A stretch of 64,000 nt of DNA from BD2-11 clade cluster bacterium bin43 (GTDB lineage Bacteria; Gemmatimonadota; Gemmatimonadetes; Longimicrobiales; Gaopeijiaceae). The notes beneath the pieces were generated by a model, which was not told where the DNA came from, did no database searches, and saw only the letters and a program-made list of their open reading frames with translations. How positions within the stretch are numbered: the first letter of the stretch is position 1; each line of letters begins with the position of its first letter. Shown here piece by piece: positions 1 through 64,000 of this stretch. A program made the position numbers and the translations under genes. Where the stretch lies: assembly GCA_002238605.1 (NCBI GenBank), contig MPMR01000013.1, positions 1-64,000 of the forward strand. Reading direction: 5' to 3'.

Positions 1-504
1 GCCGATGCTCTGCTCAATCCGATCACCCTGTCCTGTGTGAGATGGATCGAAGGCCTTGAGTGCATCGGGAAAACGCCGGATCTCGCGTTCCAGACTGCCC
101 CAACCCAAGACGCGGATCTTGAGGGGCTTGCCTCGGTTTTCACTCACCGAAATAGATAGATGACGGGCGAGCTTCTGTGTTTTTTCGTCGTCCGGCGCGG
201 TGCTTACGATGATGTATTCTGAGAGGGGCGGTGAAAAGGTCAACGCCTTCTCAACCTCGGCTCTGATTTCAGACTCGGTGAGCCTCTGGCCCTCACTCTT
301 CAGCTTGCACTGGACACCAACGATACTTTCTGGTTGACCGTCACGCCAACCCGTGAGGTCGACACCGTGCTGCTCCTGCCCGCGGCGGCCATGCAGTTGT
401 ACTGAGTGGTCCCCGAGAACGCAGCGCCACAAGATCTCATTGCAGCGCTCGAAAGCCTGTTCGTCACTGGGTTTGGGAATCTGCGTGGCGGTGAATTCGG
501 ACAT
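1..504 (-). CDS. PD-(D/E)xK nuclease-like protein, N-terminal part (truncated by window edge)
   Basis: Reading the minus strand from ATG at 504 gives 168 uninterrupted codons to base 1, with no stop. The protein begins MSEFTATQIPKPSDEQAFER and continues with a GRRGQEQHGVDLTG block followed about 13 residues later by VGVQCK. The D...QxK spacing fits the metal-binding core of the restriction-endonuclease (PD-(D/E)xK) fold. Further on come LTESEIRAEVEKALTF and an EYIIVSTAPDD strand, then VLGWGSLE. This arrangement is familiar from the N-terminal domains of large bacterial STAND/NACHT-type and other defence proteins, in which the nuclease is the effector; that family link is from memory. The C-terminal part, which would show an NTPase or sensor, lies outside the window. 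Codon use has more A/T in third positions than the genes to the right, suggesting acquired DNA. Confidence 0.72.
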   Translation of the reverse strand, partial: MSEFTATQIPKPSDEQAFERCNEILWRCVLGDHSVQLHGRRGQEQHGVDLTGWRDGQPESIVGVQCKLKSEGQRLTESEIRAEVEKALTFSPPLSEYIIVSTAPDDEKTQKLARHLSISVSENRGKPLKIRVLGWGSLEREIRRFPDALKAFDPSHTGQGDRIEQSIG

Positions 505-1121
505 GGCTATTGGCCTTCGAGTAGCGAAACGCAGGCTGCGAAACATAACCTTGGCGTGGGAGGTGGGCATGCTGGTGGTGGTCGAGTTTCCGGAGGCCGA
601 CCAGAAGAAGCTGGAGCAGTGGCGACATCGCGGAGCGTTGCGGTACGCCGCTTGGCTCCGGCCCCTCCTGTTCGCGTTGGGAATGTGCCGCCCGACCAAC
701 CAGTACGCTGCGGCAGCGTGGCGTTGACCGAGGGCCTGCCGACGTCCGGGCGGCTTCGAAGATCGCGGCAACCAACGCCGAAGTCCGTCTCGTACCGGAC
801 AGCCTCGCGCCGGTGGAGGTGCACGCCTCCTCCCATGCGGATGCACCCGGCCCCATGGAAAAGAGCAGCGCCAAATGCCCGCCATTTGACCCGATTTGTC
901 CGCTGTTTGAGCACGACAGACCCGGTCACGGCCTCACGGCAAGAATGGCAGATCGTGCAGTCCTGATTGACTTTAGACGATTTCTTGCTGAGATTCGCGC
1001 CATCTGGGAGACACCTGATAAGCGTGAGGTTGGGTAGTTCGAATCTCCCTCCGTGGGTCGTCCAGAACTGCGAGGGCCTCGGCCGTCATCGGTGTCTGGT
1101 GCCCGGTTCGATCAACGCCCC
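505..1121. other. Gene-poor stretch with no convincing coding region
   Basis: Several open frames overlap here on both strands, but all are arginine/proline-rich and none shows a recognisable domain, so I see no gene. A short inverted repeat (GGAGG at 815-819, CCTCC at 826-830) is present. Around 1031-1050 there is a tRNA T-arm-like stretch (GGTAG, TTCGAAT, CTCCC), but no matching acceptor strand or anticodon arm at the right distance upstream. It could be a relic of a tRNA 3' end, a common integration target, or chance. The stretch separates the nuclease-like gene from the mosaic of broken genes. Confidence 0.5.
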
Positions 1122-1158
1122 CTCCCCAACCCTCGCGGTGGCCCACTCCCCCACGGAC

Positions 1159-1371
1159 GAGGACGCCGCATTCCCCAGCCGCCCCATCGAGATCGTCTCC
1201 TGGGCAACCCCGGGTGGCCCCTCGGACCTCCTCCCGCGAGCACTGGCCGATGCCGCGCCGCCGCACCTGGACGGGCAGCGCGTGAACGTGATGACCCGGC
1301 AGGGCGGGGCGGGGGCCGCCGGCATGCAATACATGCAGGGCCGCGTGGGGGACCCTCATGTACTCGGCGTG
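1159..1371 (+). pseudogene. Truncated duplicate of tctC (5' coding fragment)
   Basis: This 213-base stretch is nearly identical, without gaps, to 2403-2615 inside the intact tctC gene; the offset is exactly 1244 bases. The frame encodes the mature N-terminus of the binding protein (FPSRPIEIVSWATPGG, then VMTRQGGAGAAGMQYMQG). It breaks off at LGV, after which the sequence runs into the end of the opposite-strand DUF4143 remnant. Differences are mostly silent or conservative, so the copy probably diverged under constraint or is fairly recent. It lacks two thirds of the binding protein and cannot be functional. Confidence 0.8.
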
Positions 1372-1375
1372 CCCC

Positions 1376-2150
1376 GGCAGCTCCGCCAGAAAATCCGCTA
1401 GCGGCATCACCTCCACGCCGTCCATCAGTTGGGGCCGGTCACCCAGGAAAACGACGATTCGGCGCCTTACCCGCCCACTCCGGGAGGCAAGCGATCGCAG
1501 GCCCCGGAGCATGCTCCGGGTGACGCGATGTCCCGCCTTGACCTCGATTCCCCACAAGTCACGCCCCACCTCGAGCACGAAGTCCACCTCGGCGCCGGAC
1601 CGGGTCCGGTAGTGGAAGAGCGCGGTCTCCGGCCACAGCGTTCGCAGGCGGCGATGCAGTTCGCAGGCGACGAAGTGCTCCAGCAGGATCCCGCGCTCGT
1701 CGGGGAGCGGTGTGTCGAGCGGCCGCCTCAGGAGGGCGTTGCGCACGCCGATGTCGAAGAGGAAGAGCCGGGGATGTCCTACCGCGCTCGACCGGCTGGA
1801 TCCGCTCCACGCCGGAACCCGCACATGACCAGAGTGTCCTCCAGGACCTCGAGGTAGCGGCGGGCGGTCTCGTACCGGAGTCCGGCCTGCCTGCACAGCG
1901 CCTGGACGTTGAGGATCCGGCCTGACGACGCGGCCAGGAGGTCCAGCAGTCGCGAGAACCCCCCCAAATTGCGCACCAGAGCTTCGGCCTGCACCTCCTC
2001 GCGCAGATAGGTGTCCGCATAGCTTCGCAGGTCCGCGGCGCGCAGCTCTCCGTCCCGTTCCGCGTAGATACCGGGCAGCGTCCCATGCGCAAGCGCGCGA
2101 TCCAGGTCGAAGTCCTCACCCAGCTCGCACGCGATCCACGGTTTTTCCAC
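1376..2150 (-). pseudogene. Remnant of an AAA_14/DUF4143-family ATPase (C-terminal half, frameshifted)
   Basis: Two minus-strand frames together spell the C-terminal half of the ATP-binding DUF4143 family. The first, about 2147 to 1830, reads HGTLPGIYAERDGELRAADL ... YADTYLREEV ... ETARRYLEVLEDTLV. The second, about 1827 to 1376, continues VRVPAWS ... GHPRLFLFDIGVRNALL ... HYRTRSGAEVDFVLEV ... GIEVKAG. The switch near 1826-1832 needs an indel of one or two bases. The N-terminal P-loop ATPase domain is absent and the original stop is lost, because the sequence joins the duplicated tctC fragment at about 1371-1376. Intact relatives are about 400-residue proteins of uncertain function, often mobile or toxin-antitoxin-like. 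This copy is dead. Confidence 0.75.
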
Positions 2151-2160
2151 CCCGCCGACT

Positions 2161-2229
2161 CGAAGTCCCGCAGGTCTACTTCGATCTCTTGGCCGAGGGC
2201 GACGCCGTACTGCTGGTGGCCCCCCACCC
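2161..2229 (-). pseudogene. AbrB/MazE-like antitoxin scrap
   Basis: The minus strand encodes HQQYGVALGQEIEVDLRDF, which resembles RQQDGVAPGQEFEIERLG in the intact AbrB-type antitoxin at 7284-7544; the two DNA stretches also match over about 40 bases with few differences. No start codon, N-terminal strand or partner toxin is preserved next to it. It lies between the DUF4143 remnant and the start of tctC, adding to the mosaic of broken accessory genes. Confidence 0.4.
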
Positions 2230-2252
2230 ACGCCCCACGCATATTCTCCCAC

Positions 2253-3302
2253 ATGGAAAACCGAGCAACGAGCGCATCCCCACGTCGAATACGCACCGCA
2301 ACCCTCCGGGGCACCTGCGAGCCCCGGTCCGCATCCAACCCCCCCCACCTCATCACCCTCGCGTTCGCCCTCCTGGCCTCAGCCACCTGCTCGCCGGGCG
2401 GGGAGGACGCCGCCTTCCCCAGCCGCCCCATCGAAATCGTTTCTTGGGCCACCCCCGGCGGGCCCTCGGACCTCCTCTCGCGGGCGCTGGCCGATGTCGC
2501 GCCGGCGCACTTCGACGGGCAGCGCGTGGACGTGATGACCCGGCAGGGCGGAGCGGGAGCCGCCGGCATGCAGTACATGCAGGGCCGCGCGGGGGACCCT
2601 CACGTGCTCGGCGTGTTCACGGCGAGCGGGACGGTGAACATGGCGACGGGGCGGATCCCGTTCGGCCCGGAGGACTTCACGCCCATCCTCCGCATCCAGA
2701 TCGATCCCTTCCTCGTCGCGGTGCGGGACGACAGCCCCTTCCGCACGCTGGGAGACCTGTTCGAGGCCGCTCACGCCCGGCCCGGCGAGGTGTCGGTGTC
2801 GGGGTTCGGGGCGGCGTCGGCCCATTTCCTCGGCTTCGTCCGGTTGCGGGCGGCGGCGGGAGATCCGGATGTCCGCTGGATCGCCTACGAGGGGTCGGCG
2901 GACGCGGTGGTCGCGGCGCTCGGCGGCCACACGGACGCGGCGCACACGAATTACAATATCGTGCGCGAGCACCTGCGCGCGGGGACGATGCGCGTGCTGG
3001 GAACCGCGCTGCCCGTCGAGGCGCTCCCGGACACCCCGAGCTACGCGGATCAGGGCTACGACCTCCAGCCCGTCCACTGGCGGGGAGTGGTGGGCCCGCC
3101 GGGGCTGGACCCGGAGACGCGGGCCGACATCCGCGCCCGCCTCATGGCCTCGATCGACGATCCGGCGTTCCGGGAGTACATGGAGCGCGCCGCCCTCGAG
3201 TACGCGACGATGGAGGATGCGGAGGCGTTCGGGGCCTGGATGACGGAGGAAGTCACGACGAGCCGGGACCTGCTGCGACGGCTGGGAATCCTGGATGGGT
3301 AG
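2253..3302 (+). CDS. tctC: TctC/Bug-family solute-binding protein of a tripartite tricarboxylate transporter
   Basis: This is the periplasmic substrate-binding component (Bug family) of a TTT transporter, which captures carboxylates and hands them to the TctAB membrane pair. The mature part begins FPSRPIEIVSWATPGGPSDL, the typical first strand and loop of the family, with the carboxylate-binding loop QGGAGAAGM following. A hydrophobic stretch ending LLASATC precedes it and may be a lipoprotein signal, though Thr before the Cys is unusual. The start is uncertain: ATG at 2253 gives 349 residues but has no clear ribosome site, and the upstream DNA is scrambled by the mosaic. The gene overlaps tctB by 8 bases, so the two are co-translated. 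A 213-base piece is duplicated at 1159-1371. Confidence 0.88.
   Translation: MENRATSASPRRIRTATLRGTCEPRSASNPPHLITLAFALLASATCSPGGEDAAFPSRPIEIVSWATPGGPSDLLSRALADVAPAHFDGQRVDVMTRQGGAGAAGMQYMQGRAGDPHVLGVFTASGTVNMATGRIPFGPEDFTPILRIQIDPFLVAVRDDSPFRTLGDLFEAAHARPGEVSVSGFGAASAHFLGFVRLRAAAGDPDVRWIAYEGSADAVVAALGGHTDAAHTNYNIVREHLRAGTMRVLGTALPVEALPDTPSYADQGYDLQPVHWRGVVGPPGLDPETRADIRARLMASIDDPAFREYMERAALEYATMEDAEAFGAWMTEEVTTSRDLLRRLGILDG
2403..2615 (+). repeat. Intact member of a 213-base direct repeat (partner at 1159-1371)
   Basis: The two copies align without gaps and lie in the same orientation 1244 bases apart. This copy is inside tctC; the other is the truncated fragment. The intervening DNA carries the DUF4143 and AbrB remnants, so the duplication probably accompanied insertion or rearrangement of accessory DNA next to the transporter. 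Confidence 0.8.
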
Positions 3303-3855
3303 CCGCTCCGCGCGCGGAAGCCCGCCGCTGCGCCTCCTGGCCGAGGCGGGCCTGCTCGCCGTCGTAGGAGCCGCGGTCCTGCTCGACTCGCGCGGCTATC
3401 CCCCTTCGCTGGCCGAGGGCGCCCCGGGCCCGGCCTTCTTCCCCCGGCTGCTCGCGGCGCTCCTCATCGCCTGCGCGGCCTGGCTCGCGATCCGTGCCTG
3501 GAGGGGCGCGAGAGGGAGAGGATCGGGCGGTGCGAAGGACAGTGGCTCGGGCGGCGAATCGAGCGCTGGACGTTCCCGCGGAAATGCATCCTCGGACTCT
3601 GCCGCGGGCGTACGGGCAAGCACCCGCGTCCAGCGCTTCGGAGTGTGGGTCGCGGTCGCCTGGATCGCTGCCTTCCTCCTCGTATGGCCCCGGCTTGGAA
3701 CCGTCCTCTCGGTGCCGCTTCTCGTCGTCGGTCTCATGTGGCTGACGGGCGAGCGTTCGTGGCGGACACTGGTCTCGGTGCCGCTCGCCTTCGCCGGGTT
3801 CATCTACCTGGTTTTCATGGTCCTGCTCGGCGTGCCGCTGCCGACCGGGTTCTGA
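3295..3855 (+). CDS. tctB: TctB-family small membrane subunit of the tripartite tricarboxylate transporter
   Basis: This 186-residue protein has four hydrophobic segments, two near the N-terminus (LLAEAGLLAVVGAAVLLD, LLAALLIACAAWLAI) and two or three after about residue 110. A hydrophilic, Ser/Gly-rich cytoplasmic linker of about 45 residues lies between the halves. Length and topology match TctB, the poorly conserved small membrane partner of TctA. It starts at the ATG at 3295, inside the end of tctC, and tctA follows 16 bases after its stop, so the three genes form one operon in the order C-B-A. Confidence 0.85.
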   Translation: MGSRSARGSPPLRLLAEAGLLAVVGAAVLLDSRGYPPSLAEGAPGPAFFPRLLAALLIACAAWLAIRAWRGARGRGSGGAKDSGSGGESSAGRSRGNASSDSAAGVRASTRVQRFGVWVAVAWIAAFLLVWPRLGTVLSVPLLVVGLMWLTGERSWRTLVSVPLAFAGFIYLVFMVLLGVPLPTGF

Positions 3856-3871
3856 CCGGGCGACGCGGGGC

Positions 3872-5368
3872 GTGTCGGCCTTTCTCGACGGTCTCCTGAC
3901 GGCGCTCCAGCCGGGGAACCTCGCCGCGCTGCTGGGCGGCAGCCTGCTCGGGGTGTTCGCCGGGGCGATGCCGGGGCTGAGTTCGACGGTGGGGCTCGCG
4001 CTCGTCCTCCCGTTGACCTTCGCGCTCGACCCGACGCCGGCGCTCCTGATGATGGTCTCGATCTACATGGCGGCGGAGTACGGAGGATCGATCACGGCGA
4101 TCGCGATCGGGGTTCCGGGCAGCTCGCCCGCGCTCGCGACGACCTTCGACGGCTACGCCATGACGCAGCGGGGCGAGGCGGGGCGCGCGCTGGGGATCTC
4201 CCTCTTCTCCTCCATGAGCGGGGGGATCCTGGGGACGATTCTCCTCGTGCTGGCGCTCGGGCCGCTTTCGCGGGCGGCGATCACCTTCGGGCCGGCCGAG
4301 TACTTCGGGCTCGGCGTGTTCGGCCTCTCGATCGTCGCGAACCTCGTGGGAAGGGATCCTCTGAAGGGGATCATCAGCGCGCTGCTGGGACTCGTTTTCT
4401 TCATCGTCGGGCTGGACGTGCTCACGGGGGCGCCGCGGCTCACCCTCGGCACGAACATGCTCATGGACGGGCTCGGGCTGGTGCCGATGCTGATCGGCTT
4501 CTTCGCCATTGCCGAGGCGCTGAAGGCGGCGGCCGGCGGGCGCAAGGAGACGGCGCCCGGGGCCGGCATCACGGGGGCGCTGCCCGGGGCCCGTGAGCTG
4601 TTCGGGCTCTGGCGCACGATTCTGCGCGGGTCGGCGATCGGCGGGCTGATCGGGGCCATCCCCGGCGCCGGGGCGACGATCGCCTCGATCGTGGCGTGGA
4701 ACGAGGAGCGGCGCGTCTCGAAGGACCGCGAGCTGTTCGGGACGGGAGTGCCGGCCGGCATCGCGGCGCCCGAGGCGGCGAACAACTCCTGCGTGGGCGC
4801 CGCCATGATCCCCCTCCTCGCGCTCGGGATTCCGGGGTCGGCGAGCGCCGCCGTGCTGCTCGGCGGCCTCACCGTGCAGGGCGTCGCGCCGGGCCCGCTG
4901 CTGATGGCCGAGCGCTCCGAGCTCGTCTACGCGCTGTACGCCGGGTTCCTGGTGGCGGTGCTGCTCATGCTGGCCGTGGGGCGCCTCGGGATCCCCCTGT
5001 GGACGCGCGTCGTGCGGCTGCGCCCGTCGATCCTGATGCCGCTGGTCGTGGCCATCTCGCTCGTGGGCGTCTTCGCGCTGCGCGGGAACGCGGCCGACGC
5101 CTGGGTGGCCCTCTTCTTCGGGGTCGTCGGCTTCGCCATGTTGCGGGCCGGATATCCGCTGGCGCCGGCGGTGCTCGGCCTCATCCTCGGTCCCATGATC
5201 GAGACGAACTATCGGCGGGCCCTCACGCTGTCGTCGGGCTCGCACACGGTCTTCCTCGAGAGTCCGATCGGCCTGGTGCTGCTCGCGCTGGCGGTGGTCA
5301 GCTTCGCGGCCCCGGCGGTCAGGAACCGTCTCGTTTCCGCAAAACGACAAGCAAAGGAGCAAGAGTGA
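3872..5368 (+). CDS. tctA: TctA-family large permease of the tripartite tricarboxylate transporter
   Basis: This is the 498-residue, highly hydrophobic channel subunit, usually with about ten to twelve membrane segments. The family signatures are visible: an early LLGVFAGAMPGLSSTVGLAL stretch, SIYMAAEYGGSITAIAIGVPG, and a second GLIGAIPGAGATIASIVAW block, the inverted-repeat partner of the first. AANNSCVGAAMIPLLALGIP carries the conserved Asn/Gly motif. Translation starts at GTG 3872. The stop overlaps the start of the MmgE/PrpD gene by four bases (GTGA), making that enzyme part of the same operon and suggesting that it processes the imported acid. Confidence 0.95.
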   Translation: MSAFLDGLLTALQPGNLAALLGGSLLGVFAGAMPGLSSTVGLALVLPLTFALDPTPALLMMVSIYMAAEYGGSITAIAIGVPGSSPALATTFDGYAMTQRGEAGRALGISLFSSMSGGILGTILLVLALGPLSRAAITFGPAEYFGLGVFGLSIVANLVGRDPLKGIISALLGLVFFIVGLDVLTGAPRLTLGTNMLMDGLGLVPMLIGFFAIAEALKAAAGGRKETAPGAGITGALPGARELFGLWRTILRGSAIGGLIGAIPGAGATIASIVAWNEERRVSKDRELFGTGVPAGIAAPEAANNSCVGAAMIPLLALGIPGSASAAVLLGGLTVQGVAPGPLLMAERSELVYALYAGFLVAVLLMLAVGRLGIPLWTRVVRLRPSILMPLVVAISLVGVFALRGNAADAWVALFFGVVGFAMLRAGYPLAPAVLGLILGPMIETNYRRALTLSSGSHTVFLESPIGLVLLALAVVSFAAPAVRNRLVSAKRQAKEQE

Positions 5369-6792
5369 GCGCGACACGCGCGGTCATCGACTTCATCCTC
5401 GAAACGAACATCACGGACTTCCCGGAGCGGCTGCTGAGCGAGGGGCGGCGCTGCGTGCTGGACGGCACGGGCGTGATCCTCGCCGGGTCCACGGACGCCT
5501 GCTCCCGCATCGTGCAGGACCAGATCGCGGCGCAGGGGGGGCACGCGGAGGCGACCATCTTCGGGCCGCCGGACACCCGCGCCCCGGCCTCGCTCGCGGC
5601 GCGCGCCAACGGCACGGCGGGCCACGCGATGGACTTCGACGACACGCAGCTCTCGAACGCCCCCGACCGCATCTTCGGGCTCCTCACCCACCCCACGGTG
5701 GCGCCGCTGTCGGCGGGATACGCGATGGCGGAACGGGTGGGAGCCACGGGCGCCGAGTTCCTGGAGGCGTTCCTGATCGGCTTCGAGGTGGAGTGCAAGA
5801 TCGCCGAGGCGATCGATCCCCGGCACTACCGGGAAGGGTTCCACTCGACCGCGACGATCGGCACGCTCGGGGCCTGCGCGACCGCCGCCAGGCTGGCCGG
5901 GCTGGAGGCGGACGACCTCGCCATGGCGCTCGGCATCGCGGCGAGCCTCTCGTCGGGGATCCGGCTCGGGTTCGGCACCATGACCAAGCCGCTCCACGCC
6001 GGGCGCGCCGCCGAGAACGGCATCGTGGCGGTCGACCTCGCGGCGCGCGGCTTCACGGCCGGCAGCGATGCGCTGGAGGCGCCGTGGGGGTTCTTCCGCG
6101 TGTTCGGCGGCGGCTTCGAGCCCGAGCGGCTGGTCGGCGCCCTCGGCGCGCCCTACACCCTGCTCGACCCCGGCGTGTCCGTGAAGCCCTTCCCCTCGGG
6201 AAGCCTCGGCCACCCCAGCATGGCCGCCATGCTCGAACTCGTGACCGAGCACGACCTCGCGCCGGAAGACATCGCCGGCATCACCTTCCGCGCCGGCCAC
6301 AACATCCTGAACCCGCTGCGGTATCCCGTCCCTCGCAACGAACTGGAGGCGAAGTTCTGCATCCCCTTCGTCCTCTCGAGCATCGTCCTCCGCCGGCGGG
6401 CCGGGATCCGCGAGTTCCACGACGACTTCGTCCTCTCCGAGGAGGCGGCGGACATGATGCGCCGGGTGACCGTCCAGTTCGACGAGCCGATCGACGCGCG
6501 CGGCTACGACCGCATGCGGAGCGCGATCGACGTCCGCCTCCGCGACGGCACCGAACTCTACACCGAGGCCGACACCTATCCCGGCGGTCCAGAGCGCCCC
6601 CTGAGCCGGGCGGAACTGCACGCCAAGTTCCGGGACTGCGCGAGTCTCGTGATGGACGGCGCGGGGATCGATGCGGCGCTGGAAGTCCTTGAGCGGGTGG
6701 ACGAGCTCGGGCATGTCGGGGAGCTTGTGGGGGCGCTTGCGGCCGTCTCTGCCGGAGCTTCCACAGGCGTCCCCGCCGGAGTCTCGACGTGA
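5365..6792 (+). CDS. MmgE/PrpD-family protein (2-methylcitrate dehydratase-like)
   Basis: The 475-residue product belongs to the MmgE/PrpD family, whose characterised members dehydrate 2-methylcitrate or decarboxylate cis-aconitate (iron-sulfur independent). Visible family blocks are GTGVILAG near residue 30, ANGTAGHAMDFDDTQ near 85, the central GIRLGFGTMTKPLHAGRAAENG and a VKPFPSGSLGHPSM segment. GTG at 5365 is chosen as start because it overlaps the tctA stop and is preceded by AAAGGAG at 5354-5360. Coupling to a tricarboxylate transporter suggests the substrate is an imported di- or tricarboxylate, but family and context cannot say which one. The C-terminus ends in an Ala/Gly/Ser/Val-rich tail. 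Confidence 0.88.
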   Translation: MSATRAVIDFILETNITDFPERLLSEGRRCVLDGTGVILAGSTDACSRIVQDQIAAQGGHAEATIFGPPDTRAPASLAARANGTAGHAMDFDDTQLSNAPDRIFGLLTHPTVAPLSAGYAMAERVGATGAEFLEAFLIGFEVECKIAEAIDPRHYREGFHSTATIGTLGACATAARLAGLEADDLAMALGIAASLSSGIRLGFGTMTKPLHAGRAAENGIVAVDLAARGFTAGSDALEAPWGFFRVFGGGFEPERLVGALGAPYTLLDPGVSVKPFPSGSLGHPSMAAMLELVTEHDLAPEDIAGITFRAGHNILNPLRYPVPRNELEAKFCIPFVLSSIVLRRRAGIREFHDDFVLSEEAADMMRRVTVQFDEPIDARGYDRMRSAIDVRLRDGTELYTEADTYPGGPERPLSRAELHAKFRDCASLVMDGAGIDAALEVLERVDELGHVGELVGALAAVSAGASTGVPAGVST

Positions 6793-6871
6793 GCCGGCTG
6801 AGGGGTGTCGCCGACGCTTTCGTTCCGTTGCCGGCGAGAAGATCCGGGATCTCCGCAGAGCGAGCAGCCCA

Positions 6872-7288
6872 TCAATCTGGATGAGCGAACGGATTCACGA
6901 CTTCGACCCCAGCCGGCTCGAAATCCTTTCGGTTGCGGGTAACCACGACGAGTCCGTGAGAAAGTGCGGTCGCCGCAATCAGGCTGTCCTTGACGGGCAT
7001 CGATCTCCCACGGGAGCGGAGTCGGGCGAGGAGTTCGGCCCAGCGGAGTCCGGTATCCGCGTCCAGCGGCACACAGTGGATCCGGCGCACGACCTCGGTG
7101 AACCAGAACTCGAGGGAGTCGCGACCTCGCCCGGGTCTCAGCAGGCGTATCCCGTACCGGACTTCGCCGAGGACCACGGGGTTCACGACCAGGTGCTGCT
7201 CGTGGTTCCGCAGCCACTCGATCACATTCGGGTCCGGGTTCGGCCGCGTGGCCTCGGAGAGGACGTTCGTGTCGACCAGATACCTAAT
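6872..7288 (-). CDS. PIN-domain ribonuclease toxin (VapC-like), apparent AUU start
   Basis: The product is a PIN-domain RNase of the VapC type. The acidic metal ligands are all present: Asp in YLVDTNVLSE near the N-terminus, Glu in VVLGEVRYGI, Asp in MPVKDSLIAATA and a late Asp in RNRKDF. The conserved N-terminal strand begins RYLVDTN, which requires starting upstream of the first ATG/GTG (7225). The only codon at the right place is ATT at 7288-7286, seven bases after GAGGAA and overlapping the antitoxin stop (ATTAG); CTG at 7279 is the alternative but would remove the start of the first strand. The toxin therefore appears translationally coupled to the antitoxin with a weak start codon, which would keep its level low. 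Confidence 0.8.
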   Translation of the reverse strand: MRYLVDTNVLSEATRPNPDPNVIEWLRNHEQHLVVNPVVLGEVRYGIRLLRPGRGRDSLEFWFTEVVRRIHCVPLDADTGLRWAELLARLRSRGRSMPVKDSLIAATALSHGLVVVTRNRKDFEPAGVEVVNPFAHPD

Positions 7289-7544
7289 CGACCGGTTCCT
7301 CGATCCCCGGATCCTGCAGGTCTGCGGTCGACTCGGAGGGAACGGGCACGAACCACCCCTTCTCCGGACAGGCCAGCAACCAGTCCACCAAGCCTGCGTT
7401 CGCCGGTGCCTCGGCGCGGGCGAGACGGTAGACTCCCGGTCCGAGCCGCTCGATTTCGAACTCCTGGCCGGGGGCGACGCCGTCTTGCTGGCGAAGCTCG
7501 GCGGGAAGGACGAGTTGTCCCTTGGTCGAGATGATGGTCCTCAT
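7284..7544 (-). CDS. AbrB/SpoVT-type antitoxin
   Basis: This 86-residue protein opens with MRTIISTKGQLVLPAELRQQ, the swapped-hairpin AbrB/MazE DNA-binding fold, and then GVAPGQEFEIERLGPGVYRL. The C-terminal 40 residues, rich in acidic and Pro residues, would bind and neutralise the PIN toxin encoded immediately downstream. Its TAG stop overlaps the toxin's apparent ATT start. Autoregulation is likely because an inverted-repeat array lies just upstream of its ATG. Similarity to a short scrap at 2161-2229 suggests that a related module was once present there. Confidence 0.85.
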   Translation of the reverse strand: MRTIISTKGQLVLPAELRQQDGVAPGQEFEIERLGPGVYRLARAEAPANAGLVDWLLACPEKGWFVPVPSESTADLQDPGIEEPVD

Positions 7545-7547
7545 AGC

Positions 7548-7581
7548 GGGTAAGATATCAGACTTACCCCTGTAGGGTAAG
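7548..7581 (-). promoter_or_regulatory. Putative operator of the AbrB/PIN module
   Basis: Three 7-base half-sites alternate in orientation: GGGTAAG at 7548-7554, CTTACCC at 7563-7569 and GGGTAAG at 7575-7581, with spacers of 8 and 5 bases. The array begins 4 bases upstream of the antitoxin start codon. Such repeated palindromes next to an AbrB-type antitoxin are typical binding sites for the antitoxin or toxin-antitoxin complex, so autorepression is inferred. Confidence 0.65.
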
Positions 7582-7704
7582 AGCCGCTCAAGCCGTCATC
7601 CGACCGTTCGTCGGAGCGCGGCGATGCTCGCACATGCCCATGTCACGCGGTAGTTTCCCGCCGGAAAACCACCACCTCCACACGCAAGGCCGCCACACAC
7701 CCGC

Positions 7705-8649
7705 ATGTTCGCCCGCTACCTCGCCGGACGCGTAGCCCAGCTGGGCGTGGTATTGCTTCTGGTATCGGTCGCGGTCTTCTCGATCATGCACGCCCTCCCC
7801 GGGGATCCAGTGCAGCTGATGCTCTCCGGAGCCGAGAGCGGATCGGTGACGCCGGAGCGGCAGGAGCAGCTGCGCGAGGAGATGGGGCTTAACGACCCGC
7901 TCCCCGTGCAGTATGGCCGGTTCCTGCGGGGCGCGGTCACGGCCGATCTGGGAACCTCGGTCCGACTGCGCGCGCCTGTCCTCGACCTGATCCTCGACCG
8001 CCTGGGCTCGACGCTGGCCCTCAGCCTGGGCGGCATCCTCTTCGCGGTGATCATCGGAGTGACCACGGGAGTGCTCGCCGCCCTCAAACAGGGCTCGTGG
8101 ATCGACGGGTTCAGCCGGGTGCTCGCCTACGCGGGGGTGTCGCTGCCCCTATTCTGGCTCGGTCTCCTGCTGATCCTCGTGTTCTCGTTCTGGCTGCCAT
8201 GGTTCCCGCCGGCGGGATCGGAGGGGCTTCGTTCGCTCGTGCTTCCGAGCCTGTCGCTGGGGCTCCTGTCCGCGGGGGTGATCGCGCGGCTGACGCGGGC
8301 CTCGCTGCTCGAGGTGCTGGTCGAAGACTACGTGCGCGCGGCGTGGGCGAAGGGCCTGCCCAGGCGCATCGTCTATCTGAGGCACGCGCTCCGGAACGCC
8401 TTCCTTCCGGTTCTGACCATCCTCGGGCTTCAGTTTGGGGCGATGCTCGCGGGCGCGGTCGTGACGGAAACGGTCTTCAGCCGCCCCGGGCTGGGCCGCC
8501 TGGTGGTGAGCGCGATCCTCTGGAAGGACTATCCGCTGGTGCAGGGGATCGTGCTGTTCATGGCCACCGCCTACGTCGTCGTGAACCTGCTCGTGGATCT
8601 GCTTGCGGCCTGGCTCGATCCGCGCATTCGCGACGGGGCGCCGGCATGA
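7705..8649 (+). CDS. DppB/OppB-type ABC transporter permease
   Basis: This is the first inner-membrane permease of a peptide/nickel-type ABC importer, 314 residues, the usual family length. It shows an N-terminal membrane helix, the periplasmic MHALPGDPVQLM motif, and the EAA-type loop for contacting the ATPases (EVLVEDYVRAAWAKGLPRRI, followed by RHALRNAFLPVLTILG). The family ending FMATAYVVVNLLVDLLAAWLDPRIR is intact. Its stop overlaps the dppC start (ATGA). It opens a same-strand operon running to dppF at 16594; no substrate-binding protein gene precedes or follows it. Confidence 0.93.
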   Translation: MFARYLAGRVAQLGVVLLLVSVAVFSIMHALPGDPVQLMLSGAESGSVTPERQEQLREEMGLNDPLPVQYGRFLRGAVTADLGTSVRLRAPVLDLILDRLGSTLALSLGGILFAVIIGVTTGVLAALKQGSWIDGFSRVLAYAGVSLPLFWLGLLLILVFSFWLPWFPPAGSEGLRSLVLPSLSLGLLSAGVIARLTRASLLEVLVEDYVRAAWAKGLPRRIVYLRHALRNAFLPVLTILGLQFGAMLAGAVVTETVFSRPGLGRLVVSAILWKDYPLVQGIVLFMATAYVVVNLLVDLLAAWLDPRIRDGAPA

Positions 8650-9470
8650 CCGTCGCGGGCCGCACCCTGACTCCGGGGTTCATCGCCGGAAGCTGCATCC
8701 TTGCGGGGTGGGTGCTGCTGGCCATCTTCGCCGCCCTCGGCTCGCCCCATGATCCGCTGGCCACGGTCTCCGGGGCACGCGAGGCGCCCTCGGCGGAGTT
8801 CTGGTTCGGGACGGACCGGCTCGGCAGGGACGTCTTCAGCCGCGTCGTGTACGGCGCGCGCGTGTCGCTCATCCTCGGCTTCATCAGCGTCGCCATCGGC
8901 TCGGTGCTGGGCTCCGCGCTGGGGCTCGTGTCCGGCTACTACCGCGGCCCGGTGGACACGGTGCTGATGCGCATGGTGGATGCGATGCTGGCCTTTCCCG
9001 GCATCCTCCTGGCCCTCGTCGTCATCGCGGCGCTCGGCCCGAGCATCACCAACGTCATGGTCGCGGTCGGCGTGTCCACGATCCCGCGCTACGCGCGCCT
9101 GGTGCGGGGGACGGTGCTGACCGTGCGCGAGCAGGAATACATCGACGCGGCCCGGCTCCTGGGCGTCCCGGATGTCCGGATCATCCTGCGCCACGTGCTC
9201 CCGAACACGGCGATCCCGCTGCTCGTGCTCTCGACGCTCGAGTTCGGACACGCGATATCGGTGGGCGCGGGACTGAGCTTTCTGGGACTGGGCGCGCAGC
9301 CTCCGACGCCGGAGTGGGGGCTGATGGTCGCCGTGGGTCGCGACGTGCTGGGGCGGGCATGGTGGATTTCGACCTTCCCCGGCCTCGCCATATTCACCGT
9401 GGTCATGGCCACGAATCTCCTGGGCGACAGCCTGCAGGAGATGCTGGATCCGAGGTTGAAGGGCCGGTGA
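8646..9470 (+). CDS. DppC/OppC-type ABC transporter permease
   Basis: This second permease of the importer has 274 residues from ATG 8646, which overlaps the dppB stop. It contains the characteristic HDPLATVSGAREAPS ... WFGTDRLGRDVFSRVVYGAR N-terminal block, the EAA loop (EQEYIDAARLLGVPDVRIIL, then RHVLPN), and the typical GAGLSFLGLGAQPPTPEWGLM motif. The family ending NLLGDSLQEMLDPRLKGR is complete. With DppB it forms the translocation channel, energised by the ATPases encoded at 14805-16594. Enzyme genes lie between the permease and ATPase genes, so uptake and catabolism appear to be one transcription unit. Confidence 0.93.
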   Translation: MTVAGRTLTPGFIAGSCILAGWVLLAIFAALGSPHDPLATVSGAREAPSAEFWFGTDRLGRDVFSRVVYGARVSLILGFISVAIGSVLGSALGLVSGYYRGPVDTVLMRMVDAMLAFPGILLALVVIAALGPSITNVMVAVGVSTIPRYARLVRGTVLTVREQEYIDAARLLGVPDVRIILRHVLPNTAIPLLVLSTLEFGHAISVGAGLSFLGLGAQPPTPEWGLMVAVGRDVLGRAWWISTFPGLAIFTVVMATNLLGDSLQEMLDPRLKGR

Positions 9471-9508
9471 GCCCAGACACATGCCTGGGTCAAGCGATAT
9501 GTAAGCGT

Positions 9509-9615
9509 GAGCGACATGCGGGCATGGAGCGACATGCGGGCGTGGAGCGAGGCGGACCGGCGACAGCTCGCCATGTATCCAGTAGACACCAGTAAGTCAT
9601 CAGTAGACACCAGTA
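9509..9615 (+). repeat. Two short direct repeats upstream of the TIM-barrel gene
   Basis: An 18-base unit (GAGCGACATGCGGGCATG) at 9509-9526 is repeated with one change at 9527-9544, plus a six-base third start. A 15-base unit (CAGTAGACACCAGTA) at 9580-9594 recurs at 9601-9615. Both fill the spacer between dppC and the next gene and encode nothing obvious; slippage repeats or a regulator-binding region are possible. Confidence 0.6.
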
Positions 9616-9639
9616 TGGGGAAGAGGAGGATCATCGACC

Positions 9640-11046
9640 GTGACCGACAGGTGCGTAGGAGTCCAGATCGGGCCCGCGAGCTTCGTGGACGAAGGCGTGG
9701 ACGCAGTGCTGGACACGTTGCAACAGCGCGTGGGCGTGAATGTGGTCTTTCTGGGAACGGTGAGCTGGCTCGGGCTCAAGATCGGGCGCAGCATCTCGTG
9801 GAAGATCGACGGATGGCCGGACCACGGCGTCCCGGAGCCGCTCGAAGTCCAGGGCGGATCCTATCTCGCGCATCATCCCGAGTTCTACCGCAACACCAGC
9901 GTCACCAACTTCCGCGCCCCGGACGAGGGGATGCATGGACGGGACATCCTGGAGATGGTCATCCCTGGTGCCCGGGAGCGGGGAATGAAGGTTATCCCGG
10001 AGCTGATGGAACCGCTGTTCAAGTATTCCGGGCATGGGTCGGCGAATACCGTGCAGATTCCCAACCTGGTGCAGCTCATGGAGGTGGACTATCTGGGCCG
10101 GATCAGCGGCGCGCCGTGTCTGGAGCATCCCGACTACCGGGGGTGGTGGCACGCGCTGATCGAGGACCACTGCCGCAGCTACGACATCGACGGCATCATG
10201 TGGTGCAACGAGCGCCGCAGCCCTCTGGACCAGCTGGTGACCGGGATGGCGCCGGGATGCTTCTGCACGCACTGCCTCACGAGCCTGGACGGGGCGGGGA
10301 TCGACGCCGAGGGCGCGCGACGGGCGTGCGCGGCCCTTCACGACTACTTCAGGAAGGCGCGCGCGGGGGAGCATTTCACGGACGGCGCCCTCATCACCGG
10401 GCTCCGGGTGCTGCTCGACAATCCCGAGTTCCTGCTGCTCGAGCGGCACTGGGTGGAGCGCAACAAGGACCTGGACCGCGAGCTGTACGGGCTCGTCAAG
10501 TGGTGCGATCCGGCGCTCGAGTTCGGGCTCAACGTGTGGAACCGCAACCACTTCAACCCCTTCCGCAAGGCGCAATGGCCCTGGGCCGAGACGAAGGACT
10601 ACGCCGACTGGGTAAAGCCGATCACCTACCAGCATCAGTCGGGCGGCATCTACGTCAACGAGATGAAGCAGCTGCACGCGTCCCTTTTGCGCGATCTGGC
10701 GCCCGCGGACATCACGCCGATCATGTACCGGATTCTGGGACTCGACGAGGCACCGTGGGAAGAGCTGCTCGGTGTGGGCATGTCCCCTGCGAGCTATGTT
10801 GGCGGGCAGTGCCGGGACACGATCGAGGCGCTGGACGGGGAGCTGCCGGTGCTGATGGGCATCGGCGTGGACGCGCCGCGATCGAGCCCGGGACAGGCGG
10901 CTTGCACGCCCGAGATCGTGTACGAGAGCGTGCACGCGGCCTACGGGACGGGCGCCGCCGGCGTCATCTATTCGCCCAACTACGCGAGCATGAGGCTCAC
11001 CAATCTCGACGCAGGCGCGCGGGCGCTGGCGGAGCTGGGGATCTGA
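9640..11046 (+). CDS. TIM-barrel hydrolase-like protein of unknown specificity
   Basis: The 468-residue product looks like a TIM-barrel glycosyl-hydrolase-like protein of the poorly characterised kind (similar in flavour to hypothetical glycosyl hydrolase 6), but I do not recognise a defined family. Supporting features are barrel-strand motifs such as RGMKVIPELMEP, a strand-end acid in YDIDGIMWCNERRS, followed about 20 residues later by a CFCTHC cysteine cluster, and KPITYQHQSGG. No signal peptide is present, so it acts in the cytoplasm. GTG at 9640 is chosen because AGAGGAGGA lies 9 bases upstream. Its place between transporter genes suggests that it acts on the imported compound, possibly a glycosylated or sugar-like molecule. 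Confidence 0.6.
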   Translation: MTDRCVGVQIGPASFVDEGVDAVLDTLQQRVGVNVVFLGTVSWLGLKIGRSISWKIDGWPDHGVPEPLEVQGGSYLAHHPEFYRNTSVTNFRAPDEGMHGRDILEMVIPGARERGMKVIPELMEPLFKYSGHGSANTVQIPNLVQLMEVDYLGRISGAPCLEHPDYRGWWHALIEDHCRSYDIDGIMWCNERRSPLDQLVTGMAPGCFCTHCLTSLDGAGIDAEGARRACAALHDYFRKARAGEHFTDGALITGLRVLLDNPEFLLLERHWVERNKDLDRELYGLVKWCDPALEFGLNVWNRNHFNPFRKAQWPWAETKDYADWVKPITYQHQSGGIYVNEMKQLHASLLRDLAPADITPIMYRILGLDEAPWEELLGVGMSPASYVGGQCRDTIEALDGELPVLMGIGVDAPRSSPGQAACTPEIVYESVHAAYGTGAAGVIYSPNYASMRLTNLDAGARALAELGI

Positions 11047-11154
11047 GGAAGCCCGACACGAACGAGGAGCTCGCGACCAACCAGAATGAACAGGTGCGGG
11101 GCGCCACGATGCTCGTGCGGGCTCGCGCCAAACTGACGGAGGCGATACACCATC

Positions 11155-12480
11155 ATGCCCGAAGCACCAGCCTGGAAGTTCCAGCCGGTCCTGCAGGACC
11201 TGGCCCCGAGGGAGCCCGCGTCGGTGACGCTGCGGGGCCGCGTGATCACCGGGGTCGGGCGCGAGGTGATCGAAAACGGTCACGTGACCCTTGAAGGGGG
11301 CATGATCACGTCCGTCGGTGAAGGCGGTGGGGCGGTGGGCGGCGGTGGCGCCGGGGCAGGCGGCCGAGCTGGCGATGATGGAGGCCGGGCGGGCGCAGGG
11401 GCTGTGGGCGGCGCCCTGCCGGTGGTGGAAACCGGCGGAACCATCCTCGCCGGCCTCATCAACAGCCATGCCCACCTGGCCTGGGACGGGATCCACGACC
11501 TGGCCGCCCAGTCGCTCCGAGACGCGCCCGAGATCAGCGCCTACAAGGCGGCCGCCAACATGCTCGCCTGCCTGCGGGCGGGAATCACTCTGGTGCGCGA
11601 CCTGGGGATGAACCGGAGCGGCTCGTTCGCCAAGCAGGCGGTGGAGCAGGGGGTGTTCGCGGGTCCGCGGCTGCTGATCGTCGCCGAGGCGATCGTCCAG
11701 ACCGGCGGCCACACCTACTGGTGCTGCCGGGAGGCCACGGGCGCCGACGAGATGCGGCGCGCCGTGCGGGAACAGGTCAAGGCCGGCGCCGATCTCATCA
11801 AGATCATGATGTGCCACGACCTCCTGGAGTTCACCGACGAGGAGCTCGAGGCCATCGTTGACGAGACCCATCGCAGCAACCTTCCCATCACCGCCCACGC
11901 CACCTTCGACGCGGCGATCGCCCGGGCGGTCGACTTCGGCATCGACACGGTGGAGCATGGCGGCAGCATGTCGAACGAGACGATCGCGAAGCTGGTCGAG
12001 CGCGGGGTTCCCATAATCACCACCTTCTCGCCCGTCCTCCTCCAGTCGAAGCCCGAGATCGCGCGCCGGTACAACATCCCCGAGTGGAAGATCAGGGAAC
12101 GCCAGCGGCTGGTCGCCGACAAGAGCCGCTACGACGGGCTGCTGCGGGCGGCGCGCGCGGGTGTGCGCATCGTGTTCGGGACGGACGCGGGCAGCCCGGC
12201 GGTGCGTCACGGCGTAGTGGTCCCCGAGATGGAGTTCATGATCAATGTGGGCGTGGTGGCCGACAATCACGCCGCCATCATGAGCGCGACCCGCGAGGCC
12301 GCCATCATGAACCGGCTCGACGACCGCATCGGCACCGTGGAGGCAGGCAAGGAAGCCGATGTCATCGTGGTGGACGGCAACCCGCTGGACGATCTCCGCG
12401 ACCTGGAGCGCGTGCAGATGACCTTCGTGCGCGGGAGCTGCCTGTATGGGCGGCCTCCGGTTTCGGCCGGGGCGGTCTGA
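11155..12480 (+). CDS. Amidohydrolase-family metal-dependent hydrolase (imidazolonepropionase/prolidase-like)
   Basis: This is a metal-dependent amidohydrolase of 441 residues. The metal ligands are visible: His-x-His in INSHAHLAW, Lys in ADLIKIMMCH, His in ITAHATFD, His in TVEHGGSM and Asp in VFGTDAGSP. The usual C-terminal NRLDDRIGTVEAGKEADVIV also fits. No export signal is present. An odd Gly/Ala-rich insertion of about 35 residues (roughly 57-91) splits the N-terminal beta-sandwich, where relatives have a short loop. GGAGG precedes the ATG. The gene's stop overlaps the aminotransferase start. It probably opens a cyclic or linear amide derived from the imported substrate. Confidence 0.85.
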   Translation: MPEAPAWKFQPVLQDLAPREPASVTLRGRVITGVGREVIENGHVTLEGGMITSVGEGGGAVGGGGAGAGGRAGDDGGRAGAGAVGGALPVVETGGTILAGLINSHAHLAWDGIHDLAAQSLRDAPEISAYKAAANMLACLRAGITLVRDLGMNRSGSFAKQAVEQGVFAGPRLLIVAEAIVQTGGHTYWCCREATGADEMRRAVREQVKAGADLIKIMMCHDLLEFTDEELEAIVDETHRSNLPITAHATFDAAIARAVDFGIDTVEHGGSMSNETIAKLVERGVPIITTFSPVLLQSKPEIARRYNIPEWKIRERQRLVADKSRYDGLLRAARAGVRIVFGTDAGSPAVRHGVVVPEMEFMINVGVVADNHAAIMSATREAAIMNRLDDRIGTVEAGKEADVIVVDGNPLDDLRDLERVQMTFVRGSCLYGRPPVSAGAV

Positions 12481-13652
12481 TGGTCTCAGGATCCCATCTC
12501 GCCGCCCGCGCCGTCAGTGTGAAGTCCAGCTTCCGCACCCGCATGCTCGAGCTGTCGTCCGGCCTCGACGGCATCATCGCGCTCGGCCGGGGCGACCCCG
12601 ACTTCGACACGCCACCGGACATCGTCGCCGCGGGAGCTGAAGCCCTGGCGGACGGCTATACCCACTACACGGCCCCGCCGGGTCTCCCCGCACTGCGCGA
12701 GGCCATCTCCGGCAAGCTCGAACGCGACAACGGCCTCGACTATCCGGCCGGGCAGATCATCGTCACCAACGGAGTCCAGGAAGCGCTCCTCATCTCCATC
12801 CTGGCGCTGGTCGATCCCGGCGACGAAGTGGTGCTCCAGGCGCCGCGCTTCAACGCCTTCGACTACATGGTCAACCTTGCGGGCGGCAGGGTGGTCGAGG
12901 TGCCGACCCTGGAGGAGGACGACTTCGCGCTCAGGGCCGACGCCATCCGCAACGCCCTGACGGAGCGCTCGAAGCTCCTCGTGATCGCGAACCCGAACAA
13001 TCCCACCGGCGGCCTCACGCCGCGTGAGGAGTTGGCGCGCATCGCGGAACTGGCCGAGGAGCACGACCTCCTCGTCATCTCCGACGAGATCTACGAGAAG
13101 CTGATCTTCGGCGGGCGGGAGCATGTCAGTCTGGGCACTCTCGGCAACCTTCTCGACCGCACCGTCACGGTGAACGGCTTCTCCAAGGCGTACGCGATGA
13201 CCGGGTGGCGCATCGGCTACCTGGCCGCGCCCGCCTGGTTCATGGAGCCCGCTGTCGAGATCAAGCACACCCTGAGCATCTGCACGCCACCGGCCCTGCA
13301 GCGCGGGGCGCTGGCAGCCCTGGAGGGCGGGGGCGAGGCCGTCGCCTCGATGCTGACCGAGTACGAGCGCCGCCTCGATCTCGTGCTCCGGAGCCTCGAC
13401 GAGATGGGCATTTCGTATGGCCGGCCGGGCGGAGGGATGTACGTATACGCCAACATCTCGAGCACGGGCCTCGACGCGGAAACCTTCTGCCTTGAGCTGC
13501 TGCGCCGGGAGCAGGTGATGGTCTTTCCCGGAACCATGTTCGCGGATCCCGCCAACCGGCACATCCGCATCACCTTGCTGTCTCCCTACGCCTCCATGGA
13601 AGAAGCCCTGGGGCGGATGAAGCGTTTTGTCGAAAGGACGCGGCAGTCGTGA
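12480..13652 (+). CDS. PLP-dependent aminotransferase, class I/II
   Basis: The 390-residue protein has the full fold-type I set: ALGRGDPDFDTP near the N-terminus, TNGVQEALLI before the cofactor site, ANPNNPTGG (Asn/Pro/Gly), SDEIYEKLIF with the Asp that pairs with the pyridine nitrogen, the PLP lysine at about residue 236 in NGFSKAYAMTGWRIGY, and a C-terminal Arg in NRHIRITL. Length and motifs match aspartate/aromatic-type aminotransferases. ATG 12480 overlaps the previous stop by one base. It is a close paralogue of the enzyme at 31170-32372. In this operon it probably removes the amino group from an amino acid released from the imported compound. Confidence 0.93.
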   Translation: MVSGSHLAARAVSVKSSFRTRMLELSSGLDGIIALGRGDPDFDTPPDIVAAGAEALADGYTHYTAPPGLPALREAISGKLERDNGLDYPAGQIIVTNGVQEALLISILALVDPGDEVVLQAPRFNAFDYMVNLAGGRVVEVPTLEEDDFALRADAIRNALTERSKLLVIANPNNPTGGLTPREELARIAELAEEHDLLVISDEIYEKLIFGGREHVSLGTLGNLLDRTVTVNGFSKAYAMTGWRIGYLAAPAWFMEPAVEIKHTLSICTPPALQRGALAALEGGGEAVASMLTEYERRLDLVLRSLDEMGISYGRPGGGMYVYANISSTGLDAETFCLELLRREQVMVFPGTMFADPANRHIRITLLSPYASMEEALGRMKRFVERTRQS

Positions 13653-13704
13653 AGCCGGGCTCGCTCCCGGCGCGCAGCTGCCCCTCGCGGGACGGGGCGC
13701 CCTG

Positions 13705-14808
13705 ATGTGCCCGACGGGAAGCGACCACGCGCGCATCCTCCTCGCAGGCGCGGGCGTCCGGGGCGCCAAATGGGCCCGCGTCATCGCCGAGGCCCCGGAC
13801 GCGACGCTGGCCGGCATCGTGGATCTCGACGAAGCACGGGCGCGGCGAGCCCGGAACGAGCACGCACCGGACGCCTCGGTGGAACGCGATTTCGCCTCCG
13901 CCCTCACCCACATCGCGGCCGACGCGGTGGTCATCGCCACCCCGCCGGACAGCCATCATTCCCTCGTGAGCCAGGCGTTCGCACGGGGCCTCGACGTCCT
14001 CTGCGAGAAGCCGCTCTCCGACGAGATGGACGAAGTCCTCGACCTCATCGCCAGGGCGGACGAGGCCGGCCGCCATCTCCTGGTCGGGATGAACTTCCGC
14101 TACCTGCCGACCTCCCAGCGGATCCGTCACTACGCGCGAAGTCGCGAACTGGGCGCCCTCAGCTACGGGCACTTCACCTACCACCGGCAGCGCGACGGCA
14201 ACCGCCACGACCTGAGCGACTACGTGATGACGATGGCCCATCCGATGCTGCTGGAGCAGAGCATCCACCACTTCGACCTGCTGCGCTACTGCTACGACGC
14301 CGAGGTCGAGTCGCTGGTGTGCGACACCTGGCGGCCGTCGTGGAGCACCTATGAAGACGACTGCTGCGTCTCCGTGCTCTTCCGCTTCGAGAACGGGGTT
14401 CGCGCGAACTACCTGGGGACCTGGACCGCGGCGTGGAATCGCATGGACTTCCGCTGGCGAACCGAATTCGAGGACGGGGCGCTGATTCAGCGCGAGCAGT
14501 TCGAGGACCTGGTGCGCGTCGATTTCGATCGCGGCCTGGGACTCCGCGGCAGCAACTTCAAGGGAGACGCGGAAGCGGAGACCCCGGTCGCGGAAGCGCT
14601 CGCGCCCTGCACGGCCTTCATCGACGACACGCGCGAGCTGCTGGCCGAGTTCCTCAGCGCCGTTCGCGGCGAAGCCGAGCCCGTGACCACGGCCCGCGAT
14701 CATCTGAAGACGCTTCTCGTGGTTCAGGCCTGCATCGAATCGCTGCAAAGCGGAGCGTGGGTGCGCCTTCGGGATGTCCAGGAGGGACTCACGGGTACCG
14801 GCTCATGA
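13705..14808 (+). CDS. Gfo/Idh/MocA-family NAD(P)-dependent oxidoreductase
   Basis: The product has a Rossmann start (ARILLAGAGVRGAKWARVI), the family block DAVVIATPPDSHHSL followed by GLDVLCEKPLSDEMDE with the conserved EKP, and the C-terminal alpha/beta domain. YHRQRDGNRHD and EQSIHHFDLLRY contribute the catalytic-site His/Asp region. ATG 13705 is chosen over an upstream start in the same frame because it lies just ahead of the Rossmann strand and gives 367 residues, the normal length. The gene sits between the aminotransferase and the DppD ATPase and overlaps the latter by four bases. Family members act on sugars, inositols or related polyols, hinting at a sugar-like moiety in the substrate. 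Confidence 0.9.
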   Translation: MCPTGSDHARILLAGAGVRGAKWARVIAEAPDATLAGIVDLDEARARRARNEHAPDASVERDFASALTHIAADAVVIATPPDSHHSLVSQAFARGLDVLCEKPLSDEMDEVLDLIARADEAGRHLLVGMNFRYLPTSQRIRHYARSRELGALSYGHFTYHRQRDGNRHDLSDYVMTMAHPMLLEQSIHHFDLLRYCYDAEVESLVCDTWRPSWSTYEDDCCVSVLFRFENGVRANYLGTWTAAWNRMDFRWRTEFEDGALIQREQFEDLVRVDFDRGLGLRGSNFKGDAEAETPVAEALAPCTAFIDDTRELLAEFLSAVRGEAEPVTTARDHLKTLLVVQACIESLQSGAWVRLRDVQEGLTGTGS

Positions 14809-15800
14809 CGCCCGAGCCTCCCGGCGACGCATCCCGCGATCTGCTCCGCGTCCGAGGCCTGCACACGCAGTTCTTCTCCGACCGGGGGCTCGTGCACGCG
14901 GTCAACGGCGTGAGCTTCTCGGTCCGCCGGGGCGAGGTGCTTGCCCTGGTCGGCGAAAGCGGTTGCGGCAAGACCGCCACCATGCTCTCCGTGCTCCGCC
15001 TGCTGCCCCCCCGACGTACCCGCGTCCGGGCCGACGAGGTGAGCTTCAGGGGCCGGAGCCTGCTGGGGCTCGACGATGAAGAAATGAGACGCCTGCGCGG
15101 AGCCGAGATCGGGATGATCTTTCAGGATCCGCGCGCATCCCTCAATCCCGTGCTCACCATCGGCCGTCAGCTGACCGAGAGCCTGGAGGTGCACCTCCGG
15201 CTTGGGCGCCGCGCCGCCCGCGCCCGCGCGATCGAGCTGCTCGCATCGGTTGGGATCCCGCGGCCCGCCTCCCGGTTCGACGACTATCCGCACCAGTTCT
15301 CGGGCGGCATGTGTCAGCGGGTGATGATCGCGATCGCGCTGTCCTGCGAGCCCAGCCTCCTCATCGCGGACGAGCCGACCACCGCGCTGGACGCCACCAT
15401 CCAGGCGCAGATTCTGGATCTGGTGTCCGAGCTTCAGGCGACGCGCGACATGGCGATGATCTGGATCACCCACGATCTGAGCGTGGTGGCGAGCCTGGCG
15501 GACCGGGTCGCGGTGATGTACGGAGGGTCCATCGTCGAGACCGCCTGGGCCCGGCGCCTGTTCGACGCGCCGGCCCATCCCTACACCCAGGGCCTTCTGG
15601 CCTCCCTGCCCGCGCTCGACGAAGAGGGTCGGGGGCGCCTGAATGCGATTCCGGGCCAACCGCCCGACATGACGCAGCTCCCCGAGGGGTGCGCGTTCAC
15701 GGAACGCTGCCCGCACGCCTTCGACCGCTGCCGTCGGGAGAGACCTCCGCTGCTTCCGGCGGGGAAGGGGGCCCGCGCTGCCTGCTGGTGGACCGGATGA
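14805..15800 (+). CDS. DppD/OppD-type ABC transporter ATP-binding protein
   Basis: This 331-residue ATPase carries Walker A (GESGCGKT), the Q-loop ([12 protein letters not shown]), the signature [14 protein letters not shown], Walker B with ADEPTTALD, and the switch His in WITHDLS. A C-terminal oligopeptide-type domain follows, with the cysteine motif [14 protein letters not shown]. It pairs with the ATPase encoded next and drives the DppBC permeases at the other end of the operon. ATG 14805 overlaps the oxidoreductase stop and its own stop overlaps the dppF start. Confidence 0.95.
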
Positions 15801-16594
15801 CCCCCCTCCTCGAAGTCACCGGCCTCACAAAACACTTCCCCGTGCGTCGCGGAATGATGCAGCGCCGGACCGGGTCGGTGCGCGCGGTCGACGGCGTCAG
15901 CTTCCGGCTGCATCGCGGCGAGACGCTCGGCCTGGTCGGAGAGAGCGGCTGCGGCAAGACCACCGTGGCCCGCAGCATCCTCCGGCTCACCGAGCCCACG
16001 TCGGGGCGCATCGTCTTCGACGGCGTCGATCTCGCAGCCGTATCCCCAGCGGAACTCCGAACACTCCGCCCGCGCATGCAGATGATCTTTCAGGACACGC
16101 ATTCGTCGCTGAATCCACGCCTGAGCGTCGGCCGCTCCATCGCCGAGCCCCTGCTGGAGCACACGAGCATGAGCCGCGGACAGCGACAGGACCGGGTCGC
16201 GGAACTCATGAGCATCGTCGGGCTCGATCCGAAGCTCGCCGGACGTCTGCCGCACGAGTTCTCGGGCGGTCAGCGCCAGCGCGTCGGCATCGCGCGCGCC
16301 CTCGCCCTGAAGCCGGACCTGATCATCTGCGATGAGCCCATTTCGTCGCTCGACATCTCCATCCAGGCCCAGATCGTCAACCTTCTCGCAGGCATTCAGG
16401 AAGAGTTCGGGCTGACCTATCTCTTCATCTCCCACGATCTGAGGATGGTCAGGCACCTTTGCGACCGGGTCGCGGTCATGAATGAAGGGAAGATTGTGGA
16501 GATGGCCTCGGCGGAGGCGCTCTTCCGCGAACCGGGACACCCGTATACGCGCGCCCTCCTGTCTTCGCTGCCCAGAAGGCCCGGACGGGCCTAG
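15797..16594 (+). CDS. DppF/OppF-type ABC transporter ATP-binding protein (short C-terminus)
   Basis: This is the second ATPase of the importer: Walker [10 protein letters not shown]-loop [12 protein letters not shown], signature [17 protein letters not shown], Walker B with CDEPISSLD and SHDLRMV with the switch His. It has 265 residues and ends at [16 protein letters not shown], lacking the 50 or more residues of C-terminal oligopeptide domain usually found in OppF, so only the ATPase core is left. The nucleotide-binding parts are complete, so it is probably functional. Its start overlaps the dppD stop (ATGA), and the next gene begins two bases after its stop. Confidence 0.93.
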
Positions 16595-16596
16595 CC

Positions 16597-18036
16597 GTGC
16601 AGTCGAGGCGCGCTGCGCGCGTACGGAACTTCGGCCGAAACATTCGTTTCCGCCCGCGCAACCGATACCTGCCCCAGGACGAAAGCGATGTGTTGCGCAT
16701 CCTGGACGAGCACCGGACCGGGACTGTTCGCGTCATCGGCGCGGGCCATTCCTGGAACGGAGGTATCGAGACACCCGATGCGCTGCTGGACCTGCGCCAC
16801 CTTCGGCAGATGCACGTTCACCCCGACCGGCGCCGGGTTTCCGTGGGTGGGGGATGCCGAATCGCAGAACTCCTGGCGCATCTCGCGCGCCGAGGACTCA
16901 CTCTGCCCTCCATTGGCCTGATCGCGCGCCAGACCGTGGCAGGCGCGGTCGCCACGGGGACGCACGGATCGGGAAGGCACTCGATGTCCCATTACGTCGA
17001 ATCCATGCGCATCGCCTGCTACAACGCGGAGGGGGAGGCGGAGGTGCGGACGGTCGATTCCGGCCGGGCTCTGCGGGCGGCCCGATGTTCTGTCGGGGCT
17101 CTCGGGGTAATCCTTGGGGTCACCCTCAAGTGCGTTCCGCAGTACTACGTTCGCGAACGATGCGTCTGGCGCCCGGATCTGAACGCCATCCTGGACAGCG
17201 AGTCGGCCGCGTCCCTGCAGCAGTTCTACCTCATCCCGCACACCTGGGCGTACCTGGAGCACGAGCGGAGCGTGGCCCCGGACAACCGCCGGTCGGGCGG
17301 CGCCATGCTCTACCGGGCGTACTGGCTGGCCGTGATCGATGTCGCCCTTCATCTCGGCATCAAGCTCACCGCCTCACTGCTGCGAAGCCGGCGCCTGGTG
17401 GACTTCCTCTATCGGTACCTTCTCCCGGCCTGCATCGTCCCCAGGTGGCGTGTCACCGACCGCAGCGACCGGCAGCTGCTCATGCGCCACGAGCTCTTCC
17501 GTCATCTGGAGATGGAGATCTTCGTGCCGCGCGACCGTCTCAGACCGGCTCTGGAATATGTTGCTGAGATTCTGCGCGCGGCCGACAGCGCCGACTACGA
17601 GGTGTCGGCCGACGTATACGGCCGTATCCGCGCTCTGGACAAGCAGGATGGGCTGGACAGCATCCGCGGCTCCTACAGCCATCACTATCCCCTCTGCGTC
17701 CGGCGCGTCCGCCCCGACGACACGCTGATCTCGATGGCGTCCTGTCACGGCATGGAAGAGCGGGACTGGTACGCGATCAGCCTCATCACCTTCGCCGAGC
17801 CGCGACTGCCTTTCCAGAGCGTCGCCTGCTTCCTCGCCACGACCATGGTCCGTTCCCTGGGGGCCCGCCTGCACTGGGGGAAATGGCATCCGCTTGAGGC
17901 GAGGCAGATCGAGGACAGCTATCCGGGGCTCGCCGCCTTCCGGGCGACCTGCGCACGATTCGATCCGCAGGGCGTGTTCCGCAACCGGTTTCTCGAGGAA
18001 ACCATGTTCCCTGCGTCTGGCCATCATAATCCATGA
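16597..18036 (+). CDS. FAD-linked oxidase, VAO/aldonolactone-oxidase type
   Basis: The 479-residue protein has the VAO-type FAD domain (VRVIGAGHSWNGG, with His51 at the position that carries FAD covalently in alditol and aldonolactone oxidases; then SVGGGCRIAELLAHL and VATGTHGSGRHS). Its C-terminus matches the ALO domain, with LHWGKWHPL and YPGLAAFRATCARFDPQGVF. Such enzymes oxidise sugar lactones or alditols with oxygen or a dehydrogenase acceptor. GTG 16597 begins two bases after dppF, so it may be part of that operon. A hydrophobic stretch near 250-265 and Arg-rich surroundings may indicate membrane association. The exact substrate is unknown. Confidence 0.85.
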   Translation: MQSRRAARVRNFGRNIRFRPRNRYLPQDESDVLRILDEHRTGTVRVIGAGHSWNGGIETPDALLDLRHLRQMHVHPDRRRVSVGGGCRIAELLAHLARRGLTLPSIGLIARQTVAGAVATGTHGSGRHSMSHYVESMRIACYNAEGEAEVRTVDSGRALRAARCSVGALGVILGVTLKCVPQYYVRERCVWRPDLNAILDSESAASLQQFYLIPHTWAYLEHERSVAPDNRRSGGAMLYRAYWLAVIDVALHLGIKLTASLLRSRRLVDFLYRYLLPACIVPRWRVTDRSDRQLLMRHELFRHLEMEIFVPRDRLRPALEYVAEILRAADSADYEVSADVYGRIRALDKQDGLDSIRGSYSHHYPLCVRRVRPDDTLISMASCHGMEERDWYAISLITFAEPRLPFQSVACFLATTMVRSLGARLHWGKWHPLEARQIEDSYPGLAAFRATCARFDPQGVFRNRFLEETMFPASGHHNP

Positions 18037-18057
18037 TATTCGAGGAGTGACAAAGAT

Positions 18058-18624
18058 ATGACTATGTATTATACATCGACACAAATAATATTCATAGTCA
18101 ACATCATAGTCATATTCCTTCTTCTGATCACCATCGTCTGGTCCGTGGTCCGACCGGATCGCCGAGTCTGGCCCCCGCCGGGACGCCGCTCCTGGCAATA
18201 TGCCCTGACGTGGATCGGCTGGCTCGTGGCCTTCGCTCTCAACGCGTGCCTGCTGTTTCTGGACTGGAACTCCTGGATCCTTGGCGGCGGCCTCCGGTTT
18301 CTCCTTGGCATCCCGCTGGCGCTGCTGGGCGGCCTGCTGGCGTTCTGGGGAATCGCCACGATCGGCTGGAAGAACTCGACGGGCGTGAGAGACGGTTTTT
18401 CTCCCTCCGGCCCCTATCGGTTCACCCGCAATCCGCAGTACGTCGGCGACACCGTCCTTTTCGTGGGCCTCAGCATCATCGCCAACTCGCAACTCCTTTG
18501 GATCACCCATGCGCTGCTGGCCCTGTGGTTCATCATCGCGCCCCTGAGCGAGGAGGTGTGGCTGAAGGAGCAATACGGCGAGGAGTACGAACGGTATCGG
18601 CGCCAGGCGCCGCGATTCCTGTGA
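18058..18624 (+). CDS. Isoprenylcysteine carboxyl methyltransferase-family membrane protein
   Basis: The product has 188 residues with about four or five hydrophobic segments and a C-terminal block GPYRFTRNPQYVGD ... EEVWLKEQYGEEYERYRRQA. This is the SAM-binding signature shared by ICMT and phospholipid N-methyltransferase-like proteins (RxPxY and E...YG..Y...R). In bacteria these methylate lipids or unknown small molecules. The first 60 bases are strikingly AT-rich compared with everything around, encoding an Ile-rich first helix. The gene starts 21 bases after the oxidase with the upstream sequence GAGGAGTGAC as ribosome site, so it is probably in the same transcription unit. Confidence 0.8.
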   Translation: MTMYYTSTQIIFIVNIIVIFLLLITIVWSVVRPDRRVWPPPGRRSWQYALTWIGWLVAFALNACLLFLDWNSWILGGGLRFLLGIPLALLGGLLAFWGIATIGWKNSTGVRDGFSPSGPYRFTRNPQYVGDTVLFVGLSIIANSQLLWITHALLALWFIIAPLSEEVWLKEQYGEEYERYRRQAPRFL

Positions 18625-18809
18625 GCTCGGGCCAGGATTTCGCCTGTCCGGCTGTTGATGGGAAGGCTGGCAGCGGTCGATTGCGCCCTGCCTGGGACGG
18701 CGTCATGGCACCGTGCACTTGGCAAGCCTGTTCCACCCCGCACATTAGACGGGAAGCCGGTCCTGAGAGGAAACCTGCCCGAGCCCAGACATCCCCGACG
18801 AGAGGCATC

Positions 18810-20351
18810 ATGAGAAACCCGTTCGTGTTGGCGTTGCCGCTGTGCCTGCTCCTTCTCCCCGCGGTATCGGCCGCGGCCCAGGAGAACCAGCCGGGCGCCC
18901 CCGGTGCCGAGTCCTCCCGCTGGGAGACCGGCCACTCGATCGTGGTGGAAGGCGAGACGGTTCAGTACGACGCCGTGGTGGCCAGCACGACCCTTACCAA
19001 CGACGAAGGGGAACCGGCCGGCGAGCTCTTCTACACGGCCTACTTCCGCCGCAACGGCGCGCCCTCGGGCGAACGGCCCCTGGTCTTCGCCTACAACGGC
19101 GGGCCGGGATCGGCGTCCTTCTGGCTGCACATGGGGATCATGGGACCACGCCGGGTGGTCACGCCCGAAGTCGGCCCCCAGGGCGCGCCGCCCTATCCGC
19201 TGGAGGACAACGCCTACACGATCCTCGACATCGCCGACATCGTCATGGTCGATCCCATCGGCACCGGATTCAGCCACACGCTGGGCGACACGCCCGGTTC
19301 CTACTACTGGGGGATCGACGAGGACGCTCGCTCGCTGGCGCAGTTCGTCCGCCGCTTCCTGAGCGAGTACGAGCGCTGGAACTCGCCCCGCTACCTCCTC
19401 GGCGAGAGCTACGGGACCACGCGCTCGGCCGTGCTCGCGGGACACCTGCAGCGCGCCAACATCGACCTGAACGGCATCGTTCTTGTCTCCTCGGTGCTCC
19501 AGTTCAACACCATCCAGTTCGCTCCGGGGGATGACCTGCCCTACATCGTCAACCTCCCGTCCTACGCCGTCACATCCCGCTATCTGGGCGCCCTTCCCGG
19601 GGGCACGCCATCCGACCTGGAGGCCTTCATGGCCGAAGTCGAGGAGTGGTCGCTCACGGAGTACGCCACCGCGCTGCTGGCGGGCGGAACCCTCGACGAG
19701 GCCCGCCGCACCCGCATCATCGACCGGATGCACCGCTACACGGGCCTGAGCCACGACTTCATCGACAAGTCCGACCTGCGCGTCACCGCCCCCGCCTTCG
19801 AGTCCGAACTGCTGCGCGACCAGGGCCGCATCGTGGGGCGCCTGGATGCTCGATTCACCGGTCCGGCCGGCGACGCGCTCGGCGTGCGTCCCTCCCACGA
19901 CCCGCAGTCCACCGCGATCAGCTCGGCGTACACGTCGGCCTTCAACAGCTATCTGCGGGATGAGCTGGGCTATGATGGCGAGCGCGAATACGTGCCCAGC
20001 GGCGGGACACGCAATTGGAATTGGGGACGGCTGGGCGGCGGCGGCGGCTTCGTCCGGGGCGGCGGAACGCCCAATGTCGCGCCCGACCTGGCCACGGCCA
20101 TGAAGCGTAACCCGAGCCTCAAGGTTCTGCTCATCAACGGCATCTACGATCTCGCGACCCCCTACTTCGCCGCGGTCTGGACCATGGACCGCATGGGGTT
20201 GCCCCCGGAGCTGCGGGCCAACATCGAGCGCGCCGATTTCGCTGCGGGCCACATGATGTACGTCGAGCAGTCGCTCCTGCAGCAGTGGAAGGAGACCCTG
20301 GACGACTTCATCCTCGGGACCTCACGTCGCCCCGCGCCCGCGACGCAATAG
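18810..20351 (+). CDS. Secreted serine carboxypeptidase-like protein (peptidase family S10)
   Basis: ATG 18810 gives 513 residues beginning with a signal peptide (MRNPFVLALPLCLLLLPAVS, cleavage after SAAAQ or nearby). The S10 catalytic triad is visible: Ser200 in LLGESYGTTRSA, Asp in INGIYDLATPYF and His in AAGHMMYVEQ. The oxyanion motif AYNGGPGSASFWLHM is also present. Members remove C-terminal residues from peptides at acidic to neutral pH; bacterial homologues are periplasmic or outer-membrane-associated. A glycine-rich loop (GRLGGGGGFVRGGG) precedes the Asp region. It fits the scavenging theme and could feed the peptide-type importer upstream, but it has a 185-base gap before it and probably its own promoter. 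Confidence 0.9.
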   Translation: MRNPFVLALPLCLLLLPAVSAAAQENQPGAPGAESSRWETGHSIVVEGETVQYDAVVASTTLTNDEGEPAGELFYTAYFRRNGAPSGERPLVFAYNGGPGSASFWLHMGIMGPRRVVTPEVGPQGAPPYPLEDNAYTILDIADIVMVDPIGTGFSHTLGDTPGSYYWGIDEDARSLAQFVRRFLSEYERWNSPRYLLGESYGTTRSAVLAGHLQRANIDLNGIVLVSSVLQFNTIQFAPGDDLPYIVNLPSYAVTSRYLGALPGGTPSDLEAFMAEVEEWSLTEYATALLAGGTLDEARRTRIIDRMHRYTGLSHDFIDKSDLRVTAPAFESELLRDQGRIVGRLDARFTGPAGDALGVRPSHDPQSTAISSAYTSAFNSYLRDELGYDGEREYVPSGGTRNWNWGRLGGGGGFVRGGGTPNVAPDLATAMKRNPSLKVLLINGIYDLATPYFAAVWTMDRMGLPPELRANIERADFAAGHMMYVEQSLLQQWKETLDDFILGTSRRPAPATQ

Positions 20352-20484
20352 AGCCGCCCGCCGGGTGGGACCCAACCCGCGCCGCCCGGATGGGTCCGGG
20401 CCGCACCCCCCGCGGGAGCCGAAGCGCGCAGCGGGGGACCCCCGGAGCCGCCGCTGACCGGGCCCTGAAGGAGCAACCCGCCCC

Positions 20485-21372
20485 GTGCCCGTAACCGCCC
20501 TCGCCCTGGTTCTGGCGGCAGGACTCCTGCACGCCTCGTGGAACCTGATCCTCAAGCGTTCCAGCGAGCGGGTCGTTGTGGCGGCGTGGGCGATGCTCCT
20601 CGGTGCGGTTGTCTTCATCCCGACCCTGGTGCCGGCATGGCCCCCTCCCGCGGGTGTGTGGCCGTTCGTGGGCGCGAGCGCGGTCGTATACGTGGCGTAC
20701 TACGGGTGCCTGGCGCGGGCGTACGGAGACGGCGACTTCTCGCTCGTCTATCCGATCGCGCGCGGGACGGCGCCCGCGATGCTCGCCCTGTGGGTGGTTC
20801 TGTTTCTGGGCGAGCGCCCGTCGCCGGGAGGAGTGCTCGGGATCGCGACGATCCTGTGCGGGCTCATCGTGCTCGGCGGGGCGCCCCTGTGGTCGCGTGT
20901 TTCCTCCATCCGAACGCCCGCCGGCCATCGCTGGCGCCATTTGCGCGCCCACGCGCGGGGCTCGGGATTGGCCTTGCTGGTCGCGTTCTTCATCTCCGTG
21001 TACTCGACGCTCGATGGTGCGGCGGTCCGGCAATGGCTCCCGCTGCCGTATCTGGTGCTGGTATTCGGGCTCTCCGGACTGGCGTTCGTGGGCATCCTGG
21101 CGAGCCGGGACGGGAAACGGGTGTTTCGGGTTCTGCGCACGCACTTTCGTCCGATCGCGATGATCGCGGTCATGACGTTCGTGGCCTATGCGCTGGTTCT
21201 CCGGGCCTTCCAGATCGCCCCCATCAGCTACGCCGGCACCGCGCGCGAGGTGGGCATCGTCTTCGGGGCCCTGGCGGGATGGCTCCTTCTGGGAGAGCGG
21301 TTCGGGCGCGTTCGCACCGTCGGAGCCGTGCTCGTTTTCGCCGGCATCGGGTTGCTGGCGCTGGCCGGGTGA
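20485..21372 (+). CDS. EamA/DMT-superfamily transporter
   Basis: The 295-residue protein consists of ten hydrophobic segments arranged as two EamA repeats; the first ends with VLFLGERPSPGGVLGIATILCGL and the second with GWLLLGERFGRVRTVGAVLVFAGIGLL, the diagnostic GER-rich loop before the last helix of each repeat. Such carriers export or exchange amino acids and other metabolites. GTG 20485 is selected because GAAGGAG lies 11 bases upstream. The threonine-dehydratase-family gene 150 bases downstream is on the same strand and may be functionally linked through amino acid export and degradation. Confidence 0.88.
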   Translation: MPVTALALVLAAGLLHASWNLILKRSSERVVVAAWAMLLGAVVFIPTLVPAWPPPAGVWPFVGASAVVYVAYYGCLARAYGDGDFSLVYPIARGTAPAMLALWVVLFLGERPSPGGVLGIATILCGLIVLGGAPLWSRVSSIRTPAGHRWRHLRAHARGSGLALLVAFFISVYSTLDGAAVRQWLPLPYLVLVFGLSGLAFVGILASRDGKRVFRVLRTHFRPIAMIAVMTFVAYALVLRAFQIAPISYAGTAREVGIVFGALAGWLLLGERFGRVRTVGAVLVFAGIGLLALAG

Positions 21373-21520
21373 CATGCCTATTGTGCACGGCCCGACGCCA
21401 ACATCGGGTCGCCCAGCGGCCGCCCCCGTCCCGCTCACCGAGCAGTGGCTCAACACGCCGGAGTCGTTCCATGCATCATGCACAGTTCAAGACCGGCAAC
21501 CTCCCTGGTCGGGCGCGAAC

Positions 21521-22531
21521 ATGAAGAATGGCGACACCGCGGCACCCGGACCCTCCGCCAACGGCAACGGCCTGACCCTCCACCGGGCCGATTTCGAGGC
21601 CGCGTTCAGGAACGTGGCGCCCTACGTCTACCGCACGCCCATGCTGACCAGCCGATCCCTCACCGAGGAGTGCGGGCTGGACGTGCGCCTGAAGGCCGAA
21701 CTCTTCCAGCGGGGCGGCTCCTACAAGCTGCGCGGACCGCTCAACAAGATCGCGAGGCTGACCGAGGAGGAGCGCGCCCGCGGCGTCATCTGTTCCTCGG
21801 CGGGGAACCACTCCCAGGGCGTGGCCCTCGCGGCGCGGCAGTACGGCGTGCGCGCCGTCGTCGTCATGGCCGAAAACGCCACGCGGTCCAAGATCGCGGC
21901 CACCGAGGGCTACGGGGCCCGCGTCGTCCTCCACGGCAGCATCTGGGACGAGGCCAACGAAAAGGCGCTGGAGCTCGTCAAGGCCGAGGGCCTCACCTAC
22001 ATCCACCCGTTCGATGACCCGGAGCTGATCGCGGGGCAGGGGACCCTCGGGCTCGAGATCATGGACCAGTTCCCGGAAACCGAACTCCTGATCGTGCCCA
22101 TCGGGGGCGGCGGCCTCATCTCGGGCGTCTCGATGGCGGCAAAGTCCGTCAAGCCGGAGGTCCGGATCGTCGGCGTGGAGTCCGCCGGAGCCCCGGGGAT
22201 GAAGCGAAGCGTGGAGGCGGGAGCGAGCGTGGTCCTCGACGAGGTCGACTGCCTCGTCGACGGACTCCGCGTCAGGAAGGTCGGCAACCACACCTGCTCG
22301 GTGGTGTCGCGCTTCGTCGACGAGATCGTCACCCTCCCCGATTCCCAGATCTTCGACGCGATGCTGTGGCTGATGACCCGGGCCAAGGTCGTGGTCGAGG
22401 GGGCCGCCGCCGCTCCGGTCGGCGCCCTTCTTCAAGGGCTGGTGGATGCACCCCCGGGAACCCGGACTGTCTGCGTGCTGAGCGGCGGCAACCTGGATGT
22501 GGAGGGGATGCGGGGACGTTCCTGGAACTAG
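21521..22531 (+). CDS. Threonine/serine dehydratase-family PLP enzyme
   Basis: A 336-residue fold-type II PLP enzyme. Lys69 in FQRGGSYKLRGP binds the cofactor; SSAGNHSQGVA is the substrate/carboxylate loop, GGGGLISGVSM holds the PLP phosphate, and a C-terminal Ser in VCVLSGGNLD contacts the pyridine nitrogen. There is no C-terminal ACT regulatory domain, so it resembles catabolic threonine dehydratase, serine racemase or hydroxyaspartate ammonia-lyase rather than biosynthetic IlvA; these cannot be separated by sequence reading. ATG 21521 is preferred because it is the first in-frame ATG before the conserved region. Confidence 0.9.
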   Translation: MKNGDTAAPGPSANGNGLTLHRADFEAAFRNVAPYVYRTPMLTSRSLTEECGLDVRLKAELFQRGGSYKLRGPLNKIARLTEEERARGVICSSAGNHSQGVALAARQYGVRAVVVMAENATRSKIAATEGYGARVVLHGSIWDEANEKALELVKAEGLTYIHPFDDPELIAGQGTLGLEIMDQFPETELLIVPIGGGGLISGVSMAAKSVKPEVRIVGVESAGAPGMKRSVEAGASVVLDEVDCLVDGLRVRKVGNHTCSVVSRFVDEIVTLPDSQIFDAMLWLMTRAKVVVEGAAAAPVGALLQGLVDAPPGTRTVCVLSGGNLDVEGMRGRSWN

Positions 22532-22542
22532 GAAGGCCCGGG

Positions 22543-23865
22543 ATGCATGTGCATGAGGTAGAGCCCATCGGGCGCTTCGGTCATCGCGTCCTCCCCCATC
22601 GTATCCTCCGCCATCGTACCCTCCCCCATCGCGTCCTCCCCCATCGTACCCTCCCCCATCACGTCCTCCCCGCGCTGTTCCTCATCTTCGGCGCGGCATG
22701 CGGCGGAGACGGCCGGCAGGGCGAAGCCCCGTCCACGACCGTTCGGGACAGCGCGGGCATCGAAATCGTCGAATCCACGGCACCGCGATGGTCGGACTTG
22801 GACGCATGGCGCGTGGAGCCGGAGCCGCTGCTGGATCTCGGCGCAGCCGGAACGGGACCCGGTCACGAATTCTTCCGGGTTCGGGGAATGCGGCGCCTGA
22901 GCGCAGGGTCGCTGGCTGTGGCCAACGGAGGCTCGAACGAAATCCGGCTGTATACGGCGGAAGGCAGCCACATCGCTTCCCTGGGCGGCGAGGGGGATGG
23001 TCCCGGTGAGTTCCGCGCGATCGTGGGATTCGACAACGCCGGCGATTCGCTGATCGTCCTGGATGCCAGTGGCCGCGTGACCTTCTTCGGGCCGGACCAG
23101 GCATTGCTCGGGACCTTCAACGTGCCCCTCCCGTCCGGCGTGATCGCCGAATCAAACGCCGTGGCCCATCTCGGGAATGGCGAAATCGTCATCGAGACGC
23201 GTATCCGGTTCATGATGGGGCATGAGGGCGGGAGCGCCTTCCTCAGGCAGCCGGGCGGATTGTTCCGCGTTGACCCGGCCGGCGAGTCGGTCGACAGCAT
23301 CGGGGTGACGGCCGGCAACGAGGTCTTCATGCACGTCAACAGCGGCGGCGGGGCCTTCGCCGGCCCTCATCCCTTCGGTCGCGATGCGTTCGTGGCGGCG
23401 CACGCGGGGCGAGTTTTCCTGGGAGACGCCGTCGACATGCAGGTCGAGGAGTTGACGGCCGACGGCGTGCCGGCTCGCATCCTTCGCATTCCGGGATATC
23501 CGCTGGAGCTGTCCGCCGACGCATTCGAAAGGGAACGAGACGCACGCCTGCAGGACCCGGACGGGCTTCCGCCGATGATTCTGGAGTTCTACCAGGATCT
23601 GCCCGTCACCGACCGGCGTCCGGCCTACGCGGACGTGAAGGTGGACCCGACGGGAGCGATCTGGCTGAGACCGTTCGTCGCGCCGAATGAAGGCGGCGGC
23701 CCGGAAACCTGGCAGGTGCTGGGGCCCGATGGCGCATGGCTGGGCGGCGTCGAGATCCCGGCCGATTTGTCGGTCATGGAGATCGGCGTGGACTACGTGC
23801 TCGGCGTCTACCGGGATGAGCTGGACGTCGAGCATCCGCGGGTATTTCGGCTGCACCGGAACTGA
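22543..23865 (+). CDS. 6-bladed beta-propeller lipoprotein
   Basis: The 440-residue product reads as an exported 6-bladed beta-propeller protein, a family abundant in Bacteroidota and Gemmatimonadota. Blade signatures include EIRLYTAEGSHIASLGGEGD, GPGEFRAIVGF, SLIVLDASGRVTFFGPDQ and the final GAIWLRPF ... LGPDGAWLGGVEIP. The signal ends ALFLIFGAACGGDG, probably a lipoprotein cleavage before Cys, though the box is imperfect. The peptide before it consists of six five-residue repeats (PHRVL/PHRTL type) made by a 15-base DNA repeat. ATG 22543 is the only in-frame ATG before the signal. Function is unknown; such proteins often sit with TonB systems at the cell surface. Confidence 0.75.
   Translation: MHVHEVEPIGRFGHRVLPHRILRHRTLPHRVLPHRTLPHHVLPALFLIFGAACGGDGRQGEAPSTTVRDSAGIEIVESTAPRWSDLDAWRVEPEPLLDLGAAGTGPGHEFFRVRGMRRLSAGSLAVANGGSNEIRLYTAEGSHIASLGGEGDGPGEFRAIVGFDNAGDSLIVLDASGRVTFFGPDQALLGTFNVPLPSGVIAESNAVAHLGNGEIVIETRIRFMMGHEGGSAFLRQPGGLFRVDPAGESVDSIGVTAGNEVFMHVNSGGGAFAGPHPFGRDAFVAAHAGRVFLGDAVDMQVEELTADGVPARILRIPGYPLELSADAFERERDARLQDPDGLPPMILEFYQDLPVTDRRPAYADVKVDPTGAIWLRPFVAPNEGGGPETWQVLGPDGAWLGGVEIPADLSVMEIGVDYVLGVYRDELDVEHPRVFRLHRN
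22582..22671 (+). repeat. 15-base tandem repeat, six copies, in the lipoprotein signal region
   Basis: Six head-to-tail 15-base units follow the pattern CATCGyrtCCTCCCC. In the lipoprotein frame they encode pentapeptides such as HRVLP and HRTLP, extending the n-region of the signal peptide. On the opposite strand every unit contains a GGGGGAGG-like purine run followed after six bases by ATG, that is, a tandem array of Shine-Dalgarno plus start codons. Copy number could vary by slippage without shifting the frame. Confidence 0.85.
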
Positions 23866-23951
23866 GGGTCAGTCCACCCTCATCAACGGGGCACCGCCAG
23901 GCCCTGTGGCCCGGTCCGCGTCCGCGCCGCGGCTCCGTCCGAGTCGGCGTC

Positions 23952-25421
23952 CTATTCCCTCCAGGGAAACTCCGGCCGCCGCAGGTGCCAGTCCGTCTCG
24001 CGCTGATAGCCCATTCCCATATCCAGCACTGCCTGATCGTCCATCGACGAGCCGCAGATCTGCAGCGACAGCGGCAGCCCGTCCTCGTCGAATCCGCAGG
24101 GGATGGCGAGCCCCGGAAGGCCGACCAGGTTGGCGATATAGTTGAGGCGCGGGGTGCGGCCGCTGACGTCGTCGGGCGGCTCCCACTCGTTGCGCGCCGG
24201 GATGGGCCAGCCCTCGCTCACCTCGCGCATGGCGGCGCCGTTGGGCCACGTCGGGGCGATGACCGCGTCGTAGCGGGAGAGGATCTCGTCGGTTTCGCGC
24301 ACGAGCTGGTTGCGGATGCGCTGGGCCGTGAGATAGTCGGCGGCGGGCATCATGCGCCCGGCCATCCAGCCCGCGCGCCGGTCCTCGTTGAACGAGAACA
24401 TGTTGGCCGCGCTGCCGTCCTCGAAGAGGGCCTGGAAGTTGGTGCCGCTCTCCACCGTGACGATGGTGGTGAAGAGGGCGCCGGTGGGCCGGAGGGGCAG
24501 CTCCACATCCTCCAGCACCACGCCCATCTGCTCGAAGACGTCGAGCGCCTCCTGGAAGACGCGCCGGGTGTTCTCCGAGCCCGAGAGCAGGAATTCGGGC
24601 CGATGCACGCCCAGCCGCCGCCCGCGCATGGTGCCCGGATCCGCGCGGAAGACGAACGGCCGGTCGACGGTGCTGTTGTCGCGCGCGTCGTATCCGGCGA
24701 TGTACTGCAGGATGTGACCGCAATCCTCCGCCGAGCGCCCCACGGGACCGATCTTGTCCAGGCTCCACGAGAGCGCCATGCAGCCGAAGCGGCTCACGCG
24801 GCCAAAGCTGGGACGGAGCCCGGAAGCCCCCACCGCGGAGGCCGGGAATACTATGGAGCCGCCCGTCTCCGTCCCGATGCCGAAGCCGATGAGGCCGGCC
24901 ACCGCCGCCGACACCGTCCCGCTGGAGGAGCCGAAGCTGGTGCGGTCGAGCTTCCACGGGTTGAGGGCGGAGCTGGTGTTGCCGCCCGCGAACTCGCCGA
25001 GCGAATTCTTCGCCATGAGCACGGCGCCGGCGCCTTCGAGCATGTCGATGACGGCCGCGTTCCGGTCCGGCACCCGGTCCCGGAAGATGCCGGAACCCCA
25101 GGTGGTGCGGATGCCGCGGGTGTCGAGCAGGTCCTTCACGCCGTAGGGGATCCCGTGCAGGATGCTGCGGCGATTCCCGGCGGCCAGCTCCCGGTCGGCG
25201 CGCTCGGCGGCCTCGAGGGCGTGGTCGCGCGCGATGGTGACCATGGTGGCCAGCTTGCCGTTGTGGTCGGTGCGGGGCTCGCTGGGCAGCTCGAAGGGGG
25301 GGACGTCCAGCTCCTCGGCACGGTCCAGGTAGGCCTCGGTCAGCTCGACCGAGGTGATGGAGCCGTCGGCGAGGAGGTCGGCCAGTTCGCGTACCGTCAG
25401 AAAGAAGGTCGATTCCTGCAT
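23952..25421 (-). CDS. Amidase (GatA/AtzE-like amidase signature family)
   Basis: The 489-residue protein carries the complete amidase-signature machinery: Lys96 in HGIPYGVKDLLDT, the cis-Ser in TSFGSSSGTVSAAV (about residues 165-167) and the nucleophilic Ser189 in GTETGGSIVFPAS. Members hydrolyse carboxamides to acid and ammonia. There is no signal peptide. Its ATG follows, three bases after the stop and in the same frame, a small Tat-signal gene whose C-terminus resembles AtzG/DUF4089, the GatC-like partner of AtzE amidases. A GGAGG at about 25433-25437 supports separate initiation. This suggests a two-subunit amidase that could be exported folded, piggy-backed on the Tat-tagged subunit. 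The substrate is unknown. Confidence 0.92.
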   Translation of the reverse strand: MQESTFFLTVRELADLLADGSITSVELTEAYLDRAEELDVPPFELPSEPRTDHNGKLATMVTIARDHALEAAERADRELAAGNRRSILHGIPYGVKDLLDTRGIRTTWGSGIFRDRVPDRNAAVIDMLEGAGAVLMAKNSLGEFAGGNTSSALNPWKLDRTSFGSSSGTVSAAVAGLIGFGIGTETGGSIVFPASAVGASGLRPSFGRVSRFGCMALSWSLDKIGPVGRSAEDCGHILQYIAGYDARDNSTVDRPFVFRADPGTMRGRRLGVHRPEFLLSGSENTRRVFQEALDVFEQMGVVLEDVELPLRPTGALFTTIVTVESGTNFQALFEDGSAANMFSFNEDRRAGWMAGRMMPAADYLTAQRIRNQLVRETDEILSRYDAVIAPTWPNGAAMREVSEGWPIPARNEWEPPDDVSGRTPRLNYIANLVGLPGLAIPCGFDEDGLPLSLQICGSSMDDQAVLDMGMGYQRETDWHLRRPEFPWRE

Positions 25422-25424
25422 GGC

Positions 25425-25706
25425 TCAGCCCCTCCGGAAGACGAGAAGGGGAGGCTCGTCGGGATCGAGCGGGAAGTCGCGCAGCGTCCGCTGCACGTTG
25501 ACCATGTTGGCGATGGCCGCCTTCAGCCGCTCCAGCTCCGCGGCGTCGTCGTAGATGCCCCGCGATCCCTGGTGATCGAGCAGCGTGTTGGCCGTCGCGG
25601 TCGTAACCTCTCCGGTCTCGGCGACCTCGGCACAGGCCTGCGCCCAGGCCAGCGCCATCGCGCTCGCGCCGGCGACTGCGGTGAACTTTCGGCGGTCCAT
25701 GGTCAT
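25425..25706 (-). CDS. Tat-signal small protein, AtzG/DUF4089-like amidase partner
   Basis: This 93-residue protein starts MTMDRRKFTAVAGASAMALA, a twin-arginine signal (DRRKF) with an h-region ending near AQACAE. The remaining 60 residues are mostly helical (DDAAELERLKAAIANMVNVQ) and end FPLDPDEPPLLVF. That ending closely resembles the C-terminal motif of DUF4089/AtzG proteins, the GatC-like subunits that wrap around AtzE-type amidases; this is recall rather than a search. Its TGA is in frame with, and one codon before, the amidase ATG, so the two could also be the halves of a once-continuous Tat-exported amidase. The intact Shine-Dalgarno before the amidase argues for two genes made together. 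Confidence 0.65.
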   Translation of the reverse strand: MTMDRRKFTAVAGASAMALAWAQACAEVAETGEVTTATANTLLDHQGSRGIYDDAAELERLKAAIANMVNVQRTLRDFPLDPDEPPLLVFRRG

Positions 25707-25946
25707 GGATTGATGCTCCCGGATTCGATGATTTGCGGCACCGACGGGCCGCGCGACGCGCCTTGCACACGTACCTCAAAGGCTCTCGCCTCCGGCCCGT
25801 CCCCTGCTCTGCGCGGGAGATTTCGCCGCTTCGCGATCACGTCGCTGCAAGCTTACGGAGGCGGGCGCGACATTGCCAGCGCTTCGGAGCGGGCTGCCGA
25901 CGCAATCCGAGCCGGAGGAACCGAATCGACGACTTGAACCCGGTTC

Positions 25947-25962
25947 ATGATAAGTATATCAT
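25947..25962 (+). promoter_or_regulatory. Putative operator of the RHH/PIN toxin-antitoxin pair
   Basis: A perfect inverted repeat, ATGATA (25947-25952), spacer AGTA, TATCAT (25957-25962), lies 9 bases before the antitoxin ATG in an AT-rich patch that contrasts with the surrounding GC-rich DNA. This is the expected position for a ribbon-helix-helix antitoxin operator overlapping the promoter. Autorepression is inferred from position and symmetry. Confidence 0.55.
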
Positions 25963-25971
25963 ACTCATGCC

Positions 25972-26385
25972 ATGAGTAAGAGACTGCAGGTCGTGCTGTC
26001 CGAAGCGGAACTTGAGGAAATCCGCGACGCCGCGAGGCGCAATCGCATCACGGTGTCCGCATGGGTCCGGAAGACGCTGCGCGAGGCACGGGAGCGGGAG
26101 CTGCGCGGGGGGGCCGCGGCGGTGCGGGAAGCGCGTCCGGAGTACCGGGCGCCGGAATCCGCCGATTATCCCTATGTCAACCTCGAAGTGAAGCTGCCGG
26201 AAGCCGATCTGGAAGCCATCCGGAAGCGCTACGGGCTCCGCAACTGGTCGAGGGCCGTCAAGGAAGCGGTCTGGCGTCAGGCGATCGTGCCGATGACGAA
26301 GGAGGAAGCGCTCGCGATGCAGGGATTCGGTTGGGACGGGGATCTGGACGAGATGCGAGACGGTAGTCCCGGTGATCTTTGGTGA
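25972..26385 (+). CDS. Antitoxin with two antitoxin-like segments (RHH plus VapB-like)
   Basis: The 137-residue protein is about twice the usual antitoxin size. Residues 1-45 (KRLQVVLSEAELEEIRDAAR, ITVSAWVRKTLREARE) look like a ribbon-helix-helix DNA-binding domain. Residues about 65-137 (VNLEVKLPEADLEAIRKRYG, NWSRAVKEAVWRQA, EEALAMQGFGWDGDLDEM) look like a second VapB-type antitoxin, whose tail GWDGDLDEMR is typical of the part that plugs PIN toxins. A linker of about 20 residues joins them. The stop overlaps the toxin's GTG start (GTGA). It should neutralise the PIN RNase and repress the operon through the upstream palindrome. Confidence 0.75.
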   Translation: MSKRLQVVLSEAELEEIRDAARRNRITVSAWVRKTLREARERELRGGAAAVREARPEYRAPESADYPYVNLEVKLPEADLEAIRKRYGLRNWSRAVKEAVWRQAIVPMTKEEALAMQGFGWDGDLDEMRDGSPGDLW

Positions 26386-26792
26386 TCGTCGATACCTCTG
26401 CGTGGGTCGAGTACCTGCGCAAGACGGGGAGCCCGATCCACCTCGCGCTGCGCGCCGAAGTTCAAGCGGGACGGCCCATCGCCACGCCGGCTCCCGTCGT
26501 AATGGAGTTGCTGGCGGGCTCACGCACGGAATCCGACGCCCGCAAACTGCAACGGATGCTCTCCCGCTTCGAAATCATCGTCCCCGATTCGCTGGGGGAG
26601 TTCCAGCATGCGGCTCTCATCCAGCGCACCTGCCGCCGCGCCGGCTGCACGATCCGATCGATCGTGGACTGCATGGTCGCCGCCGCCGCAGTTGACGCGG
26701 CTCGCCCCCTTCTGGCCCGCACCCGCGACTTCGAGGTAATCGCCCGGCACACCGCCCTGGAGTTGGTTGTGCCGGAGGACGATTGTCCCTGA
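26382..26792 (+). CDS. PIN-domain ribonuclease toxin (VapC-like)
   Basis: The 136-residue product begins MIVDTSAWVEYLR, the first PIN strand with the catalytic Asp, followed by VVMELLAGSR (Glu), RSIVDCMVAAAAV (Asp) and LLARTRDFEVIARHT (Asp), so the acidic quartet is complete. It would cleave RNA when released from its antitoxin. GTG 26382 is chosen because it overlaps the antitoxin stop; TTG at 26379 is possible. This is the second PIN toxin in the window; it belongs to a different subgroup from that at 6872-7288, and its antitoxin is of a different fold. Confidence 0.85.
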   Translation: MIVDTSAWVEYLRKTGSPIHLALRAEVQAGRPIATPAPVVMELLAGSRTESDARKLQRMLSRFEIIVPDSLGEFQHAALIQRTCRRAGCTIRSIVDCMVAAAAVDAARPLLARTRDFEVIARHTALELVVPEDDCP

Positions 26793-26852
26793 TCCTGCGG
26801 CAGTGACGAAGGCCGCAGGTCTCCACACCGAGGTCCATGCTGCTCCCGCGCG

Positions 26853-28049
26853 ATGCCAATGCAAGCGCGCGGCTTCGGGCGCCTGGAATCACACTGGCTT
26901 GGATTGCCGACGCGCCGGTACCGCTACTCTCGCGCGTATTGCCGCTGCTCTCTATGTTGCTCGCGCTCTGAGGTTGCCACCGCCAGCACGCCTCCGGACC
27001 CCGTCCTCGTCTCCAACCTCACGCGGAGTTTCCCCACCTTGCGAGCACTGCATGTCGAACCCCTTGCCGACTGGATCCAAGGCCTCTTTCAGCAGACTGC
27101 GGAGGGTGCCGGAGTCGAGATGACGTGGGGCGGCGGGATGGATGAACGGGAATTGCGCGCGGCTGCGGCCAGCGCCGACGCGCTCGTGACCGCGAAACGG
27201 TCCGTCGGCGCGGACCTGATCGGCGCCTCCCCGCAGCTTCGTCTGATCCAGGTACAGGGACGGGCGCCCTGGGCGGTGGATCGGGACGCCGCGGCTGCGG
27301 CCGGAGTGCCGGTGTCGGTGCTTCCGCACCGAGGCGCGATCGCCGTCGCCGAGCAGACCGTCGCGCTGATGCTGGGCCTCTACCGCAAACTGGTGCCGGG
27401 GCATCTGGGCACCCGGGACGCGGAGTATCAAGGTCTCGGCGTGGAGCCCGTGCGCACCACGGAGCGCAAGATCGCCTTCAACTGGCTGCGCTACCCGGAC
27501 GTCTGGCAGTTGCACGGGAAGACGCTCGGTCTGGTCGGGCTTGGCGACATCGCGCTCGAGGTCGCGCGGCGCGCGCGCGCTTTCGATATGGAGATCGTCT
27601 ACACGAAGCGCACGCCCCTGCCCCGGGCGCACGAGGAGATGGTCGAGGCGCGCTTCCTGCCGCTCCCGGAGCTCCTCGCCGCGAGCGACGTGGTCAGCCT
27701 GCACGCGCCCCATACCGACCAGACCGAGTGCATGATCGACGCCGCCGCCCTTGCGCTCATGAAACGCACGGCCATCCTGGTGAACACGGCGCGCGGCGGG
27801 CTGGTCGATGAAGATGCGCTCGTCGACGCCCTTCACGGCGGCCGGATCGCCGGGGCGGGGCTGGACGCCTTCCTCTACGAGCCGCTGCCGGCGGGCCACC
27901 CGCTGGCGGATGCGCCCAACGTCCTCCTGTCACCCCATGTGGGCGGCGGGACCGGCGGCGGGCAGCGCGGCATGATCGACGACGTGGTCGCAAATCTGGT
28001 TGCGGCTGGGCGGGGTGATGAGGTGAAGGGCCTTGTCCGGCCCGGATGA
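26853..28049 (+). CDS. D-isomer-specific 2-hydroxyacid dehydrogenase
   Basis: The protein has the NAD-binding signature LHGKTLGLVGLGDIALEVARRA, then VVSLHAPHTDQTECMID, and NTARGGLVDEDALVDALHGG with the catalytic Arg/Glu region, ending with the His motif NVLLSPHVGGGT. It reduces a 2-keto acid or oxidises the D-2-hydroxy acid with NAD(H). The start is uncertain: ATG 26853 gives 398 residues, but the first 45 are Arg/Cys-rich and unlike family members, whose N-terminal domain should begin near VLVSNLTRSFPTL; no good start codon lies there in frame. The N-terminus may be altered by an upstream indel or use a non-standard start. Confidence 0.85.
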   Translation: MPMQARGFGRLESHWLGLPTRRYRYSRAYCRCSLCCSRSEVATASTPPDPVLVSNLTRSFPTLRALHVEPLADWIQGLFQQTAEGAGVEMTWGGGMDERELRAAAASADALVTAKRSVGADLIGASPQLRLIQVQGRAPWAVDRDAAAAAGVPVSVLPHRGAIAVAEQTVALMLGLYRKLVPGHLGTRDAEYQGLGVEPVRTTERKIAFNWLRYPDVWQLHGKTLGLVGLGDIALEVARRARAFDMEIVYTKRTPLPRAHEEMVEARFLPLPELLAASDVVSLHAPHTDQTECMIDAAALALMKRTAILVNTARGGLVDEDALVDALHGGRIAGAGLDAFLYEPLPAGHPLADAPNVLLSPHVGGGTGGGQRGMIDDVVANLVAAGRGDEVKGLVRPG

Positions 28050-28170
28050 CGCCGGTCGCCCGGGGGCGTCGGTCCGGGTCGCGGTCGCCGATGGGCGGGC
28101 CCATGTTGCGCCGGGACAGGAAGGGTCACGATTACCGTTCCCACTCACACAACCCTGAGCCCCGAACGCC

Positions 28171-29400
28171 ATGCTGAGAGACCCGCTTCTGGTTGTCGCA
28201 TTCATGCTGGCCGTGGTGGCCTTCGCGCGCTGGCTGGAAGAGCGCTACGACGTCATCAAGAAGATCAGCTCCGCCGTCGTGTGCACCCTGCTCGGCATTA
28301 CGCTCGCCAACGTCGGCGTGATCGAGCACACCGGGCCCGCGCACGAGGGCGTGTTCACCTTCGCCATCCCCTACGCGATCGTGCTCGTCATCATGGGCAC
28401 GCAGATGAAGGAATTGGCCAACGCGGGAAGGCCGCTCCTGATCGCGTATCTCGCCGCGTGCGGGGGCAGCTTCGTTGGCGGGGCGGTCGCGGGCGCGACC
28501 ATGGCCGGATGGGTCGGTCCGGAGACGTGGAAGCTCTCCGGGGCGTTCTCGGCCGCCTTCGCGGGGGGCGGGATGAACTTCGCCGCGGTCGGGCAGGGGC
28601 TCGAAGTCGAACCGAGCACCTTCGCCGCGGCCGCGCTGGCCGACAACATGTCGACGGTCCCGTACCTGCTGTTCCAGGTGTGGTTGGCGGGGATCCTTGG
28701 CGCGATGTTCCTGCGCCGGTCCGGTCCCGGGTTGGCGGCGGTATCGGCCACGGACCCCGCGGAGAAGGAAGAGCAGGACGCGCAGGAGGAGACGATGCGC
28801 CGCCGCTGGACCGACACCGACATCAGCATCACGGATTTCGCCATCCTGGGAGGCCTGCCCCTCGCCGCGCTCTGGGTGGCCCGGCTCATCAGCGAAAGGC
28901 TGACCGAAGCGCTCCCCTCCATGGCGGACGGCTCGCCCTGGTACGGACTGGTCAGCTTCCTGAGCGAGGTGCCGGACGTCCTCTGGCTCACGACTATCGC
29001 GCTCATCGTGGCGCAGTTGCCGTGGGTGAGAAAGCTGCGCGGGGCCGAAGTCCTTTCCTACTTCGCGCTCCACATCTTCTTCATCGCGCTGGGCGCGGCC
29101 TCCGACCTGGCGACCATCCTGGACGCCGGCGTTCCCATCTTCGGCTTCATGATCGTCATCATCGGCATTCACGTCGTCGTCGCGTACGGGATCGGTTGGC
29201 TTTTCCGCATCGATCTCGCCACCGTCTCGATCGCAAGCCAGGCCGCGATCGGCGGGCCTGGATCGGCGCTGGCCATCGGCATGGCGATGAAGTGGCACAA
29301 GCTGGTCGCCCCCGCGGTCATCGTGGGCATCTTCGGATATGCCCTCGGGAACTACCTTGGCTACGCCTGCGCCCAGTTGGTTGATGCGCTTGTGGGTTAG
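28171..29400 (+). CDS. DUF819-family integral membrane protein (putative transporter)
   Basis: The 409-residue protein contains about ten to eleven membrane segments in two halves joined by a charged cytoplasmic linker (roughly residues 195-215, KEEQDAQEETMRRRW). Each half has a Gly-rich discontinuous stretch: LSGAFSAAFAGGGMNFAAVG in the first and QAAIGGPGSALAIGMAMKW in the second. This duplication is the hallmark of the DUF819 family, predicted secondary carriers of unknown substrate distantly like glutamate/sodium or CPA-type carriers. It begins 121 bases after the dehydrogenase and is followed by the SDR gene, so it may move the substrate or product of the adjacent catabolic genes. Confidence 0.85.
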   Translation: MLRDPLLVVAFMLAVVAFARWLEERYDVIKKISSAVVCTLLGITLANVGVIEHTGPAHEGVFTFAIPYAIVLVIMGTQMKELANAGRPLLIAYLAACGGSFVGGAVAGATMAGWVGPETWKLSGAFSAAFAGGGMNFAAVGQGLEVEPSTFAAAALADNMSTVPYLLFQVWLAGILGAMFLRRSGPGLAAVSATDPAEKEEQDAQEETMRRRWTDTDISITDFAILGGLPLAALWVARLISERLTEALPSMADGSPWYGLVSFLSEVPDVLWLTTIALIVAQLPWVRKLRGAEVLSYFALHIFFIALGAASDLATILDAGVPIFGFMIVIIGIHVVVAYGIGWLFRIDLATVSIASQAAIGGPGSALAIGMAMKWHKLVAPAVIVGIFGYALGNYLGYACAQLVDALVG

Positions 29401-29479
29401 GGCCGAGATCGATTCCCCGGCGATCGATCCGGTTGCCTGTCACCCCGCGAGCCAACGTGTGCCCACCTTTCGATAAGGC

Positions 29480-30307
29480 ATGCCCGCATACAGCGTTGCA
29501 CCTCCGCTAAGCGTCGCGGGCATCGACGTTCTCGTGACCGGATCCGGCCGAGGTCTGGGTCGGGGAATTGCACGGTCGATGGCCGCTGCGGGCGCGCGCG
29601 TGTGGCTGGTGTCGGAGGTGCCGGAGGAGCTCGAGTGGACTGCGTCCGACATCCGCTCGGCGGGGGGCGAGGCTCGCATTCTCGTCACCGATCTCGGGCG
29701 GGACGATGCACGAAAGGGACTGGCTCGCACCCTGCGCGAGGAAGCCCGCAAGCTGCGCGTCATCGTCAACAACGCCGGCGTGTTGGAACGTGAGCCGGTC
29801 GCTTCACTGGACGCCGCACACTGGCGGCGCATCATGAGCGTAAACCTGGAAGCTCCGGTCTTCCTGACCCGGGATCTCCTTCCGCTCCTTGGGGAAGAGG
29901 GCGGATCCGTGATCAACGTCTCATCGCGCGCGGGGACCGGCGCATTCCCGCGGCAGGCCGCATACTGTGCATCGAAATTCGGCATGGAGGCATTCACCCG
30001 ATGCCTCGCGCTGGAGCTGGCGGGGTTGCCCATCAGCGCCAACACGGTGACGCCGGGGCTGCCCATCAAGCCGACCTCCCTCACGCAGAGCGACGCGGAA
30101 GATGCGGATGCGGCGACGCGTGCGGGATGGCGGGATCCCATCAGGCTGGGGCCCGCGTTCCTCTTTCTCGCCGGGCTGCGCGGGCAGATCAGCGGCTGCC
30201 GCTTCGACGCCTGGACATTGACGCGGGCACTGGAGCAATGGGGCACTCGGGGGATGATGAACCGTATTCACGAAATCGCCGAATATACGCCGGAGGCTGT
30301 CGGATGA
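29480..30307 (+). CDS. Short-chain dehydrogenase/reductase
   Basis: A classical SDR of 275 residues: the cofactor motif TGSGRGLG (TGxxxGxG), NNAGVLE, catalytic Ser in VINVSSRAG, and YCASK with the Tyr/Lys pair. The C-terminal part (DPIRLGPAFLFLAG) also matches. It oxidises an alcohol or reduces a ketone with NAD(P)(H). Its TGA overlaps the ATG of the downstream aminotransferase-like gene (ATGA), so the SDR is translated together with the two aminotransferase-family proteins. The pairing suggests an alcohol/ketone step next to a transamination step, but the substrate cannot be named. Confidence 0.92.
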   Translation: MPAYSVAPPLSVAGIDVLVTGSGRGLGRGIARSMAAAGARVWLVSEVPEELEWTASDIRSAGGEARILVTDLGRDDARKGLARTLREEARKLRVIVNNAGVLEREPVASLDAAHWRRIMSVNLEAPVFLTRDLLPLLGEEGGSVINVSSRAGTGAFPRQAAYCASKFGMEAFTRCLALELAGLPISANTVTPGLPIKPTSLTQSDAEDADAATRAGWRDPIRLGPAFLFLAGLRGQISGCRFDAWTLTRALEQWGTRGMMNRIHEIAEYTPEAVG

Positions 30308-31173
30308 CCGAAACGAGCAACGGAAACGTGCCCGCGGGGACCCACGGAAGCGCCGCGGAGGCGGCGGTTTCCCAGCGGGCCAGGACAGCGATGAAGTCCT
30401 TTCGCCTCGCAACGCCGGACGCCTGGTCCGCACCCACTCGGTCGGGCCCGAGCGAAGGCTTGCGGGCCGGCCTGCGCCATCACCTGCTGGCCGGAGAAAC
30501 GCACTATCCGGACCGGCCCGGTATGGGAGAGCTGCGCCGCCGCGTAGGCGAAGCGCTTCTGCGCGTGGGGTTTCCCGCCCGCGAACCAGATGGCGTGCTC
30601 ATTACTCAGGGCGAAGGGGAGTCCCTCTTCGCGACCCTCCTGGGCCTCGGCGGCGGCGAGGGGGCGGTCATCGTCGCAAGTCCTGGAGGTCGGCATCAGC
30701 GCCTGCTCGACTGGATGCGGGCGCGCGTGATCGAACCCGGCGCCGACGCTCCGCCTGGAGCCGAGGCGGCGTTTCAGCTGATCGAGTACGAGGCGGGGGC
30801 GGCGATCCTCGAGAATGGGAACGCATCCCCCGACCTGGGAATCCCCCGGGTGCACGCCATCGGGGACCGGCTCTTTGCCACCGGCGACTCGCCGAATTCG
30901 TCCGCGTCCTCGACGACGCACGGAGCTCCTTCGTCAGCCTGGGATTCCGGTGCCGGCCTGTCGGTCCCGGGCGATCCCGATCCCGACCTCGCGGACGCCA
31001 TCGTCATCGGCTCGCTGGACGGCCTTGAGGGAATGCACCCGTTCTCTCTCGGCTTCGTCGCCGCTCCGGTGGCCGTGCGGCCGCGCATCGCCAAGTGGAA
31101 GCAGGCGTCGTCCATCTGCTCGCCGGCTCCCTCGCAGCGCGCCGCGTTGTGGGCGCTGGGGGTGCGGCCATGA
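30304..31173 (+). CDS. Aminotransferase-like protein without catalytic lysine or C-terminal domain
   Basis: The 289-residue product follows the class I/II aminotransferase plan in outline: LAGETHYPDRPGMGELRRRV (substrate loop), GVLITQGEGESLFATLLGLG (where active relatives have TNGAQEGL) and, near the end, MHPFSLGFVAAPVAVRPRIA followed by SICSPAPSQRAALWAL, which aligns with the stretch after the PLP lysine in the neighbour. Where active enzymes have GFSKAYAMTG this protein has GSLDGLEGMHP, so the lysine is missing. NPxNPTG and SDEIYE are also absent and the small C-terminal domain is gone. It sits between an SDR and an active aminotransferase, overlapping both by four bases. It may be a regulatory or structural partner, or a decaying duplicate kept in frame. 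Confidence 0.7.
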   Translation: MTETSNGNVPAGTHGSAAEAAVSQRARTAMKSFRLATPDAWSAPTRSGPSEGLRAGLRHHLLAGETHYPDRPGMGELRRRVGEALLRVGFPAREPDGVLITQGEGESLFATLLGLGGGEGAVIVASPGGRHQRLLDWMRARVIEPGADAPPGAEAAFQLIEYEAGAAILENGNASPDLGIPRVHAIGDRLFATGDSPNSSASSTTHGAPSSAWDSGAGLSVPGDPDPDLADAIVIGSLDGLEGMHPFSLGFVAAPVAVRPRIAKWKQASSICSPAPSQRAALWALGVRP

Positions 31174-32372
31174 GCGCCCCGATGAAGTCCCGGGAACGTG
31201 CGGGTTCCGCATCGCTGCGCAAGGGTGAGGCGGCCACCTCCCTGCGCTACAAGATGATGGCACTCGCGCGGGAACGAGAGAACGTCATCTCGCTCGGCCG
31301 GGGCGATCCGGACCTGCACACGCAGCCCGCGATCGTGGAGGATGGCCTGGCCCGTTTCGCCGGCGCGATGGGCGCGGGGATGGCCGTATGGGACGAAGGA
31401 CCGGTGCGTGGCCTGCATTCGCTGCGGGAGGGCATCGCCCGCCGGTATGCCCGCGAGAAGGGCGTCGAAGTCGATCCCGCCACCGAGATCGCCATCACCA
31501 ACGGCGCCCAGGAGGGGCTCTTCCTGGCCATGCTGGCGCTCGTCGACCCGGGCGACCGGGTTGCCTGCCAGGACCCGCGCTACAGCTCCTACGACCAGGC
31601 CATCGGGACCGCGGGCGGCGACATCGTGCCCGTCCCCACCGGCGGCGACCGGCCCTTCGAGCTCGGGGGCGGGGAGCTCCGGCAGCACGCGCAGGGCTGC
31701 AAGCTGCTCGTGTTCGTGAATCCATCGAACCCGACGGGCGCCTGCGTCGGCCCGCAGGGCGTCCGCGATCTGGCGCGGGCCGCAGCCGACCTCGACATGG
31801 TCGTGGTGGCCGACGAGATCTACGAGGACGTGGTCTTCCGCGAAGAGCCCTTCCTGTCACTGCTCGCCGCGGAGGGCGCGCGCGGGCGCTCGGTGGTCCT
31901 TTCGGGCTTCTCCAAAGCGTACGCGATGACCGGCTTCAGGGTCGGCTACCTCGTCGGCCCGCCTGCCTTCATCGACGCGGTGGAGGCCATCAAGAGCACG
32001 ACCTCCGGCCCGTGCCCGGCGTTCTCGCAGTACACCGCCCTCGCGGCCCTCGAGGCCGAGCCGGACCCGCGCCCGCAGTACCTGGCGCGTTATCGACGCC
32101 GGCGCCAGGCGCTGATCGACGGCTTCGCCGACCTGGCCGTCCCGCACGGGTCCCACGGGGGAGGCCTGTTCATGTGGGCCGACGTGTCGCGCTTCGGAAT
32201 GGATGCCGAGACCTTCTGCTACCGCCTCCTCGACGAGGCGGGCGTGCTGATGTTCCCCGGCGCCTCCTTCGGGGAGCGCTGGCGCAACTGGGTGCGGGTT
32301 TCGCTCCTGTGTCCGGAGGCGCGGATCCTCGAGTCGATGCAGCGCATTCGGACATTCGCCCGCAACCTGTAG
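31170..32372 (+). CDS. PLP-dependent aminotransferase, class I/II
   Basis: The 400-residue enzyme shows all active-site motifs: ISLGRGDPDLHTQ, TNGAQEGLFLAMLALVDPGD, VNPSNPTGA, ADEIYEDVVF and the PLP lysine in SGFSKAYAMTGFRVGYL. The C-terminal domain, with an Arg in WVRVSLLCPE, is present. It is clearly paralogous to the enzyme at 12480-13652 (same opening block and PLP region). Its ATG overlaps the stop of the lysine-less homologue, so both are made from one message in a coupled way, which favours a hetero-oligomer. The amino donor and acceptor are unknown. Confidence 0.92.
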   Translation: MSAPMKSRERAGSASLRKGEAATSLRYKMMALARERENVISLGRGDPDLHTQPAIVEDGLARFAGAMGAGMAVWDEGPVRGLHSLREGIARRYAREKGVEVDPATEIAITNGAQEGLFLAMLALVDPGDRVACQDPRYSSYDQAIGTAGGDIVPVPTGGDRPFELGGGELRQHAQGCKLLVFVNPSNPTGACVGPQGVRDLARAAADLDMVVVADEIYEDVVFREEPFLSLLAAEGARGRSVVLSGFSKAYAMTGFRVGYLVGPPAFIDAVEAIKSTTSGPCPAFSQYTALAALEAEPDPRPQYLARYRRRRQALIDGFADLAVPHGSHGGGLFMWADVSRFGMDAETFCYRLLDEAGVLMFPGASFGERWRNWVRVSLLCPEARILESMQRIRTFARNL

Positions 32373-32523
32373 GATGGTCGGATGGAGGCCGGTACCGTCG
32401 GCCGCGCCGCGGGCGTTCCTGCGGCGGAACCGGCAATCGCGTGTGGCGTAGTCCCGGTGCGATGGCTACGCTTCGCGAGCCTGCCGAGACCCTGCACCGG
32501 ACCCTGAACCTGGAGGGAGCACC

Positions 32524-33183
<660 letters not shown>

Positions 33184-33283
33184 CGGCGACCCGGGACATC
33201 GCAACGAACACCGACCGGCCCCCGGGCTCGCGCGGACCAGGCTCTGCGCGGGTCCGGGGGTCGCCAGCAAGGAGGAGCGCGCG

Positions 33284-34681
33284 TTGAGCGAACTGCTGAT
33301 CGCCGGGGGCACGGTGGTGACCGCCGACCGCATGGAGCCGGCCGACGTTCTCGTCCGGGACGGGCGGATCGCCGGCGTCGGGCGGGACCTGACCACCGAG
33401 GGCGAGGTCCTCGACGCGAGCGGCCACTGGGTCATGCCCGGCGGCATCGACACCCACACCCATCTGGCCCACCCCATCGACCGCCTGGGGATCACCACCG
33501 CCGACGACTTCTTTACCGGCACGGTCGCGGGGGCGTGCGGGGGCGTCACCACCATCATCGACTTCTCGCTGCAGCGCCGCGGCGAGTCGCTGGCGCTGGC
33601 GCGCGACCGGCGTCTCGGTGAGATCGCGCCCGACGCCGTCATCGACTACGGCTTCCATACCATAGTCACGGATGTCCGCGACGATGTTCTCGAAGAAGTG
33701 CCGGAATTGATCGAGGGAGGGTTCCCCTCGTTCAAGGTCTACATGACGTACGGCGACAAGATCGTCAACGACGACGGGCTGCTGCGCCTGCTGGAGGCGA
33801 CCGGCGCCCACGGCGGCCTCGTCTACGTTCACTGCGAGAACGACTGCGCGGTCACATACCTGATCAACCAGCACCTGGACGCAGGAAAGACCGGTCCCGC
33901 ATTCCACGCCCCCAGCCGCCCCCCGGTGGTGGAGGCGGAGGCGACCCATCGCGCCATCATGCTGGCCGGGGTGGTGGATGCGCCTCTCTGCATCGCGCAC
34001 GTCACCTCGGCGGGCGCGGCGGCTCATGTGGCCGCCGCCCGCGAGCGCGGGGAACCGGTGGTGGCCGAAACCTGTCCGCAGTACCTGGTGCTCGACGAGA
34101 CCGTCTACGACCCCTGCGGCGGATTCGAGGTCGCCAAGTTCGTGTGCAGCCCCCCGATGCGCGCCGCCGAGCACCGCGACGCGCTCTGGAGCGCCCTGGC
34201 GGCCGGATCGATCCAGCAGGTGTCCTCCGACCACGCGCCCTTCCGCTACCACGACCAGAAGACCACCGGACGCGGCAACTTCACCCGCATCCCCAACGGC
34301 CTCCCGGGGATCGAGACCCGCCTGCCTCTGGTGTTTGCCGGTGGCGTGTCGACCGGCGTGATCTCGCCCCAGCGCTTCGTGGAGCTCGCCTCCACCAACC
34401 CGGCTCGCATCTTCGGGATGTACCCGCGCAAGGGCACGCTGGACGCCGGAGCCGACGCCGACATCATCGTCGTGGACCCGGAGGCGGAGACGGTAATCGA
34501 TGCGGCCAGGCTCCACTCCGCCGTCGACTACAGTCCCTTCCAGGGGATGCGCGTAAGCGGATTCCCGACCTGGACGCTCTCCCGGGGCGAGATCATCGTC
34601 GATGGCGGAGAACCGGTCGCGGAGCGGGGCAGGGGACGTCTCGCCGAGCGGCGGCGCATCGACCCGGCAGCGCTGCCGTGA
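33284..34681 (+). CDS. Dihydropyrimidinase/hydantoinase-family amidohydrolase
   Basis: The 465-residue cyclic amidohydrolase has the HxH pair in GGIDTHTHLAHP (His58, His60), the carboxylated metal-bridging Lys151 in FPSFKVYMTYG, His in YVHCEN, His in IAHVTSAG and Asp in VSSDHAPFRY. It should hydrolytically open dihydrouracil, hydantoins or related cyclic imides to N-carbamoyl amino acids. Translation starts at TTG 33284, supported by GGAGGAG at 33271-33277; no ATG is available. Its stop overlaps the start of the downstream aminotransferase-fold gene. The creatininase and other amidohydrolases in this window suggest a broader cyclic-amide degradation capacity. Confidence 0.92.
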   Translation: MSELLIAGGTVVTADRMEPADVLVRDGRIAGVGRDLTTEGEVLDASGHWVMPGGIDTHTHLAHPIDRLGITTADDFFTGTVAGACGGVTTIIDFSLQRRGESLALARDRRLGEIAPDAVIDYGFHTIVTDVRDDVLEEVPELIEGGFPSFKVYMTYGDKIVNDDGLLRLLEATGAHGGLVYVHCENDCAVTYLINQHLDAGKTGPAFHAPSRPPVVEAEATHRAIMLAGVVDAPLCIAHVTSAGAAAHVAAARERGEPVVAETCPQYLVLDETVYDPCGGFEVAKFVCSPPMRAAEHRDALWSALAAGSIQQVSSDHAPFRYHDQKTTGRGNFTRIPNGLPGIETRLPLVFAGGVSTGVISPQRFVELASTNPARIFGMYPRKGTLDAGADADIIVVDPEAETVIDAARLHSAVDYSPFQGMRVSGFPTWTLSRGEIIVDGGEPVAERGRGRLAERRRIDPAALP

Positions 34682-35835
34682 ACCTCGACCGGGTTCGCGG
34701 GGCGTTCCCGATTCTCCAGCGCCGCAACTACCTGAATTCCTGCTCGCTGGGCGCCCTCTCGACCCGGGCCGAGGAGCGCCTGCAGGACTTCCTCGATCGA
34801 TGGCACGACATGGGCGCCTCGGCGTGGTACGAGCACTGGTGGGAGCTCCTCGCGGAACTCCGGCGGCGCGTCGCGGACCTCTTCGCGGCCCCCGCCGGGA
34901 CCATCGCGCTCATGCCCTCCACCTCCGCCTGCCTCTCGGTCATCTCCGAGAGCCTGGACTGGTCGGAGCGCAACCGCATCGTCACGACCGAGCTCGACTT
35001 TCCCACGCTCCTGTACCAATGGAAGGTGCGTCCCGGCGTGGAGATGGTCGTTCTGGAGAGCCCGGACGGCGTCCGGGTCGACCCGCAGCAGTTCGAGGAC
35101 GCCGTCGACGAGCGCACGCTGGCCATCGCCACCAGCCACGTCTTCTTCACCACCGGCGCCATCCTCGATCTGGAGTCGATCGCGGAGATCGCGCACCGCG
35201 CCGGTGCGTATTGCCTCATCGACGGATACCAGGGGGCGGGTCAGGTGCCGCTGGACCTGCCCGCGACCGGCGTCGATTTCTATACCGCCGGCCCCCTCAA
35301 GTGGCTCTGTGGAGGCCCGGGGCTCGCGTATCTGTACGTGCGCGAAGACCTGATCCCCGCCCTCGAGCCGAGGATCACGAGCTGGTTCGCGACCGAGGAC
35401 CAGTTCCGCTTCAATCCGGGCGACTTCCGCTACCACGCGGACGCGCGCCGCTTCGAGCTCGGGACCCCCGCACTCGCCACGGTCCACACTGCCCTCGGCG
35501 GCCAGGACCTCATCGATCAGGTGGGCGTCGAGGCGATTCGGGCCCGGAACGTGACGCTGACCGAGCGACTGATCGAAGGCTGCCGGGCCGCCGGTCTCTC
35601 ACCCCGGGTCGCGGGCCACCCGGATGAGCGCTCGGCGATCGTTCCCGTTCGCCATCCGGCGCCCGCGGACGCGGTGAGCCACCTCGCCGACCGCGGAATC
35701 ATCGTGGACAGCCGTCCGGGCGTGGTCCGGGCCAGCCCGCACTACTACAACACTGCGGATGAAGTAGACGAATTCGTGGACGTATTGGCGGAGGCGAGGC
35801 TCGCGGTGGGGACGAGCGCCGCCGCCGGCGCTTGA
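34678..35835 (+). CDS. Aminotransferase class V-fold PLP enzyme
   Basis: The 385-residue protein matches the class V fold: NYLNSCSLGALSTRAEERLQ at the start, MPSTSACLSVISESLDW for the phosphate region, TSHVFFTTGAILDLESI, DGYQGAGQVPLDLPATGVDF with the Asp that contacts the pyridine ring, and the PLP lysine in TAGPLKWLCGGPG. Relatives include cysteine desulfurases, kynureninases and isopenicillin N epimerase-like proteins; the short C-terminal domain and lack of a mobile Cys argue against a desulfurase. GTG 34678 overlaps the hydantoinase stop. A C-S lyase, epimerase or kynureninase-like activity on the ring-opened amino acid is possible, but no single one is supported. Confidence 0.85.
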   Translation: MNLDRVRGAFPILQRRNYLNSCSLGALSTRAEERLQDFLDRWHDMGASAWYEHWWELLAELRRRVADLFAAPAGTIALMPSTSACLSVISESLDWSERNRIVTTELDFPTLLYQWKVRPGVEMVVLESPDGVRVDPQQFEDAVDERTLAIATSHVFFTTGAILDLESIAEIAHRAGAYCLIDGYQGAGQVPLDLPATGVDFYTAGPLKWLCGGPGLAYLYVREDLIPALEPRITSWFATEDQFRFNPGDFRYHADARRFELGTPALATVHTALGGQDLIDQVGVEAIRARNVTLTERLIEGCRAAGLSPRVAGHPDERSAIVPVRHPAPADAVSHLADRGIIVDSRPGVVRASPHYYNTADEVDEFVDVLAEARLAVGTSAAAGA

Positions 35836-35923
35836 TTGGTTTCCCGGCCCCCTCTTTTGTCTGCCACAAATACCGAGATATGGCAAACAACGGAGGGTAT
35901 GGCAGGAAGGGGGTAGGTAGGCA

Positions 35924-36025
35924 GGACCGGGGGTATGGCAGGAATGGGGATATGGCAGGAATGGGGATATGGCAGGAATGGGGATATGGTAGGACCGGGG
36001 ATATGGTAGGACCGGGGAGCTGGTC
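35924..36025 (+). repeat. 17-base tandem repeat, six copies, between convergent genes
   Basis: Six consecutive 17-base units vary around GGAATGGGGATATGGCA; the outer units read GGACCGGGG instead of GGAATGGGG. The array ends exactly at the TAG (36026-36028) of the minus-strand deacylase gene and lies in the space between it and the plus-strand aminotransferase-fold gene. The period is not a multiple of three and no frame continues through it, so it is not coding. There is no clear hairpin; a role in transcription termination or slippage-prone spacer DNA is possible. Confidence 0.85.
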
Positions 36026-37027
36026 CTATCCCGGCAGGTCGTCCCTGACCTCGTCGATGATGCCGTAGAAGCAGCACCACTCGCCCTCGATCACTGCGGG
36101 GCGTGAGCGCAGTCCGAACACCACGCCCTCCCGCGGGGCCACGACTTCACCGCGCACGTCGCCATAGAGATCGAAGATCCGTCCCAGCGGCGTCCCCGCC
36201 GGGATCGGCGTTTCGAAGGGCACGCCCGGCTCCCCGACCCACATGCCCGACGCCGGCGCCAGCAGCGCCTGCTGATGCCCCATCCGCCACTCGGGGGCAT
36301 GGCGAGCTTCGCCCTCGATCATCCCGTAGTGGCGCATGACGTTGCGGTAGCTGCCCGCCAGGTCCTCGGCCACGGCATGGAAGTCGGAGGTGAGCGTGCG
36401 GCAGTTGCCCCCCAGCTCGATGGTGATTCCGGCCTTGCCCCGCTCCGCGATCTTCGAGGAAGGATTGGCGCCGCCCACCCCGCTGCGAAACACGAGGTCC
36501 CACTGCGGCCCCATCGCGGCCGCCAGCTCGAAGCTGACCGGGTTGTCGGAGGCGAAGATCATGTGCGCGAGGTAGGAGTGCTCCCCGCCCGAGTGGACGG
36601 CGATCTGGAGATCGCAGGCGTCCTTCATGGCCTCCCAGTGCGCCCACGCCGCCCGCTCCGTCGGGTAGCCATCGGCCCGCCCCGGGTAGATGCGGTTCAT
36701 GTCGTACGAGAAGGTGTCCAGCGGATCGCCGCGCTTGCCGGCCTCGAACGCGGGCACGTTCATCGCCGGGACCCCGACCACCGTCCCGCGCACACCCGCC
36801 GGATCGAGCGTCGCGAACAGCTTGAAGATCGAGAGCGCCCCCTCCGGCTCGTCCCCGTGGGTGGCACCGTTGATCCAGAGGATCGGCCCGTCGGATGCGC
36901 CCCGGCATAGCAGGATGGGAATCTCGCGTGCAACCGCCGCCACGTCGGATCCAACCGGGATCGCGCACCTGGCCATTGTCCCGGGGGGCGCCTCCGCGTT
37001 CCCGATCGCCAGCACTTCGTTGCTCAT
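36026..37027 (-). CDS. Succinylglutamate desuccinylase/aspartoacylase-family zinc hydrolase
   Basis: The product is an M14-type zinc deacylase of the AstE/AspA family. ILWINGATHGDEPEGALSIF carries the zinc-binding His and Glu (HxxE), DMNRIYPGRADG the substrate-binding Asn/Arg, and LQIAVHSGG the third zinc His. The C-terminal beta domain (GMWVGEPGVPFETPIPAGTP, EGVVFGLRS) is biotin-carrier-like, as usual. Such enzymes remove an acyl group from an N-acyl amino acid or similar. I chose the ATG at 37027 because CAGGATG lies just upstream; an ATG at 37060 would add 11 residues. It is the last gene of a minus-strand cluster of dehydrogenase, VOC and amidohydrolase genes. Confidence 0.85.
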   Translation of the reverse strand: MSNEVLAIGNAEAPPGTMARCAIPVGSDVAAVAREIPILLCRGASDGPILWINGATHGDEPEGALSIFKLFATLDPAGVRGTVVGVPAMNVPAFEAGKRGDPLDTFSYDMNRIYPGRADGYPTERAAWAHWEAMKDACDLQIAVHSGGEHSYLAHMIFASDNPVSFELAAAMGPQWDLVFRSGVGGANPSSKIAERGKAGITIELGGNCRTLTSDFHAVAEDLAGSYRNVMRHYGMIEGEARHAPEWRMGHQQALLAPASGMWVGEPGVPFETPIPAGTPLGRIFDLYGDVRGEVVAPREGVVFGLRSRPAVIEGEWCCFYGIIDEVRDDLPG

Positions 37028-37156
37028 GTATTCATCCTGTCCGAATCCTATATGTATCATGCATGGTGTGACCTGTTTCGCTATTCCACCGCCCTCAAGC
37101 TCCTGAGCATCGCCCGGGCTTCCTTCGGCGGGCCATGACGCTTCCGCTCCCTCGCA

Positions 37157-38239
37157 TCAGGCCGCCGGCTCCAGCGAAAACGGCACCCCCAGCTCTTCGG
37201 CGAGCGCCCGCAGCCGCACAACCGTCTTCGGGTCCATCGGGATCCCGTGCTTCAATCGATGCCGGGCGCGTTCCTGCTCCGCCTGGCCCGGCAGCCGAAC
37301 CGGCCGGGCCGGATCGATGGGCGGGGCCGCCAGCACGTCCGCGATCAACCGCTCGAGCCTCTCCCCGAATTCCTCCGACGACATGAACGCCTCGATGTCG
37401 ACGGCGATCATGGTGTGGGCCACGTCGTAGTTCCCGTCGTCCTGGAATACCTGCGCCCCGAACAGCGACCCCGTCAGCACACCCGTGAGAATGTCGGTGA
37501 TGAGGCTGAGGCCATAGCCCTTGTAGTCGCCGATGGGCAGGAGGGGCCCCTTCATGGCCGCGTCCGGGTCGGTCGTGCGGGCGCCCTCGGGCGTGAGCGC
37601 CCAGTGGTCCGGCATGGGCAGGCCCGCGCGTCCGAGCCAGCGCATCATCCCCTTGCCCGACTGGGTCAGCGCCATGTCCAACACGATGGGATCGCGTCCT
37701 CCGGGTCTCGGAACCGCCATGCCCCACGGGTTCGTGCCGAGGATCGGCCGGGTCGCGCCCCAGGGAGCCATCTCCGCGCCCGCGTTCGTCATCGAAATCC
37801 CGATCAGCCCCAGGTCCGCCGCCCGCCTGGCGTGGAAGCCGGCGATACCGAAGTGGTTGCTGTGCCGCACGCCGACCATCGCTACCCCGACCTGCCGCGC
37901 CATCTCCACGGCACGGTCCATGGCCCGCCGCGCGGCGACATACCCGAGTCCCTTGTTCGCATCGAGAAGCGCCGCGGCCGGCCGCTCCCGCACCCAGGTC
38001 ATCGGCGCATCGGGCAGGATCCCCCCGTTGCGCATGCGTCTCGCGTAGCGAAACAGCTTCTCCAGCCCCTGGTGCTGCCCCGGATGCCACCAGAGCGACG
38101 CCGTCACCACTCCGTCGGCGTTGATGCGCGCTTCCTCGGCGCTCGCGCCAAGCGCCCGCAGCACGTCCTCGGCGAATCCGCGCACCGAGGGCTCGCGAAA
38201 GCGCTCGACCGCGACCCGTTCGTCCAGATGGTAGGTAAT
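37157..38239 (-). CDS. Ldh_2-family malate/L-lactate/ureidoglycolate-type dehydrogenase, apparent AUU start
   Basis: The protein belongs to the type-2 malate/lactate dehydrogenase family, NAD(P)-dependent oxidoreductases of 2-hydroxy acids. VGVRHSNHFGIAGFHAR contains the catalytic His and substrate residues; TNAGAEMAPWGATRPILGTNPWGMAVP and GDYKGYGLSLITDILTGVL are diagnostic. Starting at the first GTG (38185) would cut the first helix. The in-frame ATT at 38239 is seven bases downstream of GGGGAG (38247-38252) and gives 360 residues, starting ITYHLDERVAVERF. CTG at 38227 is less well placed. The upstream VOC gene ends 25 bases before this start, so the genes are co-transcribed. Context suggests a 2-hydroxy or 2-keto acid intermediate. 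Confidence 0.85.
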   Translation of the reverse strand: MTYHLDERVAVERFREPSVRGFAEDVLRALGASAEEARINADGVVTASLWWHPGQHQGLEKLFRYARRMRNGGILPDAPMTWVRERPAAALLDANKGLGYVAARRAMDRAVEMARQVGVAMVGVRHSNHFGIAGFHARRAADLGLIGISMTNAGAEMAPWGATRPILGTNPWGMAVPRPGGRDPIVLDMALTQSGKGMMRWLGRAGLPMPDHWALTPEGARTTDPDAAMKGPLLPIGDYKGYGLSLITDILTGVLTGSLFGAQVFQDDGNYDVAHTMIAVDIEAFMSSEEFGERLERLIADVLAAPPIDPARPVRLPGQAEQERARHRLKHGIPMDPKTVVRLRALAEELGVPFSLEPAA

Positions 38240-38264
38240 GGCAGTGCTCCCCGGGCCGCTCAGG

Positions 38265-39152
38265 CTACTCCCCGAACCCCCAGCTGTGCGCGTGAGGCTG
38301 GATCAGCTCCGCCGTCATCCCGGGAAGCTGATCGGGATAGACGAACGCCTCGTAGCCGTCGTTGGCGTCAAAGATGGTGTCCTGGAAGAAGGGGATCCCG
38401 CGCTCGCGCAGGCCCGCGACATCGCCGTCGATGTCCGTGGTCTGCAGGGCGATGTGGTCCAGCCCCTCGCCCCGCGACTTCAGGAACCGGTTCACGCGCG
38501 ACTCCGGGTCCCAGTTCTGCACCAGGTGCAGCCAGCACTGGTTGGGGAAGAGGATGCGCGCGTCGAGCTGCCTGCCCTTGCCCTGATCGTTGCGATAGTC
38601 CTGGGCGACGAGCCCGAAGAAGCGCTCGAAGCGCGAGCAGGCGTCCGCCAGGTCGTGGACGCAGAGGCCGATGTGCTGCAGGCGGAACAGCTCCATCGAG
38701 TCGCTCACGGGCTCGCCCACCGCTTCCGGCGGATAGTACCAGCTACGGTCGTGCGACTGGATGAGCTCGATGGTCAGGCCGGGAAGCCTGTCGGGATAGA
38801 CGAACGCCTCGTAGCCGTCGTTGGCGTCGAGGATGCGGTTCTCCCACACCCCCACGCCGATCTCCCGAAGATGGGCGACATCGGCTTCGATGTCGTCCGT
38901 CTCCAGGCAGATGTGCTCCAGCCCCTCGCCCTTCTCCTGGAGAAACCGGTTCACGCGCGACTCCGGATTCCAGTTCTGGACGAGGTGCAGCCAGCACTCG
39001 TTGCCGAGGAGGATGCGGGCGTCGAGCTGCATCCCCTTGCCCTGGTCGTCCCGGAAATCGCGCGCCTTGAGCCCGAGAACGCGCTCGAAACGCGCGCAGG
39101 CGTCCTCCAGGTCGCGCACGACCATGCCGATGTGCTGCACACGAAGAATCAT
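38265..39152 (-). CDS. Tandem vicinal-oxygen-chelate (VOC) domain protein
   Basis: The 295-residue protein is two VOC (glyoxalase/dioxygenase) modules arising from a recent internal duplication: residues 1-140 and 154-295 share RLQHIG/RVQHIG starts, WLHLVQNW, ESRVNRFL and DANDGYEAFVYPD. Metal ligands are retained in both halves: His7, His80, Glu129 and His160, His233, Glu282 (His-His-Glu, as in methylmalonyl-CoA epimerase and 4-hydroxyphenylpyruvate dioxygenase-like proteins). ATG 39152 overlaps the stop of the upstream lipoprotein gene (ATGA). It could be an epimerase, lyase or dioxygenase; having two complete metal sites is unusual for two-module proteins, in which one site usually decays. 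Confidence 0.85.
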   Translation of the reverse strand: MILRVQHIGMVVRDLEDACARFERVLGLKARDFRDDQGKGMQLDARILLGNECWLHLVQNWNPESRVNRFLQEKGEGLEHICLETDDIEADVAHLREIGVGVWENRILDANDGYEAFVYPDRLPGLTIELIQSHDRSWYYPPEAVGEPVSDSMELFRLQHIGLCVHDLADACSRFERFFGLVAQDYRNDQGKGRQLDARILFPNQCWLHLVQNWDPESRVNRFLKSRGEGLDHIALQTTDIDGDVAGLRERGIPFFQDTIFDANDGYEAFVYPDQLPGMTAELIQPHAHSWGFGE

Positions 39153-40477
39153 CGCCCCGCCCCCACGGGATCGTTCCGGTACACTGTGCCCGCGCGCATG
39201 ACGAAGACCACGCGCCCGAGCGCCCCGATGTCCGCGGAGGGATCGCCCGCCACGGCGATCAGGTCCGCCTCGTAGCCGGGTACCACCGCGCCCAGCGACC
39301 CTCCGAGCCCGAGCGATTCGGCCGCCAGGCTGGTCGCCGACACCACCGCCGCCATGGGATCCTGGCCTCCCTCCTCGACGCGATAGACGAGCTCCCGCCA
39401 GTTGTTGCCGTGCGCCCCCGCCACGGCGTCGGTGCCGAACACGATTTCGAGCCCGTCCACGCTCAGCGCCTCCTGGAAGGTGGCCAGCGCCACTGGCACG
39501 GCCGCCCGCATCTGCTCGAAGCCCTCCTCGGTGTAGTTGCCGATGCCCAGGTATCGCTCCGCGTTGGTGAAATAGTTGTCGAAGATGACGTGGATGTGCG
39601 GGTCGTAGTAGAGCCCGCGCCCGGCCAGCAGCTCGAGCGTGGCCCGGTCCAGCAGGGCGCCGTGCTCGATTTGCGAGCATCCCGCCCGCGCCGCGCGGCT
39701 CGCGCTCTCGGGGCCGTGGGCGTGCACCACCGTGCGCAGGCCGTGCTCGCCGGCCCGGCCGCAGGCGGCGTCGAGCTGCTCCTGGCTGAGCGTCGGCCCG
39801 CCCCCCACCCGGATGCTTTCCGAGGCGAAGATCTTGATCACGTCCGCGCCCGCGGCCGCCATTTCGTCCACATGGGCCCGCATCGCGGCCGGCCCGCCGG
39901 TTCCCGCGTTGATCGCCCGGATCGAGGTGAGCACGCGCGGCCCCGGGAGCGTGCCGCCCGCGATCGCGTCGCGCACCGGGACGTCCTCCGCTCCGCCGAC
40001 GCTCTGCACGGTGGTGACGCCGCTCCGGAGCATCTTCCACGCGTTCTCGGCCGCGTACAGGGCCTGATCCTCGGGGCCATCGGTCGATTCCGCGGTGTGC
40101 AGCCGCCCGGCCTCGCGGTCGAAGTGCCATCCCAGGTGGACGTGGGTGTCGATCAGGCCGGGCAGCAGGGTGGCGCCCGACAGGTCGTAGACCGCGGCCC
40201 CGGCCGTGCTTCCGGCCTCGACGACCGCCTCGATGCGGCCCCCGCGCCCGCCCAGGGCTCCGCCGCGCCCGTCCAGCACGCGGTCGGCGCGCAGCACGAC
40301 CACGCCCTCCGCGGCCGTGCCGCCCGCACCGCCACCGGCGTCGCCCTGGCCGGTCGCCGGCGCCGCGCCCGTGTCCCCGGTCCCGGGCCCGTCGCCGCAA
40401 CCCGCCAACACCCCCAGGAGCGCCCCGATCCACCATGCCCGCGCCCGCCCGCCCTCAAGCTGCTGGCCTGCCATCAT
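39149..40477 (-). CDS. Amidohydrolase-family lipoprotein
   Basis: A 442-residue metal-dependent amidohydrolase anchored to a membrane by a lipidated cysteine: MMAGQQLEGGRARAWWIGAL then LGVLAGCGDG, a good lipobox. A Gly/Ala/Thr-rich linker of about 30 residues precedes the catalytic domain. Metal ligands are seen in LIDTHVHLGWHFD, ADVIKIFASE, VVHAHGPES, IEHGALLD and FGTDAVAGAH. ATG 40477 (followed by a second ATG) is used because AAGGAG lies 9 bases before it; upstream codons in the same frame are not signal-like. It would degrade extracellular or periplasmic amides or imides. It begins the minus-strand cluster and shares a 131-base divergent promoter region with the ABC exporter. Confidence 0.9.
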   Translation of the reverse strand: MMAGQQLEGGRARAWWIGALLGVLAGCGDGPGTGDTGAAPATGQGDAGGGAGGTAAEGVVVLRADRVLDGRGGALGGRGGRIEAVVEAGSTAGAAVYDLSGATLLPGLIDTHVHLGWHFDREAGRLHTAESTDGPEDQALYAAENAWKMLRSGVTTVQSVGGAEDVPVRDAIAGGTLPGPRVLTSIRAINAGTGGPAAMRAHVDEMAAAGADVIKIFASESIRVGGGPTLSQEQLDAACGRAGEHGLRTVVHAHGPESASRAARAGCSQIEHGALLDRATLELLAGRGLYYDPHIHVIFDNYFTNAERYLGIGNYTEEGFEQMRAAVPVALATFQEALSVDGLEIVFGTDAVAGAHGNNWRELVYRVEEGGQDPMAAVVSATSLAAESLGLGGSLGAVVPGYEADLIAVAGDPSADIGALGRVVFVMRAGTVYRNDPVGAGR

Positions 40478-40608
40478 CGCTTCCAACTCCTTCGCGCGGG
40501 CCCCGCACCCACCCGCGCAACTGGGGGGGTTCGCACCCGCCCGGATTGGATCCACCTCCCCTGCCGCTTCCAACCACTCCCGCTTGCCGCCATCTTTCGC
40601 CCGGCAAG

Positions 40609-42411
40609 ATGCAACGTTACCCGAAGGGGCGCGAGTCAGGGACGAAACTGGTGACGGACGACAAAGCGAAGAAGAAGCGGATCTCCGGCGCCAGCCTCAG
40701 GCACGCGTTCCACGAAATCATCTGGCCGCGGCGCAGGCTGGTTCTTCTCGGTCTCGTGCTGATCCTGATGAACCGCCTGGCCGGACTCGTCCTCCCGATC
40801 GCCACCCGTCCCCTCATCGACGACGTGATCGCGACGAGCGACCTCCCGGGACTGTTCCGGCTCCTCGGGGCGGTGGCGGTGGCGGTGGTCGTCCAGGCGG
40901 CCACGTCGTACACCCTGACCATGATGCTCAGCGTGGAGGCGCAGCGCCTCATCGCCGATCTGCGCACTCAGGTGCAGCGGCACGTGCTGAGCCTCCCCGT
41001 GCGCGTCTTCGACAACACCCGCTCGGGCGATCTCGTCTCGCGCATCATGGAGGACGTGCGGGGCGTCCGGAACCTGGTCGGAACCGGCCTTGTCCAGCTC
41101 GTCGGCGGGGTGATCACCGCGATTGTGGGCTTCGCGTACCTCCTCAGCATCTCTCCCATGATGACGCTGCTCACGCTGGGCCCGCTCGCCGCCTTCGCCA
41201 TCATCTCCACGAACGCCTTCCGCACGCTGCGGCCCGCGTTCCGCGAACGCGGCAAGATCCGCGCGGACGTCACGGGCCGGCTCACCGAGTCCCTCGGCGG
41301 CATTCGCGTCATCAAGGGCTTCCACGCCGTGAAGGCGGAAGGGACGATCTTCCGCGAGGGCGTCATGCGCATCTTCCGCAACATCAGGAAGACGCTCACC
41401 ACCTCCAGTCTGGTCACCAGCGCGGGTACGTTTTTCATGGGACTCGCGGGGGTCCTGGTGATGGGGTACGGCGGGTGGCTGATCGTTCAGGGCCAGCTTA
41501 CGGTGGGCGAACTCTTCTCGTTCACCTTCCTCCTGGGTTTCCTGATCGCTCCCGTGATCCAGATGGCCAACATCGGCACCCAGATGACGGAGGCCTTCGC
41601 CGGCCTCGACCGTACCGCCGAACTGCTCTCCTGGCCGACGGAGGACGACGATCCGAGGCGGGTCGTGGAGATGCCACGCATCCGCGGACGGCTTCGGTTC
41701 GAGGATGTGCACTTCCGTTACGAGGAGGACAAGCCCGTGCTCCGGGGAATCAGCTTCGACGTCGAGCCCGGGACCGTGGTCGCGCTCGTGGGAAGCTCCG
41801 GATCCGGCAAGTCGACGATGGCCAGCCTGGCCGCCTCCTTCCTCACGCCCGATGAAGGTCGCGTGCTCGTGGACGACGTCGACCTGAGCGAGGTGCGGCT
41901 GCCGAGCTACCGCAACCAACTGGGGCTGGTGCTCCAGGACGATTTCCTGTTCGACGGCACCATCAGCGAGAATCTGCTCTTCGCGCGCCCGGGCGCCAGC
42001 GGCGATGAAGTGAGGCACGCCGCCGGGCAGGCGTTCGTCACCGAGTTCAGCGACCGCTTCCCGGACGGGCTCGACACCGTCATCGGCGAACGCGGGGTCA
42101 AGCTCTCCGGCGGCCAGCGCCAGCGCGTCACCATCGCCCGGGCGATTCTCGCCGACCCGCGTCTCCTTTTTCTCGACGAAGCGACCTCTAGTCTGGACAC
42201 CGAGAGCGAAGCTCTCATCCAGGCTTCCCTGGCCCAGCTCCTGCGGGGACGCACCACGCTGGTGATCGCACACCGGCTGTCGACCATCCGTCGCGCCGAC
42301 CTCATCCTGGTGCTGGAGGAAGGCCGCATCGTGGAACGCGGCCGGCACGAGGATCTGGTCGCGCGCCGGGGCCGCTACCACGAGCTGTACACGGTCCAGG
42401 CCAGAATCTGA
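40609..42411 (+). CDS. ABC exporter, fused membrane and ATPase domains (MsbA-like)
   Basis: A 600-residue half-transporter with an N-terminal six-helix exporter domain (residues about 40-330, with RLTESLGGIRVIKGFHA as coupling segment) and a C-terminal ATPase. Walker A is GSSGSGKST, the Q-loop LVLQDDFLFDGTI, signature [16 protein letters not shown], Walker B LLFLDEATSSLD and switch His in VIAHRLSTI. It functions as a homodimer exporting lipids, peptides or drugs. ATG 40609 has no strong ribosome site; GTG 40651 is an alternative. It points toward the TonB receptor gene 290 bases downstream but has no sequence-visible link to it. Confidence 0.93.
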   Translation: MQRYPKGRESGTKLVTDDKAKKKRISGASLRHAFHEIIWPRRRLVLLGLVLILMNRLAGLVLPIATRPLIDDVIATSDLPGLFRLLGAVAVAVVVQAATSYTLTMMLSVEAQRLIADLRTQVQRHVLSLPVRVFDNTRSGDLVSRIMEDVRGVRNLVGTGLVQLVGGVITAIVGFAYLLSISPMMTLLTLGPLAAFAIISTNAFRTLRPAFRERGKIRADVTGRLTESLGGIRVIKGFHAVKAEGTIFREGVMRIFRNIRKTLTTSSLVTSAGTFFMGLAGVLVMGYGGWLIVQGQLTVGELFSFTFLLGFLIAPVIQMANIGTQMTEAFAGLDRTAELLSWPTEDDDPRRVVEMPRIRGRLRFEDVHFRYEEDKPVLRGISFDVEPGTVVALVGSSGSGKSTMASLAASFLTPDEGRVLVDDVDLSEVRLPSYRNQLGLVLQDDFLFDGTISENLLFARPGASGDEVRHAAGQAFVTEFSDRFPDGLDTVIGERGVKLSGGQRQRVTIARAILADPRLLFLDEATSSLDTESEALIQASLAQLLRGRTTLVIAHRLSTIRRADLILVLEEGRIVERGRHEDLVARRGRYHELYTVQARI

Positions 42412-42703
42412 GGTCCTCGCCTCCCGGAATCCGTCCGTCTTCACGGTACGAGACTTGCGGTTGCGTTGCTTTCCATCAAAACTGATTCAGCTACAAGGGG
42501 GTGACGGATGGAGCGCGTGAGTCGGTGTTCTGTCGCTTTGGGATGGCATTCTGTCGCTGTTTTCCGCAATATTGTCGTATCTTCCAGTCTGGGTCTTCCG
42601 GTCCTCTCGCCGCCGGATCTGCGGTTGTGGCGGCTGGGGTTCGTGGTCCCGGCTTGAATTGGTAAGGTTCGGTTTGGCTCCATATCACAGGAGGGATTTC
42701 CGT
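42412..42703 (+). promoter_or_regulatory. Intergenic leader of the TonB-receptor gene
   Basis: Nearly 300 bases without a gene, noticeably more AT-rich and T-tract-containing than the coding DNA, as expected for a promoter and leader. I cannot place a -35/-10 pair with confidence. The only clear signal is the ribosome site AGGAGGG at 42689-42695, nine bases before the ATG. No terminator follows the ABC exporter gene that I can see. Confidence 0.5.
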
Positions 42704-45643
42704 ATGAACTTGCCTGGCAACAACTTGAACCGGTTTCTCAAGCTGGCCGCCCTCATGCTGTGGTGCGCGGCGCTCCCCGCGGCGGCGCACGCCCAGGGCT
42801 CCCTCGAAGGCACGGTTCGCGATGGCACGACCAACCAGGGAATCGTCGGCGCCCAGGTGTTCATCTCCGCTCTCAACATCGGCAGCCTCAGCGGCAACGA
42901 CGGCTCCTTCAGCATCGGCGGCATACCCGCCGGATCGCACGTGGTCGAGATTCAGCTGATCGGCTACGCCGCCGAGCGGCAGGAGGTGACCATCACGGAC
43001 GGCCAGACGACGCAGCTCGACGTGCTTCTGAGCCAGGAAGCCATCGCGCTGGGCGGCATCGTCGCCATCGGCACCCGCGCCCGGCCGCGTACGGTGACCG
43101 AATCGGCGGTCCCCGTCGACGTCATCCCGAGTGCGGAGATCGTCAACCAGGGCGACAACGACTTCGCCAACCTGCTCCGCAACGTGGTGCCGTCCTTCAA
43201 CGTGAACACCCAGCCCATCAGCGACGCGGCCACGTTCGCGCGTCCGGCCAACCTGCGCGGCCTGGCCCCGGACCACACGCTGATTCTGGTGAACGGGAAG
43301 CGGCGTCACCGCACCGCGGTCATCACCTGGTACGGCAACGGCCTCGCGGACGGCTCCCAGGGTCCCGACATCGCGCTGATTCCGGGGTTGGCGCTGGAGC
43401 AGGCCGAGGTGCTTCGCGACGGCGCATCGGCCCAGTACGGCTCCGATGCCATCGCGGGGGTGATGAACTTCGTCCTCAACAACAGCCGCTCCGGGGGCGC
43501 CATCGAGTTCAAGACGGGCGGGAACCTGATGTCGCGGACCGGGGCGCGCTTCGAGGATGGCTCGATCCCGGGCGACGGAGAGATGTACAGCATCGCGGGC
43601 AACGTCGGCCTGCCGCTCGGAGAGACCGGCTTCCTCAACCTGACCGGCGAGTACGGCAACGCCAACCCGACCGACCGCAGTTCGCAGCGCAGGGACGCGC
43701 TGGGGCTGATCGTTCACGAGGGCAACGCGAGCGTGCGTACGCCCGCGCAGATCTGGGGCTCCCCCGAGATCAACGACGAAATCAAGATCTGGGCGAACAC
43801 CGGCTACCTGTTCAGCGACGCCCTCTCGTTCTACGGACACGGCAACTACGTGAGCAAGCAGGTGGAGGGCGGGTTCTACTTCCGGAACCCCGGCACCCGC
43901 AGCGGCGTGTTCGCCACCTCGGGCTGCCCGCGCTATTTCGGCGACCAGCCGTGTGACCCGGAATGGGAGCGGTCCATCCTTCTGGTCGGCGACCTGCTCC
44001 AGGCGCAGACCGGCGTGCCGAACGCGGCCAACTGCCCCAGGGTGCTGGTCGACGGCGCCAGCGGGGCCATCAGGGACCGTGAGGCGTACAACCAGGTCAT
44101 GTCCGATCCCAACTGCTTCACCTTCCGCAAGATCTTCCCCGGAGGCTTCACGCCGCAGTTCGGCGCGTACGTGACCGACGCCTCCGCGGTGGCGGGCCTG
44201 AGGGGCACCAGGGGCCGGCTCGACTGGGATGCGAGCGCGGCCTGGGGCAACTCCAACATGGACTTCTACATGTACAACACGGTCAACGCATCGCTGGGAC
44301 CGGACCAGCCGTGCAGCGACCAGGGCACCTCGGTCGCGGTCCCGAACCAGCCGTGCACGCCGTACTTCCATCCGGGCATCTACGATCAGCAGGAGGTCAA
44401 CCTGAACGCCGACCTCTCCTATGCCGTGAACGAAAGGGTCAACCTTGCCGGTGGCGCGGAGTGGCGGAACGAGCGCTTCGAGATCTTCCAGGGAGACGAG
44501 CCCTCATGGATCGAGGGTCCGCTCGCGAACCAGGGCTTCACCCCCGCCTCCAACGGTTTCTCGGGTTTCGGGCCCCTCACCGTGGGCAACTGGAACCGCA
44601 GCAACTTCGCCGGCTACGGCGACCTCGAACTGAGGGATCCGGCAGGCGCCTGGACGTTCGGCGTCGCCGGGCGCGTTGAGAGGTTCTCCGACTTCGGCAC
44701 CACGGTCAACGGGAAGGTTGCGGGCCGCGTCAGCGTCTCCGAGGGATTTGCCCTCCGTGCCAGCACGAGCACGGGCTTCCGGGCGCCGACGCCCGGCCAG
44801 CAGAACGCCTTCAACATCTCGACGATCTACGATCCCGAGATCATGGACCTCACCAACAACGGCACCATTCCCTCGACGTCGGAGCTCGCCGGCCTGTATG
44901 GAGGCGAGGCGCTCAAGCCGGAGAAGTCGGTGAACATGGCGCTCGGCGCCGTGATCGATCAGGGCAACTTCAGCCTCTCGGCCGACTTCTTCCAGATCAA
45001 CGTGTCCGACCGCCTGACGACGAGCGCCGACCGCCAGCTCACCCCGGCCGAGATCGACCAGCTCGTGCGGGACGGCATCGTCCGGCCGGGCGGCGTCCTG
45101 GCGCGCTTCCGCTTCTTCATCAACGACTTCGCCACCCGCACCCGGGGCCTCGATCTCGTGGCCGCCTATCAGATCGACGGAGGCGACGGGTCCAGCACCG
45201 GCATCACCAGCGCCTGGAACTGGACCGGGACCACGGTAACGGATTTCAACTCCGAAACCCTGACGGGAACGCGCATTCGCATCCTCGAGGAGGGGCTTCC
45301 CAACGTCCGCGGCAACATCGCGCTCAACCACAACTTCGCCAGTGGACTTCGCGCCCTCGTGCGCGCGAGCTACTGGGGCGGCTACTACGACGGTGAGACG
45401 CCCTACTACGAGTCGGATCCCGGCAACACGATCGACTATCCGGCCCGCATCCTCTTCGACGTGGAAGCAGCCTACTCCCTGAGCGATAACATGACCCTGA
45501 CGGTGGGATCCCAGAACGCGCTGAACACCAAGCCGCAGGAGTACCCGGGCGCGGCCGACGGCGTCGGCAACCGGTTCGGCCAGTTCACGCCCTACGGCTT
45601 CAACGGGGCCTTCCTGTACAGCAAGCTGGCGTACAGGTGGTAG
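42704..45643 (+). CDS. TonB-dependent outer-membrane receptor with carboxypeptidase-regulatory-like domain
   Basis: The 979-residue protein starts with a signal peptide (cleavage near AHAQG). A carboxypeptidase-regulatory-like domain follows (about 33-115: LEGTVRDGTTNQGIVGAQVF ... GSFSIGGIPAGSHVVEI), then a plug domain with LRGLAPDHTLILVNGKRRH and DGASAQYGSDAIAGVMNFVL, and a large barrel ending FNGAFLYSKLAYRW, with the terminal aromatic residue needed for insertion by BAM. It imports large or scarce substrates using TonB energy. A strong AGGAGGG precedes the ATG. No SusD-like partner is adjacent. The substrate is not predictable; Cys pairs in extracellular loops (SGCPRYFGDQPCDP) suggest disulfides. 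Confidence 0.95.
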   Translation: MNLPGNNLNRFLKLAALMLWCAALPAAAHAQGSLEGTVRDGTTNQGIVGAQVFISALNIGSLSGNDGSFSIGGIPAGSHVVEIQLIGYAAERQEVTITDGQTTQLDVLLSQEAIALGGIVAIGTRARPRTVTESAVPVDVIPSAEIVNQGDNDFANLLRNVVPSFNVNTQPISDAATFARPANLRGLAPDHTLILVNGKRRHRTAVITWYGNGLADGSQGPDIALIPGLALEQAEVLRDGASAQYGSDAIAGVMNFVLNNSRSGGAIEFKTGGNLMSRTGARFEDGSIPGDGEMYSIAGNVGLPLGETGFLNLTGEYGNANPTDRSSQRRDALGLIVHEGNASVRTPAQIWGSPEINDEIKIWANTGYLFSDALSFYGHGNYVSKQVEGGFYFRNPGTRSGVFATSGCPRYFGDQPCDPEWERSILLVGDLLQAQTGVPNAANCPRVLVDGASGAIRDREAYNQVMSDPNCFTFRKIFPGGFTPQFGAYVTDASAVAGLRGTRGRLDWDASAAWGNSNMDFYMYNTVNASLGPDQPCSDQGTSVAVPNQPCTPYFHPGIYDQQEVNLNADLSYAVNERVNLAGGAEWRNERFEIFQGDEPSWIEGPLANQGFTPASNGFSGFGPLTVGNWNRSNFAGYGDLELRDPAGAWTFGVAGRVERFSDFGTTVNGKVAGRVSVSEGFALRASTSTGFRAPTPGQQNAFNISTIYDPEIMDLTNNGTIPSTSELAGLYGGEALKPEKSVNMALGAVIDQGNFSLSADFFQINVSDRLTTSADRQLTPAEIDQLVRDGIVRPGGVLARFRFFINDFATRTRGLDLVAAYQIDGGDGSSTGITSAWNWTGTTVTDFNSETLTGTRIRILEEGLPNVRGNIALNHNFASGLRALVRASYWGGYYDGETPYYESDPGNTIDYPARILFDVEAAYSLSDNMTLTVGSQNALNTKPQEYPGAADGVGNRFGQFTPYGFNGAFLYSKLAYRW

Positions 45644-45675
45644 CGCGGAGCTGATCCGCCACGGGCGGCAGTAGC

Positions 45676-46830
45676 ATCAAACGGCCCCGGAAGGTTGCCT
45701 GGCGACCTTCCGGGGCCGTTTTTCTGTTCGGCGCCCTGCTGGCCGTCACGGGCTGCGTCTCGTCTTCGGCGCTGGAGTTGTACCAGGCCGGGGACGCGCG
45801 GTGCTACGATCGCTCCGTCGAGTCCCAGACCGCGGTCGTCGATGCCCACCTCCACTTTCGTCCCTTCGGAGGCCAGGCAATCCCGTTCGAGGAAATCGTG
45901 GAGTACCTGGAGGAGACGGGCGTGCTGTTCGCGAACGTCTACGGGATCGGCCAGACCCTCCCGGACTTCTCGTCCTGCACCTACTACCTGGACTGTCCCG
46001 GCACTCCCTTGACGCCGTCGCCCAGGAACGATGTCGCCAACGCTGCCGGGTATCTGGCGAGGCCATCCCCCCGCGTCCATCTGACGCTCTCGATGACTTT
46101 CCCGGATCTCGCGCGCCCCGCCACCATCCTCCCTGAAATGCGGCGCCTGGAGGAAGAATACCCGGGCGTCTTCTCGTGGATGGGCGAAGTCAACCTGGTG
46201 AAGCAGGCCGTGTTCGCCAACGGCCGGAGGCCGGTTCCGCGGGAGGTGCTGGACGAGTGGGCGCCGTTCATGGAAGCGCTCCGGGATCGGAACATGCCGC
46301 TTGCGATCCACTCCGATCTGGGCAACGACGAGGATCCGACCCTCTATCTTCCGCTGATGGAGGAGGTGCTGCGCCTGCATCCCGACAACGACATCGTGTG
46401 GGTGCACATGGGCCTCTCGCGGGAACTGACGGAAATGGCCCCGGCCGAGCACATCGCGATCATGAAGTCGATGCTGGACCGCCATCCCCGGCTGATGCTC
46501 GATATCTCCTGGCGCGTCCTGGAGGACGCCTATTTCTCGGATCCCGAGGCCAGGGCAGCGTACGTTCCGTTCCTGAACGAGTACTCGGAGCGCATTCTTC
46601 CGGGGACCGACTTTCTGGCCTCCAGGGACAAGAACCTCGAGGTCTACCGCGCCGAGCTGGAAGTCACCGGCCGGATCCTGCGCTACCTCGACGACACCGC
46701 CTTCCGCAACATCGCGCTCGGCCGGAACTACTTCCGCCTGCTGGGGCTGGACTACACGGCGCCGAGGGTCTGCGCGGGTTCCGACGGGACGCCGCCATCA
46801 GCCGCTGGCGTTGACGCGCTCGAGCCCTGA
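45676..46830 (+). CDS. Amidohydrolase-2-like lipoprotein, apparent AUC start
   Basis: The catalytic part has VVDAHLHFRPFGGQ near the N-terminus, LAIHSDLGND, IVWVHMGLSREL and LPGTDFLASRD, matching metal-dependent TIM-barrel hydrolases of the amidohydrolase-2 type. The first conventional start, TTG 45778, begins after a near-perfect lipoprotein signal encoded just upstream in the same frame: KRPRKVAWRPSGAVF then LFGALLAVTGC, with lipobox AVTGC. The codon immediately before KRPRK is ATC at 45676, and a stop lies at 45652, so AUC seems to be the start. The signal-encoding DNA is itself a perfect hairpin (45679-45721). Expected length from ATC is 384 residues. Confidence 0.75.
   Translation: MKRPRKVAWRPSGAVFLFGALLAVTGCVSSSALELYQAGDARCYDRSVESQTAVVDAHLHFRPFGGQAIPFEEIVEYLEETGVLFANVYGIGQTLPDFSSCTYYLDCPGTPLTPSPRNDVANAAGYLARPSPRVHLTLSMTFPDLARPATILPEMRRLEEEYPGVFSWMGEVNLVKQAVFANGRRPVPREVLDEWAPFMEALRDRNMPLAIHSDLGNDEDPTLYLPLMEEVLRLHPDNDIVWVHMGLSRELTEMAPAEHIAIMKSMLDRHPRLMLDISWRVLEDAYFSDPEARAAYVPFLNEYSERILPGTDFLASRDKNLEVYRAELEVTGRILRYLDDTAFRNIALGRNYFRLLGLDYTAPRVCAGSDGTPPSAAGVDALEP
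45679..45721 (+). terminator. Perfect 17-bp hairpin followed by T-run after the TonB-receptor gene
   Basis: AAACGGCCCCGGAAGGT (45679-45695) pairs perfectly with 45705-45721 around a 9-base loop, and the right arm ends in a run of T (45719-45723). This is a textbook intrinsic terminator 36 bases after the TonB-receptor stop. It also overlaps the signal-peptide coding region of the next lipoprotein, so it may double as a structure that limits translation of that gene. Confidence 0.85.
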
Positions 46831-46839
46831 ATCAGCAGC

Positions 46840-47634
46840 TTACAGCCGGGCCCGGATCTCCCACAGGTCCGGAAACACCGGCTTGTCGAGCGTCGTGGCC
46901 AGGTAGCGGGATCCCGCGGATCCGCCGGTCCCAGGCTTATGGCCGATGGTCCGCTGCACCATCTTCATGTGGCGGTAGCGCCATTCCTGAAGCCCCTCGT
47001 CCAGGTCCACCAGCCGCTCGCACAGCTGGGCGTTGCGGGCGTCCCCGCGATAGATGCGGACCAGGACCTCCTGCATGGCGTCGTCCGTCGCCACCGGCCG
47101 GGTCACGTCGCGCTCCAGGCTTGTGCGCGGAATGTCGTGTTCCTCTCCCGCGAGATAGCGGAGGAAGCAGTCCCAGAGCGTCGGCGCGCTCCAGCGGCGC
47201 TCGAGATCCAGCCGCGCGCGGCTCCCGGGTTCGAAGCGCCTCATGGCGGGGCGGTGCTTCCGGCCCAGACAGAACTCGAGGGCCCGGAACTGGTCGGACT
47301 GGAAGCCGCTGGCGGTGTCGAGGCGGTCGCGGAAGGTCAGGAACTCGACCGGGCTCATGGTCTCGAGGATGTCGAGCTGCGCCACCAGCACCTTCAGGAT
47401 GGTGAGGATGCGCTTGAGCGTATGCTGGGCCCGGGGCGCGTCTCCGTCTGCGAGCAGGCGACAGCAGTAGTCAATCTCGTGGAGGAGCACCTTGAACCAC
47501 AGCTCGTAGACCTGGTGGATGACGATGAACAGCATCTCGTCGTGTTCAACGTCATCCCTCGGCCGCTGCAGCCGCAGAAGCTCATCCAGCCTGAGATAGC
47601 GCTCGTAGTTGACGGCTTCGGGGTTGCGGGTCAC
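46840..47634 (-). CDS. kynA: Tryptophan 2,3-dioxygenase
   Basis: This haem enzyme opens the indole ring of tryptophan to N-formylkynurenine, the first step of the kynurenine pathway. The 264 residues include HDEMLFIVIHQVYELWFK with the distal-pocket His40, TFRDRLDTASGFQSDQFR, and YRHMKMVQRTIGHKPGTGGS containing the proximal haem His and the substrate-carboxylate-binding Thr/Gly loop. GTG 47634 overlaps the stop of a small upstream gene. Neither kynureninase proper nor kynurenine formamidase is adjacent, although a class V-fold enzyme lies at 34678 and cyclase/creatininase-type hydrolases elsewhere, so the pathway may be completed from other loci. Confidence 0.97.
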   Translation of the reverse strand: MTRNPEAVNYERYLRLDELLRLQRPRDDVEHDEMLFIVIHQVYELWFKVLLHEIDYCCRLLADGDAPRAQHTLKRILTILKVLVAQLDILETMSPVEFLTFRDRLDTASGFQSDQFRALEFCLGRKHRPAMRRFEPGSRARLDLERRWSAPTLWDCFLRYLAGEEHDIPRTSLERDVTRPVATDDAMQEVLVRIYRGDARNAQLCERLVDLDEGLQEWRYRHMKMVQRTIGHKPGTGGSAGSRYLATTLDKPVFPDLWEIRARL

Positions 47635-47888
47635 TCGCCCAGCCTCGGGGGTTCCTCCAAGTAGCCTTCCTCGATGAGGATGGCCTCGATCTCGTGCCAG
47701 ACGGCGAGCTGGCTGTCAAGGGCGCTGCCATGTTTCAGCGCCACCTCGGAGATGCGCCCCTCCCGTTCGTTGACGAGATAGAGCGCGTCCAGGACCGCGT
47801 CATCCTCTTCCGACTCCGCGGCGCCGTGCGCCTCCAGAACCAGAAGCACGTCCGCGGAGGTGACGTGATAGGCAAAGCTCAATCGCAC
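47631..47888 (-). CDS. Small acidic protein of unknown function, coupled to kynA
   Basis: The 85-residue protein is acidic and probably mostly helical, with no signal peptide (RLSFAYHVTSADVLLVLEAH ... NEREGRISEVALKHGSALDS ... IEAILIEEGYLEE). Its stop overlaps the kynA start (GTGA), which is the main argument that it is real. The opposite-strand frame covering it is a low-complexity shadow. I do not recognise a family. The coupling suggests it may influence dioxygenase assembly, haem loading or activity, but this is conjecture. Confidence 0.6.
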   Translation of the reverse strand: MRLSFAYHVTSADVLLVLEAHGAAESEEDDAVLDALYLVNEREGRISEVALKHGSALDSQLAVWHEIEAILIEEGYLEEPPRLGE

Positions 47889-47915
47889 CTCCGCGGATCG
47901 TGCCTCCGGCAGCCC

Positions 47916-50900
47916 TCAGTTGGCCGCGGTGATCGTGGCTCTCAGCAGGCGTTCCAGGTTGCGGATGTGCACTTCCAGCTCCGCCTGCAGTTCCTCGTAG
48001 CGGACCTGCGCGTCTCGTCCCGGCATCTGGTCGGCGCGGTTGAGCATCGAGTAGAGGTAGTTCATCTGGCTCAGCAGCATGCGCTCGGGATAGCGGATCC
48101 CGTCGTCGCTCTCGTTGACCAGGGCGCTCTCGATCTCCTGCAGCTGCTCGAGGGCGTCCTGCATCTCGTCGCGGTCCTCGAGGCCGGGGGTGACCTCGGC
48201 GATCTTCGCCGCGGCCATGCGCGCCTGGCTGAGGGCGTCGCGCACCTGCATGGCCAGCGCGAACTGCTCGCGCAGGTGCTCCATGGTGACCCCGTCGGCG
48301 GCCACGCGCGGATCCATGAGCACCTCGGCGCCCGCGGTCGCGCTCCAGCTGCCCACGTTCAGGCGCACCTGGTAGGCGCCCGGCACCGCCACCGGTCCGC
48401 CGCGTCCGGCGCGCCCTGGATTGGCGTCCCAGGGACCCGGGTAGCGGAAGTCCCAGGTGAAGCGGTGCATGCCGGCGGAGTTCGGCATCCGGGGGGTGCC
48501 GACGCGCTCCAGCGTGGGCGCGCGCATGCCCGGTTCGGCCGGGGGCACCATCTGCTCGCCCATGGCGTCGCTCGAGAAGGCGCGCACGAGATTGCCCTCG
48601 GCGTCCAGGATGTCGAGCGTGACCTCGTCCGCGTCGTTCGCCAGGTAGTAGTCGATCGTCACGCCGGGGCGCGGATACTCGGGCGCGGCCGGGTCGAAGC
48701 CCCCGCCGAAGCCGGAGCTGAAGGCGCGGTACGCGGGGCGCGGCTCAAAGAGATGTGCGTCCGCGGCGGCGACCTCCGCGCTCAGCTCGTGGAGGGGGCC
48801 CAGGTTGTCGAGGATCCAGAATCCGCGTCCCATCGTGGACAGAACCAGATCGCCCAGGTGCACCTTCATGTCGGTGATGGGCGTGGTGGGCATGTTCAGC
48901 TTGAACGACTGCCAGCTGCCGCCGTCGTCGAAGGAGATGAACATCCCGAACTCGGTGCCGGCGTAGAGCAGTCCCTCGCGGCCCGGGTCCTCGCGCACCA
49001 CGCGCACCGGATGGTCGTCCGGAATGCCGTTGTCGCCGGTGGTGATGCGGGTCCAGGACTGGCCGTAGTCCTCCGTCCGGTATGCATACGGCTCAAAGTC
49101 GCCCAGCTGGTAGCGCAGGATGGTGGCGTAGGCCTTGGCGGGGTCGTGCGGCGACACCTCGACGTTCTGCACCCGGCCTCGTCCCGGCATGTCGGGGGTC
49201 ACGTCCTCCCAGTTCTCGCCCCCGTCGCGGGTGACGTGGACGGGGCCGTCGTTGGCGCCCGTCCAGATGACGTCGGGGTCGTGGGGCGATTCCTGGATGT
49301 CGTAGAGGACGCTGTAGTGCTCTTCCCCGGTGATGTCACGGGTGATGGGCGCCCCGGAGGCCATCTGGGTTTCGGGCTCGAAGGCGGTGAGATCGGGGGA
49401 GATGGTCTCCCAGGTCATGCCCTCGTCGGTGGTGCGGTGCACGTACTGCGAGGTGTGGTAGACGACGTCGGGGTCGTTGGGCGACACGTGGATGGGCGCC
49501 ACCCGCTGAAAGCGGTAGGGCAGGTCGGCCGGGTTGCGGCCGTACAGGTCCCAGGCGCCCACGTAGTACTGCTTCTCCTGGTCGGTGCTCCAGCTGTAGC
49601 GGCCGAAGCGGCCCTTGCAGTTGGCGTAGACGATGTCCGGATTGCCCGGCTTCGGCACCACCGGCCCGGTCTCGCACCCGCCGACCGCGCGCCAGTGGGC
49701 CGTGTGGCCGGCGGGCATCCCGTAGGGTCGCCGGCTGGGCACCGCGATGGTGGAGTTGTCCTGCTGGCCGGCGTACAGCCAGTAGGGGAAGCGGTCGTCG
49801 ATGTCGACCTGGTAGAGTTCGGCCGTGGGCTGGTTGTTCTGGGTGGACCAGGTCAGGCCGCCGTCGCGGGTGACGTTGGCCCCGCCGTCGTTGGACTGGA
49901 CGAACAGGTCGGGGTCGTCCGGGTTGATCCACATGTCGTGGTTGTCGCCGTGCGGCGTCGGGCGCCGCTCCCAGTCCGCCCCGCCGTTGGTCGACTTGTA
50001 GAACCCCTCGTTGTTGACGTAGACGATGTCCGCGTTGGTGGGGTCGGCGTCCACCCCGGTGTAGTAGAAGGGCCGGTTCAGGATCGGGTTGTAGCTCGAC
50101 ACCTGACGCCAGGTGGCGCCGCGGTCGTCGGAGCGATACAGGCCGTCCTCCGGCTCGGGCGCCTCGATGAGCGCGTATACCCGGTCGGGATCCGCGGGGG
50201 AGACCGCCAGATCGCTCTTGCCGAAGAGCCCGCCCGGCAGGCCCTGCTCCAGCCGGGTCCAGCTGTCGCCGCCGTCCGAGGATTTGTAGATCCCGCCCTC
50301 GTACGCCCCGCTGATGATGGTCCAGGGCTTCCGCTCGCCGCGGTACATGCCGGCGTAGATCTCGTCCGGGTTGTCGGGCGCGAGCTCGAGGTCCACGGCG
50401 CCCGTCGAGTCGGAGACGAAGAGAACCTGTTCCCAGTTCGTGCCCCCGTCGCGGCTCCGGTAGACGCCGCGCTCGGGGTTGGGTTTGAAGGTGTTGCCCA
50501 TCGCCGCAACGAAGACCAGATCGGGATCGTCGGGATGCACCTCGACGGCGCCGATCTGGCCCGCGTCGGGCAGGCCGATGAAGCGCCAGCTGTCTCCGGC
50601 GTCGTCGGACCGGTAGATGCCCTTTCCGGTGATCACGTTGCTGCGGATGCCGTCGGAGCCGGTCCCGGCGTAGATGATGTTCGGGTCCGAGGGCGCCACC
50701 CGGATCGCACCCATCGAGCCGGTTGCCAGATAGCCGTCCGAGATGGGCCGCCAGGTCTGCCCGTAGTCCTCCGTCTTCCAGATGCCCCCGCCGACCGCCC
50801 CCATGTAGAAGGTCGCGGGGTGGCTGGGATGTCCCGCGACGGTTGTGACGCGTCCACCGCGGGAGGGCCCGACGGTGCGGTAACGCATCCCGTCGAAGAG

Positions 50901-51014
50901 GGACGTGGAAACGGTTGCCCCGGCCCCGGACCCGTTGGACTGCGCCTGGGCCGCCGGCGGCAGCGCCACCGCGAGAATCGGGAGGGCGAGCAAGAGGGTG
51001 ATGATGTTCTTCAT
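47916..51014 (-). CDS. Secreted VPS10/sortilin-type beta-propeller protein
   Basis: A 1032-residue exported protein. ATG 51014 is used because it opens a signal peptide (MKNIITLLLALPILAVALPP, cleavage near AQAQS) and AAAGGGG precedes it. The body is an extended propeller with many Asp-box-like blades (KTEDYGQTWRP, RSDDAGDSWRF, RSRDGGTNWEQ, KSSDGGDSWTR, TRDGGLTWST, TTDEGMTWET), as in the sortilin/VPS10 and BNR glycosidase-like proteins common in Gemmatimonadota and Bacteroidota. A beta-sandwich (YYLANDADEVTLDILDAEGN) and a C-terminal helical coil (DALEQLQEIESALVNE ... ELQAELEVHIRNLERLL) follow. Its exact role is unknown; surface binding or hydrolysis of polymers is typical of the fold. Confidence 0.93.
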   Translation of the reverse strand: MKNIITLLLALPILAVALPPAAQAQSNGSGAGATVSTSLFDGMRYRTVGPSRGGRVTTVAGHPSHPATFYMGAVGGGIWKTEDYGQTWRPISDGYLATGSMGAIRVAPSDPNIIYAGTGSDGIRSNVITGKGIYRSDDAGDSWRFIGLPDAGQIGAVEVHPDDPDLVFVAAMGNTFKPNPERGVYRSRDGGTNWEQVLFVSDSTGAVDLELAPDNPDEIYAGMYRGERKPWTIISGAYEGGIYKSSDGGDSWTRLEQGLPGGLFGKSDLAVSPADPDRVYALIEAPEPEDGLYRSDDRGATWRQVSSYNPILNRPFYYTGVDADPTNADIVYVNNEGFYKSTNGGADWERRPTPHGDNHDMWINPDDPDLFVQSNDGGANVTRDGGLTWSTQNNQPTAELYQVDIDDRFPYWLYAGQQDNSTIAVPSRRPYGMPAGHTAHWRAVGGCETGPVVPKPGNPDIVYANCKGRFGRYSWSTDQEKQYYVGAWDLYGRNPADLPYRFQRVAPIHVSPNDPDVVYHTSQYVHRTTDEGMTWETISPDLTAFEPETQMASGAPITRDITGEEHYSVLYDIQESPHDPDVIWTGANDGPVHVTRDGGENWEDVTPDMPGRGRVQNVEVSPHDPAKAYATILRYQLGDFEPYAYRTEDYGQSWTRITTGDNGIPDDHPVRVVREDPGREGLLYAGTEFGMFISFDDGGSWQSFKLNMPTTPITDMKVHLGDLVLSTMGRGFWILDNLGPLHELSAEVAAADAHLFEPRPAYRAFSSGFGGGFDPAAPEYPRPGVTIDYYLANDADEVTLDILDAEGNLVRAFSSDAMGEQMVPPAEPGMRAPTLERVGTPRMPNSAGMHRFTWDFRYPGPWDANPGRAGRGGPVAVPGAYQVRLNVGSWSATAGAEVLMDPRVAADGVTMEHLREQFALAMQVRDALSQARMAAAKIAEVTPGLEDRDEMQDALEQLQEIESALVNESDDGIRYPERMLLSQMNYLYSMLNRADQMPGRDAQVRYEELQAELEVHIRNLERLLRATITAAN

Positions 51015-51176
51015 GTGAGCCCCTTTGGAAGAAATCCGTGTCAGCCGTGTTAATCTAAAGCGACGGGCCGGACTCCGCTTCCCCGCGGGAGCGGATCGTC
51101 CCATGTATGCATGTGTTCGGCCGGCATGCGGTATTGGGCCCCGCGGACCCCTGTTTGCCGATGATGGTTCCGGTTC

Positions 51177-52067
51177 CTACATGGGCCCAGCGCCCCGCTC
51201 CGCCGCAATGCGCTCGACCCGATCCGCGAGCCGGGCATCTCCCAGGGACCCGGCAACGCGCTCGAAGCCGGGCGTCGCTCCGGTCCAGCGGAGTTCGTCG
51301 AGGTCCTCGAACAGCGAGGCGTCATCCCGGAGCGTGGCCAGATCCCGGAACAGCAGGGCGTCCCGCCACCCGGTGCGGAGATTCTCCTGCAGCCTCGCCG
51401 CGCCTCGTACGGCAACGCCCCAGGGCAGGCTGCGGAGCGGGATTGCCTCCAGGTGCCCGTAGTGCGCGAGCACCGTGGAGGTCGACTTGGCGCCCCAGCC
51501 GGGGATGCCCGGAAACCCGTCCGCGCTGTCGCCCACCAGCGCCAGGTAGTCGGGGATGGAGGCCGGCCCCACTCCGAACTTGTCCACCACGCCATCCTCG
51601 TCGCGCAGCGTGCGCTGGCGCCGGTCGAACTGGACGATCCGCGTCCCCGAGACGCACTGGCTGAGGTCCTTGTCTGGCGTGCAGATGAAGACGCGCTCCA
51701 CCGCCGGGTCCGCGCTCGCCACCCGGGCCGCCGCGGCCAGCCCGTCATCGGCTTCCAGCTCGACCATCGGCCACACTGCGATCCCCATCGCCGCCAGGGC
51801 GCCCTCCAGGGGATGAAACTGCGCCCATAGCGCGGGATCGATGCCCGCCGAGCTCTTGTAGCCCGGCCACAGATCGTTTCGGAAGGACTCGATGACGTGA
51901 TCGGTGGCCACCCCAAGGTGCGTCGCTCCCGCCTCCAGCATGCCCAGCAGCGAGTGCAGCACTCCCATGAGCGCGCCCACCTCGCGGCCCGCCTGGTCGG
52001 TGCGCGACGGGACCGCATAGAAGTGGCGGAACAGCTCGTAGGTGCCGTCAATGAGGTGGACGTTCAC
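51177..52067 (-). CDS. 5'-3' exonuclease, DNA polymerase I N-terminal (FEN) type
   Basis: The 296-residue protein has the FEN/PIN-like core: MNVHLIDGTYELFRHFYA with the first metal Asp, DHVIESFRNDLWPGYKSS, VELEADDGLAAAARVA, TPDKDLSQCV and VGDSADGFPGIPGWGAKST, where the Asp-rich helix-hairpin-helix motif binds DNA. These flap or 5' exonucleases remove RNA primers or process flaps. GTG 52067 is preferred because homologues start at this point; ATG 52145 would add a Pro-rich 26-residue extension. It is a stand-alone domain without polymerase. It is transcribed divergently from the amidohydrolase at 52405. Confidence 0.9.
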   Translation of the reverse strand: MNVHLIDGTYELFRHFYAVPSRTDQAGREVGALMGVLHSLLGMLEAGATHLGVATDHVIESFRNDLWPGYKSSAGIDPALWAQFHPLEGALAAMGIAVWPMVELEADDGLAAAARVASADPAVERVFICTPDKDLSQCVSGTRIVQFDRRQRTLRDEDGVVDKFGVGPASIPDYLALVGDSADGFPGIPGWGAKSTSTVLAHYGHLEAIPLRSLPWGVAVRGAARLQENLRTGWRDALLFRDLATLRDDASLFEDLDELRWTGATPGFERVAGSLGDARLADRVERIAAERGAGPM

Positions 52068-52404
52068 GGGCGCCTGGATGTCGGGGTGTTCGGGGATGGG
52101 GCCGGGCGGCTGCCGCGGACCGCTTTCGCCGGTGGCTGCAGGCATGGCTCGAGGCCACGCCCTCGTTCGTCGAGCCAACGGGGCCCGGGCGATGTGGACA
52201 GGGAACCATGCAGGCTGGACAGTCCGGGGCGCAAACCTCGCGCGTGCGCCGGGCCCGGCGCCCTCGACCCCGGCCGGCTTCCGATTGACACACGATTCAG
52301 CGGGCAGCCTTATTGACGGAGCGCACCTCTGGCGGCGCAACGCCCTGGTGTGCGCTGCATCCCTCGATGTGACGCATCCCCCGATCGAGAGAGGAGGTTT
52401 CGAC
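52068..52404. other. Divergent intergenic region between exonuclease and amidohydrolase genes
   Basis: No gene is apparent; open frames are Arg/Pro-rich and run antisense to one another. The region must contain promoters for both flanking genes. Only the amidohydrolase ribosome site (GAGGAGG at about 52391-52397) is clear. If the exonuclease starts at ATG 52145 rather than GTG 52067, the first 78 bases are coding. Confidence 0.5.
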
Positions 52405-53739
52405 ATGCACGCTACTGCCCCCCGAACGATTCTCGCCGCGTCGTGGCTGGCCATCGCCGGTCTGGCTCCTGCGCGGGACATGCATGCCCAGATGCCGCCA
52501 CAACGCACCACCGCATTCGTCAACGCGAACGTCGTGCCCATGGACCGCGAAGGCGTGCTCGCCGATTACACGGTCGTGGTCTCCAGCGGGCGCATCGTGG
52601 ACATGGGCCCGTCGGCATCTGTCGATCCGCCCGCCGGCGCCCTGGTCATCGATGCCGGCGGCAAGTACCTCATGCCCGGTCTCGCCGAGATGCACGGACA
52701 CATGCCCGGCGGCGACATCGAGGAAACGGTGATGTTCCTCTACGTGGCCAACGGCGTCACCACCGTGCGCGGGATGCTCGGGCAGGACGGCCATCTTGCG
52801 TTGCGCGCCAGGGCCAACGCCGGGGAGATCATCGCGCCGACGCTCTACATGGCGGGCCCGAGCTTCAACGACGGAAGCGTGAATTCGCCCCGGGAGGCGG
52901 AGGAACAGGTGCGTCGCCAGCAGCGCGAAGGATGGGATCTGCTGAAGATCCATCCGGGACCCACGCTCGACGAATACAACGCCATGGCGGTGACTGCCCA
53001 GGAAGTGGGGATCCGCTTCGCCGGGCATGTTCCGGCCGACGTGGGGCTCGAGCACGCCATCCTCATGGGCCAGGAGACCTTCGACCACCTCGACGGCTAC
53101 ATCGAGTACCTGGACGCCTTCGAGGGCGAGGTGGACGAGGACCGGCTCCAGTACATCGTGCAGCTGACGCGCGACGCGGGCGCCTGGGTCGTCCCCACCA
53201 TGGTCCTCTGGGAGGTCGGCATCATCGGCCGGGGCGACGCGGACGAGTTGGCGGGCTACCCGGAGATGCGCTACTGGCCCTCCGGTCAGGTGTGGGGCTG
53301 GGGGAACCGGCAGAGGGCGGCGGCGTCCCGGACCAGCCCGGAGCGGGCGGCGCAGTGGGCCGCAAACCGCAACCGGGTTCTGAAGGCGCTGTCGGACGGA
53401 GGCGCCGGCATTCTCCTGGGGACCGATTCGCCCCAGATCTTCAGCGTGCCGGGCTTTTCGATCCATCGCGAGTTGAAGGCGATGGCCGACGCGGGGATGT
53501 CCGCCTGGGAGATCCTGGTCAGCGGGACCCGCAACGTGGGTGAGTACTTCCAGGGGAGGGATGCGTTTGGCACGGTGGCGGTCGGGCGGCGCGCGGATCT
53601 CCTGCTGCTGAACGCGAATCCGCTGTCCGACGTGGCCAACGTGGCCGACCGCGCGGGCGTCATGTTCCGGGGCCGCTGGCTGCCCGAAGAGGAAATCCGG
53701 AGAAGGCTTGAGGAGATCGCGGATGAGATGGGGAACTGA
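52405..53739 (+). CDS. Secreted amidohydrolase-family protein
   Basis: The 444-residue protein starts with a signal peptide (MHATAPRTILAASWLAIAGL, cleavage near MHAQM). The catalytic motifs are AEMHGHMPGGD (in place of the usual HxH the sequence reads MHGHM, retaining two His), DLLKIHPGPT, RFAGHVPADVG, FDHLDGYIEY and LLGTDSPQIFSV. GAGGAGG lies 7 bases before the ATG. The stop is followed 19 bases later by the beta-lactamase-like gene. It belongs to the imidazolonepropionase-like branch, probably cleaving extracellular amide or peptide bonds. It opens a hydrolase cluster that runs to 63291. Confidence 0.88.
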   Translation: MHATAPRTILAASWLAIAGLAPARDMHAQMPPQRTTAFVNANVVPMDREGVLADYTVVVSSGRIVDMGPSASVDPPAGALVIDAGGKYLMPGLAEMHGHMPGGDIEETVMFLYVANGVTTVRGMLGQDGHLALRARANAGEIIAPTLYMAGPSFNDGSVNSPREAEEQVRRQQREGWDLLKIHPGPTLDEYNAMAVTAQEVGIRFAGHVPADVGLEHAILMGQETFDHLDGYIEYLDAFEGEVDEDRLQYIVQLTRDAGAWVVPTMVLWEVGIIGRGDADELAGYPEMRYWPSGQVWGWGNRQRAAASRTSPERAAQWAANRNRVLKALSDGGAGILLGTDSPQIFSVPGFSIHRELKAMADAGMSAWEILVSGTRNVGEYFQGRDAFGTVAVGRRADLLLLNANPLSDVANVADRAGVMFRGRWLPEEEIRRRLEEIADEMGN

Positions 53740-53758
53740 GGTGCGGGAGCGGGCTGTG

Positions 53759-54979
53759 ATGGCTGTCCGGCGCGGGTGCGCCTTGGCAAGGGTTTATGCC
53801 ATCGTGGCGGTGCTCGCACCATTTATCGGTGCGCGGCCGGCCCTTGCCCAGGGCGTCGACGCCGACGCCTGGCAGGCCGCCATCTCGCGTTTCGAGCAGA
53901 AGATGGAGGCACAGGTGGCGGCCGACGATGTCGGCGGGGTCAGCGCAGCCGTTGCGCGGGGCAGCGACGTCGTATGGGCCCGGGCCTTCGGATGGGCCGA
54001 CCGCGACCGCCGCATCCCGGCCGGGGTGGGTTCCATCTACCGGGTGGGCTCCATCTCCAAGACGGTCACCGCGGTGGTGATGATGCGGGCGGTTGAGCGG
54101 GGCTACATGGACCTCGACCAGCTGCTGAGCGAGGTCTTTCCGGCGACCGCCCACTTCCCCGGGGCGATGGCGGGGGCCCCCGCGCCGGCCCGGCGGCCGC
54201 TCCCTCCCCGGGGGGCGGGGGGGGCGCCCGGGCCCCCCCCCGCCCGCTTTTCCCCCAGCCACACCTCCGGGCTGGTGCGCGAGCCCGACTGGGACATCGC
54301 CGCCTCCGGGCCCATCGGAATCTGGGAGGAGCGTGTCGTTGCCTCCATTCCGCTCACCCGATTCCAGAACGCGCCGGGGGCGGAGTACTCCTATTCCAAC
54401 ATCGGCTATGGCGCGCTCGGGCTGGCCGTGGCGCGGGCCGTGGGGCGGCCCTTCATGGAGTTCGTGGAAGAGGACGTCTTCAAGCCGCTGGGCATGACCA
54501 GCTCCACCTTCGTCATCGGACCCGAACTGGCGCCCCGACTGACCGTCGGCTACGTGAACCGGGGGGACGGGAACCCGGATCCGGAGCAGCCGGCGCGCGA
54601 GCATGCCGGGCGCGGCTACAAGGTCCCCAACGGAGGCGTCTACTCGACCGTCGGCGACCTGGCCCGCTTCATGGGTGCGCTGCAGGGAAGGGCTTCGCCC
54701 GCGATCCTCTCCGGCGAAAGCGTTGCGGAGATGAGCCGCGTTCACACGCCCGAGGACCCCGACAACGGCTACGGTCTCGGTGTGATGATCCGTACCACGG
54801 ACCACCGGGAGCGGCTGATCGGGCACTCGGGTTCGGTGGCCGGCTACAACGCCTACATGCTCTTCGAACCCGAGTCGGGGCTGGGCGTCGTCCTGCTGCG
54901 CAACTACAACCAGAGCGAGGCCGGCCTGGGCGCCGCGGGACAGGAACTGCTCGTGGAGTTGCTGGGAGCGCTGCGCTGA
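53759..54979 (+). CDS. Secreted serine hydrolase, beta-lactamase/PBP4-like family
   Basis: ATG 53759 gives 406 residues with a signal peptide ending near PALAQG. Family motifs are VGSISKTVTAVVMM (SxxK nucleophile and base), the Tyr motif YSYSNIGYGALG and the third motif HSGSVAGYN. Members include D-aminopeptidases, esterases and carboxypeptidases; clinically relevant beta-lactamase activity is not implied. Between SxxK and YSN, where relatives have a stretch like ITVRDLLSHTSGL, the DNA at about 54165-54255 is an extreme poly-G/C tract translating as Pro/Arg/Gly/Ala repeats before SHTSGL, so that segment is either corrupted sequence or a strange insertion. The frame remains open. Confidence 0.82.
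   Translation: MAVRRGCALARVYAIVAVLAPFIGARPALAQGVDADAWQAAISRFEQKMEAQVAADDVGGVSAAVARGSDVVWARAFGWADRDRRIPAGVGSIYRVGSISKTVTAVVMMRAVERGYMDLDQLLSEVFPATAHFPGAMAGAPAPARRPLPPRGAGGAPGPPPARFSPSHTSGLVREPDWDIAASGPIGIWEERVVASIPLTRFQNAPGAEYSYSNIGYGALGLAVARAVGRPFMEFVEEDVFKPLGMTSSTFVIGPELAPRLTVGYVNRGDGNPDPEQPAREHAGRGYKVPNGGVYSTVGDLARFMGALQGRASPAILSGESVAEMSRVHTPEDPDNGYGLGVMIRTTDHRERLIGHSGSVAGYNAYMLFEPESGLGVVLLRNYNQSEAGLGAAGQELLVELLGALR
54165..54255 (+). other. Anomalous poly-G/C tract inside the serine hydrolase gene
   Basis: About 90 bases consist almost only of G and C runs (for example nine consecutive C and eight consecutive G). They interrupt an otherwise normal coding sequence just before the conserved HTSGL motif, whose flanking residues are family-like. 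The encoded stretch APAPARRPLPPRGAGGAPGP has no counterpart in the family. Base composition and position are what one expects of a consensus or assembly error in a low-complexity patch, but a real insertion cannot be excluded. Confidence 0.6.
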
Positions 54980-55018
54980 GGGCGCCCGGGCCGCAGGCGG
55001 CAGCCGGTCGGTTTCCGC

Positions 55019-56083
55019 TCAGCCGCGCGCGTCGAACAGCCGCATCTGCCCGCCTCGCTCGGGCCTGCGGAAGGCTTCGGTCGCGAGGTCGTACGATCGC
55101 CGCTTCAGCCCGAGCCTTCGGCAGCTGACGCGGAACAGGTTTCCCAGATGCTCGGCGAAGGGCCCTCTCCCGCGCCCCCGCCGCCCGAAGCGCGGGTCGT
55201 AAAGTCTGCCTCCGTGCACCTCTCTCAGGCGCCCGAGCACCTTCTTGCGCCGATCGGGGAAGTGCTGCTCCAGCCATTCGGCGAACAGCTCCTTCACCCC
55301 GAGGGGGAGGCGCAGCAGCATCATCCCGGCATGGGACGCGCCCGCCTCGCGGGCCGCTTCGAGAATCACCGGCAGCTCGTGGTCGTTCAGCCCCGGGATC
55401 AGCGGCGCCACGTTCACCCCCACGGGGATCCCCGCGTCCGCCAGCGCCCGCACAGCACCGAGCCGGCGGGCGGGAATCGAGGTTCTCGGCTCCATCACCC
55501 GGCGGAGATCGTTCCGCAGCGTCGTGATCGAAAGGGTAACCATCACCGTTCGATGCTCCGCCATGCGCGACAGGATGTCGATGTCCCTCGCCACCAGGTG
55601 GTTCTTCGTGACGATCGACACGGGATGCCGGCACTCGAGCAGCACCTCCAGGCAGGCGCGCGTGACCCTAAGCCGGCGCTCCACCGGCTGGTAGGGATCG
55701 GTCACGCCGCTGAGCGCGAGCACCTGAGGCTGCCAGGCGCGTCCGGCCAGCGCCTTCTTCAACAGCTCGGCGGCATCGGGCTTGACCATGATCCGGGTCT
55801 CGAAGTCGAGCCCCGCCGAGAACCCCAGGTATTCGTGTGTCGGTCTCGCGTAGCAGTAGCTGCAGCCGTGCTCGCAGCCGCGGTAGGGGTTGAGGCTGAC
55901 CGAAAAGCCCAGGTCCGGACTCGAGTTGCGCGAGATGACGCTCCGGGACCGGTCGATGAAGAACCGGGTCCCGGGAGCCGGCTCATCCCCGGCGCCGAGC
56001 TCCGCTTCCGGCTCCAGGTGAAGCCGCTCGAAGCGATTGGGCGGATCGCCCGAGGCTCCGCGGCCTCGAACAGGCAGTCGCAT
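55019..56083 (-). CDS. Radical SAM protein, SPL/PA0069-like family
   Basis: The 354-residue protein has the CxxxCxxC cluster in GCEHGCSYCYARPTHEYLGF (Cys70, Cys74, Cys77), LALSGVTDPYQPVERRLRVT, SIVTKNHLVARD and VAPLIPGLNDHELP. This is the PA0069/Rv2578c-like group of SPL-type radical SAM enzymes, whose function is not established; DNA repair-like roles have been suggested from similarity to spore photoproduct lyase. It lies on the opposite strand to the flanking hydrolases and interrupts their cluster. ATG 56083 is the plausible start; a 250-base divergent region separates it from the next amidohydrolase. Confidence 0.92.
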   Translation of the reverse strand: MRLPVRGRGASGDPPNRFERLHLEPEAELGAGDEPAPGTRFFIDRSRSVISRNSSPDLGFSVSLNPYRGCEHGCSYCYARPTHEYLGFSAGLDFETRIMVKPDAAELLKKALAGRAWQPQVLALSGVTDPYQPVERRLRVTRACLEVLLECRHPVSIVTKNHLVARDIDILSRMAEHRTVMVTLSITTLRNDLRRVMEPRTSIPARRLGAVRALADAGIPVGVNVAPLIPGLNDHELPVILEAAREAGASHAGMMLLRLPLGVKELFAEWLEQHFPDRRKKVLGRLREVHGGRLYDPRFGRRGRGRGPFAEHLGNLFRVSCRRLGLKRRSYDLATEAFRRPERGGQMRLFDARG

Positions 56084-56329
56084 GGGAGTGGCTGGTCCGC
56101 CAGCGTCCCGGGAGGCTCGCTACTTGCGCCAGGCTCCCGGCGACGTCGGAGTTTGAGATTCGGTGTCTATTCGGTAACAGGGCAGGGGTGGTCGCCGCAA
56201 GGGGTGGCCCGGATTGCCGGGGCCCCGGTGCGCGATTCCGCCGCCGGCCGTATGGTGGACGCTCGGAAGCCGCAATCTCCCGGAGAGCCGTGCACCCGTG
56301 CGGGCAGCGCGCAAGGAAGAAACGATCCC

Positions 56330-57670
56330 ATGAAGAATCCGCGTCCATGCGCAGCGCTCGCGGCGGGTCCTCTGATCCTGAGTCTCGCGCTTCCGGGCCT
56401 CGTTGCACCCCGGCCGGCCAGTGCACAGGACGGAACCATGGCGCTGGTGGGCGGGATGCTGCTGGACGGATACGAGACGGCTCCCATCCATCACGCGGCC
56501 GTCGTCATCGAGGGCAATCGCATCGTCGCCGTGGGACCCGCCAGCGAGATCGAGATCCCCGCGGGTGCCGAGGTGATCAGCACGGAGGGCATGACCATGC
56601 TCCCCGGCCTGGTCGACCTGCACGTCCACCTGATGATCCTCGGCCACGGCGAGTACTCCGAGTGGTGGCCCATCCTCGACAAGGCGCGCGAGGAGATGAT
56701 GGCGCTCTCGGCGAGGCAGCTCCTGATGGCCGGCGTCACCACGGCTGTCGATCTGGGCGCCCCGCTCGAAATCCTGAACGTGCGGGACGGCATCGACGAA
56801 GGCCGCCTACCGGGTCCGCGCATGCTGGTGAGCGGCCCCTGGATCACCCGCGCCGGGCGGCAGTGGCCGGACTGGTTCCAGCGTCGCATCTCCTCTCCGG
56901 AGGAAGCCGCCGCGCAGACCGACGACCTCATCGACGCGGGCGTCGACGTGATCAAGATCTGGGCGGGGATGACCGAGGATGACATGCGGGCGGTCGTCGA
57001 GGCGGCGCACCGTCGGGGGATCGAGGTCCACACCCATCTGTACGCGCCCGAGGACATGTGGGCGGCCATCCGGGCCGGCACGGACGTCATCCAGCACGCG
57101 GGTTCGGGCGGCAACCCGCCCTACGGCGACGACCTCATCGCGGAGGTCGCCCACCGCGGGATCCCCGTCGTGCAGACCATCGCGCACCGCATCTGGGTCT
57201 ATCCCGCGACCCTCGAGTTTCCGGAGCGGCTGCAGGATCGCCGGCTGAAGGAGGACCTGCCCCCCGACCTGTACCGGGAATTCCAGCGTTCCTTCGAGGA
57301 CTTCCACCGCAACTCGTATTTCCGGACGACGCCCCGCCAGATCCGCAACTCGGAGGTCGCGGCCCGGCAGTTCATCGAAGGAGGCGCGGTGATCGCCATG
57401 GGCACCGATTCAGGGTCGCCCATGAACTTCCACACCGAGGCCGCGTGGCGGGAGATTTCCGCCCTGGTGGACTCGGGTATGACGCCCCTGGCCGCGATCT
57501 CGGCCTCGACCAAGACGGGGGCCGAGGTGATCGGCCGGGGAAGAGATCTCGGAACGATCGAGCCGGGCAAGCTGGCCGACATCATCGTCGTGGAGGGAAA
57601 TCCTCTGTTCGACATCAACGTCCTCGGCTATGTCCGGATGGTTGTCAAGGACGGCGTGAGGTACAAATGA
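56330..57670 (+). CDS. Secreted amidohydrolase-family protein
   Basis: ATG 56330 opens a signal peptide (MKNPRPCAALAAGPLILSLA, cleavage near ASAQD); AAGGAAG lies 11 bases upstream. The 446-residue metal-dependent hydrolase has VDLHVHLMIL, VDVIKIWAGM, EVHTHLYAPE, DVIQHAGSGG and AMGTDSGSPMN. The C-terminal motif LGTIEPGKLADIIVVEGNPL is typical of exported amidohydrolases in this lineage. It is followed 62 bases later by another paralogous amidohydrolase and probably shares a transcript with it. The substrate is unknown; these paralogues may differ in the peptide, imide or lactam they cut. Confidence 0.92.
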   Translation: MKNPRPCAALAAGPLILSLALPGLVAPRPASAQDGTMALVGGMLLDGYETAPIHHAAVVIEGNRIVAVGPASEIEIPAGAEVISTEGMTMLPGLVDLHVHLMILGHGEYSEWWPILDKAREEMMALSARQLLMAGVTTAVDLGAPLEILNVRDGIDEGRLPGPRMLVSGPWITRAGRQWPDWFQRRISSPEEAAAQTDDLIDAGVDVIKIWAGMTEDDMRAVVEAAHRRGIEVHTHLYAPEDMWAAIRAGTDVIQHAGSGGNPPYGDDLIAEVAHRGIPVVQTIAHRIWVYPATLEFPERLQDRRLKEDLPPDLYREFQRSFEDFHRNSYFRTTPRQIRNSEVAARQFIEGGAVIAMGTDSGSPMNFHTEAAWREISALVDSGMTPLAAISASTKTGAEVIGRGRDLGTIEPGKLADIIVVEGNPLFDINVLGYVRMVVKDGVRYK

Positions 57671-57732
57671 TGGCATACCGTTGCGGAAGGGCTGGGGATC
57701 GCAGGCGAAACGGACTTCCCGGGAGGGAGCGC

Positions 57733-59145
57733 ATGAAGAGCGGACAACGGCGGCTCGGGGCGATGACGATCCGGAAGGGCCGTCTGCCGAAGCGACCCGG
57801 TGCGATCCGGATCGGCGTGGGGTTCCTGCTGGTGTCGGCGGTTTCGTGGGCGGTGGCTCCCTCCGGCCTCGACGCGCAGCGGGTCACCCTGCCCGACAGT
57901 ACCGAACTGACCGCGGTCGTCGCCGGACGCCTCATTGACGGCGTGGACGGCAGCGTGCGCGAGAACGTCACCATCCTGGTGCGCGGCACCCGCCTGGAGG
58001 CCGTGGGGGAGGGGATCGCAGTGCCGCCGGGAGCGACGCTCATCGATCTCTCCGGCCACACGGTGATGCCCGGGTTCATCGACCTTCACACCCACATCAC
58101 CAGCGACCCCGGGGGCGGAGGCAGCGGCCTGCGCCGCTGGCCCGGACACCTGGCCATCGCGGGCGTCATGAACGCCAGAATCACCCTCGAGGCGGGTTTC
58201 ACCACCATCCGCAACGTCGGAAGCGACGACTTCGCCGACGTGGCGCTGCGCGATGCCATCAACGCGGGCATGGTGCCGGGACCGCGCATGTACACGGCCG
58301 TTCACTCCCTCGGGATCACCGGAGGACACTGCGACAGCAACGGCTACCGCCCGGACATCTTCGAGGAGCCCGGAATCGAGGACGGCATCGCCCAGGGCGC
58401 CGAGCGCGTGCGCGAGGCGGTGAACTACCAGATCAAGTATGGCGCCGACGTCATCAAGTTCTGCGCCACGGGCGGCGTGCTCTCGGAGGGCGACGCCGTG
58501 GGGGTCCAGCAATACACCGAAGAGGAGATGGTCGTGCTGGTCCGGACCGCCAACATGGCCGAGCGCACGGTGGCGGCCCACGCGCACGGACTGGAGGGGA
58601 TCAAGGCGGCCGTGCGGGCCGGCGTCACGTCCATCGAGCACGGGTCCATGCTGGACGACGAAACGGTGCGTCTGATGGCCGAGCACGGCACCTATCTGGT
58701 CCCCACCATGATGGCGTTCGAGGATGTCCGCGAGCGGGCGTTGGCGGGCACGCTCGGCGGGCTGCCGGGCCAGAAGGCGCTCGAGATCTACCCGTACTTC
58801 CGCGAGTCCATTCAGCTCGCGATGCGGGAGGGCGTGAACATCGGCTTCGGCACCGACGCCGGGGTCTTCCCGCACGGGGAAAACGCGGGAGAGTTCCGCC
58901 TGCTGGTGGACGCGGGCATGTCGCCGGCGGATGCGATCCTGGCCGCGACCCGCGAGGCCGCGATCGTGCTCCACCGGACGGACGAACTGGGAAGCGTGGA
59001 GGCGGGCAAGGTCGCGGATCTGGTGGCGGTGCGGGGAGATCCGCTGGCCGACATCGATCTGCTTCAGGACATCGACTTCGTCATGAAAGATGGCGTGGTC
59101 TACAAGCAGGACGGACGCGGCGCGGGACGCCCGGCCACGGAGTAG
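57733..59145 (+). CDS. Secreted amidohydrolase-family protein
   Basis: The 470-residue protein is a paralogue of the preceding hydrolase. GGGAGGGAG precedes ATG 57733; the long n-region (KSGQRRLGAMTIRKGRLPKR) leads to a hydrophobic core IGVGFLLVSAVSWAV and cleavage near LDAQR. An internal ATG at 57763 is an alternative start with a more usual signal length. Metal-site motifs are IDLHTHITSD, ADVIKFCATGG, VAAHAHGLEG, SIEHGSMLDD and GFGTDAGVFPHGEN, giving a complete binuclear-type site with Lys. This pattern resembles secreted Xaa-Pro dipeptidase-like amidohydrolases. Confidence 0.92.
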   Translation: MKSGQRRLGAMTIRKGRLPKRPGAIRIGVGFLLVSAVSWAVAPSGLDAQRVTLPDSTELTAVVAGRLIDGVDGSVRENVTILVRGTRLEAVGEGIAVPPGATLIDLSGHTVMPGFIDLHTHITSDPGGGGSGLRRWPGHLAIAGVMNARITLEAGFTTIRNVGSDDFADVALRDAINAGMVPGPRMYTAVHSLGITGGHCDSNGYRPDIFEEPGIEDGIAQGAERVREAVNYQIKYGADVIKFCATGGVLSEGDAVGVQQYTEEEMVVLVRTANMAERTVAAHAHGLEGIKAAVRAGVTSIEHGSMLDDETVRLMAEHGTYLVPTMMAFEDVRERALAGTLGGLPGQKALEIYPYFRESIQLAMREGVNIGFGTDAGVFPHGENAGEFRLLVDAGMSPADAILAATREAAIVLHRTDELGSVEAGKVADLVAVRGDPLADIDLLQDIDFVMKDGVVYKQDGRGAGRPATE

Positions 59146-59217
59146 GAGCGCGGGACCGCCGCATTCCTGGCCGGCGGGCCCCGCATGACGCTTATCCTCT
59201 CACGGGAGATGAGGGAA

Positions 59218-60357
59218 ATGACGACGAATCGACGCGACTTTCTCCGGCTGTCGGCCGTGGCCGGCGGCGGTATCGGTCTCGGGCTCGGGTACCCGGCCTC
59301 GGCGAACGGGCATGGGTCCGAAGCGGCCAGGCGGCCGCGCAGGGCTTCCCGCATCCTCTTGCTCGGAGGCACGGGGTTCATCGGCCCCTGGCAGGTCGAT
59401 CGCATTCTGTCGCGCGGCCACGAGCTCACCCTGTTCAATCGCGGGCGCAGCCAGCCGCGCATGTTCCAGGACCGTTTCAGCGGGCTGGAAAACCTGATAG
59501 GAGACCGCGACGGCGACCTTTCGTCCCTCGCGGGAGACCGCACCTGGGACGTGGTCATCGACAACTCCGGCTACACCCCCGACCAGGTTCGCGCCACGGC
59601 CCGCTTGCTGGTGGACCGGACGGATCAATACCTCTTCATCTCCACCCAGGCGGCCTACATGTCCCGGGTGGAGATCGGGATCGACGAGTCCGCCGTGGTG
59701 GGACAGGCGGACCTGCCGATGGAGGAGTGGGAGGGCTACGGGCCGATGAAGGCGCTGGCGGAGCAGGAGCTGCAGGCGGCCTTCGGGGACCGCTGCACCA
59801 TCGTCCGCCCCGGCCTGGTGGCGGGCCCCGGGGACCGGAGCGACCGCTTCACCTACTGGTGCGCGCGCATGGACCGGGGCGGGGAAGTGCTCGCTCCCAA
59901 CACCCCCATGGATCCCGTGCAGTACATCGACGTGCGGGATCTGGCCGAGTTCATGGTTCATCTGCTCGAACAGGAGACGAGGGGCCTCTACAACGTGATC
60001 GGACCGGAGGGCGACCTGCACATGGAGGAGTTCCTCCACGGGATCAAGGCGGTGACTTCGACGCCCTCGAACCTCACCTTCGTCGCCCTCGATTTCCTGC
60101 GTGATCAGGGCGTCCGGCCCTGGAGCGACCTGCCGGTCTGGCAGCCGCCGGTGGGACCGACCACGGGGTTCGCGCGCATGAGCCGCGCCCGGGGCATCGC
60201 CGCCGGCCTGCGCTATCGGCCGCTCGCGGTCACCGCGGCCGAGACGCTCGAGTGGTGGAAGGCGCTTCCCGAAGAGGATCGGATGCCCATGCGCTCGGGC
60301 CTCGCCGCCGAACGCGAGGCCGAGGTGCTTGCGGCCTGGCACCGGAGGTCGGGCTAG
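59218..60357 (+). CDS. Tat-exported NAD-dependent epimerase/dehydratase-like protein
   Basis: ATG 59218 gives MTTNRRDFLRLSAVAGGGIG, a twin-arginine signal (NRRDF), so the 379-residue protein is exported folded with its cofactor. The extended-SDR Rossmann motif ILLLGGTGFIGPWQVDRI follows, with VVIDNSGYTPDQVRATARLL and GYGPMKALAEQEL, where the Tyr/Lys pair of the active site should be (YGPMK). VRPGLVAGPGDRSDR matches epimerase-family nucleotide or sugar binding. An ATG at 59185 would lengthen the n-region. Periplasmic NAD-dependent epimerases are unusual because the periplasm lacks free NAD; the cofactor is probably tightly bound. Confidence 0.88.
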   Translation: MTTNRRDFLRLSAVAGGGIGLGLGYPASANGHGSEAARRPRRASRILLLGGTGFIGPWQVDRILSRGHELTLFNRGRSQPRMFQDRFSGLENLIGDRDGDLSSLAGDRTWDVVIDNSGYTPDQVRATARLLVDRTDQYLFISTQAAYMSRVEIGIDESAVVGQADLPMEEWEGYGPMKALAEQELQAAFGDRCTIVRPGLVAGPGDRSDRFTYWCARMDRGGEVLAPNTPMDPVQYIDVRDLAEFMVHLLEQETRGLYNVIGPEGDLHMEEFLHGIKAVTSTPSNLTFVALDFLRDQGVRPWSDLPVWQPPVGPTTGFARMSRARGIAAGLRYRPLAVTAAETLEWWKALPEEDRMPMRSGLAAEREAEVLAAWHRRSG

Positions 60358-60539
60358 CCTTCCGAGGAGGAGCTCCTGGCGGCGTTCGAGCGGCGCCGCA
60401 TCGGTGCCGGATCGCTTCGCCGGGACCGCGGTCTGCGCAGTTCGCGGCTGGCTTGCGTACCGCCATTTCCGCCGTTACGGTGCCGATGCATGCATCCCGG
60501 TCAGTTTCTGACCGCAATCCCGCAATCCCGGAGGCATTG

Positions 60540-61415
60540 ATGGCCCGGTTCGTGAAGCTGTTCGCCCTCGCCCTGCTCCTTCTCCCGAACGCGGTCGACG
60601 CGCAGCAGGCGCCCAGGCCCGGGAGCGGCGGAAACCCGATCGATCCCGACGCGGCGCGTCCGATCGACGCACTGGAGTCCGTCTGGATCGAGGAACTCAC
60701 CTTCATGGAGGTGCGCGACGCGATCCGTGCCGGGAAGACGACGGTGCTCGTGCCCACCGGCGGAGTGGAGGAAAACGGCCCCTACCTGGCGGGCGGCAAG
60801 CACAACTACATCCTGCAGCAGACGGCCGAGGCGATCGCGCGCAAGCTGGGCAATGCCCTCATCGCCCCGATCATCAAGTACGTACCCGAAGGGGAGATCG
60901 ACCTGGAACCCGGCACCATCCGCTATCCGGGCACCATCGGGGTGAGGGTCGAGACCTTCAAGAGCGTGCTCACCGATGTCTCCACCGCCCTGCGGGCCAA
61001 CGGCTTCGAACACATCCTCCTCATCGGCGACAGCGGCGGCAATCAGCAGCCGCAACTCGAGGTGGCGCAGGCCCTTTCCGCCAAGTGGACCGATGGCAGG
61101 ACCAGCATCCATCATGTTCCCGAGTACTACAACTGGGTGCAGCGGCAGGAATGGCTGCGGGAGCGCGGCATCAACGAGGTGATGCAGGACCCCGGCCTTC
61201 ACGACGAGTTCAGTGCCACCTCCATCATGATGCTCACGGATCCCACCACCGTACGCATGGAGCAGCGCATCCGCGCGGGACACTTCTCGATCAACGGCGT
61301 CGACCTCGCGCCCATCCCCCGCACCCTGACGCTCGGGCGCGAGCTCGTGGACTGGATCGCGGATGTCTCGGTGGAGGCCATCCACGCGGCCATCGCGGAG
61401 TCCGACCGCAACTGA
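60540..61415 (+). CDS. Secreted creatininase-family amidohydrolase
   Basis: ATG 60540 gives 291 residues with a signal peptide ending near AVDAQQ; GGAGG lies upstream. The creatininase fold is recognisable: LVPTGGVEENGPYLAGGKHN carries the metal-binding Glu and His/Asp of the EenGp motif, YPGTIGVRVETFKSVLTD follows, and HILLIGDSGGNQQPQ holds the conserved Asp and Asn. In the canonical family the site reads GSxEqHGpHLP, so the replacement of the usual HG by NG is notable. Members cleave cyclic amides such as creatinine or the intermediates of riboflavin/F420 and mycofactocin maturation; a secreted form suggests a scavenging role. Confidence 0.9.
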   Translation: MARFVKLFALALLLLPNAVDAQQAPRPGSGGNPIDPDAARPIDALESVWIEELTFMEVRDAIRAGKTTVLVPTGGVEENGPYLAGGKHNYILQQTAEAIARKLGNALIAPIIKYVPEGEIDLEPGTIRYPGTIGVRVETFKSVLTDVSTALRANGFEHILLIGDSGGNQQPQLEVAQALSAKWTDGRTSIHHVPEYYNWVQRQEWLRERGINEVMQDPGLHDEFSATSIMMLTDPTTVRMEQRIRAGHFSINGVDLAPIPRTLTLGRELVDWIADVSVEAIHAAIAESDRN

Positions 61416-61506
61416 ACCGTCGGAACTCCGCAAGAATCAGGACGCAGGTTGTCGATGCTTCGCCCGTGAAGCGGGCGGGAACATCATTTCCTTACAGGAG
61501 ATCGTC

Positions 61507-63291
61507 ATGAAGTCGCGTACCATTGGAAGGACCGCCGCAGGCGGGCTCGTTCTGCTTCTTTCGCTGTCCACGGCTCCGCTGGAGGCGCAGCAGCTGCACG
61601 GCGGCGAATTCCGCGCCGGAGAGAGCGCGATCGTGCACCACAACCTCATGGTGCCCATGCGCGACGGCACGCTTCTTTCCACGGATGTCTACCGGCCGGC
61701 CGCGCCGGGCCGCCATCCCGCGCTGCTGATCCGCGATCCCTACGACAACGGCTCCGACGCCGCCTCGTGGGAGGAGGGCCTGCGCTGGGCCGAGCGCGGA
61801 TACGTCTACGTCCATCAGAACGTGCGCGGGCGCTTCGACTCCGAGGGCAGCTGGTATCCCTACCTGGCCGAGGCCAACGACAGCCACGACACGCAGAACT
61901 GGATCGGCCAGCAGCCATGGTCGGACGGACAGGTGGGCACCCACGGCAACTCCTACCTGGCCACCACGCAGTGGAAGGGAGCGGAGTTCAGGTCCCCATA
62001 CCTGAAGGCGATGGCCCCCCGGGTGACCCCGTTCAACTACTACTTCGACACGGCCTATCCGGGCGGCGCCCTCGCGCTCGGCTCGCGCATCGGCTGGGCG
62101 TCGGGGATGGGCGGGCGCACCGGCCAGGCGGGCAACCCGGACTGGGACCAGGTGCTCTGGACCATGCCGCTGCTGGAGATGGGCGCGGCCACGGGCCAGG
62201 ACAATCCCTGGTGGCGCGACTTCGTGATGCATCCGACCTACGACGCCTACTGGGAAGTGCTCGACTCGGAAGCGCGCCTGGAGGATTTCGCCGCGGCTTC
62301 CCTGAATATCGGCGGGTGGTACGATGTCTTCCTCGACGGCACCCTCGTCAGCTACACGGGCATGGTTGAGAAGGGCCACAACGAGTACGCGCGGGAGAAT
62401 CAGAAGCTGCTCATCGGCCCCTGGCCGCATGCCAGCGTCCCGAACTTCGTGTACGACGGCATCGATTTCGGGCCGAACGCCACCGTCGACTTCGACAGCC
62501 TGCACGTGAAGTGGTTCGACGCCCTGCTCCAGGGAGCCGACAACGGTTATCTGGACGAGCCGCCGGTGCGGATCTTCATCATGGGCGAGAACGTCTGGCG
62601 CTCCGAGAACGAGTGGCCGATCGCCCGCACCCAGTACACGAACTACTACTTTCACAGCGGGGGCAACGCGAACGGCTCAGGCGGCGACGGGACCCTGAGC
62701 GCGGAGATGCCGGGAGCCGCCGACCCGGTCGACGAGTTCGTCTACGACCCGATGAACCCGGTCCCCACCCGCGGCGGCAACCTCATGTTCGGGCCCACGC
62801 CCCCCGGCCCCTTCGACCGGGCGGACATCGCCGAGCGGGACGACATCCTGGTGTTCACCACGCCGCCGCTGGAGGAGGCCGTGGAGGTAACCGGCCCGAT
62901 CACGGCCACGCTATACGCATCGACCACCGCGACCGACACCGACTTCACCGCCATGCTGGTTGACGTCCATCCGGACGGAAAGGCCATCAACATCGCCGAT
63001 GGCATCCTGCGCGCGCGCTATCACAGCAGTCCCGACTTCAGGGACTTCGAGCTGCTGGAACCGGGCACGGTGTACGAGTTCAACATCGATCTGTGGGCGA
63101 GCAGCAACCTTTTCCAGGAAGGCCACCAGATCCGCGTCGAGATCTCGAGCAGCAACTTCCCCAAGTACGACCGCAACCCGAACACCGGCGGCCCGGTCCA
63201 TCTCGAGACCGAAGTGCAGTCGGCCAGTCAGACGATCTACCACAACGCCCGGTATCCGTCGCACATCACGCTGCCGGTGATTCCCCGGTAG
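61507..63291 (+). CDS. Secreted CocE/NonD-family hydrolase (X-Pro dipeptidyl-peptidase-like)
   Basis: The 594-residue protein has a signal peptide (cleavage near LEAQQ) and an alpha/beta-hydrolase core: MRDGTLLSTDVYRP, YVHQNVRGRFDSEG, the nucleophile Ser149 in VGTHGNSYLATTQW, the Asp in IGGWYDVFLDG and the His in IGPWPHAS. The C-terminal jelly-roll domain (VTGPITATLYASTTATDTDF ... GHQIRVEISSSNFPKYDRN) is typical of X-Pro dipeptidyl-peptidase C. Members hydrolyse esters and amide bonds of acylated amino acids or Xaa-Pro peptides. The nucleophile elbow GNSYLA departs from the common GGSYGG. GGAG at about 61497 precedes the ATG. Confidence 0.92.
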   Translation: MKSRTIGRTAAGGLVLLLSLSTAPLEAQQLHGGEFRAGESAIVHHNLMVPMRDGTLLSTDVYRPAAPGRHPALLIRDPYDNGSDAASWEEGLRWAERGYVYVHQNVRGRFDSEGSWYPYLAEANDSHDTQNWIGQQPWSDGQVGTHGNSYLATTQWKGAEFRSPYLKAMAPRVTPFNYYFDTAYPGGALALGSRIGWASGMGGRTGQAGNPDWDQVLWTMPLLEMGAATGQDNPWWRDFVMHPTYDAYWEVLDSEARLEDFAAASLNIGGWYDVFLDGTLVSYTGMVEKGHNEYARENQKLLIGPWPHASVPNFVYDGIDFGPNATVDFDSLHVKWFDALLQGADNGYLDEPPVRIFIMGENVWRSENEWPIARTQYTNYYFHSGGNANGSGGDGTLSAEMPGAADPVDEFVYDPMNPVPTRGGNLMFGPTPPGPFDRADIAERDDILVFTTPPLEEAVEVTGPITATLYASTTATDTDFTAMLVDVHPDGKAINIADGILRARYHSSPDFRDFELLEPGTVYEFNIDLWASSNLFQEGHQIRVEISSSNFPKYDRNPNTGGPVHLETEVQSASQTIYHNARYPSHITLPVIPR

Positions 63292-63571
63292 CGAAGGCAG
63301 GAAACGGGCGCGGGAGGAGCGCGCACCCGGGCAGGTACGCAGGGGTACTTACAGGAGCGGATTTGCGGGAGCGCGCCGCCGCCAATGGCGGTGCGCGCTG
63401 ATGGCGGCGCCGGTTACCGCCGGCGGTGCGAAGCAGTCCGGACCAATCCGGACCGCCGTGCTTGCGAACGGGAAAGCCCAAGGCGTACTTTGAGGCGGCG
63501 CTATGCCCGGGAGCAGTGTGCCCCGGGGGCGCGTGCGCATTCCGCGCAGCCGTCTGCAGACGGAGGTGTTT
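63292..63571. other. Intergenic region with a GC-rich hairpin
   Basis: No gene is seen. An imperfect GC-rich hairpin (63371-63398, GCGCGC and CCGCC arms around AAT) lies about 80 bases after the CocE stop but has no T-run. The end of the region carries GGAGG at 63562-63566 before the GTG of the next gene. Confidence 0.4.
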
Positions 63572-64000
63572 GTGAGAGCTTTCCTTCCAGGAATCTCGCT
63601 CCTGGGTCTGGCCCTGTTTGTGGGCCATGATGGAGGGCGCGCGCCGAGGTCCCAATCTGCGGTCGGACTTTCCGCCCCGGCGCTCGCGGCCAGCCACATT
63701 CCCGGCGCCGCGGGCCGGTCCGCGGCGCCTCGCACCGCCCCCTCGTCCGAAGCCCTCACCGCCGTCGTCCGCCAGTACTGCCAGGTCTGTCACAACGACG
63801 CCATGATGACCGGCAACATGTCGGTCCAGGGCTTCGACGTGAGCGCCCCGTGGGAGGACTGGGAGACGGCGGAACGCATGGTCGCCAAGCTGCGCACCGG
63901 GATGATGCCTCCGCCCGGCATCCCCCGTCCGGCGGGGGACACGCTCCTTGCGCTCGTCGAGACCCTCGAGCAGGCCATCGACGGCTATGCGGCGGCCAAC
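63572..64000 (+). CDS. Secreted c-type cytochrome protein, planctomycete-type, N-terminal part (cut by window edge)
   Basis: From GTG 63572, six bases after GGAGG, 143 codons run to the window end without a stop. The product starts with a signal peptide (MRAFLPGISLLGLALFVGHD). After a linker of about 50 residues comes VRQYCQVCHND, a haem c attachment site (CxxCH), then TAERMVAKLRTGMMPPPGIP, whose MPP motif supplies the distal Met ligand. This resembles the N-terminal cytochrome domain of DUF1587/DUF1592-type (PSD/PSCyt) proteins, which are large and often paired with a DUF1552 gene. The rest lies outside the window. Confidence 0.78.
   Translation, partial: MRAFLPGISLLGLALFVGHDGGRAPRSQSAVGLSAPALAASHIPGAAGRSAAPRTAPSSEALTAVVRQYCQVCHNDAMMTGNMSVQGFDVSAPWEDWETAERMVAKLRTGMMPPPGIPRPAGDTLLALVETLEQAIDGYAAAN

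Follow-up and report, generated by a model that had tools for sequence, protein, structure and literature searches.

A twin-arginine-tagged small subunit encoded directly before a signal-less amidase: a putative Tat hitch-hiker pair across several phyla

How might an amidase without any export signal of its own leave the cytoplasm, and what part could be played by a small twin-arginine protein encoded directly before it? This question is raised by two adjoining open reading frames (ORFs) in the window, i.e. the whole 64,000-nucleotide stretch of contig MPMR01000013.1 from the gemmatimonadote bacterium bin43 that was analysed. The explanation that we favour, with a probability of roughly 0.7, is that both products assemble into a heterodimer that folds in the cytoplasm and leaves it by the twin-arginine (Tat) route, the amidase hitch-hiking on the small subunit; binding, export and location are what we infer from comparative evidence. 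In the following we consider the two genes, the identity of their products, the export signal and its distribution, and finally known systems of similar design.

Two adjoining genes

The initial annotation described a 93-residue twin-arginine protein, followed after one codon and in the same frame by an amidase lacking a signal. A check of the sequence confirmed this layout, with both ORFs on the minus strand exactly at the positions given and a TGA-GCC-ATG junction between them. The features of the pair are:

25706..25425, minus strand: small ORF, 93 aa plus TGA stop; Tat signal, then an AtzG/GatC-like helical hairpin and an extended C-terminal tail
25614..25706, minus strand: Tat signal region, residues 1-31; MTMDRRKF, hydrophobic stretch and conserved QAC (Cys25); RR motif invariant, AF2 helix at 5-31
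25428..25613, minus strand: mature AtzG/GatC-like region, residues 32-93; helices at 36-44 and 55-76, C-terminal motif LDPDEPPLLVFRRG
25429..25435, minus strand: GGAGGGG, Shine-Dalgarno-like, within the final codons of the small ORF; amidase ATG 7-8 nt downstream
25422..25427, minus strand: TGA stop (25427..25425) and the single codon GCC that separates the ORFs; in relatives the junction varies in length and frame
23952..25421, minus strand: amidase-signature enzyme, 489 aa, ATG at 25421, without signal peptide (PF01425, 1.7e-77)

The purine run GGAGGGG is retained in relatives, as sequence comparison revealed, and may plausibly serve the amidase as ribosome-binding site; its position inside the small ORF suggests that translation of the two genes is coupled. 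On the reading that we favour, the two ORFs would form an operon, with coupled translation, that encodes a heterodimeric amidase.

Purifying selection acts on the small ORF, with dN/dS values of 0.09-0.26 within the genus. The ORF was detected in 13 of 59 related genomes: it is intact and 90-95% identical in 8 other genomes of the same genus, interrupted by contig ends in one further relative of the genus (G004), and intact and 56-60% identical in 3 other genera. One genome holds a decayed second copy of the pair (L015; G015:C5:9109-9279, minus strand), in which a small-subunit remnant with internal TGA and TAA codons precedes an N-terminal fragment of the amidase.

The shared frame in the window, together with the existence of fused homologues, could be taken to mean that a single exported amidase was broken here by a nonsense mutation, or that the stop codon is read through, and the initial annotation had listed both a split of a once-fused amidase and readthrough as alternatives. 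However, every intact copy of the small ORF closes with a stop (TGA in the window), in other species and genera as well, and the amidase does not keep to one frame: in two of the other genera it begins in a different one, either overlapping the stop (TGATG) or right after it (TGAAGATG). Over 62 split loci the amidase frame relative to the small ORF is the same in 16, shifted by +1 in 34 and by +2 in 12. Because the frame relation differs between genomes and the stop is kept, we regard the products as two separate proteins; moreover, the amidase has its own start and putative ribosome-binding site. Homologues that form one fused gene, named at the outset as evidence against the pair, do exist, but they constitute a separate clade on the amidase tree and possess a longer linker. 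Conserved stops and changing frames thus exclude nonsense mutation and readthrough for all practical purposes.

Some loci (e.g. in G281 and G282) in which long open frames around the small subunits resembled fusions proved to be split. In these two genomes the amidase of the split pair (L183 and L185) carries a short, unrelated N-terminal extension of ~26 residues with no signal-like stretch.

The amidase and its small partner

The amidase is a member of PF01425 (261.8 bits against a cut-off of 27) and starts directly at the catalytic domain, which leaves no room for a signal. K96, S166 and S189 occupy invariant columns in 12 homologues, and we take them, by motif, to be the Lys-cisSer-Ser triad. 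We rejected an assignment to GatA or AtzE proper, since the scores against both models (TIGR00132, 222.6 bits; TIGR02715, 184.1 bits) fall below the curated cut-offs of 481.1 and 425.75 bits, respectively. Among solved structures, GatA is the best sequence match of the enzyme. An AF2 model of the pair as a read-through chain, whose two-residue link is artificial and which is weakest at the junction, reached a pLDDT of 88.8 and a pTM of 0.82; its structural matches are about equal for GatA (Z 49.6 with 2df4_A, Z 49.4 with 4wj3_A), AtzE (Z 48.0) and peptide amidase (Z 47.8).

The small protein occupies the place of an AtzG-like gene, directly upstream of the amidase, and aligns with its homologues in the pattern G.RL...L..V...I.......LR.F.L...DEP...FR. 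The initial annotation had assigned its C-terminal motif to the AtzG/DUF4089 type, which holds at the level of the family, in that 6 of 38 homologous small subunits match PF13318 (AtzG-like, formerly DUF4089; best 2.9e-5), but not for the window protein itself, which has no PF13318 match at E up to 10. Likewise, the window protein matches neither PF02686 (GatC) nor any other Pfam model above noise, and the GatC model matches its relatives marginally (0.12). Among 29 related genomes the sole PF13318 match is the N-terminal extension of one fused homologue. Profile alignment with AtzG of plasmid pADP-1 is gapless over 55 columns, at a modest probability of 37%.

Structural comparison gives a similar picture. 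In the AF2 model of the small protein (pLDDT 85) the signal forms a helix, after which come a short and then a long helix and an extended tail. The AtzG chain 6c62_C was among 32 chains proposed by Foldseek, and aligns with residues 34-93 at a weak Z of 3.0 (59 of 66 positions aligned); no Foldseek match of the model had E below 0.001, and when the small-subunit profile was compared with the sequences of solved structures, no relevant match emerged. We therefore describe the small protein as distantly AtzG/GatC-like, a family-level similarity predicted from sequence and model, and do not file the window protein under PF13318. An identification as GatC or AtzG proper was rejected, the cut-offs of PF02686 and PF13318 not being reached.

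In some Acidobacteriota (L088, L094, L115, L111, L132, L135, L146) the Tat-tagged small subunit lacks much of the first helix, and mainly the C-terminal half of the domain is left. A GatC match just above the cut-off is present on another contig of the window's genome (G000:C5:39720-39977); at the same threshold none was found in 10 genomes of the genus, probably as a result of divergence.

AtzG is a non-catalytic, obligate partner of AtzE, which is insoluble in its absence (PMC6219798). By analogy, the non-catalytic small subunit, with its two-helix hairpin and extended tail, would bind the amidase and stabilise it in the cytoplasm.

The export signal and its distribution

The small protein begins with MTMDRRKFTAVAGASAMALAWAQACAEV, in which RR.F at residues 5-8 is followed by a hydrophobic stretch; this motif arose in 0.55% of shuffles of the N-terminal 20-mer. 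R5, R6, F8 and C25 are invariant in 12 homologues, so that the conserved RR before a hydrophobic stretch that characterises Tat substrates is present. The window protein has no match to the TAT_signal models TIGR01409 or PF10518; out of 10 homologues compared with these models, L081 passes TIGR01409 (18.3 against a cut-off of 16.7) and several give weak matches. The host genome encodes TatC (2.6e-63), and the signal resides on one partner only, as expected of Tat hitch-hikers.

Several homologues have lipobox-like signal ends (e.g. LPGC in L030), and some lineages may attach a lipid to the conserved cysteine that follows the hydrophobic stretch. The window signal ends in WAQAC, which is not a canonical lipobox, and Cys25 could belong to a non-canonical one. 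On the hitch-hiker reading, the Tat translocase would move the folded heterodimer over the cytoplasmic membrane by means of the N-terminal signal of the small subunit, and the complex would act at the outer face, possibly lipid-anchored where the lineage has a lipobox.

The initial annotation had proposed a search of related genomes for pairs or fusions of a Tat-tagged small subunit with an amidase, and both were found. A single scan of named genomes yielded 80 loci, whose N-termini were sorted by eye; many of the records are metagenome bins, and the phylum label may be wrong in some cases. At 38 of these loci the genes are split and the small subunit bears a twin-arginine signal. By their record labels, split Tat pairs span at least seven named phyla, namely Gemmatimonadota, Acidobacteriota, Actinomycetota, Armatimonadota, Myxococcota, Planctomycetota and Eiseniibacteriota. 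Another 12 are split pairs that lack a signal altogether, a type found in Chloroflexota, Bathyarchaeota, Rokuibacteriota and others, and 20 encode one fused chain whose N-terminus is of Sec, lipoprotein or membrane-anchor type. The rest consists of one fusion with an unclear N-terminus, two loci left unassigned owing to contig ends or masked bases, and seven in which no small ORF was found. Where a split pair has a signal, it is the small partner that carries it, and no amidase of a split pair has one of its own.

Tat fusions are known from 15 loci in Gemmatimonadota, two of which are paralogues in the window's own genome:

G000:C1:20102-21451 (L064): fused Tat paralogue
G000:C11:64166-64924 (L065): fused Tat paralogue, AtzG-like part largely lost

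In Bacteroidota the domain occurs in 74 of 296 genomes, and all 76 matches lie in single open frames of 554-677 codons; of the 30 matches inspected at the N-terminus, five are of Tat type and the others of Sec or anchor type.

When the loci from named genomes and from the genome search are taken together, signal-bearing split pairs comprise 50 Tat and no Sec cases, all 50 with an RR (or RK) motif, and fused forms comprise 15 Tat and 20 Sec or anchor cases. Such a distribution is predicted by hitch-hiking, because a signal-less partner needs a translocase for folded complexes and a single chain may take either route. On the amidase tree, however, the difference between split and fused forms amounts to one change, as does that between Tat and Sec among fused forms, and the contrast therefore rests on few independent events; a Fisher test of route by architecture (p 2e-10) is overstated for the same reason, and we set it aside as evidence. 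The Tat-only pattern of split pairs is thus suggestive and statistically not decisive.

Could the hydrophobic N-terminus be an anchor only, with the complex forming and remaining at the cytoplasmic side of the membrane? Fused homologues of Bacteroidota and Aminicenantota often have a single membrane anchor, and export of the window's pair is something that we infer. Nevertheless, a plain anchor needs no invariant twin-arginine motif, which all 50 signal-bearing split pairs have, and the lipobox-like signal ends imply processing on the outside; we consider this alternative improbable.

Distances between small domains and between amidases are correlated (r 0.87 over 54 loci; r 0.68 over 25 distant loci), and none of 2000 permutations gave a value as high. 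This joint divergence is consistent with co-inheritance and interaction of the partners. It also bears on the idea that the small protein is exported alone in a separate role and the amidase is a cytoplasmic enzyme, against which speak, besides the correlated divergence, the adjacency of the genes across seven phyla and the existence of exported single chains that unite both parts; we judge such separate roles very unlikely. The hitch-hiker reading of the initial annotation, by contrast, drew support from every comparative test that was run: the pair recurs in at least seven named phyla, the predicted signal is on the small partner only, RR is found in every signal-bearing split pair, the partners co-vary, and Tat fusions exist.

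Known systems and a possible role

Several known systems share part of this design. The AtzG-AtzE complex (1-carboxybiuret hydrolase of Pseudomonas sp. ADP, PDB 6c62) has the same gene order, a small non-catalytic subunit and then the amidase, but AtzG (68 aa) lacks a signal, unlike the Tat-tagged window protein. GatC-GatA of the tRNA amidotransferase GatCAB follows a similar logic of small subunit plus amidase, and GatA is the top structural match of the window amidase; in contrast, the window operon has no GatB-type partner, its small protein bears a Tat signal, and a separate GatC match occurs elsewhere in the genome. Ni-Fe hydrogenases, formate dehydrogenases and PaoABC are co-translocated by Tat with a signal on one subunit (PMC10924467, PMC4273604). 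They resemble the window pair in this restriction of the signal to one subunit, and differ as cofactor-bearing redox enzymes from a cofactor-free hydrolase.

The closest parallel in layout is the Streptomyces tyrosinase MelC2, which is reported to hitch-hike on Tat-tagged MelC1, with a signal-less paralogous pair, melD, that is intracellular (PMC2758597). Both systems are bicistronic and combine a small Tat-tagged helper with a signal-less enzyme; on the other hand, they share no known homology, and MelC1 has the further task of supplying copper, while amidase-signature enzymes work without a cofactor. As has been proposed for MelC1, the small protein might be a Tat-carried chaperone that loads and escorts the amidase and is no lasting structural subunit, and the signal-less melD pair (PMC2758597) would find its counterpart in the 12 signal-less split pairs. 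The permanence of AtzG as an obligate partner of AtzE (PMC6219798) argues against such a transient escort, as do natural fusions that hold the domain covalently on an exported amidase, and we regard it as unlikely. In Gemmatimonadota, Bacteroidota and Aminicenantota, fused amidases with Tat or Sec signals likewise combine an AtzG-like domain and an amidase in an exported chain; they differ from the split pair in being one chain with an interdomain linker, in forming a separate clade on the amidase tree, and in that many of them have Sec signals or membrane anchors.

Tat hitch-hiking is known chiefly for cofactor-bearing, mainly metal-containing, enzymes. Both ingredients of the present case, AtzG/GatC-type amidase partners and Tat hitch-hiking, are familiar. 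A search of mainly open-access literature turned up neither a Tat-tagged GatC/AtzG-like subunit nor the union of the two ingredients, over many phyla, in a hydrolase that needs no cofactor. If our reading is true, subunit assembly itself, and not cofactor loading, can motivate Tat export, and the presence of signal-less pairs, Tat pairs, Tat fusions and Sec fusions in one family makes the question of why Tat is used testable within homologues. More broadly, we consider the odds even that the pairs belong to a widespread and so far undescribed class of cofactor-free hydrolases exported as Tat hitch-hiker heterodimers, in which a GatC/AtzG-type assembly subunit turned into an export adaptor such that only the assembled amidase is exported, and in which fusion let a sister lineage switch from Tat to Sec or a membrane anchor. 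For annotation this would mean that amidases which look cytoplasmic when read alone are probably exported; as for the small subunits, current models overlook most of them.

The neighbouring genes form a divergent cluster that may give a clue to the substrate:

26853-32372, plus strand: D-2-hydroxyacid dehydrogenase, DUF819 membrane protein, short-chain dehydrogenase, degenerate aminotransferase-like ORF and aminotransferase

This cluster also lies beside the pair in L059 and L070, and a part of it does so in L073 and L078. Its retention beside the pair hints at a role of the amidase, which might release an amino or carboxylic acid outside the cell that is then taken up and processed. Within the cluster, an ORF at 30301-31170 has weak, fragmentary similarity to aminotransferases and directly precedes a full class I/II aminotransferase, whose best NCBIfam match is GntC-like and below the cut-off. 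Finally, two overlapping small ORFs upstream of the pair (25972-26792, plus strand) resemble, to judge by their sequence, an antitoxin and a PIN-domain (VapC-like) toxin.
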